A DNA stretch of 64,000 nt, taken from positions 1 to 64,000 of the forward strand of contig NZ_PQVF01000015.1 of assembly GCF_002920915.1 (NCBI RefSeq), written 5' to 3'. The position numbers were made by a program, and so were the translations under genes. The stretch is from Solitalea longa. Lineage in GTDB: Bacteria; Bacteroidota; Bacteroidia; Sphingobacteriales; Sphingobacteriaceae. Positions 1-64,000 of the stretch are shown in pieces. Under the pieces are notes generated by a model. That model saw only the letters and a list, made by a program, of their open reading frames with translations, was not told where the DNA came from and searched no databases. The first letter of the stretch is position 1. Every line of letters starts with the position of its first letter.

Positions 1-112
1 TGGGCAAACCCGCTTCTACTTCTTTTACGATTTTTGCAATCAGCCGCTTGTCGTAACGACTCTTCTTGTGCAATCTAATTAAATACTGGTCTTGTTCTAA
101 CTTTTTTTCCAT
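1..112 (-). CDS. IS3-family transposase OrfA-like protein, N-terminal part
   Basis: Partial gene that runs off the left edge; only the first 37 residues are visible (MEKKLEQDQY...). They are charged and resemble, from memory, the start of the helix-turn-helix OrfA protein of IS3-type elements common in Sphingobacteria. OrfA normally binds the element ends and is joined to the OrfB integrase by frameshifting; OrfB would lie outside the window. The ATG at 112 sits about 38 bases inside the presumed element end. The family call is inference from a short segment. Confidence 0.6.
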   Translation of the reverse strand, partial: MEKKLEQDQYLIRLHKKSRYDKRLIAKIVKEVEAGLP

Positions 113-150
113 ACATCTTTTTTGATGTATAGTTATAATAGGACGAGACA
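1..150 (-). mobile_element. End of an IS3-like insertion sequence
   Basis: The transposase start lies just inside a boundary at about 150. Read on the minus strand, the sequence from 150 begins TGTCTCGTCC, and a terminal TG is typical of IS3 inverted repeats. Immediately outside, an open frame without a start codon begins at 151, as expected when an element has inserted into a gene. The other end and the target duplication are outside the window, so the exact boundary is inferred. Confidence 0.5.
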
Positions 151-309
151 CTTCCTATATGGCCGAATTATGGCAACCAAAAAGAAGAGATAATGGATAT
201 TGACCTGGATGGCAAAATGACAGGCAGGCCTGATCCCCGAAAAGCAAGATTGGATGTAATTGAAAAGGCATTTAAGAAGCGGGAAAATCTGCAATTACAC
301 GGTATTTAA
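151..309 (+). pseudogene. C-terminal remnant of an unrecognised gene cut by the IS
   Basis: An open frame with no start codon at its edge runs from 151 to a TAA at 307-309 and gives about 52 residues. The last part, from an internal ATG at 193, is hydrophilic (MDIDLDGKMTGRPDPRKARL...) and looks like real coding sequence rather than noise. I do not recognise the family. The position directly against the IS end suggests the 5' part was separated by the insertion. Translation from the internal ATG at 193 (38 residues) cannot be excluded. Confidence 0.4.
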
Positions 310-316
310 ATAAAGA

Positions 317-336
317 GGGGGCTTAATAAGCCCCTT
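317..336 (+). terminator. Possible intrinsic terminator
   Basis: Seven-base-pair stem GGGGCTT/AAGCCCC with a three-base loop, placed 8 bases after the stop of the truncated frame. The following T-run is weak (TTAACTTT), so termination would be modest. Confidence 0.45.
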
Positions 337-660
337 AACTTTGGTGCATTGGTAAAACATAGGCATGGTTCATTTGCTAGTTTCTACTTTTCTTTTTACC
401 TTACATTAAAGAAAAATTGCATTTGGGCACCAGAAACATTGATTTTCATTCAGCAGCGCTTAAATTTGGCTCTCTCCGGGGTCACAAGATTTCTTGTAAA
501 ACGCAATAGCACTTGAACATTGCTGATAATTCTCAAGGTATCCTTTCATTCCAATCGTAAATTGACCTTTCATCCTAATCACGAATAACCCTTCAAGCTT
601 TTAACGTTCAATAATAAAGCTCCATCCTGTCATAGAAGGGCCAAAGGGCGAAAAAAATTG
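337..660. other. Gene-free stretch upstream of focA
   Basis: I see no open frame with coding character, no RNA gene and no clear repeat between the hairpin at 336 and the regulatory site at 661. It may be inactive sequence left after the IS insertion, or an extended promoter region for focA. Confidence 0.5.
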
Positions 661-704
661 TTGATTATCATCAACTGGCAACAAATTAATAGTGGATAAT
701 TTTG
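661..704 (+). promoter_or_regulatory. FNR/CRP-type box and -7 element of the focA-pflB promoter
   Basis: Bases 661-674 read TTGAT-TATC-ATCAA, a perfect match to the FNR-family consensus TTGAT-N4-ATCAA. A Bacteroidota -7 element, TAATTTTG, lies at 697-704. If transcription starts about 5-6 bases after it, the box centre (667.5) is near -42, the usual place for a class II activator. No good TTG -33 element is seen, which fits activator dependence. The downstream genes are anaerobic fermentation genes. The site is seen; the regulator is inferred. Confidence 0.7.
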
Positions 705-761
705 CACCTCCGTTTTAAAAACCAATAATCCTTAAATAAAGGATTTACAAAACGATCGTCT

Positions 762-1631
762 ATGGCCACAGGTTATCATACTCCCCAAGAAATCACAGAA
801 TATGCTTTACAGGTAGGCATTAAAAAAGCGAATACCGATTCTATTAAAATTTTAATGTTAGGCTTTATGGGCGGCATTTTTCTGGCCCTTGCCGGACATG
901 GCGCTTTAGTGGTGGCTCAACAATTCCCTGATTCACTTGGCCTTGCCCGCCTTTGCAGCGCTATTATTTTTCCGGTAGGACTTATTACCATCCTGTTAGC
1001 AGGGGCCGATCTATTTACGGGTAACTGCCTTATCATGATCTCCGTTCTTGGTGGCAAAACTAAATGGGGACCATTTATTAAAAACCTCACTATTGCTTAT
1101 TTTGGCAATTTGTTAGGATCATTGGTAGTGGTTTTCAGCCTTTATTATCTCAATGAGGTAAATCACACTGATGGATCGTTTGGCGCATATGCCATAAAAG
1201 TGGCCGCATATAAATCCAATTTGACTTTCTCTACAGCCACCATTTCAGGCGTTTTTGCCAACTTGCTTGTATGTGCCGGCGTATGGTTATGTTACGGAGG
1301 TAAAGAATTGATTGGCAAGATCTTCGGAATATTCTTTCCCATTTATTTATTCATCATTTTAGGATTGGAACACGTTATAGCAAACATGTATTACATCCCC
1401 ATGGGTTTGCTTTGTAAAAACGATCCAGCCTATTTGGCCGAAGCCATGAGCAAATGGCACGTAACTCCCGAAAAACTAGAGCACTTAACCATAACAAATG
1501 CCATTTTTAACAACTTTATTCCGGTTACTATAGGTAACTTTATAGGAGGAGCTCTCTTTTTAGGAGGCGTTTCCTGGTTCCTATATCTGAGACAAGACAA
1601 GGAAAATGATGAAGTGAATGATCAGGAATAA
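762..1631 (+). CDS. focA: Formate/nitrite transporter FocA
   Basis: Inner-membrane pentameric channel that exports or re-imports formate made by pyruvate formate-lyase. The 289-residue protein has about six hydrophobic segments and the family signatures GADLFTGN at residues 81-88 and GLEHVIANMY at 201-210; the histidine in the second (H204) matches the pore histidine of the FNT family. Length is normal. It lies 65 bp upstream of pflB on the same strand, so a focA-pflB operon driven by the box at 661-674 is likely. Substrate choice between formate and nitrite is inferred from the neighbour. Confidence 0.93.
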   Translation: MATGYHTPQEITEYALQVGIKKANTDSIKILMLGFMGGIFLALAGHGALVVAQQFPDSLGLARLCSAIIFPVGLITILLAGADLFTGNCLIMISVLGGKTKWGPFIKNLTIAYFGNLLGSLVVVFSLYYLNEVNHTDGSFGAYAIKVAAYKSNLTFSTATISGVFANLLVCAGVWLCYGGKELIGKIFGIFFPIYLFIILGLEHVIANMYYIPMGLLCKNDPAYLAEAMSKWHVTPEKLEHLTITNAIFNNFIPVTIGNFIGGALFLGGVSWFLYLRQDKENDEVNDQE

Positions 1632-1696
1632 AATGAAAATAAGCTAATGGCTCGATCCATAAACCCTAAATAAAACATTCTTAATTATATCAGATC

Positions 1697-3922
1697 ATGA
1701 AAACAGTTGCCCCGTTTAAACCAGGTAAGTGGACCAATGGGATCAATCCTTATGATTTCGTTGTACAAAACCTAAGCCCTTATGAAGGTGATGCTTCTTT
1801 TTTGGTAGGGCCTACTGAGAAGACCACCCGTTTATGGGAAACCGCAAAAGAAGCCTTGCTTGAGGAGCGCAAAAATAACGGTTGCCGTGATATAGATACA
1901 GAAACCATATCAACCATGACGGCGTTTCGTCCGGGATACATCCAAAAGGATGATGAGATGATTGTCGGTTTACAAACCGATGTGCTTTTAAAACGTGCAA
2001 TGAAGCCTTATGGAGGCATCAAACTGGTTGAAAACGCTGTTGCCGAACGTGGATTGAAAGTTTCTGATCGGGTGGTGGACATTTTCAATTATGCCCGCAA
2101 TCACAATCAGGCTGTGTTTGATGCTTATGATTCAGAGATAAAAAACTTCCGTTCGAATCATGTTTTAACCGGCTTGCCCGACAACTATGCCCGGGGCCGT
2201 ATCATTGCCGATTTCCGTCGCCTGGCCCTCTACGGCGCCAATGCTTTAATTGCAGCCAAAAAAGCTGATTTTGCAGCGGTTAGCGGTGATATGGACGATG
2301 CCGCAGTGCGTTTACGCGAAGAAATCACCCAGCAGCTAAATGCATTGAATGACATGATTAAAATGGCTGCAGAATATGGATACGATGTTTCGCGCCCTGC
2401 CGAAAATGCACATGAAGCCGTACAATGGACCTATTTTGGCTACCTGTCTGCAGTGAAAGAACAAGATGGAGCAGCCATGTCATTGGGCAATACTTCTTCT
2501 TTCCTTGATATTTATATTGAACGCGATTTAAAGGAAGGTTTGATTACTGAAGCTGAAGCACAGGAATTGATCGACCACTTTGTAATGAAACTGCGTTTGG
2601 TTCGCCACTTGCGCCCAGGTGCTTATGATGAGATCTTTGGCGGTGACCCCACCTGGGTAACTGAGTCGATTGGCGGACAAATGGCTGACGGGCGAACAAA
2701 AGTTACCAAAACCTCCTTCCGTTTCTTGCAAACCTTATATAACCTTGGCCCGGCTCCCGAACCTAACCTTACTGTACTTTGGTCAGAAAAATTGCCTGTT
2801 GGTTTTAAGGAGTTCTGCGCACAGGTTTCTATTGATACTTCTTCAGTTCAATACGAAAACGATGATTTAATGCGTTCGGTAAGGGAATATGACGACTACG
2901 GAATTGCTTGTTGCGTTTCTTATCAACCCATTGGCAAACGTATTCAGCACTTTGGCGCCCGCGCTAACTTACCTAAGGCATTACTAATTGCATTGAATGA
3001 AGGCCGCGAAGAGGCACATGGCAAGCTGATCGTAAACAATGTTGCAGCCATCCCAGATGGCCCATTGGAATACGAGCAAGTAATGACCAATTTCAAATAT
3101 GTGGTCTCAGAGTTGGCCAGGGTGTACGCCAAATCAATGTATATTATTCATTACATGCACGATAAGTATTATTATGAAAGAGCTCAAATGGCTTTGATCG
3201 ATACTAATCCGGGTATTGACATTGCTTATGGCGCCGCCGGTATTTCTATCATCGCCGATTCATTTTCAGCAATTAAACATTCAAAGGTTATTCCTGTACG
3301 AAATGAGCAAGGTCTTACCGTTGACTTCCAAATAGAAGGCGAATATCCTCAGTTTGGCAATGATGACGACCGTGTTGATAATATCGCCAAAGAAGTTACC
3401 AGCTTTTTCATCAGCGAATTACGCAAACACAGGGCTTATAAAGATGCTGAGCCTACCCTATCGTTACTAACCATTACCTCAAACGTGATGTACGGCAGAA
3501 ATACAGGAGCTACTCCTGATGGCCGTAAATCGGGTGAATCATTTGCTCCGGGAGCCAACCCAATGCATGGACGTGATAAGACCGGTGCCATTGCCTCCCT
3601 CAACTCAGTAAGTAAGTTGGAATATGCGGATGCACAGGATGGCATTTCGAACACCTTCTCCATGGTGCCTAAATCATTGGGAGCAAGTAAGGATGATCAG
3701 GTGAAAAACCTGGTGACTACCATGAACGGTTACTTTGGAAGAGGTGCTCACCATTTAAATGTTAACGTGCTAAACCGCGAAACATTGATGGATGCGTACA
3801 ACAATCCTGATAATTATCCGCAATTAACCATTCGCGTATCAGGATATGCTGTAAACTTCGTTCGTCTTTCGAAGGCACATCAATTGGAAGTAATAGCGCG
3901 TACCTTCCACGAAAGCATGTAA
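1697..3922 (+). CDS. pflB: Formate C-acetyltransferase (pyruvate formate-lyase)
   Basis: Cytosolic glycyl-radical enzyme converting pyruvate and CoA to acetyl-CoA and formate without oxygen. The 741-residue protein is of normal length. The two adjacent catalytic cysteines are at 405-406 (IACCVSYQP), and the radical-bearing glycine is G716 in RVSGYAV, 25 residues from the C-terminus as in E. coli PFL. It follows focA and converges with its activase gene. Oxygen would destroy the active radical form, which fits the FNR-type site upstream. Both key motifs are intact, so the enzyme should be functional. Confidence 0.97.
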
Positions 3923-3940
3923 TAACCATCCGGGAAAATA

Positions 3941-3976
3941 AAAATCCCTTCCAGCTACCTGAAAGGGATTTTTTTT
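3941..3976. terminator. Bidirectional terminator between pflB and pflA
   Basis: Stem AAATCCCTT / AAAGGGATTT with a loop of about 10 bases and T-runs on both strands. It sits between the converging stops of pflB (3922) and pflA (3992). Confidence 0.85.
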
Positions 3977-3991
3977 ATGAACTTTAACGAA

Positions 3992-4774
3992 CTATCTCAA
4001 CTGCACATTTTCAAAATACTTTTTAAAGATGTCAAGCGTACGTTTTTTTATTTCTGCGGAAGGAGCTTCAACTCCGGGTAAACCATAATCCATTCCCAGC
4101 ATTTCCCACTTATGGGTTCCTAATTTATGATAAGGCAGAATTTCTACTCGTTGAATACATTTATAATCCGTAAAGTGCTTTCCCCATTCTTCTACATATT
4201 CAGGCTGATCACTCCATCCGGGCACCAGCACATAGCGCAGCCACATCGGCAATCCTATGCTTTCGCAGTAGGCAGCCACCTGAAGCGTTGGCTTATTAGA
4301 AACACCTGTGAGTTTACGATGCCACTCTTCATTGATGTGTTTTACATCCAGCAATATCAAATCAGTATGCGTTAACAATTCTTTTACCTGGTCATCCAGC
4401 AATCGTCCATTCGTATCGAGGCAGGTATTAATGCCTTCATCATGCAAACGTTTAAAGAAAGTGATCAATTTTGATCTTTGCAACAACGGCTCGCCACCCG
4501 AAACAGTCACACCTCCATCTGTTCCAAAATATCCAATTTGCCGTTTAGCCCTTTCCACGAGCTCATCGATCTGCACAAGTTGTCCTCCTCTCACATCCAG
4601 GGTATCGGCATTCTGGCAGTATAAACAACGGAATTGACAACCCTGAGCAAACACCACCATCCGTATTCCGGGACCATCATGTGTACCAAACGTTTCAAGT
4701 GAATGAATACGGATAAATTCAGGATCCTTGTCGTTCAGCTCTTCCGCCTCTATTTCTTGAAATGGCAAATACAT
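3992..4774 (-). CDS. pflA: Pyruvate formate-lyase activating enzyme
   Basis: Radical SAM enzyme that abstracts hydrogen from the PFL glycine to create the active radical. The 260-residue protein carries the CxxxCxxC cluster motif at C46, C50 and C53 (GCQFRCLYCQ) and the SAM-binding GGEP motif at 93-96. The N-terminal 20 residues before the RIHSLETFG segment are somewhat longer than in E. coli PflA, and no internal ATG offers a better start. It is transcribed towards pflB rather than downstream of it, so the two genes have separate promoters. No FNR-type box was found in its 164-bp upstream gap. Confidence 0.95.
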   Translation of the reverse strand: MYLPFQEIEAEELNDKDPEFIRIHSLETFGTHDGPGIRMVVFAQGCQFRCLYCQNADTLDVRGGQLVQIDELVERAKRQIGYFGTDGGVTVSGGEPLLQRSKLITFFKRLHDEGINTCLDTNGRLLDDQVKELLTHTDLILLDVKHINEEWHRKLTGVSNKPTLQVAAYCESIGLPMWLRYVLVPGWSDQPEYVEEWGKHFTDYKCIQRVEILPYHKLGTHKWEMLGMDYGLPGVEAPSAEIKKRTLDIFKKYFENVQLR

Positions 4775-4938
4775 TTGTTATAAAATAGTATAAGGTTTGA
4801 TGAATAATAGACTGCTTAACAATATCGTAATTTAACAATCTTAAACCGAATTAATCGACTGACAATCAACCCAATTTACTTATTCAAAAACCTTATAAAA
4901 TTTTAATTTGAATGCAGTTCAAAAAGGCACCGCCCAAA

Positions 4939-5433
4939 TTATGCGTTTATTTGGTTATAGGCCTTTATAGCCATAATGCCTTTATAAAGTATGTACAAAA
5001 CGAAAAGATGAAAGCCGAATGCAAACCATTCTTTGGCAGCTAAGAAAATGAGAGCGTCTAAAAAGTAAATGACACCCCCAACGATAAAAGCCCATTTGTT
5101 CATTTTTTTTGCCATAAAAGCCAGGAAAACAAATAAACCGACAAAGATGAAGTCAAGGAATAGTGCTACAAAGTTATAGCTTCCAAATGCCGATATAATT
5201 GCTCCATCAATAAGCTGGGTAAATCCTAAACCAAGAATAAAATAGCCTGATTTATTAAAGACACTAAAGAGTGTGTTAATTACTGTTAGACCCGCTATCC
5301 CAAAGAACCAATTAGCTGATTTGGCAATTGTACTTATAAGTTCTTCCTTGAGAGTTTCAATGTATTCCATCTCTGCGGAATTCACGGTTTGAGTTGATAC
5401 TTCTTCTTGATCTACCTGAGTAAAATTTTCCAT
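4939..5433 (-). CDS. Hypothetical membrane protein
   Basis: A 164-residue protein starting at MENFTQVDQE. I chose the ATG at 5433 because the longer frame begins with TTG at 5517 and its extra 28 residues look non-coding. About 40 polar residues are followed by roughly four hydrophobic segments (around 43-60, 68-88, 92-112 and 120-155). The layout resembles small proteins of unknown function annotated only as membrane proteins in Bacteroidota. No catalytic motif is visible. It stands alone on the minus strand between pflA and a flippase-like gene. Confidence 0.6.
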   Translation of the reverse strand: MENFTQVDQEEVSTQTVNSAEMEYIETLKEELISTIAKSANWFFGIAGLTVINTLFSVFNKSGYFILGLGFTQLIDGAIISAFGSYNFVALFLDFIFVGLFVFLAFMAKKMNKWAFIVGGVIYFLDALIFLAAKEWFAFGFHLFVLYILYKGIMAIKAYNQINA

Positions 5434-5609
5434 ATAATGGTTTAAAAATTGATTTTTCTTCCTTGCTGCTAATGGAAGCTGCTCTCTGCTTGTTCCAACA
5501 GCCAAATGTAATAACAATTAACTATTGGTTAAATTTCAGTATATAAAATCCTCTCAACTTTATTACACGGAGAATTATCATTACAGGGAGAGTCTAAGTC
5601 AACGCTTTG

Positions 5610-6482
5610 CTAACCTTCTTTCAACTCCAATTTTTTCTCATTAAAAACATAATAAACGCCCCAAAGGGAAACCACAGCGCTAATTATATAAAACCACAAA
5701 CTGATTATTACAGCCGAATGCATTTCCAGTTTTAAATATTCAGCACCGAAAAGAAAAACCAATTCACGGGCGCCCAGGCCCCCGATGGTAAAAGGCAGAA
5801 TGGCCACCACCGATGACACCATGAAAATCATTAAATAATCAAGGTAATGCTCATGGATACTTAACGCTTTTAAGATACAGAGGACGCAAATTAGCTGAGC
5901 TATCTGAACCAATGCTCCCTGGGCATTAGTCCTCCAAAAATGAGATTTAAAAGCTGGAAAAAAGAAGTGGTAGATAGCATAGAACGTGGTTAAGGCAATA
6001 CCTCCCAACAAGATAATGGCCCATTCCCAGGTTCTAAACACAGGCGACATAAGGGCAAGCAAACAGCTCAATAGTCCTAAAGCCATAAGCCCGCTTGCAC
6101 GATCGAAGAAAACGGCCCAGAAAAGTTTTTTCACCGGTGTATCGAATTGCTTATTCAGCCACCAGATTTTATAGCCATCACCGCCAATTCCACCCGGAAG
6201 GAAAAGATTGTAAAACATTCCAAGCCAATACAATCGAATATTGGCTTTTTCAGAAAAACTTAAGCCTATTGCCCTAAAAAAAGTATTTAAACGGAGAGCC
6301 GAACAAATTTTTGAAACAATAAAGAAAACAATGGCCACCAACAACCAGTTTAAATGGATGGTTTTAAAAGCATGTAACAATTCTTTAAGATCTACCTTGC
6401 GAAATACCTGCCATAGGCAAATGCCACTGACCCCAATTTTGAGCAGCAGCTTGAAATAAACTCCTAGTATTTTTTTCTCCAT
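5610..6482 (-). CDS. Flippase-like integral membrane protein (LPG synthase TM domain family)
   Basis: About 290 residues from MEKKILGVYF, chosen over the upstream TTG/ATG options because it directly precedes the first conserved hydrophobic segment. The protein has about eight hydrophobic segments and the hallmarks of the UPF0104/lysylphosphatidylglycerol-synthase transmembrane family: FLPGGIGGDGYKIW in the first third and LPFTIGGLGARELVF near the C-terminus. Members are thought to flip or modify lipids, often next to glycosyltransferases, but no such gene is adjacent here, so the substrate is unknown. Confidence 0.8.
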   Translation of the reverse strand: MEKKILGVYFKLLLKIGVSGICLWQVFRKVDLKELLHAFKTIHLNWLLVAIVFFIVSKICSALRLNTFFRAIGLSFSEKANIRLYWLGMFYNLFLPGGIGGDGYKIWWLNKQFDTPVKKLFWAVFFDRASGLMALGLLSCLLALMSPVFRTWEWAIILLGGIALTTFYAIYHFFFPAFKSHFWRTNAQGALVQIAQLICVLCILKALSIHEHYLDYLMIFMVSSVVAILPFTIGGLGARELVFLFGAEYLKLEMHSAVIISLWFYIISAVVSLWGVYYVFNEKKLELKEG

Positions 6483-6735
6483 GGATAGATCGTTCTTATC
6501 TGAAATGTTTTTTCTGATGCAGCCCAAAAGAAACATTACACCCAAGATCAATAGCTGTTTTCCCTATATAGCTTCACCCGCCGACTCAAAAAGAGTAGAT
6601 AAAAATTGATGATTATACCTAAAGTTAGGCCAATAAATCTTAAACTGCCGAAAAAACGAATGGTTTTTCTGAAGGTATTTAAGTATTAAAGAAAATATAA
6701 AAGAAGATCAGCCCAGCCTGAGACAGCCGAGCAGT

Positions 6736-7482
6736 TTATTTATCGCTTGTTCTCTCCAAACTATCTTTTTTATCTCTTTCTCTTGCCTTCTCGTACTCTT
6801 CTAAACATTTACCAAGCGGTTTGCCCTTGTTATGAATACAATCACAAAATTCTTCACACTCTTTTGGATTGCTATTACCGGGACATCCATTCCAGCATTC
6901 CTCTGGAGAATTGCCCGGTCTAATATCATACATGATATTGTTTAAAACAACCACTGCAGCCAGAGTTGCCACTACAGTTCCAAAAAACAAAAATGGGAAC
7001 TTGTTATTTAAGGGTTTTTCATGGGCCTGGTGAACATCCGTTTTAACGTGTTTGAATGGCAGAATAGACTTTAGGCGATCATAGTCCCAGCACAATAAAA
7101 ATAAATTGGCCAATAACATAAATGTTGCTGCTCGGGTGCCTTCAAACCGAACTGAATAGGCGAGCACACAAATATTAAGAATAATAGGGAAACTGCTAAT
7201 AGCACCAATAATTGCGGTCCTTGGAATGAGTAATAAGATAGCTACGAATACTTGCGCAACCCCAATAAATGTATAATAGTAGCCGGTATTAAGTAAAGCA
7301 TCAAAATATTGCCCCAATGGATGGTTATGGGATAAACCGGCGGCAAAACGTTCCCCTAAAATTTTCACAGACCCTGAGATCACCCACGCAACAGCCAAAG
7401 TCAAACGACAAAAAACGGCAAAGTAGCGATACCATTTGTTTTCCTTTGCTTCATAATAATAGTGCTCAAACTTATTCAACAT
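6736..7482 (-). CDS. DoxX/MauE-like membrane protein with a cysteine-rich C-terminal tail
   Basis: The 248-residue protein has about five hydrophobic segments (near 20-42, 67-87, 90-110, 117-133 and 162-184) in the pattern of DoxX/MauE-type proteins, which are linked to quinone or thiol redox chemistry. After the last segment comes a hydrophilic tail with six cysteines in 31 residues: C196, C200, C209, C213, C215 and C226. The first four make a twin CX3C pattern. An odd number of segments could place this tail in the periplasm, where disulfides would form. The terminal 20 residues are highly charged. Function is not known; the DoxX assignment is by layout and the WVISGSVKILGERF segment. Confidence 0.65.
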   Translation of the reverse strand: MLNKFEHYYYEAKENKWYRYFAVFCRLTLAVAWVISGSVKILGERFAAGLSHNHPLGQYFDALLNTGYYYTFIGVAQVFVAILLLIPRTAIIGAISSFPIILNICVLAYSVRFEGTRAATFMLLANLFLLCWDYDRLKSILPFKHVKTDVHQAHEKPLNNKFPFLFFGTVVATLAAVVVLNNIMYDIRPGNSPEECWNGCPGNSNPKECEEFCDCIHNKGKPLGKCLEEYEKARERDKKDSLERTSDK

Positions 7483-7550
7483 ACCGATTTGTGCCTGTTT
7501 TTTATGTTTTGCCTATCCTGTTAATTTCGCTACCCTTTTGCACCGTTTAG

Positions 7551-7724
7551 TTATCTTGGGTCCTTATAACGATACACGTCACTCTCGTGAAAACTTGCTC
7601 CAGCTGAAAAAACATACTCCCCTTTATCCACGCATTTAAATTTTCCTAACGGAGTGTCGGGCAATTTCCCCTTCCATTTCCACCCCTCATTTTTCAATTT
7701 TCCGGTATTTTTATTAATGCTAAA
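7551..7724 (-). pseudogene. Possible remnant of an unrecognised gene
   Basis: A frame closed upstream by a TAG (7725-7727) and ending with TAA at 7551-7553 encodes about 57 residues with real-looking composition (KNEGWKWKGKLPDTPLGKF ... YRYKDPR), but it has no ATG start. It lies just downstream of the small lipoprotein gene on the same strand in another frame. It could be the broken 3' part of a separate gene or a former extension of that lipoprotein. No family recognised. Confidence 0.3.
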
Positions 7725-7740
7725 CTACTGCCAGTTACAA

Positions 7741-7986
7741 TCAATAAATGTACTTGGAGCCGGATTCAAATAAATATGCTTCACAACCCTCCCCTGTGTC
7801 AGGATAAATTGTCAACACCTCCATAGTTTTACTTTTTTTGTCCACAGTCATAAGCTTTCTTTCGTGGTCAGCCAAAAAAGGGTGCTGATTAACTTTTACG
7901 ATACGAATTGAATTTACATCTATTTGCTCAACTTCTGAACAACTTGTTAATAGTACATGAATGAGTATGATAGTCCAAACTTTCAT
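7741..7986 (-). CDS. Small hypothetical lipoprotein
   Basis: An 81-residue protein from MKVWTIILIH, which gives a clean lipoprotein signal peptide ending LLTSC with the lipidated cysteine at residue 16. The longer frame upstream lacks signal-peptide logic. The mature part is short and polar with two further features, ADHERKLMTVDKKSK and a single cysteine near the end. I do not recognise a family. A separate coding-like stretch follows directly downstream (7551-7724), so this gene may be a truncated version of a longer one. Confidence 0.5.
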   Translation of the reverse strand: MKVWTIILIHVLLTSCSEVEQIDVNSIRIVKVNQHPFLADHERKLMTVDKKSKTMEVLTIYPDTGEGCEAYLFESGSKYIY

Positions 7987-8188
7987 TGTTCTAAATATAT
8001 AGTGTTGAATGTTTCTGCTTACCAACCTACCGGAAAACTCCACAATCAACTAGAATTGAACCAATTACAAACCTAAATCAATATAAAACCAAACAAAATA
8101 GCGAATCGGTAAGAGATTCGACCTTTTTACCCCTCCACGAGTTTCAAGAGCAACCATGCAACTTATTTAATTAATTGATTTTAAGCAA

Positions 8189-8218
8189 GTTGAGCCAGAT
8201 AGATGCTTTCTACTTTTG
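8189..8218 (+). promoter_or_regulatory. Promoter of the lipoprotein gene at 8256
   Basis: GTTG at 8189-8192 and TACTTTTG at 8211-8218 with 18 bases between them match the Bacteroidota housekeeping promoter. The ATG follows about 37 bases later. Confidence 0.65.
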
Positions 8219-8255
8219 TCCTCCATAAAGAAATAATAAAAATTAGAAAGGATTT

Positions 8256-9020
8256 ATGCGAGCTCTCTTATTAATATTTGCCTTAGCAATTGCTGTACTT
8301 ACTTCTTCATGTAGCCAGGATTTCGATGATGAAATGACAAGCACAGACCACCTGCTGACAAAAATAACCACTGACGACAGCGTTAAAAACTTCACTTATA
8401 TCAGCTATGACGATATGAATCGTATTGTTTCTTTGGAAGTAAAAAATAGTCAGGAGGAAAGTAGCACCTATAAAGAGTTTACTTATAATAACCAACATAA
8501 GATTGTGAAAATTAAAACACAGTCTGGTTCAGAACGGATTACCTACAACCTGACTTATTCGAACAACACTATTATTGTAAAAAACGAGGAATTAAACACT
8601 GAAGAGTTTATAGTGACACTTGATGGTAACAACCGAATTAGTAAAGTTGCTTCCTTGGTAAACAACGACTATGTAATATATAGTTACAGCGACGACAAGG
8701 AGGAATTTCCTGAAAATGAAATGCAAATTGCTCAAGTCTTTTCTTATGACAAAAAGAAGCATCCTTTATCGGCTGCTGCCCAAAAAACACCTTTCTTAGG
8801 CTTTCTATTAGGCGTAGACATAATGGGTATTAAAAACTGGGTGTCCATCAATAATATTACTATGGTCAATTACACAGTCTACCAGGATGGTGTGGAAAAG
8901 GAAAAATATAATCACTATATAAACTACTCCTATAATGAAGCGGGCTTACCAACTAAAGCAAGCTCAGAAAGTAGAACAGAGACCTACGAGTACACGGTAA
9001 AGAATAAAACGAGTCTGTAA
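8256..9020 (+). CDS. Hypothetical lipoprotein with YD-type repeats
   Basis: A 254-residue protein with a lipoprotein signal peptide (lipobox LTSSC, cysteine 19). The mature part is rich in Tyr, Asn, Ser and Thr and repeatedly shows short strands of the kind Y-D-x-x-N-R-I-x-x, such as ISYDDMNRIVSLE and FTYNNQHKIVKI. This resembles the DUF4595-like or RHS-like beta-repeat lipoproteins common in Bacteroidota, probably facing the periplasm or cell surface. It has its own promoter and terminator and so appears monocistronic. Function unknown. Confidence 0.7.
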   Translation: MRALLLIFALAIAVLTSSCSQDFDDEMTSTDHLLTKITTDDSVKNFTYISYDDMNRIVSLEVKNSQEESSTYKEFTYNNQHKIVKIKTQSGSERITYNLTYSNNTIIVKNEELNTEEFIVTLDGNNRISKVASLVNNDYVIYSYSDDKEEFPENEMQIAQVFSYDKKKHPLSAAAQKTPFLGFLLGVDIMGIKNWVSINNITMVNYTVYQDGVEKEKYNHYINYSYNEAGLPTKASSESRTETYEYTVKNKTSL

Positions 9021-9081
9021 AATAAAAAGAGCGTAACTCGAATTCATAGTTTATTTTACTGATTCAGAAATCATACTGTAT

Positions 9082-9113
9082 GAAACCTCAACTAAAACTG
9101 AGGTTTCTCTTTA
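9082..9113 (+). terminator. Intrinsic terminator
   Basis: Nine-base-pair stem GAAACCTCA/TGAGGTTTC with an eight-base loop followed by TCTTTATT, located 60 bases after the lipoprotein stop. Confidence 0.75.
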
Positions 9114-9226
9114 TTGATAAGGTTTTTTAATTGCTTCATCAAAGCAGTTTACAAATCAATAGATTAGGATTTTTTAATAAAGATGAATAGGGTACTAAAT
9201 TAAAACACCTCTAATGATTTGATTTT

Positions 9227-9709
9227 TTATTGACGTATATGATCTTTCCTAAACCGACTATCAAACTTTAGTTTTTGTTTAGTAATTAGGGTGATTCTAT
9301 TAGCATCGGGATGATTTGGATTGATTAAATAATTATACTCCGGAGGTACTATGCAGCTAGGTACTTTTAATACAGCGGCATTCTTTTGTCTTACAAAATC
9401 ATCCCCAATGTATTGAGTTTCTAAAATGGGCGGCTTTGAATCCCAATTTTCCGGCAAATTCTCAATAGGTATTTCTAAAATTTCAATATCATCAGGAATA
9501 TCAATTTCTACATAGTATCTATCTGTTGGTAAATCTTCACTAATATCTATATGTACCGAAATTTCTAATAAAGCGAGAGCGCGAGATTCTGCAGTATAAA
9601 CTAAACTAGTATTTAAGCTATTCCATCTGTAACCATTTGCTAACGATGCCCCAATTCCGCTCAATGTGCCTTCAAGATATTTCTCTCTTTCTACTCTAAA
9701 CACTCTCAT
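9227..9709 (-). CDS. RES-domain toxin
   Basis: A 160-residue toxin of the RES family, whose studied members deplete NAD+ or ADP-ribosylate host proteins. The family residues are visible: an arginine in the GYRWN segment (R28), YTAES around 38-42 with E48 in ALALLE, and a serine in VPSCIVPPEYNYLINP near residue 118. Its ATG overlaps the TGA of the antitoxin gene by one base (TGATG), so the two are translationally coupled. All key residues appear present, so the toxin is probably active. The catalytic detail is from family knowledge. Confidence 0.88.
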   Translation of the reverse strand: MRVFRVEREKYLEGTLSGIGASLANGYRWNSLNTSLVYTAESRALALLEISVHIDISEDLPTDRYYVEIDIPDDIEILEIPIENLPENWDSKPPILETQYIGDDFVRQKNAAVLKVPSCIVPPEYNYLINPNHPDANRITLITKQKLKFDSRFRKDHIRQ

Positions 9710-10209
9710 CAGGCAAGGTTTCCATGCTCAATTCTATTCAGACAGTTTTCCACTTCCTGTATCCCGGTAATAGAATCCAATAAACTTTCAGGGGTTTCTC
9801 CACCTAAAGATAAGTTTGGCTTTTTCAACCAACGCTGAAACTTCTCTTCTTCATTATTGAAAACTTCAATACCAAAATCTACCAATTCCATAAGTAGTAA
9901 AACAACTTCACTGTCCCTTCCATTGAGTAATGATTTTTCTCTTAATTTTTTATTATAGGTTGTTTGAGGCAATCCAAAAATGTGCAATACTTCTTTTATA
10001 GGCACATTAATTCTCTTACTAATCACATCAATTGATCCATAGGGCACTCCACTTCGAATAATATCAATTCTTTCTGGCTTTGAAGTCCAGGTGTACTCTA
10101 TCCCTTCAGATTGTAACCTCCATTTTTGAGGGGAATTCTTAGTTTTTTGCGCTCTCTCAATGCTGGCTTGAGGATCGAATACTTTTTTTTGTTGATTTTC
10201 CGTTTTCAT
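9709..10209 (-). CDS. Xre/MbcA/ParS-type antitoxin of the RES toxin
   Basis: A 166-residue antitoxin that should bind and silence the RES toxin and repress its own promoter. I chose MKTENQQKK at 10209 because the upstream extension would run through the promoter and operator. Central residues (PERIDIIRSGVPYGSIDVISKRINVPIKEVLHIF region) form the Xre-like helix-turn-helix, and the C-terminus (EKFQRWLKKPN, SLLDSITGIQEVENCLNRIEHG) is the DUF2384 toxin-binding domain. Gene order antitoxin-then-toxin is standard for this pair. Confidence 0.87.
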   Translation of the reverse strand: MKTENQQKKVFDPQASIERAQKTKNSPQKWRLQSEGIEYTWTSKPERIDIIRSGVPYGSIDVISKRINVPIKEVLHIFGLPQTTYNKKLREKSLLNGRDSEVVLLLMELVDFGIEVFNNEEEKFQRWLKKPNLSLGGETPESLLDSITGIQEVENCLNRIEHGNLA

Positions 10210-10221
10210 ACAAAGCAGCAC

Positions 10222-10260
10222 ATTTACTGTAAATATACAACAATTATGCTCGCAATGCAA
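10222..10260 (-). promoter_or_regulatory. Promoter and palindromic operator of the toxin-antitoxin pair
   Basis: On the minus strand, TTG (10258-10260), a 20-base spacer and TATATTTA (10230-10237) form a promoter. A perfect 13-base palindrome, ATTTAC-T-GTAAAT (10222-10234), overlaps the -7 element and ends 12 bases before the antitoxin ATG. This placement is what autorepression by the Xre-type antitoxin requires. Confidence 0.6.
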
Positions 10261-10314
10261 TGATCTAAAAAGATTGAATTCTTATATAATTTGACAGATT
10301 TCCCAATGAATGTA

Positions 10315-10839
10315 TTAGTTCTTATGAATAGATTCATAAATTTCTTTGAGTTGATGTGTATGCCTTTGCACCTGGTAAAGCGTAAACATCAGCCATTCGT
10401 ATCGGGTAAAAAATCCAAATCTGGGAAATTCATAGCCCAAACAAACTTGCTTAAGATCTTTCGTTTGGATGATCTCGATATGTAGATCCTTATTGCGATT
10501 TAGATATTCAGCAATGCCCTAGATCATGTATCTCCTTTTCGGGCAGCACAAAAGCCGGGCATTTAATTTAGTCGAAAAATCCTGAAACAGTATTTTAACG
10601 GCTTCCAGTCTCCATTTTGGCCCCAAGACTAAAACTACATTACCTCCCCTTTCAATTTCTCCTTTAAAAATTACTAGTCGGCCAGTGGAAGAAAAAACAG
10701 AGGTCACTTCTTTAGCAAAAATATCTACGCCTTTATGAGTTCCTGATTTTCCCCAGGGGTAAAACCAATACGATTTTGAGTTAAAGCTCTTCTTGGCAGC
10801 CTTATCAACTGGGTTGACTAAGGTCTGAGGAAGTACAAG
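10315..10839 (-). pseudogene. Chimeric pseudogene: M23 peptidase fragment joined to a DinB-family fragment
   Basis: From 10839 down to about 10608 the minus strand encodes a piece of an M23 metallopeptidase, including the motif GTHKGVDIFA and GGNVVLVLGPKWRL, with no N-terminus. At about 10607 it switches in frame, mid-domain, to the second half of a DinB-family protein (EAVKILFQDF...), which is a near copy of the intact gene at 15413-15919. A missing base then shifts the frame, giving a stop at 10519; DinB-like sequence continues in another frame to 10315. Neither domain can be complete. The junction falls where the M23 partner should continue HYYAHL, so this is a recombination scar. Confidence 0.8.
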
Positions 10840-10984
10840 TCAGGTTGGTTTTAATTTACCTTAATAGTTTAATAATAAACTATATATTTCCATATAATAA
10901 TTATTTGGCACATATTTTAATTTTTTGAACTTAAACTAGTATATTTATATCCTAATTTAATTTCTCATTTAGTGTTAAAGAAAA

Positions 10985-11641
10985 ATGGATTTTCATTTAT
11001 TAAAAGATATCATTGATTTAATGTGGGAATTTGAAAACTCAAATTCCAAATCGAACCTATTTCCTAATGATTTAAGTGGGTTTAAGCAATGGGTAATTTT
11101 TAATTCTTCTAAATCAGAGTCCATCGTTGAACCCGATTGGGAGGGCAAGGAAAATGGTCGAAGTCCTGAAAGTGTAATCAGTACATTCATCGTCCACATG
11201 AATCGCTATGCCAAAAATTATTCTAAGTCTGCTATTTATGGTTCGGATTTTTCTACGCAGGAAGATTTTATTTATCTCATCAATCTAAAAGCTTTTGGTG
11301 AGATGACAAAAATGGAATTGATAAAAAGGAACATTCAAGATAAACCCGTTGGAATGCAAATTATCAATCGCTTGATTTCACAAGATTGGGTGCAGCAGAA
11401 AGATTCAGAAACGGACAAACGAAGCAAAGTAATCAACATAACATCAAAAGGTTTAGAAGCACTTGATAAACAAATGGGCAAAATTCGTCAAGCAACCAAT
11501 ATTGTTTCAGGTGATTTGTCCCACATTGAAAAAATGGAACTCATCCGATTGCTTAAGAAACTTAATGATTTTCACCATCCGATCTATTGCCAAAATTTAG
11601 AACCTGAGGAGTTGTTGAATGAAGCATTGAAAACAACATAA
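10985..11641 (+). CDS. MarR-family transcriptional regulator
   Basis: The 218-residue protein has a winged helix of MarR type at roughly residues 95-165: a helix-turn-helix (FGEMTKMELIKRNIQDKPVG), a recognition segment and the wing ending in KVINITSKGLEALD. The N-terminal 90 residues are an extra helical region. MarR-type proteins usually repress nearby genes until a ligand binds. The crtI stub starts 11 bp downstream on the same strand, so it probably controlled a carotenoid operon, now decayed. The regulated target and ligand are inferred. Confidence 0.8.
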   Translation: MDFHLLKDIIDLMWEFENSNSKSNLFPNDLSGFKQWVIFNSSKSESIVEPDWEGKENGRSPESVISTFIVHMNRYAKNYSKSAIYGSDFSTQEDFIYLINLKAFGEMTKMELIKRNIQDKPVGMQIINRLISQDWVQQKDSETDKRSKVINITSKGLEALDKQMGKIRQATNIVSGDLSHIEKMELIRLLKKLNDFHHPIYCQNLEPEELLNEALKTT

Positions 11642-11651
11642 CAATAGTAAA

Positions 11652-11965
11652 ATGAACAGAAAAGTAGCCTTAATAGGTTCAGGATTTTCAGGGCCTTACA
11701 AACCATTTGGGCAAATCACACTATTAACCCCTTAACTAAGTTAAGCACGTTTAAAAAAGGAAAAACCAATATTGATAAAGCCATAAAAAACGAAAAGGAC
11801 AATATTGAAAGACGCTTTATACGGTTATCGGTGCAGAAAAATTGTCCTAATTTTTTAGGATATAATAAAAATATACTTGAAGATGAGCGCTATTTAAGAG
11901 AGCACGTTGAAAAGGTACAATCTGATCACATAAAAATGATGATCAATAATATTTTAAAGAAATAG
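11652..11965 (+). pseudogene. Deletion scar: crtI (phytoene desaturase) start fused to the end of another gene
   Basis: The ATG at 11652 opens MNRKVALIGSGFSG, the FAD-binding start typical of CrtI-type phytoene desaturases, but homology stops after about 14 residues and the frame ends at TAA 11733. From about 11694 a second frame, without a start, runs to TAG at 11963-11965 and encodes about 90 charged residues (LSTFKKGKTN ... MMINNILKK) of a gene I do not recognise. The simplest reading is an internal deletion that removed most of crtI and whatever lay between. The second stop is directly followed by the SRPBCC gene at 11967. Confidence 0.65.
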
Positions 11966-11966
11966 A

Positions 11967-12440
11967 ATGAAATTTCAACTATACAGGGAGCAACAACAAA
12001 GTTGTGATATACAAACAGCTTGGAAGTTTTTCTCCAACCCGTTCAATCTTTCAAAAATAACTCCAAGGGATATGGGGTTTGTTGTATTGTCTAAATTTGT
12101 TGATGAAGAAATTTATGAAGGAATGGAAATTGATTATACTGTTTCTCCGTTTTTAGGCATTGCGTTGAAATGGAAAACCCGCATTACACAAGTTGAATTT
12201 CAAAAGAGTTTTACGGATTTTCAGGAAAAGGGTCCTTATAAATATTGGAATCATCGCCACGAATTTATTCCAAATGAAAAGGGGGTTTTAATGAAAGATA
12301 CAGTTGACTATGAACTACCTTTTGGATTTTTAGGCACCCTGGGACACCAAGTTTTAGTTAAAAATAGATTAGAAAAAATCTTCAACTATCGATTTAATGT
12401 TTTAGAAAAAATCTTCAGGGAGGCAAAACAGGAATTATGA
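11967..12440 (+). CDS. SRPBCC-family (START-like) ligand-binding protein
   Basis: A 157-residue protein of the SRPBCC fold (COG4276-like), a helix-grip pocket that binds hydrophobic molecules. Family marks are the opening pattern in which a strand is followed by AWKFFSNPFNLSKITP, and the later FxDFQEKGPYKYWNHRHEF and DTVDYELPFGFLG segments. It begins one base after the stop of the pseudogene and precedes an SDR gene. Proteins of this type are frequent in Bacteroidota carotenoid and photolyase clusters, but their exact role is not established. Confidence 0.8.
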   Translation: MKFQLYREQQQSCDIQTAWKFFSNPFNLSKITPRDMGFVVLSKFVDEEIYEGMEIDYTVSPFLGIALKWKTRITQVEFQKSFTDFQEKGPYKYWNHRHEFIPNEKGVLMKDTVDYELPFGFLGTLGHQVLVKNRLEKIFNYRFNVLEKIFREAKQEL

Positions 12441-12529
12441 ATTTTATACTAATATTAGGTGTTTTTATACCCTAAAAATAAAGCGAAAGAGGCGAAAAAA
12501 GATGATCACCACCAAATAAATCCCACTCC

Positions 12530-13957
12530 ATGAAAATTCTGCTTACAGGAACTTCGGGTTATATAGGAAAAAGATTGCTTATCCATTTGTTGAAAGAAAA
12601 TCATCATATCGTTTGTTCGGTTAGAGACAAGAATCGGTTCAGCTCAAAAATTTATGATGAAGCTAAGAGTAACATTACTATAATAGAAAATGACTTTTTG
12701 CAGCTAAATACATTAGACAATATTCCCGAGGATATAGATGCGGCGTATTTTCTTATACATTCTATGGCATCTGATGATGGGGACTTTGCGGAAAAAGAAA
12801 AATTGGCTGCACAGAATTTCCAATCAGCAATTGAAAAAACCGAATGCAAGCAGGTAATATTTTTAACAGGTATCATCAACGAAAACAAATTATCCAAACA
12901 CCTTGAGTCTCGCAAACAAGTAGAAGCGACGTTGCAATCTCACAAATACGCCTTGACAGTATTGAGAGCAGGCATTATCGTTGGCTCAGGTAGTGCTTCA
13001 TTTGAAATTATCAGAGATCTGGTAGAGAAATTACCTGTAATGATTGCCCCTGTTTGGGTAAAAACAAAATGCCAGCCAATAGGAATCAGAAATGTTATTG
13101 AATTTTTGTCAGGGGTGCTGCTCAAAAGAAATGTCTTCAATCGTAATTTTGATATAGCCGGCACCGAAGTACTTACTTATAAAGAAATGTTGTTGCAGTA
13201 TGCTGAAGTACGACACTTGAAAAGATTCATTATCACAGTGCCATTTTTTAGTCCACATATTTCCTCCTACTGGCTATATTTTATTACTTCTACTTCATTT
13301 TCCTTGGCAAAAAATCTGGTTAATAGTATGAAAGTTAAGGTAATTGCCAATAAAAATAACCTGGCAGAAGATTTACAGATTACGCTAAATACCTATAAAG
13401 AAAATATCGGTTTTGCCTTTGACAAGATAAAGCAAAATGAAGTAATGTCTTCCTGGTATGATACATTTTCCAACAATCTTCATCAGCGTAATGTTTGGCA
13501 ATACCTGGAAGTGCCTGACGAAGGCTGTTTCAAATATAAAAACGAAATGAAAATAATAGACCATGAAACTACGCTTAATCGAATATTTGAAATTGGCGGG
13601 GAAAATGGCTGGTATTATGCAAATACTTTATGGAGGATAAGAGGCTATTTAGACCGATTGGTTGGAGGTGTAGGATTGCGAAGGGGCCGAAGAAATGCAA
13701 CTGAATTGGAGCCGGGAGACAGTCTTGATTTTTGGCGAGTTCTTTATGCAAATCGGACGGAGAAAAGACTTTTGCTTTTTGCCGAGATGAAACTCCCCGG
13801 TGAAGCATGGTTGGAGTTTAAAATTCAGGATGATAAACTTTACCAAGAAGCTACTTTCAGGCCTGTTGGCCTTTGGGGGAGGTTTTACTGGTATTTAGTG
13901 TACCCCTTTCATGGACTGATTTTTGGCGGGTTGATTAGAAATTTAGTTAGAGCCTGA
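12530..13957 (+). CDS. SDR-family NAD(P)-binding protein with C-terminal DUF2867 domain
   Basis: A 475-residue protein. The first ~250 residues form an NAD(P)-binding Rossmann domain with GTSGYIGKRL near the N-terminus, in the atypical SDR style. The last ~150 residues (NGWYYANTLWRIRGYLDRL ... FHGLIFGGLIRNL) match the DUF2867 domain. The two-domain layout and length are usual for this conserved family. The substrate is unknown. It lies 89 bp after the SRPBCC gene and 61 bp before the lycopene-cyclase gene on the same strand, suggesting one transcript. Confidence 0.85.
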   Translation: MKILLTGTSGYIGKRLLIHLLKENHHIVCSVRDKNRFSSKIYDEAKSNITIIENDFLQLNTLDNIPEDIDAAYFLIHSMASDDGDFAEKEKLAAQNFQSAIEKTECKQVIFLTGIINENKLSKHLESRKQVEATLQSHKYALTVLRAGIIVGSGSASFEIIRDLVEKLPVMIAPVWVKTKCQPIGIRNVIEFLSGVLLKRNVFNRNFDIAGTEVLTYKEMLLQYAEVRHLKRFIITVPFFSPHISSYWLYFITSTSFSLAKNLVNSMKVKVIANKNNLAEDLQITLNTYKENIGFAFDKIKQNEVMSSWYDTFSNNLHQRNVWQYLEVPDEGCFKYKNEMKIIDHETTLNRIFEIGGENGWYYANTLWRIRGYLDRLVGGVGLRRGRRNATELEPGDSLDFWRVLYANRTEKRLLLFAEMKLPGEAWLEFKIQDDKLYQEATFRPVGLWGRFYWYLVYPFHGLIFGGLIRNLVRA

Positions 13958-14018
13958 AGCTAATTGATGCAGACGTAAAGCTTATGGATGACTGGCAACT
14001 TAAAATCAACTAAATTAA

Positions 14019-14720
14019 ATGAAACCATTTACTTATTTATTAATTAACTTTTTCACGGTCATCATTTGTTTTATAACATCATTCGATAAAAGAATTCAAT
14101 TCTATAAGTATTTTGGGGCTTTTGTAAAAGCTGCTATTGTTGTGGCTATCCCTTTTATTGCCTGGGATATTTGGTTTACCAAACATGGTGTTTGGTGGTT
14201 CAACTCAGCATACACAATCGGGATAACTATTGCAGGATTGCCAATTGAAGAATGTCTTTTTTTTATTTGCATCCCATTTTCCTGTGTATTTACTTATTTC
14301 TGTTTTAATAAATTTATTAAAATGAATTGGGCAGATGCATTTAATACTATTATTGTATTTATAAGTGTAATTGTTTGTTCTGTTATGGCCTTATTGCACC
14401 ACAATAAGATTTACACCCTTGTTACAGCAGTAGTAACCACCCTTACCTTAATTTATTTACATTTTATTGCCCGTGCAAGCTGGATTGGAAAGGCTTCAGT
14501 GGTGTTTTTTATTTTAATGTTAGGTTTTTTACCAGTTAATGGTGTGCTTACCGGTACAGGGTTGGAATCGCCAATTGTAAATTACAATCCGGATGAGTTT
14601 TTAGACATAAGAATACTTACTATTCCTATTGAAGATGCGGTTTATGGTTATTCGCAGTTTTTGTTAGTGGTTTACTTTTTTAAAATGTTTCAAAATAAGC
14701 CTTATGAAATCAATGAATAA
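14019..14720 (+). CDS. Lycopene cyclase domain protein (CrtYcd type)
   Basis: A 233-residue membrane protein with about seven hydrophobic segments and two copies of the lycopene-cyclase repeat: the first with GLPIEECLFF near residue 77, the second with TIPIEDAVYGY near 208. In actinobacteria the two halves are separate subunits (CrtYc, CrtYd); in Bacteroidota they are fused, as here. The protein would close the ends of lycopene to beta rings. Both acidic motifs are intact. However, the desaturase that makes lycopene is only a stub upstream (11652), and no phytoene synthase is in the window, so it may lack substrate unless those genes are elsewhere. Confidence 0.88.
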   Translation: MKPFTYLLINFFTVIICFITSFDKRIQFYKYFGAFVKAAIVVAIPFIAWDIWFTKHGVWWFNSAYTIGITIAGLPIEECLFFICIPFSCVFTYFCFNKFIKMNWADAFNTIIVFISVIVCSVMALLHHNKIYTLVTAVVTTLTLIYLHFIARASWIGKASVVFFILMLGFLPVNGVLTGTGLESPIVNYNPDEFLDIRILTIPIEDAVYGYSQFLLVVYFFKMFQNKPYEINE

Positions 14721-15270
14721 AATATTTATCAGCGTTACTTTAATTATTGGAATTGGTATTTTTTTTAATTCCTGTGCTTCCATCCCCTCGAAAGCACGGC
14801 CGGTTGAAAATTTTGATGTTAACCGTTATTTGGGAACCTGGTACGAAATTGCCCGGTTTGATTTTCGATTTGAAAAAGATTTAAATAATACCTCTGCCCA
14901 CTATACTTTAGATAAAAAGGGAAATGTGATTGTGTTGAATAGTGGTTTTAATTTTAAAAAGCATGAATGGACAAAAGCAGAGGGCGTAGCAAAATTCCGA
15001 GGAGATAAGTCGGTTGCAGCACTTAAAGTAAGCTTTTTCGGCCCGTTTTATTCGGGTTACAATGTGGTGGCATTGGATGAAAATTATCAATATGCGTTAA
15101 TTGCCGGCAGAAATTTAGATTACCTATGGATTCTATCAAGAGAAAAATCCATTCCCCAAGAGGTAAAAACAAAATACCTGAAAATTGCAAAGGAAATTGG
15201 CTACGACACTTCTAGACTCATTTGGGTGAAACATGATAAAAACTCCAATCCGTATATAAGTAAAAATTAA
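14704..15270 (+). CDS. Outer-membrane lipocalin (Blc-like)
   Basis: A 188-residue bacterial lipocalin. The signal peptide ends in a lipobox FFNSC (cysteine 24), and the lipocalin signature YLGTWYEIARFDFRFEKDL follows. The beta-barrel pattern includes YWILSR-like DYLWILSREKSI near the C-terminus. Blc proteins bind fatty acids or lysolipids at the outer membrane. Its start overlaps the cyclase gene by 17 bases, so the two are co-transcribed. Association of lipocalins with carotenoid genes in this phylum suggests a role in membrane stress; this is inference. Confidence 0.88.
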   Translation: MKSMNKIFISVTLIIGIGIFFNSCASIPSKARPVENFDVNRYLGTWYEIARFDFRFEKDLNNTSAHYTLDKKGNVIVLNSGFNFKKHEWTKAEGVAKFRGDKSVAALKVSFFGPFYSGYNVVALDENYQYALIAGRNLDYLWILSREKSIPQEVKTKYLKIAKEIGYDTSRLIWVKHDKNSNPYISKN

Positions 15271-15412
15271 GATTGTACAACTTTGGACTTTATCAATATT
15301 GAATTAAAAATTCACAGCTCATAATCAGGTAGTTACATTGGAAATCCGCATGATATTTTTAAATCACTTTTTAAGGACAAGCGGTGTTTTGCAATCAATG
15401 TATTTTTTCTTA

Positions 15413-15919
15413 TCAAATCGATTCGTAAATTTCTTTGAGTTGATGGGTATGCCTTTGCACATGGTAAAGGGCAAACATCAGCCATTCATACCGGGTGAAA
15501 AATCCAAACCTTGGAAATTCATAGCCCAAACAAACTTGCTTCAGGTCTTTGGTCTGGATGATTTCGATATGTAAATTCTTATTGCGATTTAGATCTTTCA
15601 GCAATGCCGATAGATCATGCTTCTTCTTTTCAGGCAACACAAAAGCAGGAGCATTTAATTTAGTGGCAAAATCCTGAAACAGTATTTTAACGGCTTCCAC
15701 ATGTTGGTCATAGGGCCGGTCGGGTTCTTTTGTTGATTCATCAGGAACTCCTTTGGTGGCTTTTATAATATGCTCTGCAACTTCACCTGCCGACCAACCA
15801 CCAAAAGCAGGCTGTTTATCGATATTGTTTGAATCAAATCTGTTAAGCTGTTTGGCAAAAGCATCGAATGTTTGCTCAAATTGCTCCACCAAGGCGGTAT
15901 TAATTTCAAGTATTTCCAT
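15413..15919 (-). CDS. DinB-family (DUF1569-like) protein
   Basis: A 168-residue four-helix-bundle protein of the DinB/YfiT superfamily, in which members bind a metal through three histidines and some act as thiol-dependent transferases. Candidate ligands are H51 in GEVAEHIIKA and histidines in YHVQRHTHQL near the C-terminus. Length is normal. The second half is duplicated as a decayed copy at 10315-10607 in the same orientation about 5 kb away. It is convergent with the lipocalin gene and has a solo position. Specific reaction unknown. Confidence 0.8.
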   Translation of the reverse strand: MEILEINTALVEQFEQTFDAFAKQLNRFDSNNIDKQPAFGGWSAGEVAEHIIKATKGVPDESTKEPDRPYDQHVEAVKILFQDFATKLNAPAFVLPEKKKHDLSALLKDLNRNKNLHIEIIQTKDLKQVCLGYEFPRFGFFTRYEWLMFALYHVQRHTHQLKEIYESI

Positions 15920-16072
15920 GTCTTTACTAGTTGATGATCAAATTTAACCCAACCATTGAAAAGAGCACATGGGTGATAATGACATATTTAGGGGCTATTT
16001 AAGACAATTGTTTGCTCCAGACCATCCAAGGCTGATTTTACGCACTAGGGCTTTTATGTGCTCAGTTGAACC

Positions 16073-16135
16073 GAGGCTTCGACTACGCTCAGCCTGACGT
16101 TAATCACACGTCACCCTGAGCGAAGTCGAAGGGTT
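16073..16135. repeat. Inverted repeat of the CTTCGAC...CCTGAGC family
   Basis: GGCTTCGACTACGCTCAGCC and its near-inverse CCTGAGCGAAGTCGAAGG are separated by a short spacer and form a long hairpin. The same element recurs at 38958-39079. The rest of the 330-bp gap (15920-16249) before pncB shows no gene. Confidence 0.8.
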
Positions 16136-16249
16136 AGAACTAGGCCGACCATAGTACCAAATACGGTGGCTAATCCTTTAAAACTTTTAATCTTGATCCT
16201 GAATTATGTTCATTAAATTTAAGTAATCCTCAAAAACTCAATACTGCCA

Positions 16250-17434
16250 ATGGACCCAATTCCTTCAGTTCGGTTGCTTTCCATACTTGATAACGACTTT
16301 TATAAATTCACCATGCAGTATGCGGTGGTAAAGTTGTTTCCACATGCAAAAGCACGGTACCAGTTTATCAACCGTGGGAAACATGAATTCCCCGAAGGTT
16401 TTGACCAGGCCTTAAGACAAGCCGTTGACGCCATGGCCGAACTTCAATTGAGTAAAGAAGAAAAAAGCTTTCTGAAAACCAATTGCCCTTACCTTGATCC
16501 GGCTTATCTCGACTTTTTACAAGGCTACCGATACGATCCTTCTGAAGTAACCATCATCCAATCTACCACCAATCTCGAAATACATATTGAAGGTTATTGG
16601 TACCGGACCATTTTATGGGAAGTACCCCTCTTATCGTTGGTGAGCGAACTATTCTACAAATTAAATGGTTTAAAGCGTGTTGAAGATGAAGAGGTCTGCG
16701 CCATTACCAAAGAGAAAATTGACAAGTACAATCAGCTGGGTGTTACCGTTGCAGATTTCGGTACCCGACGCCGGCACTCCTACCAGGTACAGCGCCTGGT
16801 GATTGAAACCTTACGAAAAAATGAGGGAAAGAGCTTTATCGGCACCAGCAATGTGCACATGGCCATGCTCTATAAAACCAAACCCATTGGCACTCATGCC
16901 CACGAATGGTTTATGTTTCATGCCGCCCGCTATGGTTTTAAGATGGCCAATTCGTTAGGGCTGGAGCATTGGGTGGATGTTTACCGTGGCGACCTTGGCA
17001 TTGCCCTTTCCGATACCTATACAACCGAAGTCTTTTTTGAGCAGTTCGACAAAAAGTTCGCAAAGCTGTTTGACGGTGTTCGGCATGATAGCGGTGACCC
17101 GATTGAGTTTGCCGACAAAACCATTCAGCATTATCAAAAGCTGGGCATCAACCCACTTTATAAAACCATTATTTTCTCAGATGCTTTGAACTATGAAAAG
17201 GTGGTTGCCATTGCAGAACATTGCAAAAACAAGATTGGCGTTTCTTTCGGTATTGGTACTAACCTCACCAACGATGTGGGCTTAAAACCCATGAACATCG
17301 TTATTAAACTGACCGAAGCCATGCCACAAAACAAAACATGGACGCCAGTGGTTAAACTCTCTGATGAAAGAGGGAAATACACCGGTCAACCGGAAATGAT
17401 CGATCTGTCGAAACAAATTTTAAACATAAAGTGA
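16250..17434 (+). CDS. pncB: Nicotinate phosphoribosyltransferase
   Basis: Enzyme of the NAD salvage pathway (Preiss-Handler), joining nicotinate and PRPP to nicotinate mononucleotide with ATP hydrolysis. The 394-residue protein matches the PncB family throughout: the start LLDNDFYKFTMQYAV-like segment, FGTRRRHSYQVQ near 170, the phosphorylated-histidine region THAHEWFM at 215-222, and DGVRHDSGDP for substrate binding. Length is typical of bacterial PncB. It is followed by murI after 151 bp. Confidence 0.96.
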   Translation: MDPIPSVRLLSILDNDFYKFTMQYAVVKLFPHAKARYQFINRGKHEFPEGFDQALRQAVDAMAELQLSKEEKSFLKTNCPYLDPAYLDFLQGYRYDPSEVTIIQSTTNLEIHIEGYWYRTILWEVPLLSLVSELFYKLNGLKRVEDEEVCAITKEKIDKYNQLGVTVADFGTRRRHSYQVQRLVIETLRKNEGKSFIGTSNVHMAMLYKTKPIGTHAHEWFMFHAARYGFKMANSLGLEHWVDVYRGDLGIALSDTYTTEVFFEQFDKKFAKLFDGVRHDSGDPIEFADKTIQHYQKLGINPLYKTIIFSDALNYEKVVAIAEHCKNKIGVSFGIGTNLTNDVGLKPMNIVIKLTEAMPQNKTWTPVVKLSDERGKYTGQPEMIDLSKQILNIK

Positions 17435-17527
17435 GAGAATGATTGAAGGAGAGAATGTGAGAATGTTTTAATCAACCGCCCCTTTATCAAACCATAGAAA
17501 ATTCACAGAGTGGCACAAAGCCTCTTG

Positions 17528-17553
17528 CACTTTGTACTTTGTACTTTATACTT
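17528..17553. repeat. ACTTTGT-type short tandem repeat
   Basis: CACTTTGTACTTTGTACTTT followed by ATACTT, a seven-base tandem repeat just before murI. Related sequence appears at 29122-29152 and 51084-51182. Confidence 0.6.
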
Positions 17554-17585
17554 AAATCTTAATTTTGAGCCCACAATCGATATTT

Positions 17586-18407
17586 ATGCAAAAAGGGCCT
17601 ATTGGAGTTTTTGATTCGGGTTACGGAGGATTAACCGTATTAAAGGAAGTGGTAAGACAACTTCCTGAGTATGATTATTTATACCTTGGCGACAATGCCA
17701 GGGCGCCTTATGGCACCCGCTCCTTCGAAACCGTTTATCATTATACCTTAGAGTGTGTTAACCATCTTTTTAACATGGGCTGCTCGCTGATTGTATTGGC
17801 CTGCAATACGGCCTCGGCAAAGGCATTACGAAGTATTCAACAAAATGACTTGCCGAAGAGGGGCGACGACAAACGAGTTTTAGGAGTTATACGACCAACA
17901 GCTGAAATAATTGGCAAATATACCCGATCAAAGGAAGTGGGCATTTTAGGAACGGCCGGAACCGTGGCGTCCAAATCATATCCTATTGAAATACAAAAGT
18001 TTTATCCTGAGGTAAATGTTTACCAGGAAGCTTGTCCGATGTGGGTTCCTTTGGTTGAAAATGATGAATATGACAGCGCCGGAGCTGATTATTTTGTAAA
18101 ACAGCATATCGACCGTTTACTCAATAATTCAAAAGAGATCGATACCATTGTGTTAGGTTGTACACACTACCCTTTATTATCGGCAAAGATCTTAAAGCAA
18201 CTTCCGGCAAATATCAAACTCCTTTCACAAGGTGAAATTGTAGCCCATAGTTTAGCTGATTATTTGAACCGTCATCCCGAAATTGAAGAGAAGTGCAGCA
18301 AAGAAGGTAGCCGCCGTTTTTTAACCACTGATTCTACTGAAATTTTTGATACCCATGCCAGCCGCTTTTTCGGCAAGCCGGTAAAATCAGAATTGTTGGT
18401 ATTATAA
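17586..18407 (+). CDS. murI: Glutamate racemase
   Basis: Cytosolic enzyme that makes D-glutamate for peptidoglycan. I chose ATG 17586 (MQKGPIGVFDSGYGG); the longer frame uses a TTG and adds seven residues not normal for the family. The protein of 273 residues shows the conserved DSGYGGL start (D10, S11), the first catalytic cysteine C73 in LACNTAS and the second C192 in GCTHYPLL. All expected features are present and it should be essential. A gene with a frameshift follows 8 bp downstream. Confidence 0.96.
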   Translation: MQKGPIGVFDSGYGGLTVLKEVVRQLPEYDYLYLGDNARAPYGTRSFETVYHYTLECVNHLFNMGCSLIVLACNTASAKALRSIQQNDLPKRGDDKRVLGVIRPTAEIIGKYTRSKEVGILGTAGTVASKSYPIEIQKFYPEVNVYQEACPMWVPLVENDEYDSAGADYFVKQHIDRLLNNSKEIDTIVLGCTHYPLLSAKILKQLPANIKLLSQGEIVAHSLADYLNRHPEIEEKCSKEGSRRFLTTDSTEIFDTHASRFFGKPVKSELLVL

Positions 18408-18415
18408 AAACACGA

Positions 18416-19464
18416 ATGCGCAGTAAGGAACTTGATTGCAGAAAGCTAAACTTAAACCAACAATCAATAATTAAATCTGATCGAGCGAATTGGGTCCTAT
18501 TCGTTTTAATCCTTGGTGGCATAGGTTTCTTAATTCCTTCCTATTACTTGACTATTAATGCCTTTAAAAGTGAGTATCCTCAATTTGCGGGACTTTTTAT
18601 GGGGTGGGATTTTTTGGACTTTTCGGTCTTGTATCGATTGGTTCAATCTTATGGGTAGACAACTTAGAGATATATGCTGATAAACTTATTGTAAAATCAA
18701 TTTTGGGTTATATTAAAAAGACGATTTATTTTGAAGAAATCAAGAGTTGGACAGAAATTGATAAGAAAAATAAATATCTAACTTGGACTGACCTTACTAT
18801 TTATACGGAAGAAACCAGGTATAAAATTACATCCAACGCATATCATAATTATTACCTCATAAGATCATACTTAATTAATGGTAAACAACGAGATCTTGAG
18901 GGTGAAAAAAACTGGCAAAAAAGGAATAATCTTTATTATTCAATTGGTTCCTCATTAATTGGTGCGTTATTATTCTATGGCGCTTATAATAGTTACTTAA
19001 AAAAAGACAAGCAACTTTCTTATAATGAACTTTCAAAAATCTCCAGTGTAATTATCAATCAGCCGGAAATAACAAAAGGATCAAAGGGTTCTAAATCCAT
19101 TAAAATTAAGTTAAAGGATTATCCAAATTTTGATTTTGATATAAATGGAGTAGCATTTTCATCAACCTATGTCGACGACTATATTAATTATGTAAATACG
19201 GGAGACACATTAAATGTTTACATTCTTAAAGATGAATATTTGAAAAAAATCACAAAGGAAAAAAAACTAAATTTCTTTGATAAAACAGTTAATTATCAAT
19301 TCATATCTGTTTACGGGCTTACTGACGCGCAAAAAATTTATCTTTCATTAAGTAGTTATAATGAAACAAATCAAAAAGATAATGAAGAAGGAATATGGCT
19401 TTTTTTAGGTTTGGGAATATTCTTTGTTTCAATGGCAATTTATTTGGCGTTTGTAAAAGTTTAA
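18416..19464 (+). pseudogene. Membrane protein gene interrupted by a frameshift
   Basis: Two overlapping frames make one protein. The first, 18416-18658 (80 residues), carries a transmembrane segment (VLFVLILGGIGFLIPSYYL). The second frame, used in 18604-19464, continues with a second segment (FFGLFGLVSIGSILWVDN), a soluble middle, and two more segments (IGSSLIGALLFYGAYN, LFLGLGIFFVSMAIYLAF). The switch lies near 18600-18615, in a run-rich stretch (ATGGGGTGGGATTTTTTGG), the usual site of a one-base slip. Joined, the protein would be about 340 residues with a plausible fold. It may be a real mutation or a sequencing error. The family was not recognised. Confidence 0.65.
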
Positions 19465-19714
19465 CCTAGGGTCGATATAGACTCCGGTCAACCTGGATGC
19501 GATAGTTTATAGGCATTCCCTACTGTGTTGTCTACATTGCTCTTTTAAAATTGCACTTCATAAATCTAAAATCGCATTTCTTGTTTTCTATCCTCCAAGA
19601 ACTATAAACCAATAACCATTAAACTTTGTGTACCTTAGCTCCCTTAAAATAAGCCAGGTCCTATTTTACTTGGAAAAACAATCGGAGAATTTAGTTTCTT
19701 CACAATTCATAAAC

Positions 19715-21001
19715 ATGACATTTAACGAACTCAATATAATAGAGCCGATTTTAAAGGCATTACAGACTGAAGGATATACACAACCTACTCCTATTCAAGA
19801 ACAGGCAATTCCTGTTTTGCTAGAAGGAAAAGACCTTTTAGGTTGTGCCCAAACAGGCACCGGGAAAACAGCAGCTTTTGCTATTCCTATCCTTCAATTG
19901 CTACAGGCAAACAGCCGACATGAGCAAGGACCCAAAGCTATAAAGGCTTTAATTCTTACTCCTACCCGCGAACTGGCCATACAAATTGGCGAAAGCTTTG
20001 CCGCTTATGGCAAAAACCTCAAACTAAAACATTTGGTTATTTACGGAGGGGTTTCACAGTTGGCGCAAACCACGGCTTTAAGCAAAGGCGTGGACATTTT
20101 AATTGCCACTCCTGGTCGTTTGCTCGATCTGATGAATCAAAAGTTCATCCATCTTCATAAAATCCAAATGTTTGTGTTAGATGAAGCCGATCGAATGCTC
20201 GACATGGGTTTTGTCAATGATGTAAAAAAAGTGATCAGTAAGCTGCCTGCAAAGCGACATAGCTTATTTTTCTCGGCTACTATGCCTCCGGCAATCCAAC
20301 AACTGGCTGATAGCATCTTAACTAATCCGGTAAAGGTAGAAGTAACACCGGTTTCATCCACTGCTGAAAAAATTAACCAATCGGTTTATATGGTTGATAA
20401 AGGTAGCAAGCGTGCGCTGCTCAATCATATTTTGGAAGATAAATCAATTGAAACGGCCCTTGTATTCAGCCGCACCAAACATGGCGCCGACCGTATTTCC
20501 CGTGAACTGAACAAGGTTAAAATTAAGGCCGAAGCCATTCATGGTGATAAATCGCAAAACGCCCGACAAAGAGCATTAACCAATTTCAAGAGCAAAGAAA
20601 TAAGGGTATTGGTTGCCACCGATATTGCTGCACGCGGTATCGACATTGACGACTTAACGCATGTTATTAATTTCGATTTGCCTTACGAAGCAGAAACGTA
20701 TGTGCATCGCATCGGCCGAACTGGTCGTGCCGGGGCAAACGGTATAGCACTATCGTTTTGTGATGCAGAAGAAATGACCTACCTCAAAGATATTGTTAAG
20801 CTTATCGGAAAGGCCATTCCTACAATTGAAGATCATCCTTTCCCTCTAACGGTTCAGCGAATGTTAGAAGTTCAGGATCAGCAAACGCAAAAAAAGAATG
20901 ATAACCGCCAAAAGCGTGGTTTTTCTCATAATAAAAACAAGGGTGCCACTCAGCACAGCAAGAAAAAACAACATCGAAAGGGAGATCAAAAGGCTAAATA
21001 A
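19715..21001 (+). CDS. DEAD-box RNA helicase (RhlE-like)
   Basis: ATP-dependent RNA unwinding enzyme with roles in ribosome assembly or RNA decay. I chose ATG 19715 ([11 protein letters not shown]), since the frame upstream starts at GTG and adds 29 unusual residues. Motifs in order: Q motif (GYTQPTPIQ), Walker A AQTGTGKT 45-52, PTRELA 83-88, TPGR 132-135, DEAD 156-159, SAT 187-189, ARGIDI and [11 protein letters not shown] basic tail of about 45 residues, rich in Lys, Asn and Gln, likely binds RNA. Length 428 fits RhlE. It ends with its own terminator. Confidence 0.95.
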
Positions 21002-21016
21002 AACAGCGCAGGAAAC

Positions 21017-21054
21017 AATTGCTAAATTATTCGGAAAAAATTTAGCAATTTTTC
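21017..21054 (+). terminator. Intrinsic terminator after the helicase gene
   Basis: Perfect 12-base-pair stem AATTGCTAAATT with its reverse complement and a 10-base loop, followed by TTTC. It separates the helicase from the polysaccharide locus regulator. Confidence 0.8.
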
Positions 21055-21111
21055 ATTTCAATTATTTTACTTTAAGCCGATAAACCCGTTTAAACTGAAT
21101 AGCGATCTTTC

Positions 21112-22713
21112 ATGAAGTACCTGTTTACATTCTTACTAGTTGTTTCTTGTAATTTAAGCTTTGCCTCTACCCTTCCTGACAGCACTTTACAAAAATTAGA
21201 TCAGATACTTGAACAGCGTCAGCTATTCGATGCTCAAAAAAATAAGGAGATCAGTGCTTTAAAACAAAGCATTATAAATACGGAGAAACTTGACGTTTAT
21301 CAGCAATTTAAAATTTATTCATCGCTGTACGACCAATACCGAACCTACAGCTACGATTCGGCTTTTATTTACATCAACAAGCTGCAAAAACTGGCTGCAA
21401 AAATAAAAGACCCTTCCCTTATTGAATCAGTAAAGATCAAGCAAGGCTTTATTTTGCTTTCATCGGGAATGTTCAAAGAAGGTTTCGATACCTTAAACGC
21501 GGTCAAAACCAAGCATTTGCCGGCAACGCTGAAGCAAGAGTATTATTCGCTAATGGGAACGTCTTATTATAACCTGGGCGACTATAATAAAGACACCTAT
21601 TATACCAACAAGTACAACCAGCTTGGAAGCCGATTTATCGATTCAGCTTCGGCGCTTTTGTCGCCAAATTCTTATGATTATTTATCAATGCAGGCATTAA
21701 AGGACCTGAAAGAAAATAAGCTGGATACGGCTCTGGGCATTTTTCAAAAGATTTTGGCCAATTTCAGGCTGAATAATCACCAGTACGCGATCACCACTTC
21801 TACGATGAGCGATATTTATATCCGTCGTTCGGATTATAATAATGCCATTGAACTACTGGCACAGGCCGCCATTGCCGATATTAAGTCATCAACAAAAGAA
21901 ACTACCGCCATTTTAATTCTGGCCAATTTGCTGTATCAGCAAGGCGATGTAAAAAGAGCCTATGATTATATAAAGCAGGCTTCGGAAGATGCCGCATTTT
22001 ATGGAGCCCGCCAGCGTAAAATTCAGGTGAGCTCGGTGATGCCCATTATTGCCGGTGAAAAACTGAACAGTATTGAAGCTCAAAAACGCGCTTTGATCAT
22101 GTACTCATCGATTATCACCTTATTAACATTGGTGATCATCGGCTTTATCTTCATTATCATTAAGCAGGTTAAAAAGCTGAAAGAAGCTGAAAAAGTGATC
22201 ACCGCTTCAAATGCCTCATTGCAGGAAATGAATCATACGTTGTTGGAAGCCGAAAAGATCAAGGAAGAGTACATTGGTTATTCGTTCCATATCAATTCAA
22301 ATTATATTGATAAGATAGGCCGCTTTAAGAAAGTGATCGTGCAAAATGTGGAAGCCCGAAAACTGGATGAGATCAAACTACATGTTAACCGCATCGATTT
22401 AAAGAAAGAGCGTGAAGAATTATATCATGGATTTGATAAAGTGTTCCTTCGTTTGTTCCCTCATTTCGTTCCCGACTTTAACGCCTTGTTCAAAGAAGAA
22501 GATCAGATTCGACCTACCGGACTAGAATTATTGAATACCGAGCTACGCATTTTCGCCCTGATAAGATTGGGTATTACCGACAATGAAAAGATCGCGCAGA
22601 TCCTCGATTTTTCAGTGAATACTATCTATTCTTATAAAACCCGAATAAAAAACAAATCATGGGTTTCAAATGATGAGTTTGAAGACAAAATTATGGCCAT
22701 AAAAGCCATATAA
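21112..22713 (+). CDS. Membrane-anchored transcriptional regulator with TPR-like and HTH parts (DUF6377-like, SusR-type)
   Basis: A 533-residue protein with a signal peptide (MKYLFTFLLVVSCNLSFAS), about 300 residues of TPR-like helical repeats in the periplasm, one transmembrane segment (near 326-349, IITLLTLVIIGFIFIIIK), a coiled-coil linker and a C-terminal LuxR-type helix-turn-helix (LGITDNEKIAQILDFSVNTIYSYKTRIK). This layout fits the regulators that sit beside SusCD operons and read a sugar signal across the membrane. It lies directly upstream of the polysaccharide operon, on the same strand, so it is its likely activator; the ligand is unknown. Confidence 0.8.
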   Translation: MKYLFTFLLVVSCNLSFASTLPDSTLQKLDQILEQRQLFDAQKNKEISALKQSIINTEKLDVYQQFKIYSSLYDQYRTYSYDSAFIYINKLQKLAAKIKDPSLIESVKIKQGFILLSSGMFKEGFDTLNAVKTKHLPATLKQEYYSLMGTSYYNLGDYNKDTYYTNKYNQLGSRFIDSASALLSPNSYDYLSMQALKDLKENKLDTALGIFQKILANFRLNNHQYAITTSTMSDIYIRRSDYNNAIELLAQAAIADIKSSTKETTAILILANLLYQQGDVKRAYDYIKQASEDAAFYGARQRKIQVSSVMPIIAGEKLNSIEAQKRALIMYSSIITLLTLVIIGFIFIIIKQVKKLKEAEKVITASNASLQEMNHTLLEAEKIKEEYIGYSFHINSNYIDKIGRFKKVIVQNVEARKLDEIKLHVNRIDLKKEREELYHGFDKVFLRLFPHFVPDFNALFKEEDQIRPTGLELLNTELRIFALIRLGITDNEKIAQILDFSVNTIYSYKTRIKNKSWVSNDEFEDKIMAIKAI

Positions 22714-22898
22714 ACTCATTGTTCGTCTATATTTTATCCATATCCATCTTGATTAGCAAACCAGACAACTAGCTAATAAACAGTTAGTTGAAACACAAAA
22801 TAGACTTTATTTTCTATATTGAAGTTTAATTCATTGCTCTGCTTCCTTTTTCCTCTTTCTTTTGTTTTGTGACTTGGCTCCGGGGCTTTTTGTCGCAC

Positions 22899-22943
22899 AA
22901 CCGATTTATTTAAAGACCGATTTAAGTAACCAATTTATTTACA
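22899..22943 (+). promoter_or_regulatory. Threefold ACCGATTTA-type repeat upstream of the polysaccharide operon
   Basis: Three similar units lie just before the first operon gene: ACCGATTTATTTA from 22900, ACCGATTTAAGTA from 22916 and ACCAATTTATTTA from 22929. Offsets are 16 and 13 bases. They could be regulator-binding sites or part of the leader. No clear -7 element was found close by. Confidence 0.35.
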
Positions 22944-22949
22944 CAGCAA

Positions 22950-23480
22950 ATGAAAACGAAAAGTCAACACGCTCTTTTCGGCTGTTTGATGTTCCTTGCC
23001 TTAGCAACAACAACAAGCAGCTGTGAAAAGAAAGACGACGGTAGCTATGTGGCACCTATCACACGCTACGAGAAAGTTCAGGGTCAATGGCAATTGACCG
23101 GGCTAAATCAAACAGACGAGCTGGCAAAATCTACCGGTGGCTCGTTAACCCAGGTAAACTTGTACGGCAAATTCAACTTTAAAGACATGAAAATCACTTT
23201 TAATGTTGATGCCGAAAACAACCCTACCTCCTATTCAGTAAGCGGCAATGCACCAGAGTTATTTACCAAAGAAGGTTTTTGGCAAATGGATGCCGCATTT
23301 ACGACCGGCAAAACCGCTAAGATCTTCTTGTATTCAGACGAGGCTAAAACTCAAAAAATTGACGAGCTGGAAGTGACCACGATGCCCGGAGCAACCACCA
23401 ATATGGATCTTCGATTGGTACGTACGAGTGCCGGAACTCCATTCCTTTCTTATCAATTCTCACTAAAACCGGTTGAATAA
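22950..23480 (+). CDS. DUF5004-like lipoprotein
   Basis: A 176-residue lipoprotein (lipobox TSSC, cysteine 25) whose mature part is a small beta-rich domain with the opening VQGQWQLTGLNQTDE and the later GFWQMDAAFT, typical of lipocalin-like DUF5004 proteins in SusCD loci. It is the first gene of the operon, 22 bp before the next gene. It may be exposed on the cell surface and help in glycan binding. The role is inferred from position. Confidence 0.7.
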   Translation: MKTKSQHALFGCLMFLALATTTSSCEKKDDGSYVAPITRYEKVQGQWQLTGLNQTDELAKSTGGSLTQVNLYGKFNFKDMKITFNVDAENNPTSYSVSGNAPELFTKEGFWQMDAAFTTGKTAKIFLYSDEAKTQKIDELEVTTMPGATTNMDLRLVRTSAGTPFLSYQFSLKPVE

Positions 23481-23502
23481 TCAATTCTAACAAATACTTA
23501 AA

Positions 23503-24603
23503 ATGAAAAGATATTTACTTTCAGCAGTTCTTTTACTGCTTCCATTTATAGGAATGTGTCAGAATGCGATTAATGAAATCTGGACACAGCCGGCTATTTT
23601 TAAAGCCGATGAGCAAGTAACCTTGTTTTTTGATGTAAAAGGCACACAGTTAGAAGCCGAAACCGACGCCATTTACTTATGGTCATGGTTCCCTAGTGAG
23701 CCTGATGCCGGTAACTGGGCCAATTCATCCGATTTTGCCAAGCTTACCCATGTAGAGGGTACCGTGTGGAAAATCACTATGGTTCCTTCTGATTATTATC
23801 ATGTACCTGCTGATCAGATCGTTTCATTGTATGGTTTATTGAAAACCAAAGACGGTTCGAAAGTTTCGGATGCCTTTGCTCCTGACAAAGGAAACGCGAT
23901 CAACCTATACAATTTTACGGATATCAAAAACACCAGGATCAGTGATTTCTATCCAAAAACCATTAAAGGCGACAGACCCTTCTCAATTTTAATAAATGCA
24001 GGAAAAACCTGGAGTGATTGTGCAACCAACGCCACCCAAGGTGCTTTGGCAACAGCTTCTGAAGTTCATATGCACTCGGGCTTAAACGACTGGAAAGTGA
24101 TCGTTGAAAACAATCCAGCCAACCTTGCCAAAACCAAGCTTACCCATTTAGGTGATAATATTTACCGTATGGACATGATTCCATGGGAATATTATGGACA
24201 GGAGATAGCCATTACCAAAGTTAACGCGGTATTTGCCAACGACACCTGGAGCAAATTGGGCTTTGATACCAACTGTGCCGACTTCTTATTCAACAGCACT
24301 GGCATTGTAGTGGTAACGCCTAGCTACAGCTTGTTCCCTCAAAAAATAACCAAGAAAGACATCTTAACCTTAGTGGCCGTAAACGGCGATTTGGATGCAT
24401 CAGACTTGAATTATGAGGTAACCATGGGTACTACAAAAGTTACCGGCAAGTTTGAAGGTGTTAAACCAAATTACCGTGCTTACATCGATTTGGTTACCCC
24501 TTTAAAGGAACAAAACGTTGATAAGATCCACGTGACCATTAAAACTAATTCGGGAGCGAACCTACTCGACACCGATATGGCTTTAACTCCAATTGTCAAT
24601 TAA
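23503..24603 (+). CDS. Secreted beta-rich protein with two related domains, probable glycan-binding
   Basis: A 366-residue exported protein. The signal peptide ends around MCQNA, so type I or lipoprotein processing is unclear. Two domains have matching signatures: SWFPSEPDAGNWANSSDFAKL ending in WKITMVPSDYY, and HSGLNDWKVIVENNP ending in YRMDMIPWEYY. Such internal duplication, and its place between a lipoprotein gene and susC, resembles the SusE/SusF-type surface glycan-binding proteins, although I cannot assign it to that family. Third part (about 270-366) is Ig-like. Confidence 0.6.
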   Translation: MKRYLLSAVLLLLPFIGMCQNAINEIWTQPAIFKADEQVTLFFDVKGTQLEAETDAIYLWSWFPSEPDAGNWANSSDFAKLTHVEGTVWKITMVPSDYYHVPADQIVSLYGLLKTKDGSKVSDAFAPDKGNAINLYNFTDIKNTRISDFYPKTIKGDRPFSILINAGKTWSDCATNATQGALATASEVHMHSGLNDWKVIVENNPANLAKTKLTHLGDNIYRMDMIPWEYYGQEIAITKVNAVFANDTWSKLGFDTNCADFLFNSTGIVVVTPSYSLFPQKITKKDILTLVAVNGDLDASDLNYEVTMGTTKVTGKFEGVKPNYRAYIDLVTPLKEQNVDKIHVTIKTNSGANLLDTDMALTPIVN

Positions 24604-24624
24604 TTCTCCTAAGAAATTAATATC

Positions 24625-27585
24625 ATGAACTTAACAAGATTATTACGCTATAACCTGGCTTTGTTGCTGCTCGTTTGTTTGAGCGCCATGGCCTTCGCAA
24701 AACCTGTAGCTGATATTACAGTAAACGGTACTGTAGTTGATACGAAGGGTACTCCGCTTCCGGGTGTTTCTGTTTCAGTAAAAGGTTCCTCAGCCGGAAC
24801 CACCACCGATAATGATGGTAAGTTTAAAATTACCGTTGCAGAAAAAACCATTTTACATTTCGCCTTTATAGGTTTTGATGCCCGCGAAATGATCGCTAAC
24901 CCAACCATGTTCGTTACCCTCCAGGAAAGTGTTACTTCCCTATCGCAGGTAACGGTGGTGTCTATCGGTTACGGTTCGGCACGTAAAAGTGACCTTACCG
25001 GTGCCATCAACTCGGTAAACTCCAATAAGTTTACCAAAGGGGTGATCACCTCAACCGAGCAGGTATTACAAGGCCGTATTGCGGGTTTAATAGTTAACCG
25101 TGCAGGTGGCGACCCTACCAACGGTTCTTCAATGCGTTTACGTGGTGGAACTTCATTAACTGCTAGCAGTTATCCATTGGTGGTAGTTGACGGTGTATTA
25201 GGAGCCGACATTAATACCATTGCAGCTGACGACATTGAGTCGATGGATGTATTGAAAGACGCTTCGGCAACCGCAATTTATGGTGCCAGAGGTGCAAACG
25301 GGGTAATCATTGTTAATACCAAAAGACCAGCGGCCGGTCGTGTTAAAGTTGACCTTTCGGGCTATGGTTCTTTCGGATATACTGCTAATAGCATCGACAT
25401 GTTATCTGCTAACCAGTGGAGAAAATATGTAAGAGACCATGAAATTGGTGGAGCAGTTGATTATGGCGCTACAACCGATTGGCAGGATGCAATTTCTCAA
25501 AATTCGTTTTCTCAAGGCTATAACCTTGCTTTATCAGGCGGAAATGATAAAAGTACCTACCGTGCTTCATTGAACTTAATGCAAAACAATGGTACCATCA
25601 TAACCAGCAAGCTCAATCGCTTAAATGGAAAGATCAACGTAACACAAAAAGCAATTAACGACAGGCTGAATATTGACCTAAGCTTAAGCTCTACTTACGA
25701 TAAGTTTAAGCCAATTGATTACAACGCCTTACGTTACATGTATAACGTAAACCCAACTATGCCAATTTATGATGCCGACGGCAACTACTTTGAGGCTAAA
25801 GGGAACCTGGACTATAACAACCCGGTGGCCCAGTTGGAGCAATTGAAAAATGACAATACCACCAACCGTTTCTTAGGTGTTTCGAAATTTGATTTTGAAA
25901 TTGTAAAAGGATTAAAAGCAGTGGCTAACCTTTCGTTCATCAACAACAGTTTCGAAGGATTATACTACGCTCCTACCAACTCTATGACCGGCCAGAACGA
26001 TGATGGTTTTGGTTCTCAAACCGGCAATAAAGTGAATGAGAAGTTAATGGAACTGTACCTGAACTATGATGCTAAAATTGCCGCCGATCATTCAATAAAC
26101 TTAGTAGGTGGTTACTCTTATTTCGATAGTCAGAATGAGTTCTATGGTTTATCTCGTCGTGGCTTCAACTCCGACACATTTGGTTATTATAATTTAGGAT
26201 CGGGCCAGGATTACCGTGTAAGCGATATTTACAATGGTAAAACCGACTGGAAACTGATCTCTTTCTTCGGTCGTGCCAGTTATAACTACAAAGGCAAGTA
26301 CATGGTTTCGGGTACCTTGCGTAACGACGGTTCAACCAAGTTTGGTGCAAACAATAAATGGGGATTGTTCCCTTCAGGTGCTATTGCCTGGAACATGGCC
26401 GAGGAAGCGTTCCTGAAAGATGTTAACTGGCTGAATCAGTTAAAAGTGAGAGCTGGTTACGGTTTATCAGGTAACCAGGAAGGTATTGCGCCTTACACTT
26501 CTTTAGCCTTGAGCGGCCCATTAAATGGCGAATTGTACTATGATTCGGCATCTGATTCATGGAAAAACGCTTATGGCCCTATCCAAAACAATAACCCTGA
26601 TTTAAAATGGGAAACTACCGCACAGTTAGATATTGGTGCCGACTTTACCTTATTTAACCGTATTACCGGTACCATTGATTATTACGACAAGCAAACCAAC
26701 GATTTGCTTTATACCTATCGCGTGCCTCAGCCTCCATATTTATACAGCACCATTTTGGCTAACGTGGGTAACCTGAGCAACAAAGGGGTTGAACTTACCT
26801 TAAACGCTTCTGTTTACAATACTGATAAATTTAAGTGGAACATCGACTTTAACATTGCTAAAAACAAGCAGAAGATCACTAAGCTTTCTAATGATGCATA
26901 TACTACGGAAGCTGTTTATAGCGGCTTATTGGTAAACCGCGGATTTTCCAACGTTTACACCCAGGTGATCAAAGAAGGTTATGCTCCGGGCACTTTCTGG
27001 GGACCTAAATTCTTAGGCATTGATGAGAATGGCAAGTTCATGCTGGAAGACCTAAATGAAGATGGTCAGATTACTGATGCAGACGGACAATATTTAGGAG
27101 ATGCACAGCCTGATTTCACCGGAGGTTTGGGAATGAATTTCAGCTACAAAAACTTTGACGCAGGGTTCTCAATGTATGGTTTGTTCGGACAAAAATTATT
27201 GAATGCTACCGGCATGAGCATCACTGATGATAATCGTTTACCATCTAATAACGTTCCTGATGCATCATTAAAAGATAACTTGACCGATCAAGCCCGTTTC
27301 TCCAGCTACTGGATCCAGAATGGTTCATTCCTTCGCATGCAATACCTCACTTTAGGCTACAGGTTCAAAACCAAAGCTAACTCTTGGTTGCACAATGCCC
27401 GTGTTTATGTTACCGGTGAAAACTTATTCCTGATCACTAAATACGATGGTGCCGATCCGGAGATCAGCTTAGACGGTTTGTCAATGCCGGGTATCGACAA
27501 CTTTATCACTCCGCAGGGAGGGTCAAATCCTGGAACATATCCAAAAGCGAGAACATTCTCAATAGGAGCCAGCTTATCGTTCTAA
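24625..27585 (+). CDS. SusC-type TonB-dependent outer-membrane transporter
   Basis: A 986-residue outer-membrane barrel that imports oligosaccharides with TonB energy. In order: signal peptide (to AFA at about 25), CarboxypepD_reg-like domain (about 30-105, GTVVDTKGTPLPGVSV), plug domain (about 118-232, with the SusC signature LKDASATAIYGARGANGV) and a 22-strand barrel to the C-terminus. Length is normal. SusD follows 10 bp downstream. The glycan imported is not visible from the sequence; flanking enzymes suggest alpha-linked glucan or mannan. Confidence 0.96.
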   Translation: MNLTRLLRYNLALLLLVCLSAMAFAKPVADITVNGTVVDTKGTPLPGVSVSVKGSSAGTTTDNDGKFKITVAEKTILHFAFIGFDAREMIANPTMFVTLQESVTSLSQVTVVSIGYGSARKSDLTGAINSVNSNKFTKGVITSTEQVLQGRIAGLIVNRAGGDPTNGSSMRLRGGTSLTASSYPLVVVDGVLGADINTIAADDIESMDVLKDASATAIYGARGANGVIIVNTKRPAAGRVKVDLSGYGSFGYTANSIDMLSANQWRKYVRDHEIGGAVDYGATTDWQDAISQNSFSQGYNLALSGGNDKSTYRASLNLMQNNGTIITSKLNRLNGKINVTQKAINDRLNIDLSLSSTYDKFKPIDYNALRYMYNVNPTMPIYDADGNYFEAKGNLDYNNPVAQLEQLKNDNTTNRFLGVSKFDFEIVKGLKAVANLSFINNSFEGLYYAPTNSMTGQNDDGFGSQTGNKVNEKLMELYLNYDAKIAADHSINLVGGYSYFDSQNEFYGLSRRGFNSDTFGYYNLGSGQDYRVSDIYNGKTDWKLISFFGRASYNYKGKYMVSGTLRNDGSTKFGANNKWGLFPSGAIAWNMAEEAFLKDVNWLNQLKVRAGYGLSGNQEGIAPYTSLALSGPLNGELYYDSASDSWKNAYGPIQNNNPDLKWETTAQLDIGADFTLFNRITGTIDYYDKQTNDLLYTYRVPQPPYLYSTILANVGNLSNKGVELTLNASVYNTDKFKWNIDFNIAKNKQKITKLSNDAYTTEAVYSGLLVNRGFSNVYTQVIKEGYAPGTFWGPKFLGIDENGKFMLEDLNEDGQITDADGQYLGDAQPDFTGGLGMNFSYKNFDAGFSMYGLFGQKLLNATGMSITDDNRLPSNNVPDASLKDNLTDQARFSSYWIQNGSFLRMQYLTLGYRFKTKANSWLHNARVYVTGENLFLITKYDGADPEISLDGLSMPGIDNFITPQGGSNPGTYPKARTFSIGASLSF

Positions 27586-27594
27586 TCGAAAACC

Positions 27595-29073
27595 ATGAAC
27601 ATCATGAAAAAGAAACTTTTATATATACCGCTAATACCTCTGTTATTAACAGTAAACAGTTGTACAAATCTTGATGAGAAACTGTATAACACTATCCCTA
27701 CGGATGAATACGGAAAAACGCCGCAGGAAATCGAAACCATTGTAGGCCGTGCGTACGCTTCGCTACGTGGTTATGCCGGGCATTTCCCATTAGATTACAC
27801 CTACGAATTAAATGAAAATGCTTCTGACGAAGCGGTAATTCCTACCCGCGGAACCGACTGGTATGACGGCGGGGTACATCAACGCGTTCAGCGTCACAAT
27901 TGGAAGCCTGATGAAAACTTAATTCAGGTAACCTGGGAAATGCTTTATTCAGGTATTACCATTGTTAACTCAATTATTTTCCAGGTTGATCAATCAAGCC
28001 TGACTGCCGATCAGAAAGCAAATGTAAAAGCGGAGCTAAGAGGTGTTAGAGCCTACTATTACTATCGCTTATGCGACATGTTCGGTAATGTTCCGCTGCA
28101 AATTGATTATAATGATAAAGAGGTAAAAGCCAAATCTACCCGCGCAGAAGTGTTTAACTTCATCGAATCAGAGCTAAAGGATATAGTAGGCAAACTACCT
28201 ACTAGTGGTTATGGCAAGTTTACCAAAGCAGCAGGTTACAGTTTACTGGCTCGTTTGTATATCAATGCCGAAGTGTTTAAAGGCACTCCAATGTGGCAGG
28301 AATGTATTGATGCTTGTGACCAGGTAACCGGTTATTCGCTTCAAACTAATTTCCTTGATAACTTCTTAACAGAAAATCAGGGTTCGGTTGAAAATATCTT
28401 TGTTGTTCCTTACGACGCAACAGTAACCTTGGGTAACTTCAAGCAGTCGCTGGCATTGCACTACCAGTCGAGAGTGGCGTTTCAAACTACGGCCGACTTT
28501 GTAAACGGTTATTGCTGCGAACCTGGTGTGTATGGAAAATTTGAAGAAAACGATGCTCGTCGCAAAGGCTTATTACAAGGTCCTTTATTAGCACCTGATG
28601 GTTCTCAGCTTTTACAATCTGATGGAAACCCTGTAAACTACACTGATGCGGTAAGTTTGGAAAGCGCCACCCAAAGTGATGGTATACGCGATATCAAATA
28701 TCAAAACTCTAAAGGCGACAAATGGGAACGCAGCAATGATTATGTATTGATCCGTTATGCTGAAGTAATGCTAATGAAGGCTGAAGCCTTGATTCGCCTG
28801 GGACGTGGTGGGCAGGCACAGCCAATAGTTGCGGCGGTTAGAAAACGTGCGAATGTTGAAACTCCAGCAAATGTTGACCTTGATTTTATGTACGACGAAT
28901 TACTTCGCGAGTTCCTGTTTGAAGAACACCGCCGTACCGATCAGATCCGTTTTGGCAAATTCAGTGTTGAAGGCTGGGAGATGAATCAAACTGATAAACG
29001 CAGGGAGATCTATCCTATTCCTACCTCGGCAATGCAAACCAATAACAAACTGGTGCAAAATCCAGGCTATTAA
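27595..29073 (+). CDS. SusD-family glycan-binding lipoprotein
   Basis: A 492-residue lipoprotein with lipobox TVNSC (cysteine 23), the lid of the SusC transporter. The family marks are seen: SusD-like TPR region with the YYYRLCDMFGNVPL segment and C-terminal RRTDQIRFGKF plus the ending REIYPIPTSAMQTNNKLVQNPGY. A second ATG three codons in (27604) would also give a good signal peptide. It is coupled to susC (10-bp gap). Confidence 0.96.
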   Translation: MNIMKKKLLYIPLIPLLLTVNSCTNLDEKLYNTIPTDEYGKTPQEIETIVGRAYASLRGYAGHFPLDYTYELNENASDEAVIPTRGTDWYDGGVHQRVQRHNWKPDENLIQVTWEMLYSGITIVNSIIFQVDQSSLTADQKANVKAELRGVRAYYYYRLCDMFGNVPLQIDYNDKEVKAKSTRAEVFNFIESELKDIVGKLPTSGYGKFTKAAGYSLLARLYINAEVFKGTPMWQECIDACDQVTGYSLQTNFLDNFLTENQGSVENIFVVPYDATVTLGNFKQSLALHYQSRVAFQTTADFVNGYCCEPGVYGKFEENDARRKGLLQGPLLAPDGSQLLQSDGNPVNYTDAVSLESATQSDGIRDIKYQNSKGDKWERSNDYVLIRYAEVMLMKAEALIRLGRGGQAQPIVAAVRKRANVETPANVDLDFMYDELLREFLFEEHRRTDQIRFGKFSVEGWEMNQTDKRREIYPIPTSAMQTNNKLVQNPGY

Positions 29074-29079
29074 TAAATG

Positions 29080-29143
29080 TTAAGAAGTACGATGACGAGG
29101 TGCAGTTAAGGTGCTAACCAAAACTGTACTTCGTACTTCTTAA
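29080..29143. repeat. Inverted repeat of the GTACTTC family between susD and the glycosidase gene
   Basis: TTAAGAAGTACG and CGTACTTCTTAA form perfect 12-base arms around a 40-base loop. It may be a mobile-like intergenic repeat or an mRNA processing element; it lies within the presumed operon, where it could lower expression of the downstream enzymes. Confidence 0.7.
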
Positions 29144-29179
29144 ATCGTACTTCATTGTTTTACGTTAAACGGCAAAGTA

Positions 29180-30415
29180 ATGAAAATACACGCCTGGCTG
29201 CTTTGCGCAATGCTAATAGTATGCGCCTGTGGCAAATCAAGCGATGATGCGCCCCAAACGAAGGAGGAATTTAAGGTTACGACATATCCGGCTGAAAAGG
29301 TGCAGAAAACAAAAACGCAAAAGGTTTATGTTCACCTGATGCCCTGGTTCGAATCAAAAGAAACCAGTCCTGATGGAAAATGGGGACAGCACTGGACCAT
29401 GGCCAACAAAAACCCCGATATTATTAATGGTAGCGGTCAGCGCGAAATTGCCGCACATTTTTATCCCTTGACAGGACCCTATGCTTCAGGTGATGCTGCT
29501 ATTATCGAATATCAGTTATTGCTCATGAAGCTTTCTGGCATTGATGGCGTTTTCATCGATTGGCCAGGAACAACTGTGCTTTACGATTACCCATTGCTGG
29601 TTAAAAACACCGAAAAGCTTATCGCTAAGCTCGACAAGGTGGGTTTAACCTTTGCTATTGTTTATGAAGATCAAAATATTAACATTGCTTACAATGCCCA
29701 GGTAATTCCGGATAAGCTGGCAGCCGCTCAACAAGATATGGCCTACCTGCAATCAAATTACTTTAACAAATCATCGTACATAAAAGTTAATGGCAAGCCA
29801 TTGCTGATGGTCTTCGGTCCGCAAACCTTTACTACTGAAAATGAGTGGACGAATGTATTTAACGGTTTAAGTACAAAGCCTGCATTCTTCACACTTTGGA
29901 ATGCATCAGGTAAAGCCGGAAAAAACGCCACAGGTGAATTTGGGTGGGTATACAAGACCAACCTTACCGATCTCACTAATTTTTATGGCAATGCATACGC
30001 TGGTGTAAAAGTAGCCTCTGCCTATCCCGGTTTTAAGGCTTTTTATACCGAAGGCGGCTGGGGAAGCAATCCTTTTACAATTGACCATAACAATATTTCA
30101 ACTTTTAACGCCACCCTCGATCTTGCTTTAAACAGCGGATTAGAAAGCATTCAACTGGTTACCTGGAATGATTATGGAGAAGGAACGATGTTAGAACCTA
30201 CCAAAGAATTTGGCTATGGATTTTTAACCAGCCTGCAAAGTAAACTGGGGGTAAGCTATACACAAACCGAACTTGAATTGATAGCAAAACTGTATGAACT
30301 GCGGAAAAAGTATCCCGGTTCTGCTGAAAACCAGAAAAAACTGGACCAGGTGTTTTACTACCTCGTTTCAAATAAAATAACCGAAGCCAAAGCATTGCTG
30401 CAGGAAATTAAATAA
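29180..30415 (+). CDS. Glycoside hydrolase family 71/99-like lipoprotein
   Basis: A 411-residue lipoprotein (lipobox VCAC, cysteine 17). The catalytic domain matches the family 71/99-like group: VHLMPWFESKETSPDGKW, then GIDGVFIDWPGTTVLYDYP, AIVYEDQN and ESIQLVTWNDYGEGTMLEP. Family 99 enzymes are endo-alpha-mannosidases and family 71 enzymes cut alpha-1,3-glucan, so the substrate class is alpha-linked but not decided by sequence reading. It precedes the GH97 gene by 7 bp, within the operon. The acidic residues in EDQN and NDYGEG are plausible catalytic candidates. Confidence 0.8.
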   Translation: MKIHAWLLCAMLIVCACGKSSDDAPQTKEEFKVTTYPAEKVQKTKTQKVYVHLMPWFESKETSPDGKWGQHWTMANKNPDIINGSGQREIAAHFYPLTGPYASGDAAIIEYQLLLMKLSGIDGVFIDWPGTTVLYDYPLLVKNTEKLIAKLDKVGLTFAIVYEDQNINIAYNAQVIPDKLAAAQQDMAYLQSNYFNKSSYIKVNGKPLLMVFGPQTFTTENEWTNVFNGLSTKPAFFTLWNASGKAGKNATGEFGWVYKTNLTDLTNFYGNAYAGVKVASAYPGFKAFYTEGGWGSNPFTIDHNNISTFNATLDLALNSGLESIQLVTWNDYGEGTMLEPTKEFGYGFLTSLQSKLGVSYTQTELELIAKLYELRKKYPGSAENQKKLDQVFYYLVSNKITEAKALLQEIK

Positions 30416-30422
30416 GAGAAAG

Positions 30423-32429
30423 ATGAAAAGAAACATTGTTTTATGCCTGCTGATGCTGGTATGTGCCTCGTTTGTGGGTTGTAAATCCACCGCACAAATA
30501 CTGTCGGTAAAGTCTCCCGACGGGACCCTTAACGTTTCATTCCAGTTGAAAGACGGAGTGCCTTATTACAACATTGGAAAAAGAAACTTTTCGGTTGTTA
30601 ACGATTCGAAAATGGGTTTTATCCTAAAAGATATTCCTTCGCTGGATAAAGATTTTAAAATTATTGATTCAAAAACGGGCACTTTTGATCAAACCTGGAC
30701 ACAACCATGGGGTGAGGTAAAGGATATCCGTAATAACTATAAAAGCCTGGTAGTATCGCTGCAAGAGAAAAAGGGCCTTAAACGCAAAATGAATATTGTT
30801 TTTAAGGTTTATAATGATGGCGTTGGATTTCGTTACGAGATACCTGAACAACCGGGTTTAACCGAATACCAAATTATGGATGAGCTCACGGAGTTTAACA
30901 TGTCCCGTGATTTAGAAGCATGGTGGATTCCGGCATTTCCTGACGCACAAGACTCAGAGCAGCCTTTTACCAAAACAATGCTTAGCAAGCTTGATCAAAA
31001 CGTTCATACGCCATTAACTATGGAACTAAACGACAGCTTGTTTGTAAGCATCCATGAGGCGGCATTGGTCAATTATGCTTCAACAACCTTAAAACCTAAT
31101 GGAACCACCTTGTTAAAAAGTGATCTGGTGCCTTGGGCCGATGGGGTAAAAGTGAAAGTTAAAGGCTCATTGAATACACCGTGGAGGACTTTGCAAATTG
31201 CCGATAAACCCGGCGATCTGATCACCTCTTACCTTATCCTCAATTTGAACGAGCCTAACAGACTTACCGATATTTCGTATGTAAAGCCAGGTAAATACAC
31301 CGGGGTTTGGTGGGGTATGCACCTTAAAACCCAAACCTGGGGTCAGGGACCGCAACATGGTGCCACCACTCAAAACGTTAAAGATTTGATCGACTTTAAC
31401 AAAAAACATAACATTCAAGGTGTGCTTGCCGAAGGATGGAATGAAGGCTGGGATGGCGATTGGGTAAAAGATGGAAATTTTAACTTCACCAAATCTTACC
31501 CCGATTTTGACATGGCCGAACTGAGCAAATACGCACAAGAAAATGGTGTTGCTTTAATCTCTCATCATGAAACCGGCGGTAATGTAGCCAACTATGAAAG
31601 CCAGTTGGAAGATGCCTTTAAGCTGTTGGAGAAGAATAATATTCATGCAGTTAAAACAGGCTATGTGAATAAACGCATTAATGGCAAAGAGTATCATCAG
31701 GGGCAGTTTATGGTTAACCACTACCAGCACGTGGTAGAAACTGCAGCTAATCACAAAGTAATGGTTGATATTCATGAGCCGATAAAAGATACCGGTTTAC
31801 GTCGCACCTACCCTAACCTAATGACCCGTGAAGGGGTGCGCGGAACCGAGTATGAAGCATGGAGCGAAGGTAACACGCCTTCTCATACCACCATTATCCC
31901 TTTTACACGTGGTTTAGCAGGCCCAATTGATTACACTCCTGGAATATTCGACATTCAGTTTAAAAACGACGGGGGCTTTAGAGTTCACACTACTTTAGCG
32001 AAACAGTTGGCATTGTACGTGGTGATTTATAGTCCGTTTCAAATGGCTGCCGACCTGACCAAGAACTATGAGAACAATCCGGCTTTTAAATTCATTGAAG
32101 ATGTTCCAACCGATTGGGAAACCACTAAAGTATTGGATGCCAAAATCGGTGAGTTTGTAACCATTGCCCGCAAGGACCGCAAAAGCAATGACTGGTACTT
32201 AGGATCTATCACTAATGATAAAGCCTGTACCATTGACGCCAAGTTAAGTTTCTTAACACCTGGAAAAAACTACATGGCCGAAGTGTATGCTGATGGTGAA
32301 GGTGCGAACTATGATACAAACCCGCTTCCGGTAGCTATTTCACAAACAAAAGTAAATTCTGAATCAATATTGAAGATCAGTCTGGCAGCCGGTGGCGGAC
32401 AAGCCATCCGATTTAGAATGATCGATTAA
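30423..32429 (+). CDS. GH97-family alpha-glycosidase (SusB-like)
   Basis: A 668-residue lipoprotein-type or periplasmic enzyme (possible lipobox FVGC, cysteine 20). Family 97 marks: an N-terminal beta-super-sandwich, then the barrel with QGVLAEGWNEGWDGDW, the HHETGG and DIHEPIKDTGLRRTYPN segments and the motif GVRGTEYEAW with an acidic residue. Members are alpha-glucosidases (SusB) or alpha-galactosidases; the choice is not clear. It would finish oligosaccharides imported by SusCD. It ends the operon, followed by a strong terminator. Confidence 0.94.
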   Translation: MKRNIVLCLLMLVCASFVGCKSTAQILSVKSPDGTLNVSFQLKDGVPYYNIGKRNFSVVNDSKMGFILKDIPSLDKDFKIIDSKTGTFDQTWTQPWGEVKDIRNNYKSLVVSLQEKKGLKRKMNIVFKVYNDGVGFRYEIPEQPGLTEYQIMDELTEFNMSRDLEAWWIPAFPDAQDSEQPFTKTMLSKLDQNVHTPLTMELNDSLFVSIHEAALVNYASTTLKPNGTTLLKSDLVPWADGVKVKVKGSLNTPWRTLQIADKPGDLITSYLILNLNEPNRLTDISYVKPGKYTGVWWGMHLKTQTWGQGPQHGATTQNVKDLIDFNKKHNIQGVLAEGWNEGWDGDWVKDGNFNFTKSYPDFDMAELSKYAQENGVALISHHETGGNVANYESQLEDAFKLLEKNNIHAVKTGYVNKRINGKEYHQGQFMVNHYQHVVETAANHKVMVDIHEPIKDTGLRRTYPNLMTREGVRGTEYEAWSEGNTPSHTTIIPFTRGLAGPIDYTPGIFDIQFKNDGGFRVHTTLAKQLALYVVIYSPFQMAADLTKNYENNPAFKFIEDVPTDWETTKVLDAKIGEFVTIARKDRKSNDWYLGSITNDKACTIDAKLSFLTPGKNYMAEVYADGEGANYDTNPLPVAISQTKVNSESILKISLAAGGGQAIRFRMID

Positions 32430-32493
32430 TAGATTTTTTTCATGTAAACAACAATTGAAAAACGCTTGTTTCATTGATTAATTGGTTTATTGG

Positions 32494-32522
32494 AGCAGCC
32501 CCTGAAAAGGCTGCTTTTTTTA
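32494..32522 (+). terminator. Terminator of the polysaccharide operon
   Basis: Stem AGCAGCC/GGCTGCT with an eight-base loop followed by seven T residues, 65 bases after the GH97 stop. Confidence 0.9.
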
Positions 32523-32719
32523 TTGATGCCGCTTTTATTTTGCAAGAGAAGTGGTAATCTGCTATAAAAAAATAACCCCGCTGTTCACCCAGGTTACCAT
32601 TGAATATTGTTATAACACCGGGCGCTTCCAAAAACCAATTTCAATTGATAATGAAGCCATTTATTCGTAATTTCAGTTCGCATTTGCCTGCTAATCTGAC
32701 AATAAAAAAAGGAGGATAT

Positions 32720-33181
32720 ATGCTAAGCAAAAAGTTAGAGGATTACTTGAACAACCAGAATGTTCAGTACGCCGTAATTGATCACATGGCAACCGCCACT
32801 GCCCAACGAACTGCCGCCGCCGCCCATATTCCGGGCAATGAAATGGCAAAAACCGTAATGCTTAAAGTTGATGACCGTATGATGATGGCCGTTCTTCCTT
32901 GCCATTGCCGCATTGATATTGGTCGTTTGAAAGAAATAACCGGAGCCAGCAATATTTCACTGGCCAGTGAAGGAGAATTCAGAACCTATTTTCCGGACTG
33001 TGAAACCGGCGCTATGCCTCCTTTCGGAAACTTATACGGCATGGACGTATTTGTGGATGAACAACTATCTAATGACCAGAAAATAGCATTTAACTCGGGC
33101 TCACATAAAGAACTTATTCAAATGCCATTCAAATCATTTGAAAACCTGGTGCACCCTCACATAACACGATTTACCGCCTAG
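32720..33181 (+). CDS. YbaK/EbsC-type aminoacyl-tRNA deacylase-like protein
   Basis: A 153-residue protein of the YbaK/ProX superfamily, in which members hydrolyse mischarged tRNA. The start at 32720 (MLSKKLEDY) is supported by a strong Shine-Dalgarno AAAAGGAGG eight bases upstream, unusual in this window where most starts lack one. Features are VIDHMATATAQRTAAAAH, the AKTVMLKVDDRMM strand and MPPFGNLYGM. Length fits a stand-alone YbaK. Substrate not known. It has a terminator directly after the stop. Confidence 0.82.
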   Translation: MLSKKLEDYLNNQNVQYAVIDHMATATAQRTAAAAHIPGNEMAKTVMLKVDDRMMMAVLPCHCRIDIGRLKEITGASNISLASEGEFRTYFPDCETGAMPPFGNLYGMDVFVDEQLSNDQKIAFNSGSHKELIQMPFKSFENLVHPHITRFTA

Positions 33182-33191
33182 CACGTTATCG

Positions 33192-33221
33192 ATACTCTGC
33201 TTATTGCAGAGTATTTTTTTT
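33192..33221 (+). terminator. Terminator of the YbaK-like gene
   Basis: Perfect stem ATACTCTGC/GCAGAGTAT with a five-base loop followed by seven T residues, 10 bases after the stop. Confidence 0.9.
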
Positions 33222-33546
33222 AACTGAAAAGGCTTTTCCTTTTTTAACTACACTTAGCCACTTTAGCTATCAACACTTAAATCATTCATAAAAAGCCGAT
33301 TGTGTTTTTTAAATTTTAATGGCTGATGAATAAAATATACATTATAAGAAATTTTAATTACTATAATTAACTAAAGCATCATAAAGGTAAACAAACCGCA
33401 CTAATTAAACATTCTCATTATCAAAGTGTTATTTTTACAATAATTGATTTTTATCAGTTTTTTTGAATAAAAGGCATGTTACTTTTGTAGTGTTCTAAAA
33501 ACGGAACAACATTTGAATTTTAGTTATAGTCTCAAATTATATAGTT
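33222..33546 (+). promoter_or_regulatory. AT-rich leader with the promoter of the small gene at 33547
   Basis: This gene-free 325 bases is very AT-rich. It contains a -7 element TACTTTTG at 33480-33487, identical to that of the MFS gene (39099). No textbook -33 TTG at 18-20 bases spacing is evident. It gives a leader of about 55 bases before the ATG. Confidence 0.5.
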
Positions 33547-33735
33547 ATGAAAGCATCGTCTTCAACATTCAGCGCCGACATGAAAATCTCCAAATCAGGC
33601 AAATCATCTACTAAGTATGCACAACAGACTTATGACTATCTAAAATATTTACTAGGAAGAAAGTACCAGAAATACGGTCCAAGTGCAGCAATGGTTTACG
33701 ATAATAATTGCGATTATTTTTGTAACGCCGACTAA
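33547..33735 (+). CDS. Small protein with a two-cysteine C-terminus, unrecognised
   Basis: A 62-residue protein. The first 25 residues are Ser/Thr/Lys-rich (MKASSSTFSADMKISKSGK...), the middle is an amphipathic helix with many tyrosines (YAQQTYDYLKYLLGRKYQKYG), and the tail ends in NNCDYFCNAD, with cysteines C55 and C59, CxxxC. It has no signal peptide. Its own promoter before it and strong terminator after it suggest a real gene. I do not recognise the family. Its layout (polar leader, compact Cys tail) resembles a modified-peptide precursor, but no modifying enzyme is nearby. Confidence 0.6.
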   Translation: MKASSSTFSADMKISKSGKSSTKYAQQTYDYLKYLLGRKYQKYGPSAAMVYDNNCDYFCNAD

Positions 33736-33765
33736 ACAAGCTTTTTTAAATAACCTTTCATATGT

Positions 33766-33799
33766 AAACGCGTCCCGAAATTCGGAACGCGTTTTTTTT
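33766..33799 (+). terminator. Strong terminator after the small gene
   Basis: Stem of 12 pairs in 13 (AACGCGTCCCGAA against TTCGGAACGCGTT) followed by eight T residues. Confidence 0.92.
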
Positions 33800-33805
33800 G
33801 CTTAT

Positions 33806-33841
33806 AAACAACAAAAGCGACCCTTTCGAATCGCCTTTGTT
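33806..33841 (-). terminator. Terminator of leuS
   Basis: Minus-strand stem AACAAAGGCGA/TCGCTTTTGTT (one G-U pair) with a 10-base loop and TGTTT after it, 40 bases beyond the leuS stop. Confidence 0.65.
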
Positions 33842-33881
33842 ATGTATTAATTACTAATGGCTGCTTAGCCTCATTAACCTA

Positions 33882-36650
33882 CTAAATCACCATATTAACA
33901 ATGCGGCCTTTCACAACGATCACCTTTTTAGGTGTTTTGCCATCCAGGTATTTTTTCACATCGCTACTTTCCAAAACCAGTTTTTCAACATCAGCAGGCT
34001 CTAGTGCCAAAGAAACGTTCAGTTTGGTTTTCACCTTTCCATTAATAGAGATTGGATAATCAAATGCATCCTCCACCAAATGTTCAGGTTTAAATTCAGG
34101 ATAAACGGCGTCGATAACACTTCCTTTTCCTGGGTTTAAAATGCTCCACAACTCTTCGGCAATATGAGGCGCATAAGGACAAATGGTAATTACCAGTGGT
34201 TCTAAAATGGCACGTTTATTACATTTTAAAGCCGTAAGCTCATTTACACAGATCATATAACTTGATACCGAAGTATTGAATGAGAAACGGGTAACATCTT
34301 CTTCAACCTTTTGAATGATCTTGTGAAGAGCTTTTAACTCGGCCTTGCTCGGCTCTTCGTTAGTTACACTAACCTCTCCTTTTTCATCCAAAAACAAATT
34401 CCAAAACTTACGAAGGAAATTGTAAACGCCCGAAATCCCATTGGTGTTCCATGGTTTGGATTGTTCCAATGGACCCAGGAACATTTCGTACATGCGCAGG
34501 GTATCGGCACCGTATTGCTCAATAATATCGTCAGGGCTCACCACATTGTACTTCGATTTCGACATTTTCTCTACCTCATGCCCGCAGATATATTTACCAT
34601 CTTCCAGTACAAATTCGGCATTAGCGTAATCAGGTATAGATTTTTTGAATTTCTCCAGATCCAACACATCATTATGAACAATGTTTACATCTACGTGTAA
34701 AGGCTGTGTGTCGTAATCCTTACGCAAACCGTAGGAAACAAACTTGTTGGTTCCGATAATACGGTACACAAAATTTGATCGGCCCTGAATCATCCCCTGG
34801 TTGATGAGCTTTTTGAAAGGCTCCTCTTCCTGTACATATCCAAGATCTTTCAATACTTTATTCCAGAAACGAGAATATAACAAGTGGCCTGTAGCGTGCT
34901 CCGAACCGCCTATGTATAGGTCAACATCTTTCCAATAATCGGTGGCTTCTTTAGAAACAAATGACGAATCATTCTTAGCATCCATATAGCGGTACCAATA
35001 CCAGCTGCTCCCCGCCCATCCAGGCATGGTGCTGTGCTCGTATTCAAATTCTCCTTTGTACTTCCAACCGGCGGCTCTTGCCAATGGCGGCTCTCCGGTT
35101 TCAGTTGGCAGGTATTTATCGATCTCCGGAAGGATCAGCGGCAGATCCGATTCGTCAATTAAATAAGGCAAACCATTTTTGAAATATACAGGCACCGGTT
35201 CACCCCAATAACGCTGGCGGGCAAAAATAGCATCGCGCATACGGTAATTGGTCTTAGCCTTCCCCGTTCCTTCTGCTTCAATTTTATGAACAAGAGTTTT
35301 CATTGCCTCTGCATAGTCCATTCCATCAATCAATCCTGAATTAACGTATTTACCTTCTTTGGTCGCGTCGGCAGTTTCATCGATTACCTGACTATCTAAG
35401 ATCTGAACAATTGGAAGGTTAAAGTGCTGTGCAAAGCGGTAATCACGCTCATCGCCTGATGGTACGGCCATAACCGCTCCAGTACCATAACCGGCCAATA
35501 CATAATCAGCAATCCAAACCGGCACTTTTTCACCGCTTAATGGGTTAATGGCAAAAGCTCCTGTAAACGCCCCCGAAACGGTTTTAACATCCGCCATCCG
35601 GTCGCGCTCACTCTTTTGCTTGGTTTTATTAATGTAAGCTTCTATTTCAGCCTTATGCTCGGGAGTGGTAAGTTTATCTACCAATTCATGTTCAGGAGCC
35701 AACACTAAAAAGGTTACCCCAAAAACGGTATCTAAACGAGTAGTAAAAACCTCAATTTTATCCTCAAACTTCTCTAAATTGAATTTCAACAACGCCCCCA
35801 CGGATTTACCGATCCAGTTGCGCTGCATTTCGCGAATAGGCTCCGGCCAGTCGATATTATCTAAGCCCTGTAGCAAACGTTCAGCATATGCCGAAATACG
35901 CATACTCCATTGGCTCATTTTCTTTTGTTCCACAGGATGACCACCGCGCTCTGAAAAACCACCTATCACTTCGTCGTTTGCCAGTACAGTTCCCAACGCA
36001 GGGCACCAGTTAACAACTGATTCTGACAAATAGGTTAAGCGATATTTCAGCAATTCTTTTTGCTGCTCATCTTCGCTCATCGCATTCCATTCAGCAGCTG
36101 TAAAAGAACGGGTATCCTCATCACAAGCAGCCTTAACACCGTTGGTTCCATTGTTCTCAAATTTGGCAACCAGCACATTAATAGGCTCAGCTTTATCCGT
36201 CTCAAAATTGTACCATGCATCAAATAACTGCATGAAGATCCATTGCGTCCATTTATAATAGTCGGCATCGCAGGTACGCAGTTCGCGGCTCCAGTCATAA
36301 GCAAAACCAATACGGTCCAACTGTTCGCGATAACGTTTCGTATTCTGATCTGTGGTGATAGCCGGATGTTGACCGGTTTGGATGGCATATTGCTCGGCAG
36401 GTAATCCAAATGCATCGTAACCCATTGGATGCAATACATTGAATCCTTTTAATCGTTTGAAACGGCTAAAGATATCAGAGGCAATATAGCCGAGCGGGTG
36501 ACCAACATGCAAGCCTGCACCTGATGGATATGGGAACATATCCAGTACATAATATTTTGGCTTGTTTAAGTTGATGTCAACCTTGTATGTATGGTTTTCG
36601 GCCCAATACTTCTGCCATTTCTGTTCAATTTCGCGAAACTTATATTCCAT
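33882..36650 (-). CDS. leuS: Leucyl-tRNA synthetase
   Basis: Class I synthetase that charges tRNA-Leu. The 922-residue protein has the HIGH-type motif HVGH at 48-51, the editing (CP1) domain between roughly 240 and 470, and the KMSKS signature at 695-699, followed by the anticodon-binding region and C-terminal tail. Length is typical for Bacteroidota. Its 205-bp divergent upstream gap is shared with ftsX. Confidence 0.97.
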
Positions 36651-36855
36651 CTTTGTCGAATAATTAAAATAATTTCGGGTTGCTGATCGCGGCCTAGGGT
36701 TTATATACTGAGATTTAAACCTCTAACGCGCCATCCGTAACCCGTAATTCTCAATTAGAAACGCGAAAATATGAATTTAACCGCGGAAATAATTACTTGA
36801 AGTTTACGTTTGTAATTTGAATTAGTATTTTCGCAACACCTATAAAGGAATTCTT

Positions 36856-37734
36856 ATGTCAGAATTTGAAGAAAGCAACGTTTCACGAAAGACCAAAAGA
36901 GTATACATTACCACGGTAATCAGTATTGCAATGGTGTTATTAATGGTTGGGCTTGCCGGTTTGATCATTTTACATGCCCGCAAACTTTCTGATTATGTGA
37001 AAGAAAATATCGTAGTTAATGTTTATTTAAACGAAGATGCCAAAGAGGTTGACATCCTTGCTTTGCAAAAGGAAATTGAAAAATCCCCTGCAGTAAAATC
37101 AACTGTATACGTGAGTAAAGAACTGGCTGCTGAAAATCTTTCAAAAGATTTGGGTGAAGACTTTATAAAGTTCCTTGGCTATAACCCTTTATTATACTCT
37201 ATAGATGTATACATGAAGGCTGACTACGCCAACAATGCTAACATTGATAAGATCATTCAAACTATTTCGAGTAAACCATTAGTTAAAGAGGTAAAATATC
37301 AGCAATCACTGGTTGATTCGATGAATCGTAACCTTAAAGCCATCAGCTTTATCATTTTAGGATTTGGCGGTTTATTGTTGTTCATCGCCCTTGCCCTGAT
37401 CAATAATACGATTCGCCTGGCCATTTATTCACAGCGCTTTACTATTAAAAGCATGCAGTTGGTTGGAGCTACCAAAAACTTCATCCGCCGCCCGTTCCTG
37501 GGTATGGCAATATTGCACGGAATTTTAGCCGGATTATTGGCAACCCTAATGGTTATGGGCGTATTGTACCTTACCCGTCAGGAAGTACCGGAGTTAATTG
37601 TACTGCAAGACTATTCAGAGTTCGGTCTTTTATTTATCGGACTGATCGTATTAGGAATCCTGATTTCTCTGTTCAGCACCTATTTTGCAGTAACCCGTTA
37701 TTTACGCCTGAAAATTGACGCTTTATACGTTTAA
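36856..37734 (+). CDS. ftsX: Cell division protein FtsX
   Basis: Membrane part of the FtsEX ABC-type complex that activates cell-wall hydrolases at the septum. The 292-residue protein has one N-terminal transmembrane segment (VVISIAMVLLMVGLAGLI), a periplasmic loop of about 130 residues and three C-terminal segments with the conserved LVGATKNFIRRPFL. The FtsE partner is not adjacent, a common arrangement in this phylum. It heads a run with DUF3098 and uppP, suggesting an envelope-linked operon. Confidence 0.95.
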   Translation: MSEFEESNVSRKTKRVYITTVISIAMVLLMVGLAGLIILHARKLSDYVKENIVVNVYLNEDAKEVDILALQKEIEKSPAVKSTVYVSKELAAENLSKDLGEDFIKFLGYNPLLYSIDVYMKADYANNANIDKIIQTISSKPLVKEVKYQQSLVDSMNRNLKAISFIILGFGGLLLFIALALINNTIRLAIYSQRFTIKSMQLVGATKNFIRRPFLGMAILHGILAGLLATLMVMGVLYLTRQEVPELIVLQDYSEFGLLFIGLIVLGILISLFSTYFAVTRYLRLKIDALYV

Positions 37735-37771
37735 AACTAAAGTTGCCATTGCAACATCCAGAAAATATTAA

Positions 37772-38005
37772 ATGAGTACTGAAACAAAAACCACCTCACC
37801 AACCGATAAAAAGGTAAACTCCCTTTTTGGTCGCCAAAATTACATCTTAATGCTTGTAGGCCTGGCAGTAATTACTCTGGGATTTATCTGCATGAGCGGA
37901 ACCAGCGACATTTACAACAACACTAAATTGGTAGTAGCTCCAATTTTAGTACTTATCGGTTTTACTATTGAATTCTTTGCAATCTTTAAGAAATCAGCAA
38001 AGTAA
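37772..38005 (+). CDS. DUF3098 small membrane protein
   Basis: A 77-residue protein with two transmembrane segments (YILMLVGLAVITLGFICM, LVVAPILVLIGFTIEFFAIF). It matches the DUF3098 family, found almost only in Bacteroidota and typically between ftsX and uppP, as here (37-bp gap). Function unknown; context suggests cell-envelope work. Confidence 0.9.
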   Translation: MSTETKTTSPTDKKVNSLFGRQNYILMLVGLAVITLGFICMSGTSDIYNNTKLVVAPILVLIGFTIEFFAIFKKSAK

Positions 38006-38006
38006 T

Positions 38007-38067
38007 TAGTCCATAGTTAATAGATCATAGTCCATAGATTCATTTCAACTATGGACCATGGTCTATC
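38007..38067. repeat. TAGTCCATAG-type intergenic repeat
   Basis: TAGTCCATAG occurs twice, and CTATGGACCATGG follows as an imperfect inverted copy (one mismatch against CATAGTCCATAG). A related unit lies at 41135-41198, so this is a dispersed repeat family. Confidence 0.65.
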
Positions 38068-38093
38068 TACTTTTTATACCCCTATAAAAACAC

Positions 38094-38888
38094 ATGACCT
38101 TTATTCAAGCAATCATCCTTGCAATTGTTGAAGGATTGACCGAATTTTTACCTGTTTCCTCAACAGGCCACATGATCATAGCGTCCTGGCTGATGAAAGT
38201 TCCGAACAGTGATTTCACTAAATTCTTTACGGTAGGTATTCAATTCGGCACTATCTTGTCGGTTGTGGTATTATATTTCAAGCGATTTTTCCAAAGTCTT
38301 GATTTCTATTTTAAGCTTTTTGTCGCCTTTATACCTGCTGTCATCTTCGGCCTTTTGCTGTCAAAACAAATTGATGCCTTACTCGAAAGTGTTTTAACTG
38401 TAGGCATTATGCTTTTAGTAGGTGGGGTTATCTTCATTTTGCTCGACAAATGGTTCAAAGCTTCAGAAAATAATCCTGACAAAGAAATAAAGTATAACAA
38501 TGCTTTTGTAATTGGTTTGTTCCAATGCATCGCCATGATTCCCGGGGTTTCTCGTTCGGCTTCAACCATTATTGGTGGGTTAACTCAAAAACTAAACAGA
38601 AAGCAAGCTGCTGAATTCTCTTTCTTTTTAGCTGTTCCTACCATGTTTGCTGCAACGGCAAAAAAAATGTATGATTTTTATAAGGACGGAATTTCATTAA
38701 ATACACATGAATGGCAATTGTTCGCGGTAGGTAATCTCGCTGGCTTTATCGTGGCCATTATCGCTATAAAAGCCTTTATCGGTTACCTAACTAAACACGG
38801 GTTTAAAGTATTTGGCTATTACCGTATAGTTGTTGGCCTTTTGATCCTGATATTTTATTTCATGGGACATAACCTGGAAATCATTTAG
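38094..38888 (+). CDS. uppP: Undecaprenyl-diphosphatase
   Basis: Integral membrane phosphatase that recycles undecaprenyl carrier for peptidoglycan and gives bacitracin resistance. The 264-residue protein carries both family motifs: [14 protein letters not shown] at 13-26 and PGVSRSAST at 150-158. About eight hydrophobic segments, normal length. It is in line with ftsX and DUF3098 and ahead of truB and ribF, a gene order known from related genomes. Confidence 0.96.
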
Positions 38889-38957
38889 ATAGAACGAAGA
38901 ATCCATGTTTCATTCCATGGCATGAGGAATCCTTAACTGATTGTATTTTTAACAATA

Positions 38958-39079
38958 GGCTTCGACTTCGCTCAGCCTGACATTAAAGCGTCATCCTAGG
39001 CCCATTCATCCTGAGCGCAGTCGAAGCTTAGTCATCCTGAGCCTAGTCGAAGCATAGTCATCCTGAGCGGAGTCGAAGG
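38958..39079. repeat. Cluster of TCATCCTGAGC...GTCGAAG repeats
   Basis: One inverted copy (38958-38981) faces three near-tandem direct copies of about 25 bases, at 39003-39027, 39028-39053 and 39054-39079, each CATCCTGAGC-N3-AGTCGAAG or similar. The last copy ends about 20 bases before the MFS promoter element. Same family as 16073-16135. Confidence 0.85.
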
Positions 39080-39098
39080 ATACTTCAAAAAAACTCCC

Positions 39099-39106
39099 TA
39101 CTTTTG
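39099..39106 (+). promoter_or_regulatory. -7 element of the MFS gene promoter
   Basis: TACTTTTG, the Bacteroidota -7 consensus, about 20 bases upstream of the likely GTG start. The -33 region would fall in the end of the repeat cluster. Confidence 0.5.
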
Positions 39107-39124
39107 CACCCTCATTAACGTCCT

Positions 39125-40324
39125 GTGAGTTTGCAAAATAGTCCTGAAAGATCCGAATCGGTTTATAATTTACAATTTGTATTAGTGTGCATGAGTTCGT
39201 TTCTGTTCTCTGCAAGCTTCAATATGCTGATTCCTGAACTTCCCTCCTATCTCACCTCCCTAGGCGGCGCCGAATACAAAGGATTGATCATTGCACTATT
39301 TACATTAACAGCCGGTATTTCCCGGCCATTTAGTGGAAAACTCACCGACACCATAGGAAGAGTACCTGTAATGGCCATCGGTTCATTAGTGTGTTTTTTC
39401 TGCGGATTTTTGTATCCGGTTTTGACCACGGTTGCAGGCTTCTTATTGCTCAGGCTATTTCATGGTTTTTCAACCGGCTTTAAACCCACCGCCACGGCAG
39501 CCTACGTAGCCGATTTGATTCCGGTAAAACGATGGGGCGAAGCTATGGGTATTCATGGTTTATTTTTTAGCACTGGTATGGCCATTGGCCCGGCTATTGG
39601 AAGCTGGATCACTTCGCATTTTTCGATCAATGTTTTATTCTATTGTTCTTCCGTTTTTGCATTATTGTCGATAGCCATACTAATGAACATGAAAGAAACA
39701 CTGCGAGACAAACAACGCTTTCATCCTTCACATTTAAAAATAAACCGTAAAGATATTATTGATACTCGGGCACTACCGGCGGCCATTATTACCTTTTTAA
39801 GTTACATCAGCTATGGCGCCATTCTTACTGTTGTGTCTGATTGGAGCTTACATTTAGGCGTTACCAATAAAGGTTTATTTTATATGGTGTTTACCATTGC
39901 CTCTTTATTGATCCGGTTTTTAGCCGGTAAAGTTTCCGACCGACACGGACGCATTATCGTCCTAAAAGTGAGCCTCAGCCTGTTAATCATGGCCTTGTTG
40001 GCAATAGGATTTGCAAAATCGGCAGTTGGACTATTGGCTGCATCCTCTCTTTACGGCGTTTCTACCGGCATGTTGTCACCTACGGTATCGGCATGGACCG
40101 TTGACCTTGGCCATCCTGAACAACGTGGAAAAGCAATGGCTACGATGTATATCGCACTGGAAGCGGGAATTGGCCTCGGTGCATTACTTGCCGGCTGGTT
40201 ATTTATCCATGATTTAAAGATGATCCCGATCACGCTTTATATTTGCGCTGGTATTACCTCTCTGGCATTGATCTATATGCAGATCAATTTCCCTAAAAAT
40301 AAACAGACTCGCCAATCCTATTAA
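39125..40324 (+). CDS. Major facilitator superfamily transporter
   Basis: A 399-residue inner-membrane carrier with about 12 hydrophobic segments. The MFS signature between segments 2 and 3 is GKLTDTIGRVPVM, repeated in the second half as GKVSDRHGRIIVL. The start is a GTG (39125) or the TTG two codons later, because the first ATG lies inside segment 1. It resembles drug or sugar efflux carriers; substrate unknown. It separates uppP from truB, so it may be a later insertion in a conserved order. Confidence 0.88.
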   Translation: MSLQNSPERSESVYNLQFVLVCMSSFLFSASFNMLIPELPSYLTSLGGAEYKGLIIALFTLTAGISRPFSGKLTDTIGRVPVMAIGSLVCFFCGFLYPVLTTVAGFLLLRLFHGFSTGFKPTATAAYVADLIPVKRWGEAMGIHGLFFSTGMAIGPAIGSWITSHFSINVLFYCSSVFALLSIAILMNMKETLRDKQRFHPSHLKINRKDIIDTRALPAAIITFLSYISYGAILTVVSDWSLHLGVTNKGLFYMVFTIASLLIRFLAGKVSDRHGRIIVLKVSLSLLIMALLAIGFAKSAVGLLAASSLYGVSTGMLSPTVSAWTVDLGHPEQRGKAMATMYIALEAGIGLGALLAGWLFIHDLKMIPITLYICAGITSLALIYMQINFPKNKQTRQSY

Positions 40325-40364
40325 ACCAATATTCACACTATCTTTGCCCCTGAGGTAATTGAGC

Positions 40365-41141
40365 ATGATTAACGAGAATAATAATTTTTCTAACTCTTCA
40401 GAAAACAACATAAAAAGATCAAATGGTGATACTACCCCTGACTTTAGCAAGTTTCAGGAGGGAGAGGTATTGTTAATTAATAAGCCCTACAAATGGACAT
40501 CTTTTGATGTGGTTGGAAAAATAAGGAATGCCTTTAAACCCACCAAAATAAAGGTAGGTCATGCCGGCACCCTTGACCCACTGGCCAAAGGCTTGTTAAT
40601 TATTTGTACAGGCAAGTTCACCAAGAAGATTGACGATTATCAGGCTCAGGAAAAAGAATATACCGGCACCATGGTGTTGGGAGGAACAACTCCTTCATAC
40701 GATATGGAAACGGAGGTAGATGTGCAGTATGATATCAGGCACATTACTCAAGATCAGATTGTGGATAATACAAAGCATTTTATCGGTGAAATTGAACAGA
40801 TTGCGCCGGCACATTCTGCAATAAAAATTAACGGGGAAAGAGCGTATGAAAAAGCACGCCGTGGTGAAGAAGTGATCATTAAATCACGAAAAGTGACCAT
40901 CAGTGAATTTGAGATCACCCGTATTGAGTTACCGGAAATTGATTTCCGAGTGGTGTGCACCAAAGGAACTTATATCCGTTCACTTGCTCATGACTTTGGT
41001 AAAAAGCTGAATAATGGAGCCTATTTATCGGCTCTACGCCGCACCCGGATCGGTGAATTTAAAATTGAGAATGCCACCGAAGTAATGCAAATGGTGGAAG
41101 AGATTAGGAAACAAAAGGAGCCCCTGGACCAAAGGCCATAG
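40365..41141 (+). CDS. truB: tRNA pseudouridine(55) synthase
   Basis: Makes pseudouridine 55 in the tRNA T-loop. I chose ATG 40365; the frame extends two codons to a TTG. The 258-residue protein has the catalytic motif GHAGTLDPLAKGLL with D71 and the later KGTYIRSLAHD and GAYLSALRRT segments. An extra 30-residue polar N-terminus precedes the conserved core (LLINKPYKWTSFD). Followed by ribF after 79 bp. Confidence 0.96.
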   Translation: MINENNNFSNSSENNIKRSNGDTTPDFSKFQEGEVLLINKPYKWTSFDVVGKIRNAFKPTKIKVGHAGTLDPLAKGLLIICTGKFTKKIDDYQAQEKEYTGTMVLGGTTPSYDMETEVDVQYDIRHITQDQIVDNTKHFIGEIEQIAPAHSAIKINGERAYEKARRGEEVIIKSRKVTISEFEITRIELPEIDFRVVCTKGTYIRSLAHDFGKKLNNGAYLSALRRTRIGEFKIENATEVMQMVEEIRKQKEPLDQRP

Positions 41142-41198
41142 TCCTTTGATAAACTTTAAACTATAAAATTATGGACCATGGACTATCGACCATGAACT
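41135..41198. repeat. TATGGACCATGG-type intergenic repeat
   Basis: GCCATAGTCC and TATGGACCATGGACTATCG, with a further ACCATGAACT, form imperfect inverted units between truB and ribF. Same family as 38007-38067. The first arm overlaps the truB stop codon. Confidence 0.6.
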
Positions 41199-41220
41199 GT
41201 AATACCTTAAGCATTAACAA

Positions 41221-42153
41221 ATGAACATATACAGAAGTCTTGATGATTTTAAAACTCTTGAGCGCCCGGTAGTTACTCTTGGCACTTTTGACGGTGTGCA
41301 TTTCGGCCATCGCAAAATCATTCAGCGACTTTTAGAAATTGCCCGCTCTATTGACGGAGAAACGGTGTTACTCACCTTTTTTCCTCATCCACGTATGATC
41401 CTGCATCCCGAATCAAACCATCCAAAACTGATCAATACCCTGGATGAAAAGATCGATCTTTTGAAACAGGCAGGTATTCAACACCTGATCATTATACCTT
41501 TCACCCGCGATTTTTCAAACCTCAACTCTTCCGAATTCATTGAAGACATTTTGGTAAAGAAAATAGGAACCAAAAAATTGGTAATTGGCTACGACCATCG
41601 TTTTGGCAAAGATCGCGAAGGCAGTTTTGAACATCTTAAAATGTATGGCCCGCAATATGGATTTGAGGTAGAAGAGATTCCTGAACAGGATGTGAATGAC
41701 GTTGCGGTAAGCTCAACCAAAATCCGTGAAGCTTTGTTAAAAGGTAATGTTAGCGCAGCGGATGAATTTCTGGGTTATAATTTCAGATTAAGTGGACGAG
41801 TGGTAAAAGGCGACCAGATTGGAAGAAAAATCGGGTTCCCTACTGCTAATCTATATGTAGAAGAAAGTTATAAACTAATTCCCAGCGACGGTATCTATGC
41901 AGTAAAAGTGCACATTGATGAGGAACAGTTTGGAGGAATGCTATACATCGGTCATAGGCCTACAATTAATGGCATGACACACAACATTGAAGTAAACATC
42001 TTCAATTTTAACCGCGATATTTATACCCAATCCATCACAATTGAATTTATTGAATTCATTAGAAATGATGAAAAGTTTAACGGTTTGGAAGAACTTACCG
42101 CACAGTTAAAAAAAGATGAGGTTAATGCCAAATCTGTTTTATCCGGTATCTGA
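41221..42153 (+). CDS. ribF: Bifunctional riboflavin kinase/FAD synthetase
   Basis: Converts riboflavin to FMN and then FAD. The 310-residue protein has an N-terminal nucleotidyltransferase domain (VVTLGTFDGVHFGHRKII, then GYDHRFGKDREG) and a C-terminal kinase domain from about 185 (GDQIGRKIGFPTANL, DGIYAVKV). Length is normal. The truB-ribF order is conserved in many bacteria. Confidence 0.96.
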   Translation: MNIYRSLDDFKTLERPVVTLGTFDGVHFGHRKIIQRLLEIARSIDGETVLLTFFPHPRMILHPESNHPKLINTLDEKIDLLKQAGIQHLIIIPFTRDFSNLNSSEFIEDILVKKIGTKKLVIGYDHRFGKDREGSFEHLKMYGPQYGFEVEEIPEQDVNDVAVSSTKIREALLKGNVSAADEFLGYNFRLSGRVVKGDQIGRKIGFPTANLYVEESYKLIPSDGIYAVKVHIDEEQFGGMLYIGHRPTINGMTHNIEVNIFNFNRDIYTQSITIEFIEFIRNDEKFNGLEELTAQLKKDEVNAKSVLSGI

Positions 42154-42172
42154 TATCCTCGGGATTTATATT

Positions 42173-42649
42173 TTAACGCGCTGCTTTTTTAGAACTAACG
42201 TAATAGGTTTTCGTTTGCCTGATCATTAATCCTTTTGATCCGGATACAACCTTTTTGTATTCCAGGAAGTTTCCTTGTTTATCTAAAAAACCAACAAGGC
42301 AGGAGTTGGGTTCATGTCCTTTTTTCAAGGCCGGAACCATTTCCATTCCTAATTTTGGAAACACCACTGTATCACTAACTTCAAGTTCACGGTCAACAAC
42401 ATCCATTCGGTACCAAAAGGTTTTGGGTGTTTCGTACAGCCTTACCGAAAAACGCCAATCATTTAAATCGGCTCCCCTGATTTGTCCAACATATTTTTGA
42501 TCAAACACAACAACCGCTTTCTTTGATACAACTGCCCTAGTTTCTTCTACTTTTCCTTCATTCTCAGTCTTATTTTGTTTTAAAGCTGAAGGTTTACAGG
42601 ATATTAAAAGGGAAAGTAATACGAAAAATACTAATAGATGCTTATTCAT
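42173..42649 (-). CDS. Hypothetical lipoprotein
   Basis: A 158-residue lipoprotein (lipobox LLISC, cysteine 18). After a polar linker, the mature domain holds strands such as AVVVFDQKYVGQIRGADLNDWRFSVRLYETP and ends in a basic stretch. I do not recognise a family. It is convergent with ribF, with only 19 bp between stops, and has no gene partner. Confidence 0.65.
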   Translation of the reverse strand: MNKHLLVFFVLLSLLISCKPSALKQNKTENEGKVEETRAVVSKKAVVVFDQKYVGQIRGADLNDWRFSVRLYETPKTFWYRMDVVDRELEVSDTVVFPKLGMEMVPALKKGHEPNSCLVGFLDKQGNFLEYKKVVSGSKGLMIRQTKTYYVSSKKAAR

Positions 42650-43619
42650 TTAATATGTCTAACAATTTTAAGCTGCAAAGATAACAGATTCCAGCTTTTA
42701 GATCCTCAATTTTATATAAATAGAAAAGAGACTGCAATTTTTCTAAAAATCAATCCTAACACAACTGTTCAAATTTACTTTCTAATGGAATACTGGCACC
42801 ACTTTGATTATTTGATTGAGAAAAAAATGAAAACTTAGGCTAAAAATTAATAAGTAACAAATTCCTAAAATTATTTTTTTACGTAGTTAACTCTAAACTT
42901 CACTTTTCAATTAAAAAGTGATTATAACTAAAACACCTCCTCAATTAACCCTAACCCGATCGATTTTTTTATTGATCAATTTAAAAACCTCTTACCATTA
43001 GAAATGAGATAATAATTTCTCCAATCAATCCGTTTATTCATTAGTTCTTTTGCTATTTGATTTAAATTATACAGTTTTAAAAAACCGGCTAGATTATATA
43101 ATACTATTAAAAAGATGACTAGTTTTAACTTTACTAAAAGAGGGAAAAATATTTTCTCATAAAACATATTCCTATTTTCTTTATTTTTACCTTTATTAGT
43201 AAAAAAAATTAACAACTTAAATTCTTTTATTTTGCTAGCACCCTAAATCACTTTTGAAATAGCGGTATACAATTAAAAAGATTCGTTTAAAATCTAATAG
43301 TAAAAAAATAAGTAGCATACGATTGGAAGTCTTTTTGCTCTTGTTTATGGTGATCTTCAAAAAAGATCACCTTTTTATTTGTTTTAAAAAGGAACCTTTT
43401 TACCATCCTAATTACTCTTCCACCCCTTTTCTTTTGCAATTGAATTGATATAATTTAAACGCTTGGAATTCCTTGAATTTGAAATACCCCCTCTAAAACA
43501 GCATCCATTAGCTATCTTTTTTGATAAATCAATTGAATCTTTTTAATTTTTTTTCGAATAAACAATTATATTCGTAACCATATATAAAAATTTCTTTCAT
43601 TATTGATTGACTTTTAAAC
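42650..43619. other. Long AT-rich gene-free region
   Basis: Nearly 970 bases with no convincing gene. It holds a hairpin near 42900-42920 (CACTTTT...AAAAAGTG), a strong terminator-like structure (43349-43376) with no evident gene before it, and a small inverted repeat AAAAAGGAACCTTTTT near 43385. It separates the lipoprotein from the ROK regulator and may hold a small RNA and the regulator's leader. Confidence 0.6.
43349..43376 (+). terminator. Strong terminator-like hairpin without an assigned gene
   Basis: Perfect nine-pair stem GGTGATCTT/AAGATCACC with a five-base loop followed by TTTTATTT on the plus strand. No coding frame of note precedes it on that strand, so it may end a small RNA. 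Confidence 0.75.
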
Positions 43620-44852
43620 ATGAATGCAACGAATACTTTTTTTGAAGAACTCGAAAATGAAAACATTTCGGGTGTAGCATATAAAAATTTAGATTTAAAG
43701 AAAAAGACGATAGGCCATTTTGCAAACATCGGAAATGCCACCATTGCCGATTTATGTAAAGAGTTAAACGCCAGCGCGCCAAAAGTTACCACTCTCATAA
43801 ACGACTTGATCAAAGAAGGATTGGTAAAAGATTATGGAAAAATAGATTCAACAGGTGGTCGCAGACCAAATTTATACGGACTAGCTTCGGAATCGGGCTT
43901 CTTTCTTGGCGTTGAAGTGCGCAAATACCATGTAAGCATAGGCTTACTCGACTTTAAAAAAAATCTGGTTAAGGTAACGGAAAAGATCCCTTACAGACTT
44001 TTTAATACAATGGATTCACTTGATGAACTTTGTTCAATAATTCAAAAATTCATTAACGAGCAACCTATTTCAAAGGATAAAATTCTGGGAATGGGAATCA
44101 ACTTATCGGGCCGGGTAAATTTTGCTACCGGTTATAACTACAACTCCTTCTATTTTAGCAATGATGAACCGCTAAGTAAGATCATGGAAAGCAAGGTGGG
44201 GATTAAAACACTTATCGAAAACGATTCGAGGGCCATGGCTTATGGTGAATATTGCTCGGGTTCGGTTGGTGAGGAAAAAAATGTCTTATTCGTCAATCTC
44301 GATTACGGGATTGGTATGGGTATTTTGATTAATGGTCAGCTATACTATGGTAAATCAGGATATTCTGGTGAGTTCGGACATATCCCATTTTTCAACAACG
44401 AGATATTATGTCATTGCGGCAAAAAAGGTTGTTTGGAAACTGAAGCTTCGGGCGATGCTTTATTAAAACTATTTATTAAGAAAATTGAAGAAGGTTCATC
44501 AAGTATTGCCATGCGCAATAAAAAGCTTGAGGAGATCCGACTGGATGATATTTTACAGGCTGCCATAAATGATGATGTTTTGGCAATTGAACTTTTGGAA
44601 CAAATCGGCGAAAAAATTGGCAGAGGCGTTGCCCTGCTGATCAACCTTTTCAATCCGGAAATGGTGGTTTTAGGAGGAATGATCGCTTCTACAGGTAATT
44701 ATATCCAGCTACCAATTAAAAGTGCCTTAAATAAATATTCACTAAGCCTTGTTAATAACGACACGCAATTAACTATCTCAACACTGGGTGCAAAGGCCGG
44801 TATCGTTGGAGCTTCGTTGCTGGCAAGAAATATGACATTATCCATCGGTTAA
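43620..44852 (+). CDS. ROK-family transcriptional regulator
   Basis: A 410-residue repressor of the NagC/Mlc type. A winged-helix DNA-binding domain occupies residues about 28-78 (ATIADLCKELNASAPKVTTLINDLIKEG). The ROK kinase-like fold follows, with the zinc motif H254, C264, C266 and C271 (CHCGKKGC). ROK regulators bind a sugar or sugar-phosphate. It is convergent with the GH92 gene, whose promoter carries an 18-base palindrome, a likely target. The link is inference. Confidence 0.9.
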   Translation: MNATNTFFEELENENISGVAYKNLDLKKKTIGHFANIGNATIADLCKELNASAPKVTTLINDLIKEGLVKDYGKIDSTGGRRPNLYGLASESGFFLGVEVRKYHVSIGLLDFKKNLVKVTEKIPYRLFNTMDSLDELCSIIQKFINEQPISKDKILGMGINLSGRVNFATGYNYNSFYFSNDEPLSKIMESKVGIKTLIENDSRAMAYGEYCSGSVGEEKNVLFVNLDYGIGMGILINGQLYYGKSGYSGEFGHIPFFNNEILCHCGKKGCLETEASGDALLKLFIKKIEEGSSSIAMRNKKLEEIRLDDILQAAINDDVLAIELLEQIGEKIGRGVALLINLFNPEMVVLGGMIASTGNYIQLPIKSALNKYSLSLVNNDTQLTISTLGAKAGIVGASLLARNMTLSIG

Positions 44853-44860
44853 TACCATAA

Positions 44861-44895
44861 AAAAAGTCCTGATCGAATAAATCAGGACTTTTTTT
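44861..44895. terminator. Bidirectional terminator between the ROK and GH92 genes
   Basis: Stem AAAGTCCTGAT/ATCAGGACTTT with a loop of seven bases and A/T runs on both sides. Confidence 0.9.
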
Positions 44896-44900
44896 ATCAA

Positions 44901-47147
44901 CTATCGGGCTAAACTCATAGCAGGTGGAATTGCCTTTTCATCCGTTCCAAATTTCTTATTAGGTGTTTTACCCATCGTAAATACCAGCACTCCCCCTTTT
45001 AGCATATCGGAATGCGTGATATAAGTTTTATTATACGGTTTTCCATTTAGGCTTGCCGATTGTATATATATATTTTCTTTGGAGTTATTTACCGCGTTAA
45101 TGGCAAACGTTCTACCATTGCCCAGGTTGATCTTTGCAGAATTTAGTATCGGACTACCGAAAACATACACCCCACTTGCCGGATTAACCGGATAAATACC
45201 CATCGAACTTAATACATACCAGGCACTCATTTGTCCGCAATCCTCATTACCCGAAAGACCATCAGGTTTTGCGGTATACATGGTTCTTAAAATTTCTCTC
45301 ACCCGCGCCTGACTCTTCCAGGGCTGGCCGGCATAATTATATAAATAGGCAATATGATGACTTGGCTCATTACCATGTGCATACTGACCGATAAACCCAG
45401 AAACATCCGGAGATTTATTTGCACCAGTCATTTCTGAACTTACGGTAAACAGCGAATCCAGCTTTGCTACAAATGCCTCTTTACTTCCAAACAGGTTAAT
45501 TAAACCTTGAGGGTCATGAGGAACAAACCAGCTATGTTGCCAGGCGTTACCTTCTGTGTACTGCGATTTGGCGCCATGCTCTGAAAAATATGGATCGAAG
45601 TTAGGAACCCATTGACCATCAGAATTTTTGGCTCGCATAAAACCTGTTGATTTGTCGAACAAGTTGGCATAATAACCTGCACGACTCATATAAGTGTTAT
45701 AATCATCGGTTTTACCAAGTTTTTGGGCTACCTGGGCAATACACCAGTCATCATAAGCATACTCAAGTGTGATGGTAACACTTTCATCTTTTTTATCCTG
45801 AGGTAAATATTTATACTGACGATAAGCATCTGTTCCGCGAATATTTTGCATTGAGCTTGCCTTCATCGCCTCATAGGCTAGCTCGTAATCAAACCCTTTA
45901 AAGCCTTTTAAAATTGCATCGGCAACTACCGGAACCGCATGATAGCCGGTCATACAATTGGTTTCGTTTCCGGCCAGTGGCCATACCGGCAATAAGCCCG
46001 ACTCCTTATAAAATGCCAGAAAAGAATTGATAAAATCAGGAACTCGCTCTGGCTGAACGAGGGTATACAACGGATTTGCGGCTCTGAACGTATCCCAAAG
46101 TGAGAATACTGAATAATCCATAAAGCCTTTTGCCTGATTAACCTGTCCGTTAGGCCCTTTATAATTACCGTTTAAGTCGCTGAAAAGGGTTGGAGCAACA
46201 TATGTATGATACAGCGCCGTATAAAAAATCGTTTTATTTTCATCAGTACCACTTACATCTATTTTAGCCAATTCCTTTTCCCAGGTTTGTTCTGCATTCT
46301 TTCGGGTTTTGTCAAAACCCCAGCCTTTTTCAGCCTCTAATGCTTTTAACGCTCCTTCAATATTGGCTGATGAAAGGGCCACTTTCATTATCACTTGTTC
46401 ATTTTCTGTAGTGGCAAAAATTAACGATGTAACTACTTTTTTGCCTCTTTCAGCTTTAAAGCCACTCTCCTTTCCATCCTTTACAACAGAAAAGCCTAAG
46501 ATCTTTTTCGAAAGTTGCGCAGCAAAGAATACCCATTGGTCATCAGCCCAACCTTTTGATTTTCGATAACCCACTACAGTAGAGTCATTTTCAATTTTGA
46601 GGTAAGTTTCTACCGGTGAATCCCAGTTAATGGCAAACCCTAGGTCAAATCTTATGGTGGCTATTTCTGATTCTGGAAATGTATATCGGTGCCAACCTAC
46701 ATTTTGACTAGCGGTTAATTCTACTTTTATTTTTGAATCATCTAAAAGAACTGAATAATAACCTGGAGAAGCCTTTTCACGGCTATGTGAAAAGTGCTCG
46801 AGGATCTTTGCTGAGTCAACCAATTTTAAGGTAGGCATAACGGAAATATCAGCTAAATCGCCAATTCCGGTTCCACTTAAGTGTGTATGACTGAATCCTG
46901 TAATTAATGAATCAGTATAATGATAGCCCGAAACCCAGTCCCAACCCTGCGAACCATTATCCGGACTCAATTGCACCATCCCAAAAGGAACGGTCGCTCC
47001 AGGATAGGTGTGTCCATGCCCCCCGGTGCCTATGAAGGGATTCACATAGTCAATTCTCTTGCTTTTTTGCTGTGCAAAAACCTGACTTACCGAAATGGCC
47101 ATCAGCAGCATTAAGAAGAATCTTACTTTGTTTACGTTTATATTCAT
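44901..47147 (-). CDS. GH92-family alpha-mannosidase
   Basis: Calcium-dependent exo-alpha-mannosidase of the periplasm or surface. The 748-residue protein has a signal peptide ending VFAQ (about residue 26), the N-terminal opening VNPFIGTGGHGHTYPGA, the GHTHLSGTG-like segment FSHTHLSGTGIGD, NCMTGYHAVPV and the catalytic-domain motif SGNEDCGQMSAWYVLSS, all typical of GH92. Length is normal. Its promoter has an operator-like palindrome, and the ROK gene is next door, so the pair may form a small mannose-responsive unit. Confidence 0.95.
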   Translation of the reverse strand: MNINVNKVRFFLMLLMAISVSQVFAQQKSKRIDYVNPFIGTGGHGHTYPGATVPFGMVQLSPDNGSQGWDWVSGYHYTDSLITGFSHTHLSGTGIGDLADISVMPTLKLVDSAKILEHFSHSREKASPGYYSVLLDDSKIKVELTASQNVGWHRYTFPESEIATIRFDLGFAINWDSPVETYLKIENDSTVVGYRKSKGWADDQWVFFAAQLSKKILGFSVVKDGKESGFKAERGKKVVTSLIFATTENEQVIMKVALSSANIEGALKALEAEKGWGFDKTRKNAEQTWEKELAKIDVSGTDENKTIFYTALYHTYVAPTLFSDLNGNYKGPNGQVNQAKGFMDYSVFSLWDTFRAANPLYTLVQPERVPDFINSFLAFYKESGLLPVWPLAGNETNCMTGYHAVPVVADAILKGFKGFDYELAYEAMKASSMQNIRGTDAYRQYKYLPQDKKDESVTITLEYAYDDWCIAQVAQKLGKTDDYNTYMSRAGYYANLFDKSTGFMRAKNSDGQWVPNFDPYFSEHGAKSQYTEGNAWQHSWFVPHDPQGLINLFGSKEAFVAKLDSLFTVSSEMTGANKSPDVSGFIGQYAHGNEPSHHIAYLYNYAGQPWKSQARVREILRTMYTAKPDGLSGNEDCGQMSAWYVLSSMGIYPVNPASGVYVFGSPILNSAKINLGNGRTFAINAVNNSKENIYIQSASLNGKPYNKTYITHSDMLKGGVLVFTMGKTPNKKFGTDEKAIPPAMSLAR

Positions 47148-47175
47148 GGTATATAAATTGATGTGCCCAATTTAA

Positions 47176-47220
47176 TGCTAAATTGTTTTAGCAAGAATAA
47201 AACAAAGAAAAATTTATCAA
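47176..47220 (-). promoter_or_regulatory. GH92 promoter with an overlapping palindrome
   Basis: Minus-strand TTG (47218-47220), an 18-base spacer and TATTCTTG (47192-47199) make a good promoter. An 18-base perfect palindrome, TGCTAAA-N4-TTTAGCA (47176-47193), starts at the end of the -7 element and covers the likely start site. This is a classical repressor operator, most simply for the neighbouring ROK protein. Confidence 0.65.
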
Positions 47221-47227
47221 TATAAAA

Positions 47228-47260
47228 CAAACAGAGGCTGATATATTTATTCAGCCTCCA
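47228..47260 (-). terminator. Terminator of uvrA
   Basis: Minus-strand stem GAGGCTGA/TCAGCCTC with a nine-base loop followed by TGTTTGTTTT, just beyond the uvrA stop. Confidence 0.8.
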
Positions 47261-47264
47261 CTTA

Positions 47265-50093
47265 TTATTTATGATTTAATCTTTCTTTTAAAAACTTGCC
47301 TGTATAGGAATGTTCCGATTTAATTAAGTCTTCCGGAACACCTTCAAATACCAAATTACCTCCCTTTTCTCCGCCCTCTGGCCCGATATCGATGATCCAA
47401 TCGGCGCATTTTATCACGTCCATATTATGTTCGATCACAATAATGGTATTACCCTGTGCAATCAATGCATCGAAAGATTTCATCAGTTTATTGATATCAT
47501 CAAAATGCAATCCCGTGGTGGGTTCATCAAAGATAAATAAAGTATGATGAGGATTATGGCCTTTCACCAGGAATGATGCCAGTTTAATACGCTGTGCCTC
47601 TCCTCCTGATAAGGTATTTGATGATTGCCCTAGTTTAACATAGCCCAAACCAACATCCTGCAAAGGCTGAATCTTCGAAGTGATCTTTTTCTCTTCCACA
47701 AAAAACTCCAAAGCCTCGTCAATACTAAGATCGAGAATTTCGGAAATATCTTTTTCTCTGTATTTTACATCGAGAACATGTTGTTTAAACCGTCTTCCGC
47801 CACAGGTTTCGCAAGGCAAATAAATATCTGCCATAAACTGCATTTCAATTTTCACTTCTCCTTCACCCTGACACGTATCACAACGTCCGCCTTCAACATT
47901 AAACGAAAATGCCGATGGCTTTAAGCCGGATGCCTTTGCAGCCGATTGAGAAGCGAATAAGTTTCGGATTTCATCATATGCCTTAACATACGTCACCGGA
48001 TTGGAACGAGAGGAACGGCCAATCGGATTCTGATCGATCATTTCAATCTGGGCCACCTTAGAAATATCTCCCGATATATTGTTAAAGGCTCCGCTCTGCT
48101 CTCCGGTAAAATTACCGATAGCTTTTTGCAAAGCGGGATAAAGAATACGCTTTACCAAACTTGTTTTGCCCGACCCGCTTACGCCTGTAATACAGGTTAA
48201 GGTATGCAGCGGAAACTTAACGCTTATATTTTTAAGATTGTTTTCCCTTGCTCCCTCAATTTCTATATAATCTGCCCATTTGCGTCGCTGGGCAGGGATA
48301 GCAATTTCTTTTTTCCCCGACAAATACTGACCCGTTAAACTATGTGTATCGGTTAAGATGGCGGCAAAATCTCCTTCAAACACCAATTCTCCACCATTAA
48401 TGCCAGCCCGGGGCCCTATATCGATCAAGTGATCGGCAGCAAGCATGATCTCTTCTTCGTGTTCAACCACTAAAACCGAGTTACCAGCATTACGCAGCGA
48501 TTTTAAAACCCCGATTAAACGATGAGTATCGCGAGGATGCAAGCCTATGCTTGGTTCGTCTAAAACATAAACGGAACCGACCAAACTACTTCCCAGGGAT
48601 GTAGCCAGGTTAATGCGTTGAGACTCTCCTCCCGACAAGGTATTTGATAATCGATTTAAGGTTAAATAACCCAATCCAACATCATTTAAAAATCGTAAGC
48701 GATTTTGAATTTCAATCAGCAAACGTTTAGAAACCTGAGCGTCATGTTCGTTCAATTGAATCTCTTCAAAAAACTTCGAAGCTTTTTCCAAAGACATTAA
48801 CACAATATCAGTGATCGATTTTCCGGCAATCTTCACATAGCTGGCATCTTTTCGCAAACGGCTACCCTTACAATCAGGACAAACTGTTTTACCTCTGTAT
48901 CTGGAAAGGATTACCCGATACTGAATTTTATAAGTTTGAGATTCGAGATCTTTAAAGAAGTCATTTAAACCACCAAAGTATCGGTTACCGGTCCATAGCA
49001 ATTCCTTTTCTTCCTCAGTTAGTTCGATATATGCCCGATGAATAGGAAAATCAAACTTGGCCGCATTCTTAATCAAAGCCTCATTCCATTCCTTCATCTT
49101 TTCTCCACGCCATGGAGCAATGGCACTGTCATAAATAGATTTCGATTTATCCGGAATCACCAGATCAGGATCTATACCGATCACACTTCCGTATCCCTCA
49201 CAGGTTTTGCAAGCTCCGTATGGGTTATTAAAGCTGAAAAACTGTGGCGTTGGCTCCTCAAAACGCATTTCATCCAACTCGAACCGGTCGCAAAAATGCC
49301 TTTCAATGTTTTCATCTGTAGCTTCATCTTTATATTGAACATACGCATCTCCCTTGCCTTCAAAGAAAGCGGTTTGAACCGAATCCGAAATTCTGTTTAA
49401 AGTATCTTCTTCCCTATCCACAATAATTCGGTCGACTAAAATCCTTAATTCTCCCTCCTTTAATGGATGATTGGCGTCAATAGATTTATCTTCTAATAGA
49501 TCTTCAATTTTTGAAACACTACCGTGATAGGCTACCCGTTTAAAACCTTTTTGCAGTAAAACAGCCAGTTCTTCCTTCAGGGCGCGGTTATTATGAGGAT
49601 GTAACGGACAAAAAACATTTACCGCTGTATCATCGGTCAATGATAAAATAAAATCAGTTACGCTAGTCACGCTGTCGCGCTTAACCTCCATCCCTGAAAT
49701 TGGCGAATATGTTCTTCCCACCCTTGCAAAAAGCAATTTCAGATAATCATAAATTTCAGTAGAAGTCCCTACTGTAGAGCGGGGATTTGACGTGTTTACT
49801 TTTTGTTCAATGGCAATTGCCGGGGCTATACCTTTGATATAATCAACTTCGGGTTTATTCATTCGGCCCATAAACTGGCGGGCATAAGCAGATAAACTTT
49901 CCACATAACGACGTTGGCCTTCGGCATATAATGTATCAAAGGCTAAACTTGATTTGCCTGACCCCGAAAGGCCGGTTATTACCACAAGTTTGTTCTTAGG
50001 AATGGCCACATCCACGTTTTTTAAATTGTGAACTCTGGCCCCTTTTATCACTATGTGCGTTTTCGCACTGATCTCGTCAATATTTTTACTCAT
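47265..50093 (-). CDS. uvrA: UvrA excinuclease subunit A
   Basis: DNA damage-recognition ATPase of nucleotide excision repair. I chose ATG 50093 (MSKNIDEISAK), which gives 942 residues; the extra 20 upstream residues are not family-like. Two ABC ATPase modules each have Walker A (GLSGSGKSSLAF, GVSGSGKTSL) and signature (LSGGE) motifs, and zinc-finger cysteines appear as CKTCEGYG, CPDCKG, CDTCQGEG and CETCGGRR. Normal length. Confidence 0.97.
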   Translation of the reverse strand: MSKNIDEISAKTHIVIKGARVHNLKNVDVAIPKNKLVVITGLSGSGKSSLAFDTLYAEGQRRYVESLSAYARQFMGRMNKPEVDYIKGIAPAIAIEQKVNTSNPRSTVGTSTEIYDYLKLLFARVGRTYSPISGMEVKRDSVTSVTDFILSLTDDTAVNVFCPLHPHNNRALKEELAVLLQKGFKRVAYHGSVSKIEDLLEDKSIDANHPLKEGELRILVDRIIVDREEDTLNRISDSVQTAFFEGKGDAYVQYKDEATDENIERHFCDRFELDEMRFEEPTPQFFSFNNPYGACKTCEGYGSVIGIDPDLVIPDKSKSIYDSAIAPWRGEKMKEWNEALIKNAAKFDFPIHRAYIELTEEEKELLWTGNRYFGGLNDFFKDLESQTYKIQYRVILSRYRGKTVCPDCKGSRLRKDASYVKIAGKSITDIVLMSLEKASKFFEEIQLNEHDAQVSKRLLIEIQNRLRFLNDVGLGYLTLNRLSNTLSGGESQRINLATSLGSSLVGSVYVLDEPSIGLHPRDTHRLIGVLKSLRNAGNSVLVVEHEEEIMLAADHLIDIGPRAGINGGELVFEGDFAAILTDTHSLTGQYLSGKKEIAIPAQRRKWADYIEIEGARENNLKNISVKFPLHTLTCITGVSGSGKTSLVKRILYPALQKAIGNFTGEQSGAFNNISGDISKVAQIEMIDQNPIGRSSRSNPVTYVKAYDEIRNLFASQSAAKASGLKPSAFSFNVEGGRCDTCQGEGEVKIEMQFMADIYLPCETCGGRRFKQHVLDVKYREKDISEILDLSIDEALEFFVEEKKITSKIQPLQDVGLGYVKLGQSSNTLSGGEAQRIKLASFLVKGHNPHHTLFIFDEPTTGLHFDDINKLMKSFDALIAQGNTIIVIEHNMDVIKCADWIIDIGPEGGEKGGNLVFEGVPEDLIKSEHSYTGKFLKERLNHK

Positions 50094-50350
50094 TAAAACC
50101 GTTTGAAAAAGGTACGAAGTTTGAACATTTGCCCTGTTAGAAAAGTTTAGCAAAACTGCATATTTTCAACACTCAATAAAAATATATTTGTGTTTGAAAA
50201 TTGTGGTTATAACAAAAATATATTTTTGATTTTTTGAAAATAGTCGTTTATTTGTGATATAACCCAAAAACAACAGGAGGAAATTATAGGCTAAAAATCT
50301 ACACTACTTTAATATTTTTTTTAATTAAAAGTTAACATAGATAGAGGCCC

Positions 50351-50932
50351 ATGAACCGCCATCAAGAAAACGATCAATCCCTGATTCACCATTATCTTAA
50401 GGGTAATGAAGAAGCGCTCGAAATTCTCATTAATCGTCATAAAGCCAAAATTTACACAACTATCTATTTATTGGTTAAAGATTCTTATTTAGCTGAGGAT
50501 ATTTTCCAGGATACTTTTATCAAGGTAATCAATACCCTTAGAGCCGGTAAATACAATGAAGAAGGTAAGTTTTTACCATGGGTTTTACGTATTGCCCATA
50601 ACCTTGTTATCGATCATTTCCGTAAAGACAAACGCACACCGGTGGTTACCACTATCGACGGATACGACATCTTCAACGTTTTGCACTTTGTTGATGAAAA
50701 TGCGGAAGATAAAATGATCAGAGAGCAAAATATTGCCGATTTAAGAAAGCTGATATTAATGCTTCCGGAAGAACAAAGAGAAGTGTTGATCATGCGTCAT
50801 TACGCCGACTTAAGTTTTAAAGAGATAGCCGATATAACTGAAGTAAGCATTAACACTGCCCTTGGCCGTATGCGCTATGCTTTAAATAACTTGCGCAAGA
50901 TGATGAATATTAAAGAAGAAAGTTTAAAATAG
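50351..50932 (+). CDS. ECF-type RNA polymerase sigma factor
   Basis: A 193-residue extracytoplasmic-function sigma factor. Region 2 is at about 25-95 (AEDIFQDTFIKVINTLR ... AHNLVIDHFRKDKR) and region 4 at about 130-182 (LPEEQREVLIMRHYADLSFKEIAD, then helix-turn-helix). A short 20-residue N-terminus precedes it. No anti-sigma gene follows; the downstream terminator makes it monocistronic. The target genes are unknown. Confidence 0.92.
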   Translation: MNRHQENDQSLIHHYLKGNEEALEILINRHKAKIYTTIYLLVKDSYLAEDIFQDTFIKVINTLRAGKYNEEGKFLPWVLRIAHNLVIDHFRKDKRTPVVTTIDGYDIFNVLHFVDENAEDKMIREQNIADLRKLILMLPEEQREVLIMRHYADLSFKEIADITEVSINTALGRMRYALNNLRKMMNIKEESLK

Positions 50933-50963
50933 GCTAACAAATAAACTGTAGCTCATTTATATA

Positions 50964-50995
50964 AAACGCCTTGATAATAGATCAAGGCGTTTTTC
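50964..50995 (+). terminator. Terminator of the sigma factor gene
   Basis: Stem AACGCCTTGAT/ATCAAGGCGTT with a short loop followed by TTTT, 30 bases after the stop. Confidence 0.9.
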
Positions 50996-51000
50996 ATTTG

Positions 51001-51186
51001 TAGGTAGGAGTTAGATTTTAGATCTACAACCTAACTCCTACCTTTTTACTCGCCCTCTACAATCGTAAAGCCCAAATTGTTATTTGTACTTCTTGCTTTG
51101 TACTTTCTACTCTTCACTCTAAAATCCTAAATCCCAAATCGTACTTTGTACTTCTTACTTTGTACTTTCCCTTTATACTTTATCCC
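51001..51186. repeat. Repeat cluster: inverted repeat plus TACTTTGTACTT-type units
   Basis: GGTAGGAGTTAG (51003-51014) and CTAACTCCTACC (51031-51042) are perfect inverted arms followed by TTTTT. Beyond them, from about 51084, TTGTACTTCTTGCTTTGTAC and CGTACTTTGTACTTCTTACT units repeat, with CAAATCGTACTTTG. The same words occur at 17528 and 29122-29152. No gene is visible in the 370-bp gap (50933-51305). Confidence 0.75.
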
Positions 51187-51305
51187 AATTGTTGCATAAA
51201 GCTGTTGGTAATACTGTTTAAAAATTGAATATTGTACGCAGTTTACGCAGCCATAGCTATCATTGAATGAATATTTAAACCAATTGAATAACAACAACTT
51301 AAACC

Positions 51306-52019
51306 ATGACCATAAAAACAGCACTCAGATCTTCTTTAACAGCGTTTTGTCTACTTTCATCAGCCTTAGTGCTGTTTTCTTGCCAAAACGGTAACAAATC
51401 GGGACAAAAACTAGGCGATGACACCGTTTATGTAAAAGGCCTATATGTGCATTCAGAAAAACTGGATAGTTTGAGAGATTGTGTTGATACATCAATGGTT
51501 TTCTTCGTAAAAGATGAAACAGGTACGCTGGCTCAGCGCTATGATAGTTTGCCGGCCATTAAACACACCGAAGAAGCTGTTTTAGTAGAACTAAAAGGTA
51601 TTATTTCTAAAACCACTAACGACAGTATTGCTAAAACCCTTCCTAAAACGTTGAAAGTATATGAAGTTCGCCGTATGGAACATAAAAACTATCAAAACGT
51701 TTGTATTCCGTATGATTTCTGGGCCTTGGGAAGTGAACCAAGCTGGAACCTGGAGATCTCAAAATCTGAAAACCTGATCTCATTCTCTGATTTTAATACG
51801 CAAAAAGCATATCGTTTTAATTTCAAGGAACCTATAATTAATAAAGACACTACTTCATGGACCTATGAAACCCGTAACAAGGAAGAAAGGGCTAATATTC
51901 GCATCACGATTCGTCAGCAAGAGTGCAGTGATACCATGACCGATACAAAGTATAAATTCAGTGCCGAAATACTGATCAATGGTAAAAGTTATAAAGGCTG
52001 CGCCATTTCCTGGAAATAA
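51306..52019 (+). CDS. Lipoprotein with COG3650-like C-terminal domain
   Basis: A 237-residue lipoprotein (lipobox VLFSC, cysteine 26). The C-terminal part from about 140 has FWALGSEPSWNLEISKSENLISFSD and CSDTMTDTKYKFSAEILINGKSYKGCA, resembling the COG3650 domain of periplasmic lipoproteins. The middle (VYEVRRMEHKNYQNVC) is uncertain. Function unknown; perhaps a stress or envelope lipoprotein. Ends with a hairpin. Confidence 0.68.
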   Translation: MTIKTALRSSLTAFCLLSSALVLFSCQNGNKSGQKLGDDTVYVKGLYVHSEKLDSLRDCVDTSMVFFVKDETGTLAQRYDSLPAIKHTEEAVLVELKGIISKTTNDSIAKTLPKTLKVYEVRRMEHKNYQNVCIPYDFWALGSEPSWNLEISKSENLISFSDFNTQKAYRFNFKEPIINKDTTSWTYETRNKEERANIRITIRQQECSDTMTDTKYKFSAEILINGKSYKGCAISWK

Positions 52020-52054
52020 TAAAGGGTTGTAATGATAAACGGTTAAACTGTTAT

Positions 52055-52091
52055 TTGTTTTACCCGATTAATTGTAAATCAGGTAAAACAA
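52055..52091 (+). terminator. Terminator-like hairpin after the lipoprotein gene
   Basis: Perfect arms TTGTTTTACC/GGTAAAACAA with inner pairing GATT/AATC, followed by TTTTAC, 35 bases after the stop. Confidence 0.65.
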
Positions 52092-52377
52092 TTTTACAAT
52101 AAATCAATTTACAGTTAAGCCATATGGCATTTTGTCTTGCATCAATTTTGAACATGCTTTTTATTTAGAATTTTTATAAATAAGCAAAACCTGTTATAAC
52201 CGGCGATTCTAAACCGATTTTTTGTAAATTCGCATTGCTTAAATTATGAATTTCATAAAGTTGAATAAAAACTTTTATCAATTCTTCCGAGCCATCTCTA
52301 AATTTCGCTAAACCTTCTGCCCAAACAGAGGTTATTTAATTAAGTCCATATTAAAAAAACATATAATACTCATAAAA
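52092..52377 (+). promoter_or_regulatory. Upstream region of the aconitase gene
   Basis: Gene-free, AT-rich region. A possible -7 element, TAAATTCG, lies near 52226, with no convincing -33 match. It gives a long leader of about 140 bases before the ATG; no riboswitch fold was recognised. Confidence 0.35.
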
Positions 52378-54645
52378 ATGGCGTTTGACATAGAAATGAT
52401 CAAGAAGGTTTATGAGCGCATGCCAGCCCGTGTAGAGGCGGCACGTAAGCTTGTAGGCCGTCCGTTAACACTTACCGAAAAAATTCTTTATTCTCACTTA
52501 TGGGATGGTACTCCTGGTACTATCTATGAACGTGGCAAGTCATACGTTGATTTTGCTCCGGATCGGGTAGCCATGCAAGATGCAACGGCTCAAATGGCCT
52601 TGTTACAATTTATGCAAGCAGGCCGCCCTAAAGTTGCGGTTCCTTCAACTGTTCATTGCGACCACTTAATTACTGCGAAAGTTGGTTCTTCCGAGGATTT
52701 ACATTCAGCAGAAGTTACGAATAAAGAAGTTTATGATTTCTTATCATCTGTTTCAAACAAATATGGTATTGGATTCTGGAAACCAGGTGCAGGTATCATT
52801 CACCAGGTAGTTTTAGAAAACTACGCGTTTCCGGGTGGTATGATGATCGGTACCGACTCGCACACTGTAAATGCTGGTGGTTTAGGTATGATCGCAATTG
52901 GTGTGGGTGGTGCTGATGCATGTGACGTAATGGCTGGCCTGCCTTGGGAGTTGAAATTCCCTAAATTGATCGGCGTGAAATTAACCGGTAAATTAAGTGG
53001 CTGGACTGCTCCAAAAGACGTGATCTTAAAAGTTGCCGGAATTTTAACTGTAAAAGGTGGAACCGGTTGCATTGTAGAATATTTTGGCGAAGGTGTTACC
53101 TCTATGTCATGTACAGGTAAAGGTACTATCGCTAACATGGGTGCTGAAATTGGTGCAACCACTTCAACTTTCGGTTATGATGAGTCAATGGAGCGTTATT
53201 TACGTTCAACTGATCGTAATGAAGTTGCTGACTTGGCTAATGGAATCAAAGAACATTTAACAGCAGATGCTGAAGTGTATGCTAACCCTGAGAAATATTT
53301 CGATCAGTTGATCGAAATTAACTTAGATGAACTAGAGCCACACTTAAACGGTCCTTTCACTCCAGATTTAGCTACCCCTATTTCAAAAATTAAAGAAGAA
53401 GCTGAGAAAAACGGTTGGCCTACCAAAATTGAAGTAGGATTGATCGGTTCTTGTACCAACTCTTCATATGAAGATATTGCACGTGCTGCTTCATTAGCGA
53501 AACAGGTTGCTAATAAAAACCTTAAAACTAAAGCTGAATTCACTATCACTCCAGGTTCGGAGTTAGTACGTTATACCATTGAGCGCGACGGTTTCTTAGA
53601 AACTTTTGATCAGATTGGTGCTAAAGTATTTGCTAACGCTTGTGGACCATGTATCGGTATGTGGGCACGTGTTGGTGCTGAGAAAGCTGAAAAGAATACC
53701 ATTGTACACTCATTCAACCGTAACTTCGCTAAACGTGCCGATGGCAATCCAAATACATTTGCCTTTGTAGGTTCTCCTGAATTGGTGACCGCTTTAGCTA
53801 TTGCTGGTGATCTTACCTTTAACCCTGCTACCGATTTCTTAACCAATGAAAAAGGCGAGAAAGTTAAATTAGATCCTCCTACAGGTGACGAGTTACCAAC
53901 TAAAGGATTTGCAGTTGAAGACGCTGGTTATCAAGCTCCTGCTGAAGACGGCAGTGGTGTAACTGTTGCTGTTGCTCCTACTTCTGACCGTTTACAATTA
54001 TTAGATCCATTTGCTGCTTGGGAAGGAACTGATCTTAAAGGATTAAAACTTTTGATCAAAGCTAAAGGTAAATGTACAACCGACCATATCTCAATGGCCG
54101 GCCCTTGGTTAAAATACCGCGGTCACTTAGATAATATCTCTAACAATATGTTAATTGGTGCAGTTAACTTCTTTAATGAAAAAACTGACAATGTTAAAAA
54201 CCAATTAACCGGCGAATATGGTCCGGTTCCGGCTACTCAGCGTGCTTACAAAGCAGCTGGTATCGGTTCAATTGTTGTTGGGGACGAAAACTACGGTGAA
54301 GGTTCTTCACGTGAGCATGCTGCCATGGAGCCTCGTCATTTAGGAGTTCGTGTAGTGTTAACTAAATCGTTTGCACGTATTCACGAAACTAACCTTAAAA
54401 AGCAAGGTATGTTAGGTGTTACTTTTGCTACCCCTGCCGACTATGATAAAATTCAGGAAAATGATGTTATCGATATTATCGGCCTAACAGATTTTGCTCC
54501 AGGTAAACAATTAACTATTGTTTTACACCATGCTGATGGTTCTACTGAGCAATTCGCTGTAAATCATACTTATAATGAACAGCAGATCGAATGGTTTAAG
54601 GCAGGTGGTGCATTAAACATTATTCGTAAACAAGTTGTGAACTAA
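52378..54645 (+). CDS. Aconitate hydratase (mitochondrial type)
   Basis: TCA-cycle enzyme that isomerises citrate to isocitrate through a 4Fe-4S cluster. The 755-residue protein resembles mitochondrial aconitase more than bacterial AcnA or AcnB in length and in the opening [15 protein letters not shown]. Cluster cysteines are C359 ([10 protein letters not shown]), C422 and C425 (ACGPCIGMW). The swivel domain at the C-terminus holds [22 protein letters not shown]. Codon use is strongly biased, as for a highly expressed gene. It has its own terminator. Confidence 0.96.
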
Positions 54646-54664
54646 TTAATTCCCAACTTTTATA

Positions 54665-54695
54665 AAAAAACCCGGCCACAAACCGGGTTTTTTAT
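54665..54695. terminator. Bidirectional terminator after aconitase
   Basis: Stem AAACCCGG/CCGGGTTT with a seven-base loop and A/T runs on both sides; it also serves the convergent gene at 54696. Confidence 0.9.
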
Positions 54696-55136
54696 TTATT
54701 GGAACTTCAGCTCTCTCATTAGTTTCGTTCCAATGATATCTCTCATATCAACTCTTGATACCATTATCTTCTTTTGAACATCTTCATTTCCAACCACCTT
54801 CTGCTCCATTGCATCCATCTTATCACTTAATCCATCTAAGGCGGCCATATTTTTATATTCCACCAAAATGAGCATATTCCAATCTCCCTGTCCGCTGGCA
54901 TCTCCCGAAAGTATTTTATATGACACTAGCAGCCCTTGCTTGATGGCTTCGTCATATAGTTTTCGCAACCCTCCATTTAAACTTTTAAGATAATCCTCTC
55001 CCATTCCAGGTTTTACCCTGATCATGGTGATGTCCCAAACCGAGCTTTCCGTATATGGTTTCATAGATTGGGAATTAGCAGTATAGGCAATACAAATCAA
55101 GCCTATCATTAGTACATAGGTTTTAATTGATTTCAT
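54696..55136 (-). CDS. Secreted protein, probably a dimeric alpha/beta-barrel (NIPSNAP/ABM-like)
   Basis: A 146-residue protein with a signal peptide ending TANSQ. The mature part opens with SVWDITMIRVKPGMGEDYLKSL and has WNMLILVEYKNMAALD, a ferredoxin-like strand-helix pattern seen in small ABM-like domains. The start has a strong Shine-Dalgarno (AAGGAGG) close before the ATG, which is rare in this window. Function unknown; stands alone. Confidence 0.68.
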   Translation of the reverse strand: MKSIKTYVLMIGLICIAYTANSQSMKPYTESSVWDITMIRVKPGMGEDYLKSLNGGLRKLYDEAIKQGLLVSYKILSGDASGQGDWNMLILVEYKNMAALDGLSDKMDAMEQKVVGNEDVQKKIMVSRVDMRDIIGTKLMRELKFQ

Positions 55137-55486
55137 AAGTCCTCCTTTCTAAAGGTGATTTAAAATGAAATGAAAATAGATGGCAGTAGAGAAATTTTGA
55201 ATGGAAGTAATTGAACTAAAGTTAATTATAATAAAACATAAATTAACGAGACTATTTAAGTTTCTTGAACAAACTGTGGTTAACTTTTCTCATAATTTAA
55301 ATTCCATCGTAAAATTCTACGTTATAATTTGTTATAAAATTTTACATAGAGTTTATAAAACAAAACAATAGTTTTTAATGCAGGTGTTTATCAAAATATT
55401 TTTCCACAAAAATTATAATTGGTATGGTTTTTTAAATATTAATGGTAATATAGCTGTACAAACTAAACTAAACTCAATAATAAACC
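55137..55486. other. AT-rich gene-free stretch
   Basis: About 350 bases with high A/T content between divergent genes; it should hold promoters for both, but no consensus pair was clear enough to call and no RNA gene was recognised. Confidence 0.5.
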
Positions 55487-55807
55487 ATGAAGAAATTTGT
55501 TCACTTATTTCAATACTTAACAGAGCTGACCAAAAAGGGCTATAATTATACTTTTGAACTTACCGGAAATGGCATTCGATTAATTGAAAAAAATATTTTT
55601 TTAAGCCCGGATAACTTTACAATTAAGGAGTATTACAAACTTGATGGAATAAAAGACCCGCAAGATGCTTCATTAATATTTGCCATTGAATCAAACGATG
55701 GTTTATTCAAAGGCGCATTGATTACTGCCTACTCTGCATTTAACGATTTACTCTCAGCCGATCTAATTAAGAAATTAGCTTTGCATCCGGCTCCGTACAA
55801 CAACTAA
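55487..55807 (+). CDS. Small conserved protein (often mislabelled PRPP synthetase)
   Basis: A 106-residue cytosolic protein with the pattern YNYTFELTGNGIRLIEKNIFLSPDNFTIKEYYKLDGIKDPQDASLIFAIES. As I recall, near relatives in Bacteroidota carry the database name phosphoribosylpyrophosphate synthetase, but this protein is far too short for that enzyme and lacks its motifs. Function unknown. It has its own terminator. Confidence 0.7.
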   Translation: MKKFVHLFQYLTELTKKGYNYTFELTGNGIRLIEKNIFLSPDNFTIKEYYKLDGIKDPQDASLIFAIESNDGLFKGALITAYSAFNDLLSADLIKKLALHPAPYNN

Positions 55808-55830
55808 TACATTTAAATCAAAATAAATTG

Positions 55831-55866
55831 AAAGCGTCCCGATATTTTCAGGACGCTTTCTCTATT
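55831..55866 (+). terminator. Terminator of the small conserved gene
   Basis: Stem AAAGCGTCC/GGACGCTTT with a loop of about 11 bases followed by CTCTATTTT, 23 bases after the stop. Confidence 0.85.
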
Positions 55867-55953
55867 TTAATTTCTCCCCATTTTCAACATCGAACCTATT
55901 GTTAATCAACACTTCATGCTTACTATTTAGAAATTCTTTTCTTAAATTAAAGC

Positions 55954-58008
55954 ATGGCTCTCAAAATTTACGTTTCTCTAATCTTACTATTACTTTTTGT
56001 TTATTCTCAACAAGCAAAGGCACAAACTACGGCGAGTGATAATTGTGCCAATGCAACTGCAATTACCAGCGTTAATAATTATTGTTCAGCAGATGGAGCT
56101 TTTAGTAATGCCAATGCCACCACTGGTGATCCGGCGAAACCACAAGCCTGGCCTTCTGTGGGCAAAGACGTTTGGTTTAAATTTACCGCAGTAGCGCTTG
56201 ATATCAACATTACCGTTTCCGGTAATGTAAACGGAATGGGAGGAACGATAACAAAACCCCTCATTCAACTTTACAGCGGCGATTGCTTTACCTTTAATGA
56301 GATCTTCTCTTCTGTTCTTACAAATGGAAATGTTAGTACCTTATACAAAGGCGGCTTGGCCATTGGAACAGTTTATTACATCAGGATAAGCGCGGAAAAT
56401 AACAATACCGGAACCTTTAAAATTTGCGTCAACAATTACAACCCTATTTTAAAACCCGGACAAGATTGCAGCTCGGCTTCATTTTTATGTAATAAAGATT
56501 CCTTTACTCAAACTAACGTAGTGGGAGCCGGAACCAATAACCGCGAGGCGGCAGGCACTTGCCTCGACCCAATTCCGCAGGAACCTTCAGAATCGAACAG
56601 CGCCTGGTATAAATGGACAGCAGCTAATTCAGGAACCTTAACATTCACCATCACGCCTACTGTTTCTACTGATGATATTGACTGGGTTTTATATGACTTA
56701 GGCATTGGTGGTGATTGCAGTAGGATAAATGCCGGCAACGCAATTCGATGCGCAGCCGGAAGTGGTGTTACTTGTAACCCTTTTTACAATCAAACCGGCA
56801 TGAACCTTGGGGCAACAGATACCCGCGAAGAACCTGGTTGCATTCCGGGACAAGATGGTTTTGTTAAATTTATTAACATGCAGCAAGATCATAATTATGC
56901 CTTATTAGTTAATAATTTTTCGAGCGGAAACAATGGTTTTACCATTGAGTTTGGAGGATCGGGAGAGTTTCAAGGGCCTACTGCATCCGTTAGCGCCACT
57001 CCTTTAGACCCGGCTTGCGGAACTACACAGCGATACAGTTTTACAGCCACTGTTAAAGATGCCATAAAATATAAATGGACATTTGGAGAAGGGGCCTCGC
57101 CTGCTGAAGCTAATACCCTGGGACCACATACTGTAACGTACACAACAGCAGGTGTTAAAACAGCTGTATTGCAGGTAGAAGGTGAAAAAGGCTGTAATGT
57201 AATTGCTTATCAAACGTTTACTGTTGGCCTGAAACCTGAAATACCGATTATATTAAGTAGCAGCTCTGCAATTTGTGAAAATGATGTATTAAAGCTGGAG
57301 GCTAAAGATGTACCCGGGGCTACTTATTTATGGACCGGGCCCAATGGTTTTACTTCCACTGAAAGAAACCCTTCAATTACTGCACAAGGCACTAGATCTC
57401 TTGGGACTTATACATTAAAGATCTCAAAATTTGGCTGTGAAAGCGAAGCGGCTACCCAGGTTATCGACCGGATCATTCCCAATCCTGTGGCTTCATTTAC
57501 AACTGATCCGGCTATCCCCGTTAAACTATTCCCTCCATACACCGTAAAGTTTAATAACACATCCATAAACGCCGATTCATTTTTATGGGATTTTGGCGAT
57601 GGTACCACTTCAACAGAAACCAACCCTGAACATGTTTACGAAAAAGACGGAGAATATAATATAAAACTTACTGCCACTAACCAGCAAAGTTGTAATAGCA
57701 CGGTTATAATAGGAACCTTAACGATTTCCTCGGAAAGTGAAATTTTTACCCCAAATGTAATAACCCCCAATAGTGATGGTTTAAATGATACCTTTGTGGT
57801 AACGGTTACTCATATTAAAACGTATAAACTATCAATTTTCGACCGATGGGGAGCAAAACTGTTTGAGTCAAACAATATTGATTTCAGGTGGGATGGAACT
57901 TGCAATAATGAACCGGTTCCTCCGGCAACTTATTATTATGTTATCGATGGTTTAAATGAGAATAACAGGGCCGTTAAAAAGGCAGGAGACATTACTGTAA
58001 TTTACTGA
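55954..58008 (+). CDS. Secreted adhesin-like protein with PKD domains and type-B T9SS C-terminal domain
   Basis: A 684-residue exported protein (signal peptide ending KAQT). Two similar N-terminal beta domains (about 30-160 and 168-330) contain DVWFKFTA and SAWYKWTA. PKD-like repeats follow (KWTFGEGASP ... FLWDFGDGTTSTETNPEHVY). The last ~85 residues, FTPNVITPNSDGLNDTF and YKLSIFDRWGAKLFES, are the CHU_C gliding-motility C-terminal domain used by type IX secretion. It would be exported across the outer membrane. rlmH follows 14 bp later. Confidence 0.92.
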   Translation: MALKIYVSLILLLLFVYSQQAKAQTTASDNCANATAITSVNNYCSADGAFSNANATTGDPAKPQAWPSVGKDVWFKFTAVALDINITVSGNVNGMGGTITKPLIQLYSGDCFTFNEIFSSVLTNGNVSTLYKGGLAIGTVYYIRISAENNNTGTFKICVNNYNPILKPGQDCSSASFLCNKDSFTQTNVVGAGTNNREAAGTCLDPIPQEPSESNSAWYKWTAANSGTLTFTITPTVSTDDIDWVLYDLGIGGDCSRINAGNAIRCAAGSGVTCNPFYNQTGMNLGATDTREEPGCIPGQDGFVKFINMQQDHNYALLVNNFSSGNNGFTIEFGGSGEFQGPTASVSATPLDPACGTTQRYSFTATVKDAIKYKWTFGEGASPAEANTLGPHTVTYTTAGVKTAVLQVEGEKGCNVIAYQTFTVGLKPEIPIILSSSSAICENDVLKLEAKDVPGATYLWTGPNGFTSTERNPSITAQGTRSLGTYTLKISKFGCESEAATQVIDRIIPNPVASFTTDPAIPVKLFPPYTVKFNNTSINADSFLWDFGDGTTSTETNPEHVYEKDGEYNIKLTATNQQSCNSTVIIGTLTISSESEIFTPNVITPNSDGLNDTFVVTVTHIKTYKLSIFDRWGAKLFESNNIDFRWDGTCNNEPVPPATYYYVIDGLNENNRAVKKAGDITVIY

Positions 58009-58022
58009 CAGCATTCTTATTA

Positions 58023-58496
58023 ATGAAGATTACTCTTATTCAATTAGGCAAAACCGAGGATAGTTACATAACTGATGGGGTTGATAAATATGAAAAACGG
58101 TTAAAACACTATATTAACTTTTCTACGATTACTATTCCGGCTTTAAAAAACACTAAAAACCTAACGGTTGATGAACAGAAGAAGAAAGAGGCAGAACTGT
58201 TATTTAAACACCTAAATGCTACTGATCAGGTGGTGCTACTAGACGAAAAAGGTAAAGAATTTTCTTCCGTTCAGTTCTCTGCCCATATAAATAAGAACAT
58301 GAACAGGGCCGTACAGAATCTGGTGTTTATTATTGGTGGGCCTTATGGTTTCGATCCAAAGGTTTATGAACGAGCCAATGAGAAAATTAGTCTTTCCAAA
58401 ATGACGTTCTCTCATCAAATGGTTAGATTATTTTTCGTTGAGCAGCTATATCGGGCATTTACTATACTAAAAGGGGAACCTTATCACCATGAATAA
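58023..58496 (+). CDS. rlmH: 23S rRNA (pseudouridine(1915)-N3)-methyltransferase RlmH
   Basis: Methylates pseudouridine 1915 in helix 69 of 23S rRNA using SAM. The 157-residue SPOUT-class protein shows the knot-fold motif IIGGPYGFDPKVY and the C-terminal SKMTFSHQMVRLFFVEQLYRAFTILKGEPYHH. Normal length. Its location 14 bp after a surface-protein gene is probably coincidental read-through rather than a functional operon. Confidence 0.97.
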   Translation: MKITLIQLGKTEDSYITDGVDKYEKRLKHYINFSTITIPALKNTKNLTVDEQKKKEAELLFKHLNATDQVVLLDEKGKEFSSVQFSAHINKNMNRAVQNLVFIIGGPYGFDPKVYERANEKISLSKMTFSHQMVRLFFVEQLYRAFTILKGEPYHHE

Positions 58497-58664
58497 CCCA
58501 CTTTGGGAATTTTTATCTACAATCAAAACTTTTTAATAAAACTTACACATTGGCTATCAACTTATTAACTATTTAACCAAAAGATTCAATAGTTAATGAA
58601 TGGTTAAACACTTGCGAATACTACTTTTTTTATTTTACTTACGCTTAAGTTTTAACCAAACGCA

Positions 58665-58838
58665 ATGGAACCAATGAATTTCAGTATGGAAAGAAAAAAG
58701 GAAGTGAGTATTATATTACTTCTGCTTTTATTAGTTGTAACCATTACAACCCAATTTATGGAGCACTGGAGAGATGCAAAATCCAATAATAGCCCAACAG
58801 CGATCCAAAAAGAGATTAAGTTTTCAGCAAAGAACTAA
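58665..58838 (+). CDS. Small single-span membrane protein, unrecognised
   Basis: A 57-residue open frame not in longer-gene catalogues. It begins MEPMNFSMERKKEVS, then has one hydrophobic span (IILLLLLLVVTITTQF) and a polar tail (EHWRDAKSNNSPTAIQKE). Such one-span proteins are often missed. It ends just before a bidirectional terminator, which supports transcription. The rest of the 362-bp gap after rlmH is AT-rich with no other gene. Function unknown. Confidence 0.55.
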   Translation: MEPMNFSMERKKEVSIILLLLLLVVTITTQFMEHWRDAKSNNSPTAIQKEIKFSAKN

Positions 58839-58843
58839 ACAAA

Positions 58844-58876
58844 AAAAAGGCAGAGTAATTACTCTGCCTTTTTTGC
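58844..58876. terminator. Bidirectional terminator
   Basis: Perfect palindrome AAAGGCAGAGTAATTACTCTGCC with A-run and T-run either side. It serves the small plus-strand gene and overlaps the 3' end of the DUF5606 gene. Confidence 0.9.
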
Positions 58877-59350
58877 TTTTCTTGCCTTTTTAGGTTTTTC
58901 TACCTCTTCAGCTATGGTTTCTTCTTTCCCTTCTTCTACTACAGGCTCAGAAGTTCCTGCATCAGGATCAGCCTCGTCCCACAAAGGAAAACCAGATAGG
59001 ATTTTCACCCAACTAACAATTTTCTTAATATCAGAAACATATACGCGTTCCGAATCATGCTCTGGAGCCATTGCCGCAAAGTAATTTTTCAACACTTTAC
59101 CATCTTCCTTAGGATCAGGCACAGCGTTTAAATCTTCACCCATTTTAGCAATGATATCCCGCAATTGAAGATCATCATTCTGACCATAAACAGTAATTTC
59201 ATGCAAAGCCGCAACTTTAGCATTCCCATTAATAACTGTTTTATTTTTTGCTTCATCTAACGACTCAAGTACAAAACCGGCTTTATTTTGACCAATCACT
59301 TTGTATAAGCCTGGTTTGCCTGAAACAGCAACAATTCCTCTTAAATTCAT
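58859..59350 (-). CDS. DUF5606 conserved protein
   Basis: A 163-residue protein of a family found in Bacteroidota. I chose MNLRGIVAVSGKPGLYKVIG at 59350, the usual family start; the longer frame adds ten odd residues. The conserved part runs to about residue 115 (ALHEITVYGQNDD, LRDIIAKMGED), followed by an acidic region and a lysine/alanine-rich end (KPKKARKAKKAE). The last codons form part of the terminator stem. Function unknown; next to a peptidyl-prolyl isomerase gene on the same strand. Confidence 0.88.
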   Translation of the reverse strand: MNLRGIVAVSGKPGLYKVIGQNKAGFVLESLDEAKNKTVINGNAKVAALHEITVYGQNDDLQLRDIIAKMGEDLNAVPDPKEDGKVLKNYFAAMAPEHDSERVYVSDIKKIVSWVKILSGFPLWDEADPDAGTSEPVVEEGKEETIAEEVEKPKKARKAKKAE

Positions 59351-59367
59351 AATTTTAGTATTTGAGG

Positions 59368-59427
59368 GCCGGAAAAACAATAACAGCTATAATTATCCAA
59401 TTTGCCAACTGCTTTTATTTTTCCGGC
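59368..59427 (-). terminator. Imperfect hairpin downstream of the cyclophilin gene
   Basis: GCCGGAAAAA... and ...TTTTTCCGGC form imperfect long arms just after the cyclophilin stop. It may end that transcript or form part of the leader of the next gene. Confidence 0.45.
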
Positions 59428-59435
59428 AACTATTT

Positions 59436-59897
59436 TTAAGCTTCAATAACTTCTATTTTCAAAATTTTGTCGCCCTGACGAATATCATCCACAACATCTA
59501 CATTCTCAACCACTTTACCAAAACAGGTATGATTACGATCAAGATGTGCGGTATTTGCACGGCTGTGACAAATAAAGAACTGGGAACCACCAGTATTACG
59601 ACCTGCATGAGCCATTGAAAGCACACCACGATCATGGTATTGGTTTTCGCCGTTCAATTCACAATCGATATGGTAGCCAGGACCACCGGTACCTGCACGA
59701 AATGCAGTTGCCGGATCTTTTGAAAACGGACATCCTCCCTGAACAACGAAATTTGGAATTACACGATGAAACGTTATTCCATCGTAAAAACCTTCTTTGG
59801 CTAATTTCACAAAGTTCGCAACGGTATTGGGAGCATCCTTTTCAAAAAACTCCACAGTCATATCACCCTTTTCGGTTTTTATTATTGCTTTAACCAT
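59436..59897 (-). CDS. Cyclophilin-type peptidyl-prolyl isomerase
   Basis: A 153-residue cytosolic cyclophilin that speeds proline cis-trans isomerisation. The catalytic core is intact: [21 protein letters not shown] with the active-site arginine in [22 protein letters not shown] and the [19 protein letters not shown] end. No signal peptide, so it acts in the cytosol. It precedes the DUF5606 gene on the same strand by 85 bases. Confidence 0.94.
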
Positions 59898-60050
59898 TTC
59901 TGTTTAATAAATAAATTAAGGCCGCAAAAATACAAAAAGTTCAGTCATAAATCAGTATTCAATACAATTGAAAAAACTGGTTATTATTTACCCTCAAACT
60001 ATTCATCAATTTGAATTACCGTTAGTCATTGTCAATACTTAAATTTGGAA

Positions 60051-61307
60051 ATGAAGAAAACCCTCGTTACTACGCTGTTTATTTTCATTTGCTGCTGCAG
60101 TTTTGCTTCATCCATTTTAATTCCGATGGATGAAAATCAAAAAAACCATTTAAAGGCATATGGTATTGCATATTGGGTGCTCAGCAAACAACTTACGGTT
60201 GATTGGCTTTTGAATTACCGGGGTGGCAGTTTTTTAATTCAGAATGATTCACAAATACAAAATGAATGCAGGATACGGGGTGTTTCATTTGAAGTGATCC
60301 CCGATGTGCAGGTAAGCGCCATCTTGAAAGAGATCAGTGACCCGGAATCAAACACCGACCTGGTTAAACTCGAGAAAATGCCCAAAATTGCCGTATACTC
60401 TCCTAAAAATAAACTGCCTTGGGACGATGCTGTAACCTTGGTTCTTACCTATGCCGAAATTCCTTACACTACTATTTATGACGAGGAAGTAATTAAAGGC
60501 GAACTTCCGAAATATGACTGGCTGCACATGCACCATGAAGATTTCACGGGGCAATACGGACGATTTTATGCTCAATTCAGAATGATGCCCTGGTACCAAC
60601 AGGATGTTGCTATACAAGAAAAAACTGCCCGCTCTTTAGGATTCAAAAAGGTTTCAGAAATGAAACTGGCCGTTGCTAAAACCATTCGCGACTTTACCGC
60701 AGGTGGAGGCTTCTTGTTTTCGATGTGCTCAGGAACCGACAGTTTCGATATTTCACTTGCAGCCGAAGGCTTAGATATCTGCGAATCAATGTTCGACGGA
60801 GACCCTGCTGATCCCAATGCAAATGCTAAACTCGATTATAGCAAAACATTTGCGTTCAAGGATTTTAAACTCGATATGAATCCTTATAACTATGAGTTCG
60901 CCGATATTGATGTACCGGCCCTGAGAGCCGTTGATGAAGAAAATGATCTATTTACATTGTTTGATTTTTCGGCCAAATGGGATGTTGTTCCTACTATGCT
61001 AACTCAAAATCACACCAAGATCATTAAAGGCTTTATGGGACAAACCACCGCCTTTAGAAAGCAAATGATAAAACCGGAAGTTTTGATATTGGGTGAAAAC
61101 AAAGGACTAAATGAGGCGAGGTATATCCACGGTGAATTTGGCCAGGGCACATGGACATTCTACGGAGGTCATGATCCCGAAGATTATCGGCACCAGGTTG
61201 GAGACCCTCCTACTGATTTAAGTCTCTACCCCAGCTCTCCCGGTTATCGCTTAATATTAAACAATGTATTATTCCCGGCTGCCAAAAAGAAAAAACAAAA
61301 AACCTGA
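60051..61307 (+). CDS. Secreted conserved protein (named asparagine synthetase B in relatives)
   Basis: A 418-residue exported protein starting at ATG 60051; the signal peptide ends around SFASS. Typical segments are LIPMDENQKNHLKAYGIAYW, KIAVYSPKNKLPWDDAVTLVLTYA, WLHMHHEDFTGQYGRFYAQFR and FTAGGGFLFSMCSGTDSFDIS. As I recall, relatives in Bacteroidota carry the name asparagine synthetase B, but it has a signal peptide and lacks the usual N-terminal cysteine nucleophile and ATP domain. The GGGF..CSGTDS region resembles a glutamine-amidotransferase-like fold. True function unknown. Confidence 0.72.
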   Translation: MKKTLVTTLFIFICCCSFASSILIPMDENQKNHLKAYGIAYWVLSKQLTVDWLLNYRGGSFLIQNDSQIQNECRIRGVSFEVIPDVQVSAILKEISDPESNTDLVKLEKMPKIAVYSPKNKLPWDDAVTLVLTYAEIPYTTIYDEEVIKGELPKYDWLHMHHEDFTGQYGRFYAQFRMMPWYQQDVAIQEKTARSLGFKKVSEMKLAVAKTIRDFTAGGGFLFSMCSGTDSFDISLAAEGLDICESMFDGDPADPNANAKLDYSKTFAFKDFKLDMNPYNYEFADIDVPALRAVDEENDLFTLFDFSAKWDVVPTMLTQNHTKIIKGFMGQTTAFRKQMIKPEVLILGENKGLNEARYIHGEFGQGTWTFYGGHDPEDYRHQVGDPPTDLSLYPSSPGYRLILNNVLFPAAKKKKQKT

Positions 61308-61473
61308 TGGATTTTAGATTTCGGATTGAAGATCTTAGATCTAGCCCCTGAGCTTTCGTAAGTCGTAAATCTAAAATCTACAATACACCATAGGCCTGAT
61401 GGATTTTAGATTTCGGATTGAAGATTGTTGACTTAGCCCTTCTCTGTCGTAAATCGTAAATCTACAATACACC
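61304..61473. repeat. Two tandem copies of a ~92-bp repeat
   Basis: CTGATGGATTTTAGATTTCG opens at 61304, overlapping the stop codon of the upstream gene, and again at 61396, a 92-base period. Each unit ends with GTAAATCTA...ACAATACACC and its ends can pair (GATTTTAGATTT with AAATCTAAAATC in the first copy). Confidence 0.8.
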
Positions 61474-61480
61474 TAATATA

Positions 61481-61517
61481 AAAAATGCCCTGCAGGTTAA
61501 CTTGCAGGGCATTTTTA
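61481..61517. terminator. Bidirectional terminator
   Basis: Stem AAAATGCCCTGCA/TGCAGGGCATTTT with an eight-base loop, between the plus-strand gene and the convergent porin gene. Confidence 0.92.
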
Positions 61518-61544
61518 AATTATCAAATTTTTCAAATTCTCAAA

Positions 61545-63596
61545 TTAATCATAGAATCTCCAACTTAACCCGAATTTAAATGTAGCATCCGGCATTGGAT
61601 ATTTATCAATTGTATAATAACCTTCTTTATTCCAGCCCTGGTTCAAATAATCATACTTAATTAAGAAACGTGTGCGGCGCAAACCTGCTGTTATAAACAC
61701 ATCTGCAATGGGATAGTTTCCAACTTCCCGGGTTCCATTAGCAATGTAAAACTGCCCCAGCTCTGGGGAATACCCCATAGATTTAAAGCTGGTATAATAT
61801 CTCACATCAAAACCTATCTGAAAGTCGAGCACTTTAAACAGTTTATTCTGATAATAAATACTCTGGTAAGTATAAAAATCAGGTGTTGGGATCAGTTCCT
61901 TATCACTATTAGCCTGATAACTAAAATGACTTGCTAAGTTGAATTTTCCAAACCTGAATTCCTGATCAGCATTTATCCTTAACAAATTAATTATGTCACC
62001 ACTTTGTTGTGGTAAAACTTCAGTATTGGTTTTAGCAAAATAAGCGTAATTGCTGATCAAATTATATTCTGCCGAAAGACGCGTTCTTGTTACTCCATTC
62101 AGGTAGGTAAAGGAAAGCAGGTTATTATTGACCTTAGAAAAACTATTGCCCCAACGATGAAAATTTGAAGAATACTGGTTAAAAATAATTGCCGGTTCCG
62201 TATTTTGAATGATAGCTTTCAATAATATCTGCCCCACCTTCCTGCCTAACGAAACAGTGGCAGTTCCATCCAATAAAACATCCCCGATATTGTATCCTGC
62301 AAAATCATATTGCCCTCTGATATCTAGATCTACATTCGATGCTATTGAAAAACCAATTCTACCTTTTAAAAGCAGGTTATTAAGGCTGCGATTGATAAAG
62401 GTAACATCACCCAACTTACGGTCCGAGCCGGACCCCACCGAATCGAGTGAAGATTGACTATAATTCACGCTTTCATAGGCAATGCCTCCGCCCAGGTTAA
62501 AACGTTCTCCCTTTCCCCGTCCAAACAAACTGATGTCCATATCGGTCCGGAATCGGCTTTCTTTGGTTTTATCCGATGCCTGACTAGGATCGGTATATAA
62601 ATGGGCAAAATACTCCTGAGGCGCTAACGGATCATTGCTGGCATATTGATAGCCGAACTTGTATTGCTTCTGATCGAACTGAATGGTGTTGGTAACTTTT
62701 GAATACGGAGATTTAAAAGCTTTTGCTTGGGTAACGGCATTAGTATCACGAGCTCCAACAACAAATGATTGCTTTATATAAAACGTGGAATTATTCCAGC
62801 TGGTTAAGGCACTGTTTAAATAAACACTTTGAAACTCGTGCTCAATAGTTGTTGGAACAGTAAAAATACTGTCGTTGGGTAGCCCACCGTTTTCCGGCGA
62901 CTTTAAACTATTGAACACCACGTTAGCCAATAAGTTATACCTTAAATTACGTGATTGATACCAGCTCCAACCTGAAAACAGATTGTATTTAGGTCGTTGA
63001 CGCGGATAATATCCTTGCGAACCTATTGATGCATATTCAATACCGATGTTAAGATTTGGCTTAATATTTTGCGTATGCAAAAAGTCAATTAAACTTTCAT
63101 TTCCTAAGCCGCTAACCCAGGTCACATTGGTATAAGGTGAATAAACCCTGTAGTAATTTACCCTTTGAGGATTAAACTCGTATAAGCTTAAGGCAGTTTG
63201 TCCGTTATTAAAACCCATGGGATTGCCAAATTGAGGCAGCATGCTTTTATTAGCCAATCCCAGGTTACCTATATTAATATAGTAGTTGTTATTAGCATAA
63301 AAAGGACTATAGTTTTGATAACCGGTGAGTGAAGTATCGAGACGTGAAAATGCAATAGTATCAAGGTCAAATTGTCGTGGTTCGGCAAAACGGATACTTT
63401 TGGCAAAAAACTTTTTAACCGAGTCTTTTCGATTATAAAAATCCTGCAATTTATCTTCTTTTGCAGGCTTCTTTTTAGTAGTGTCCTGTCCAAAGGCATC
63501 CTTGCCAGAGCCCGGATAGTTAGGATTAACTATCTGCGCGTTGGCAAACAATGGAAACAGTAAACAGGCAAGAATAATAAGTATAAAGTTCTTCAA
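61545..63596 (-). CDS. Putative outer-membrane porin (Porin_10 type)
   Basis: A 683-residue outer-membrane barrel with signal peptide ending FANAQ. The N-terminus after processing is a polar linker (DTTKKKPAKEDKLQDF); the rest is a long series of amphipathic strands ending in the classic final strand with terminal aromatic residue (DATFKFGLSWRFYD). The YFAHLYTDPSQ-region and overall length match the putative porin family found in Bacteroidota. It follows punA on the same strand by 3 bases, so it may be co-transcribed with it. Confidence 0.88.
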   Translation of the reverse strand: MKNFILIILACLLFPLFANAQIVNPNYPGSGKDAFGQDTTKKKPAKEDKLQDFYNRKDSVKKFFAKSIRFAEPRQFDLDTIAFSRLDTSLTGYQNYSPFYANNNYYINIGNLGLANKSMLPQFGNPMGFNNGQTALSLYEFNPQRVNYYRVYSPYTNVTWVSGLGNESLIDFLHTQNIKPNLNIGIEYASIGSQGYYPRQRPKYNLFSGWSWYQSRNLRYNLLANVVFNSLKSPENGGLPNDSIFTVPTTIEHEFQSVYLNSALTSWNNSTFYIKQSFVVGARDTNAVTQAKAFKSPYSKVTNTIQFDQKQYKFGYQYASNDPLAPQEYFAHLYTDPSQASDKTKESRFRTDMDISLFGRGKGERFNLGGGIAYESVNYSQSSLDSVGSGSDRKLGDVTFINRSLNNLLLKGRIGFSIASNVDLDIRGQYDFAGYNIGDVLLDGTATVSLGRKVGQILLKAIIQNTEPAIIFNQYSSNFHRWGNSFSKVNNNLLSFTYLNGVTRTRLSAEYNLISNYAYFAKTNTEVLPQQSGDIINLLRINADQEFRFGKFNLASHFSYQANSDKELIPTPDFYTYQSIYYQNKLFKVLDFQIGFDVRYYTSFKSMGYSPELGQFYIANGTREVGNYPIADVFITAGLRRTRFLIKYDYLNQGWNKEGYYTIDKYPMPDATFKFGLSWRFYD

Positions 63597-63599
63597 AGC

Positions 63600-64000
63600 T
63601 TAAAATGATGATATCAGCTCTTTTAAAATTAAGGTCATTTTAGGTTCTGCTAGTTGAGCCACCCTCACAATTTCATCGATTGAGACTTTTGACAAAGTAT
63701 CCGGAAATCCTTCATCGGTGATCACTGAAATTGCAAATACTGGTAGCTCCATATGATTGGCAACGATCACCTCGGGCACCGTTGACATACCTACCACATC
63801 ACCTCCAATTGTACGAAGATACTTGTATTCGGCACGAGTTTCAAGATTAGGACCAGCGATGCTTACATAAACACCAGTATGAGCCACAATATTCTTTGCT
63901 GCCGCAATTTCTTCGGCCTTTTTAATCATGGTTTTATCATACGGCGCCGACATATCCGGAAACCGGGGCCCCAGGGTATCTAAATTATGACCGCGTAATG
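63600..64000 (-). CDS. punA: Purine-nucleoside phosphorylase, C-terminal part
   Basis: Partial gene running off the right edge; the visible part covers 133 residues. It splits purine nucleosides to base and ribose-1-phosphate in salvage. Typical segments are GHNLDTLGPRFPDMSAPYD, the substrate-binding VYVSIAGPNLETRAEYKYLRTIG with GGDVVGMSTVPEVIVANHM, and VITDEGFPD. The ATG at 63953 is internal, because the frame continues open to the edge with matching family sequence. Confidence 0.93.
   Translation of the reverse strand, partial: LRGHNLDTLGPRFPDMSAPYDKTMIKKAEEIAAAKNIVAHTGVYVSIAGPNLETRAEYKYLRTIGGDVVGMSTVPEVIVANHMELPVFAISVITDEGFPDTLSKVSIDEIVRVAQLAEPKMTLILKELISSF

Follow-up and report, generated by a model that had tools for sequence, protein, structure and literature searches.

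A genus-restricted small-protein gene with a putative FNR-type promoter in Solitalea longa

The small gene and its transcription unit

The stretch of DNA analyzed here (the window, 64,000 nt) is contig C7 of the 4.5 Mb genome of Solitalea longa. It contains a gene for a 62-aa protein, and the features discussed below are as follows.

662 to 704, forward strand: second FNR-type promoter in the window, TGATTATCATCA-N23-TAATTTTG, upstream of focA (formate/nitrite transporter, 762-1631)
33444 to 33457, forward strand: FNR/CRP-type palindrome TTGATTTTTATCAG, matching 9 of the 10 positions of TTGAT-N4-ATCAA
33480 to 33487, forward strand: -7 element TACTTTTG, matching the Bacteroidota sigma-A consensus TAnnTTTG
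33492 to 33546, forward strand: 5' untranslated region of 55 nt, from the start predicted at 33492 by the -7 rule (PMC6847099)
33547 to 33735, forward strand: ORF of the 62-aa small protein (ATG at 33547, stop codon at 33733-33735)
33766 to 33799, forward strand: intrinsic terminator (hairpin plus T run); each of the four species has a hairpin at the corresponding position

Translation of the ORF gives MKASSSTFSADMKISKSGKSSTKYAQQTYDYLKYLLGRKYQKYGPSAAMVYDNNCDYFCNAD, a 62-residue protein ending NNCDYFCNAD, as the first-pass annotation of this DNA had described. The protein has a mass of 7.0 kDa and is basic (predicted pI 9.1), with a GRAVY of -0.8 and no hydrophobic stretch in its sequence. An AlphaFold model, computed with the four orthologue sequences as input, contained a single helix (residues 21-36) at low confidence (pLDDT 51). 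Given this poor model, much of the chain may be disordered.

Each of the four Solitalea genomes, namely that of the window, S. agri (G029), G004 and G046, has an orthologue. The orthologue of S. agri, the closest named genome, is 90% identical. Comparison of the window ORF with that of S. agri revealed 26 substitutions, distributed as 6, 3 and 17 over codon positions 1, 2 and 3, with dN = 0.056, dS = 0.78 and dN/dS of ~0.07. Indels relative to the more distant Solitalea species are multiples of three. The hairpin at 33766-33794 has a folding energy of -15.4 kcal/mol (z = -3.9), which was equaled by none of 200 shuffled sequences. The hairpins that follow the stop codon in the four species differ in sequence, and range from -15.4 to -18.4 kcal/mol, with z between -3.6 and -8.5. 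The occurrence in four of four genomes, the third-position bias, the dN and dS values, the indels and the post-stop hairpins together place the ORF beyond chance. By these comparative measures, it is a genuine protein-coding gene under purifying selection.

The locus was thus confirmed as a small gene that stands by itself, with a -7 element and a strong terminator of its own. The functional unit starts at about 33417, and the stretch from 33222 includes unrelated intergenic DNA. Window neighbors encode a YbaK-type editing protein, LeuRS, FtsX and UppP, and an MFS transporter gene lies ~5 kb off. In three species the gene on the upstream side encodes the YbaK-type protein, and in G046 it encodes a DEAD-box helicase. 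On the downstream side, the window and G004 have leuS; a PLP-enzyme-like gene lies in between in S. agri, and a gene for a 239-aa lipoprotein-like protein occupies this place in G046. Since the neighbors differ between species, the 62-aa gene does not belong to a conserved operon.

Distribution, conserved core and variable tail

A single-sequence search found no orthologue in any of 397 other Sphingobacteriaceae genomes, and a profile search that covered the order (401 genomes) and the class (395 genomes) yielded only weak matches, none of which was convincing as a homologue. No credible match was found in Pfam, NCBIfam, PHROGs or PDB sequences. The earlier statement that the protein had not been described before holds, as it belongs to no Pfam, NCBIfam or PHROGs family. 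Literature searches on FNR-controlled small proteins and on the FNR regulons of Bacteroidota brought up no mention of the gene. A mobile or phage origin was rejected, as no relatives were found in viral contigs or plasmids. No paralogues were found in the genome, including the paralogues with variable tails beside radical SAM or transport genes for which the first-pass annotation had proposed a search.

Two weak matches were examined and rejected. A segment of a 966-aa protein in the window (49686-49826, reverse strand) weakly matches the small-protein profile, and the match recurs in ~70 genomes. These ~70 weak matches fall at the same place of one ~940-aa protein, presumably UvrA, a name given by eye. 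That protein shares a YDYLK-like helix with the small protein; the recurrent match was judged to be chance or compositional and was rejected as homology. The FEKKY domain model (NF052319) scored 15.8 bits on one of the four orthologues, below its cut-off of 26, and did not match the other three. The match of this model in the genome is to a different, 232-aa frame.

Among the four orthologues, the invariant positions cluster in residues 23-51, with the outline KY..........DY.K.L.G.K..KYG.....VY. This core comprises an aromatic, lysine-rich predicted helix and a YG segment. The C-terminal tails of the four species read NNCDYFCNAD, DNCTYFCNND, VDTCNS and ESYEHCYYCNAD. Cys55 and Cys59 of the window protein lie in this variable tail, the least conserved and fast-changing region. 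The tail cysteines form CxxxC in two species and CxxC in one. The G046 tail has another Cys and a His in addition to its CxxC, and the G004 orthologue has a shortened tail with one Cys and retains the core. The first-pass annotation had made conservation of the two cysteines in relatives a test of its reading. Two cysteines are indeed present in three of the four orthologues, but their spacing changes and the pair is not invariant, so the outcome speaks in part against that reading. As judged from the four sequences, the conservation of the protein lies elsewhere than in its CxxxC tail.

FNR-type promoters in Solitalea

The -7 element TAnnTTTG of Bacteroidota occupies positions -12 to -5 (PMC6847099, PMC9723704). 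TACTTTTG lies 59 nt 5' of the ATG, and placing its G at -5 predicts a transcription start at 33492. No canonical -33 TTTG was found at the usual spacing before TACTTTTG. The best functional clue at the locus is the FNR-type site TTGATTTTTATCAG, which was absent from the first-pass annotation. It is centered at -41.5 relative to the predicted start, which is where FNR and CRP act to activate promoters of class II.

The 130 bp preceding the ATG contain 7 differences between the window and S. agri, none of which falls in the first 52 bp (33417-33468), the part that covers TTGATTTTTATCAG. For contrast, synonymous divergence is 0.78 in the 62-aa gene and 1.4 in the neighboring ybaK-like gene (dS). 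The FNR-type site is exact at the S. agri orthologue, and the G046 orthologue is preceded by TGAT-N4-ATCA-N23-TANNTTTG with one mismatch (3485920-3485962). At the G004 orthologue, neither the FNR site nor a -7 element is recognizable, and the protein core is kept. The loss of the site in G004 suggests that FNR control is not universal.

A regulon set was compiled from genome pattern searches. The pattern TGAT-N4-ATCA-N(20-26)-TANNTTTG gave 13 matches in the genome and 1 in the reversed control, and 12 of the 13 had a spacer of exactly 23 bp. With the spacer fixed at 23 bp, there were 12 matches against 0 in the control. Genes downstream of exact matches include ccoS-ccoN, a FixI/CcoI-type copper ATPase, focA, fhs, and genes for a fasciclin protein and a YhbP-like protein. 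A version with one mismatch precedes hemN, and in G046 also nrfH. The same promoter is found at the S. agri orthologues of focA, ccoS-N, ccoI and the YhbP-like and fasciclin genes, and at ccoI in G004.

The genome contains three Crp/Fnr genes, whose products have N-terminal cysteines. One of these lies directly before ccoI, beside the cco cluster, and encodes a protein with an N-terminal CKNC-x8-C and a later Cys, which can be aligned to an FNR-type regulator whose structure is known. The promoter pattern, the genes behind it and this regulator are signatures of an oxygen-sensing FNR regulon; we infer the regulator that binds the sites. The pattern was also well above control in a set of 60 genomes, drawn mostly from the family and class, so the architecture itself is not new. 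The FNR-type architecture apparently extends more widely in Bacteroidia.

Further loci in Solitalea carry promoters of this type. Tandem ORF-poor repeats of ~200-320 nt each follow an FNR-type box, TGAT-N4-RTCA-N23-GATATTTG (one-mismatch version), and end in a conserved terminator hairpin. There are 3 copies in the window genome (G000:C5:91266-92483; L071 1267-2484), 5 in S. agri (L073 611-2859, on G029:C5), and 1 each in G004 (L078 530-869) and G046 (G046:C1:855304-855635). The repeats were absent from other genera among 151 genomes searched, and no Rfam family fits them. They look like a candidate family of FNR-activated sRNAs, for which E. coli FnrS offers a comparison.

In three Solitalea species, a small protein of 45-47 aa (MRQLRKVLNKYSAFFLCVILVAFII...), which resembles a single-pass membrane protein, begins ~20 nt past an FNR-type promoter (L047, G000:C35:251989; L053, G004:C1:3001882; L077, G046:C1:2774679). 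The G000 and G004 sequences are 38% identical, and no NCBIfam family matches the protein. Two FNR-type promoters located 223 nt apart (G000:C23:122037 and 122260; L072 1038-1303) lie upstream of a gene for a 332-aa exported protein, with an S. agri counterpart (L057). The stretch between these twin promoters contains no convincing ORF. FNR-type promoters with similar spacers (ATCATATT...TACATTTG) were found at L038 (G000:C11:28587), at L074 736 and 1049 (G029:C16:40735 and 41048) and at L058 (G046:C1:3808288). No convincing ORF lies downstream of these in G000 and G029, and they may mark a non-coding FNR target.

The pattern TGAT-N4-ATCA, 23 bp, TAnnTTTG provides a definition of the Solitalea FNR-type regulon from sequence alone. 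This definition brings in other uncharacterized small genes, together with the candidate tandem sRNA family.

Interpretation and comparison with known systems

We propose that the 62-aa gene is probably a stand-alone member of an FNR (oxygen-limitation) regulon that encodes a small protein. Because the FNR site is shared with genes of low-oxygen respiration, the protein would most likely be made when oxygen runs out. The gene product is best read as a genus-restricted, basic, cytosolic small protein, induced on oxygen limitation. In the proposed mechanism, a fall in oxygen would allow an FNR-like Fe-S regulator, for which the cco-linked protein is the best candidate, to bind TTGATTTTTATCAG. 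The regulator bound at -41.5 would then activate RNA polymerase at this promoter, which has no -33 element, and the protein would remain in the cytosol. Tentatively, and with the odds against this particular step, the core (residues 23-51) may act on a partner as part of the change to growth at low oxygen. This partner may be acidic, for example RNA, the ribosome or an acidic protein face. The tail cysteines would contribute no more than an accessory metal or redox feature. A bolder version is a long shot: a lineage-restricted, soluble microprotein under FNR induction would retune a respiratory enzyme, a metal-handling enzyme or translation as Bacteroidota pass from aerobic to microaerobic conditions, and its cysteine tail would be a switch that depends on oxygen or metal.

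The promoter evidence bears directly on whether the FNR-like site could be coincidental, or controlled by another Crp/Fnr paralogue that senses NO or redox state, leaving an orphan gene. The loss of the site in G004 and the presence of three Crp/Fnr genes in the genome are compatible with this explanation, but the 12 matches against 0 at fixed spacing and the retention of the site at the same place in two further species make it improbable. A redox- or metal-responsive microprotein, as the first-pass annotation had suggested, would use its tail cysteines to bind a metal (Fe, Zn, Cu or heme iron) or to form a disulfide, and would matter at oxygen limitation, for example in metal supply to the cbb3 oxidase. 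Co-regulation with the copper and heme genes ccoI and hemN fits such a role, as do the presence of a cysteine pair in the final ten residues of three of the four orthologues and the CxxC, extra Cys and His of G046. The motif changes from CxxxC to CxxC to a single Cys across species, and the inconstant cysteines weaken the reading: the tail is the least conserved region, G004 keeps the core with one Cys and a short tail, and two Cys by themselves seldom form a stable site. We consider this explanation unlikely.

The conserved middle and variable tail are also the pattern expected of a peptide precursor (RiPP-like or a secreted signal), in which residues 23-51 would be the leader and the variable Cys-bearing end the core peptide. 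This proposal, also made in the first-pass annotation, is not supported. The sequence contains neither a signal peptide nor a GG site; no radical SAM, YcaO, lanthionine, protease or peptide-export genes were found nearby; the neighbors change with species; and the gene has no paralogues in the genome and no Pfam or NCBIfam family. A precursor is accordingly very improbable. Equally remote, or slightly more so, is an FNR-activated small RNA as the functional product, the ORF then being incidental or serving a minor second role. A length of ~300 nt, a promoter and terminator of its own, and a regulon that seems to include true non-coding RNAs would suit an RNA. The strong third-position bias and low dN/dS argue for the protein instead, the transcript folds no better than its shuffles (z = -0.44), and no Rfam family scored above its gathering score. 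The reading as an FNR-regulon gene for a small protein is therefore the one we retain. Orphan small proteins usually remain 'hypothetical'; here the promoter offers both a condition to test, oxygen limitation, and a gene that probably exerts the control.

Several known systems share features with the 62-aa protein. Similarity to FEKKY domain proteins extends to the sub-threshold match of one member only. Like RiPP precursors of Bacteroidota, the protein combines a conserved part with a variable end that bears Cys; unlike them, its gene lacks a leader motif, modifying or export genes, and paralogues. CcoS, CcoM and CydX belong to the same size class, and Solitalea ccoS has the same promoter architecture. 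These are single-pass membrane proteins, whereas the 62-aa protein is basic, predicted to be soluble, and without a hydrophobic segment. As a target, this genus-restricted small protein is not known from other FNR regulons. A further parallel is with the FNR/FixK regulons (ccoNOP, ccoI/fixI, hemN, focA, nrfA). The Solitalea core promoter differs from theirs in being of the Bacteroidota -7 type, TAnnTTTG, but the palindrome TTGAT-N4-ATCAA, the -41.5 position, the companion genes and the FNR-like regulator adjoining the cco cluster are all shared with them.
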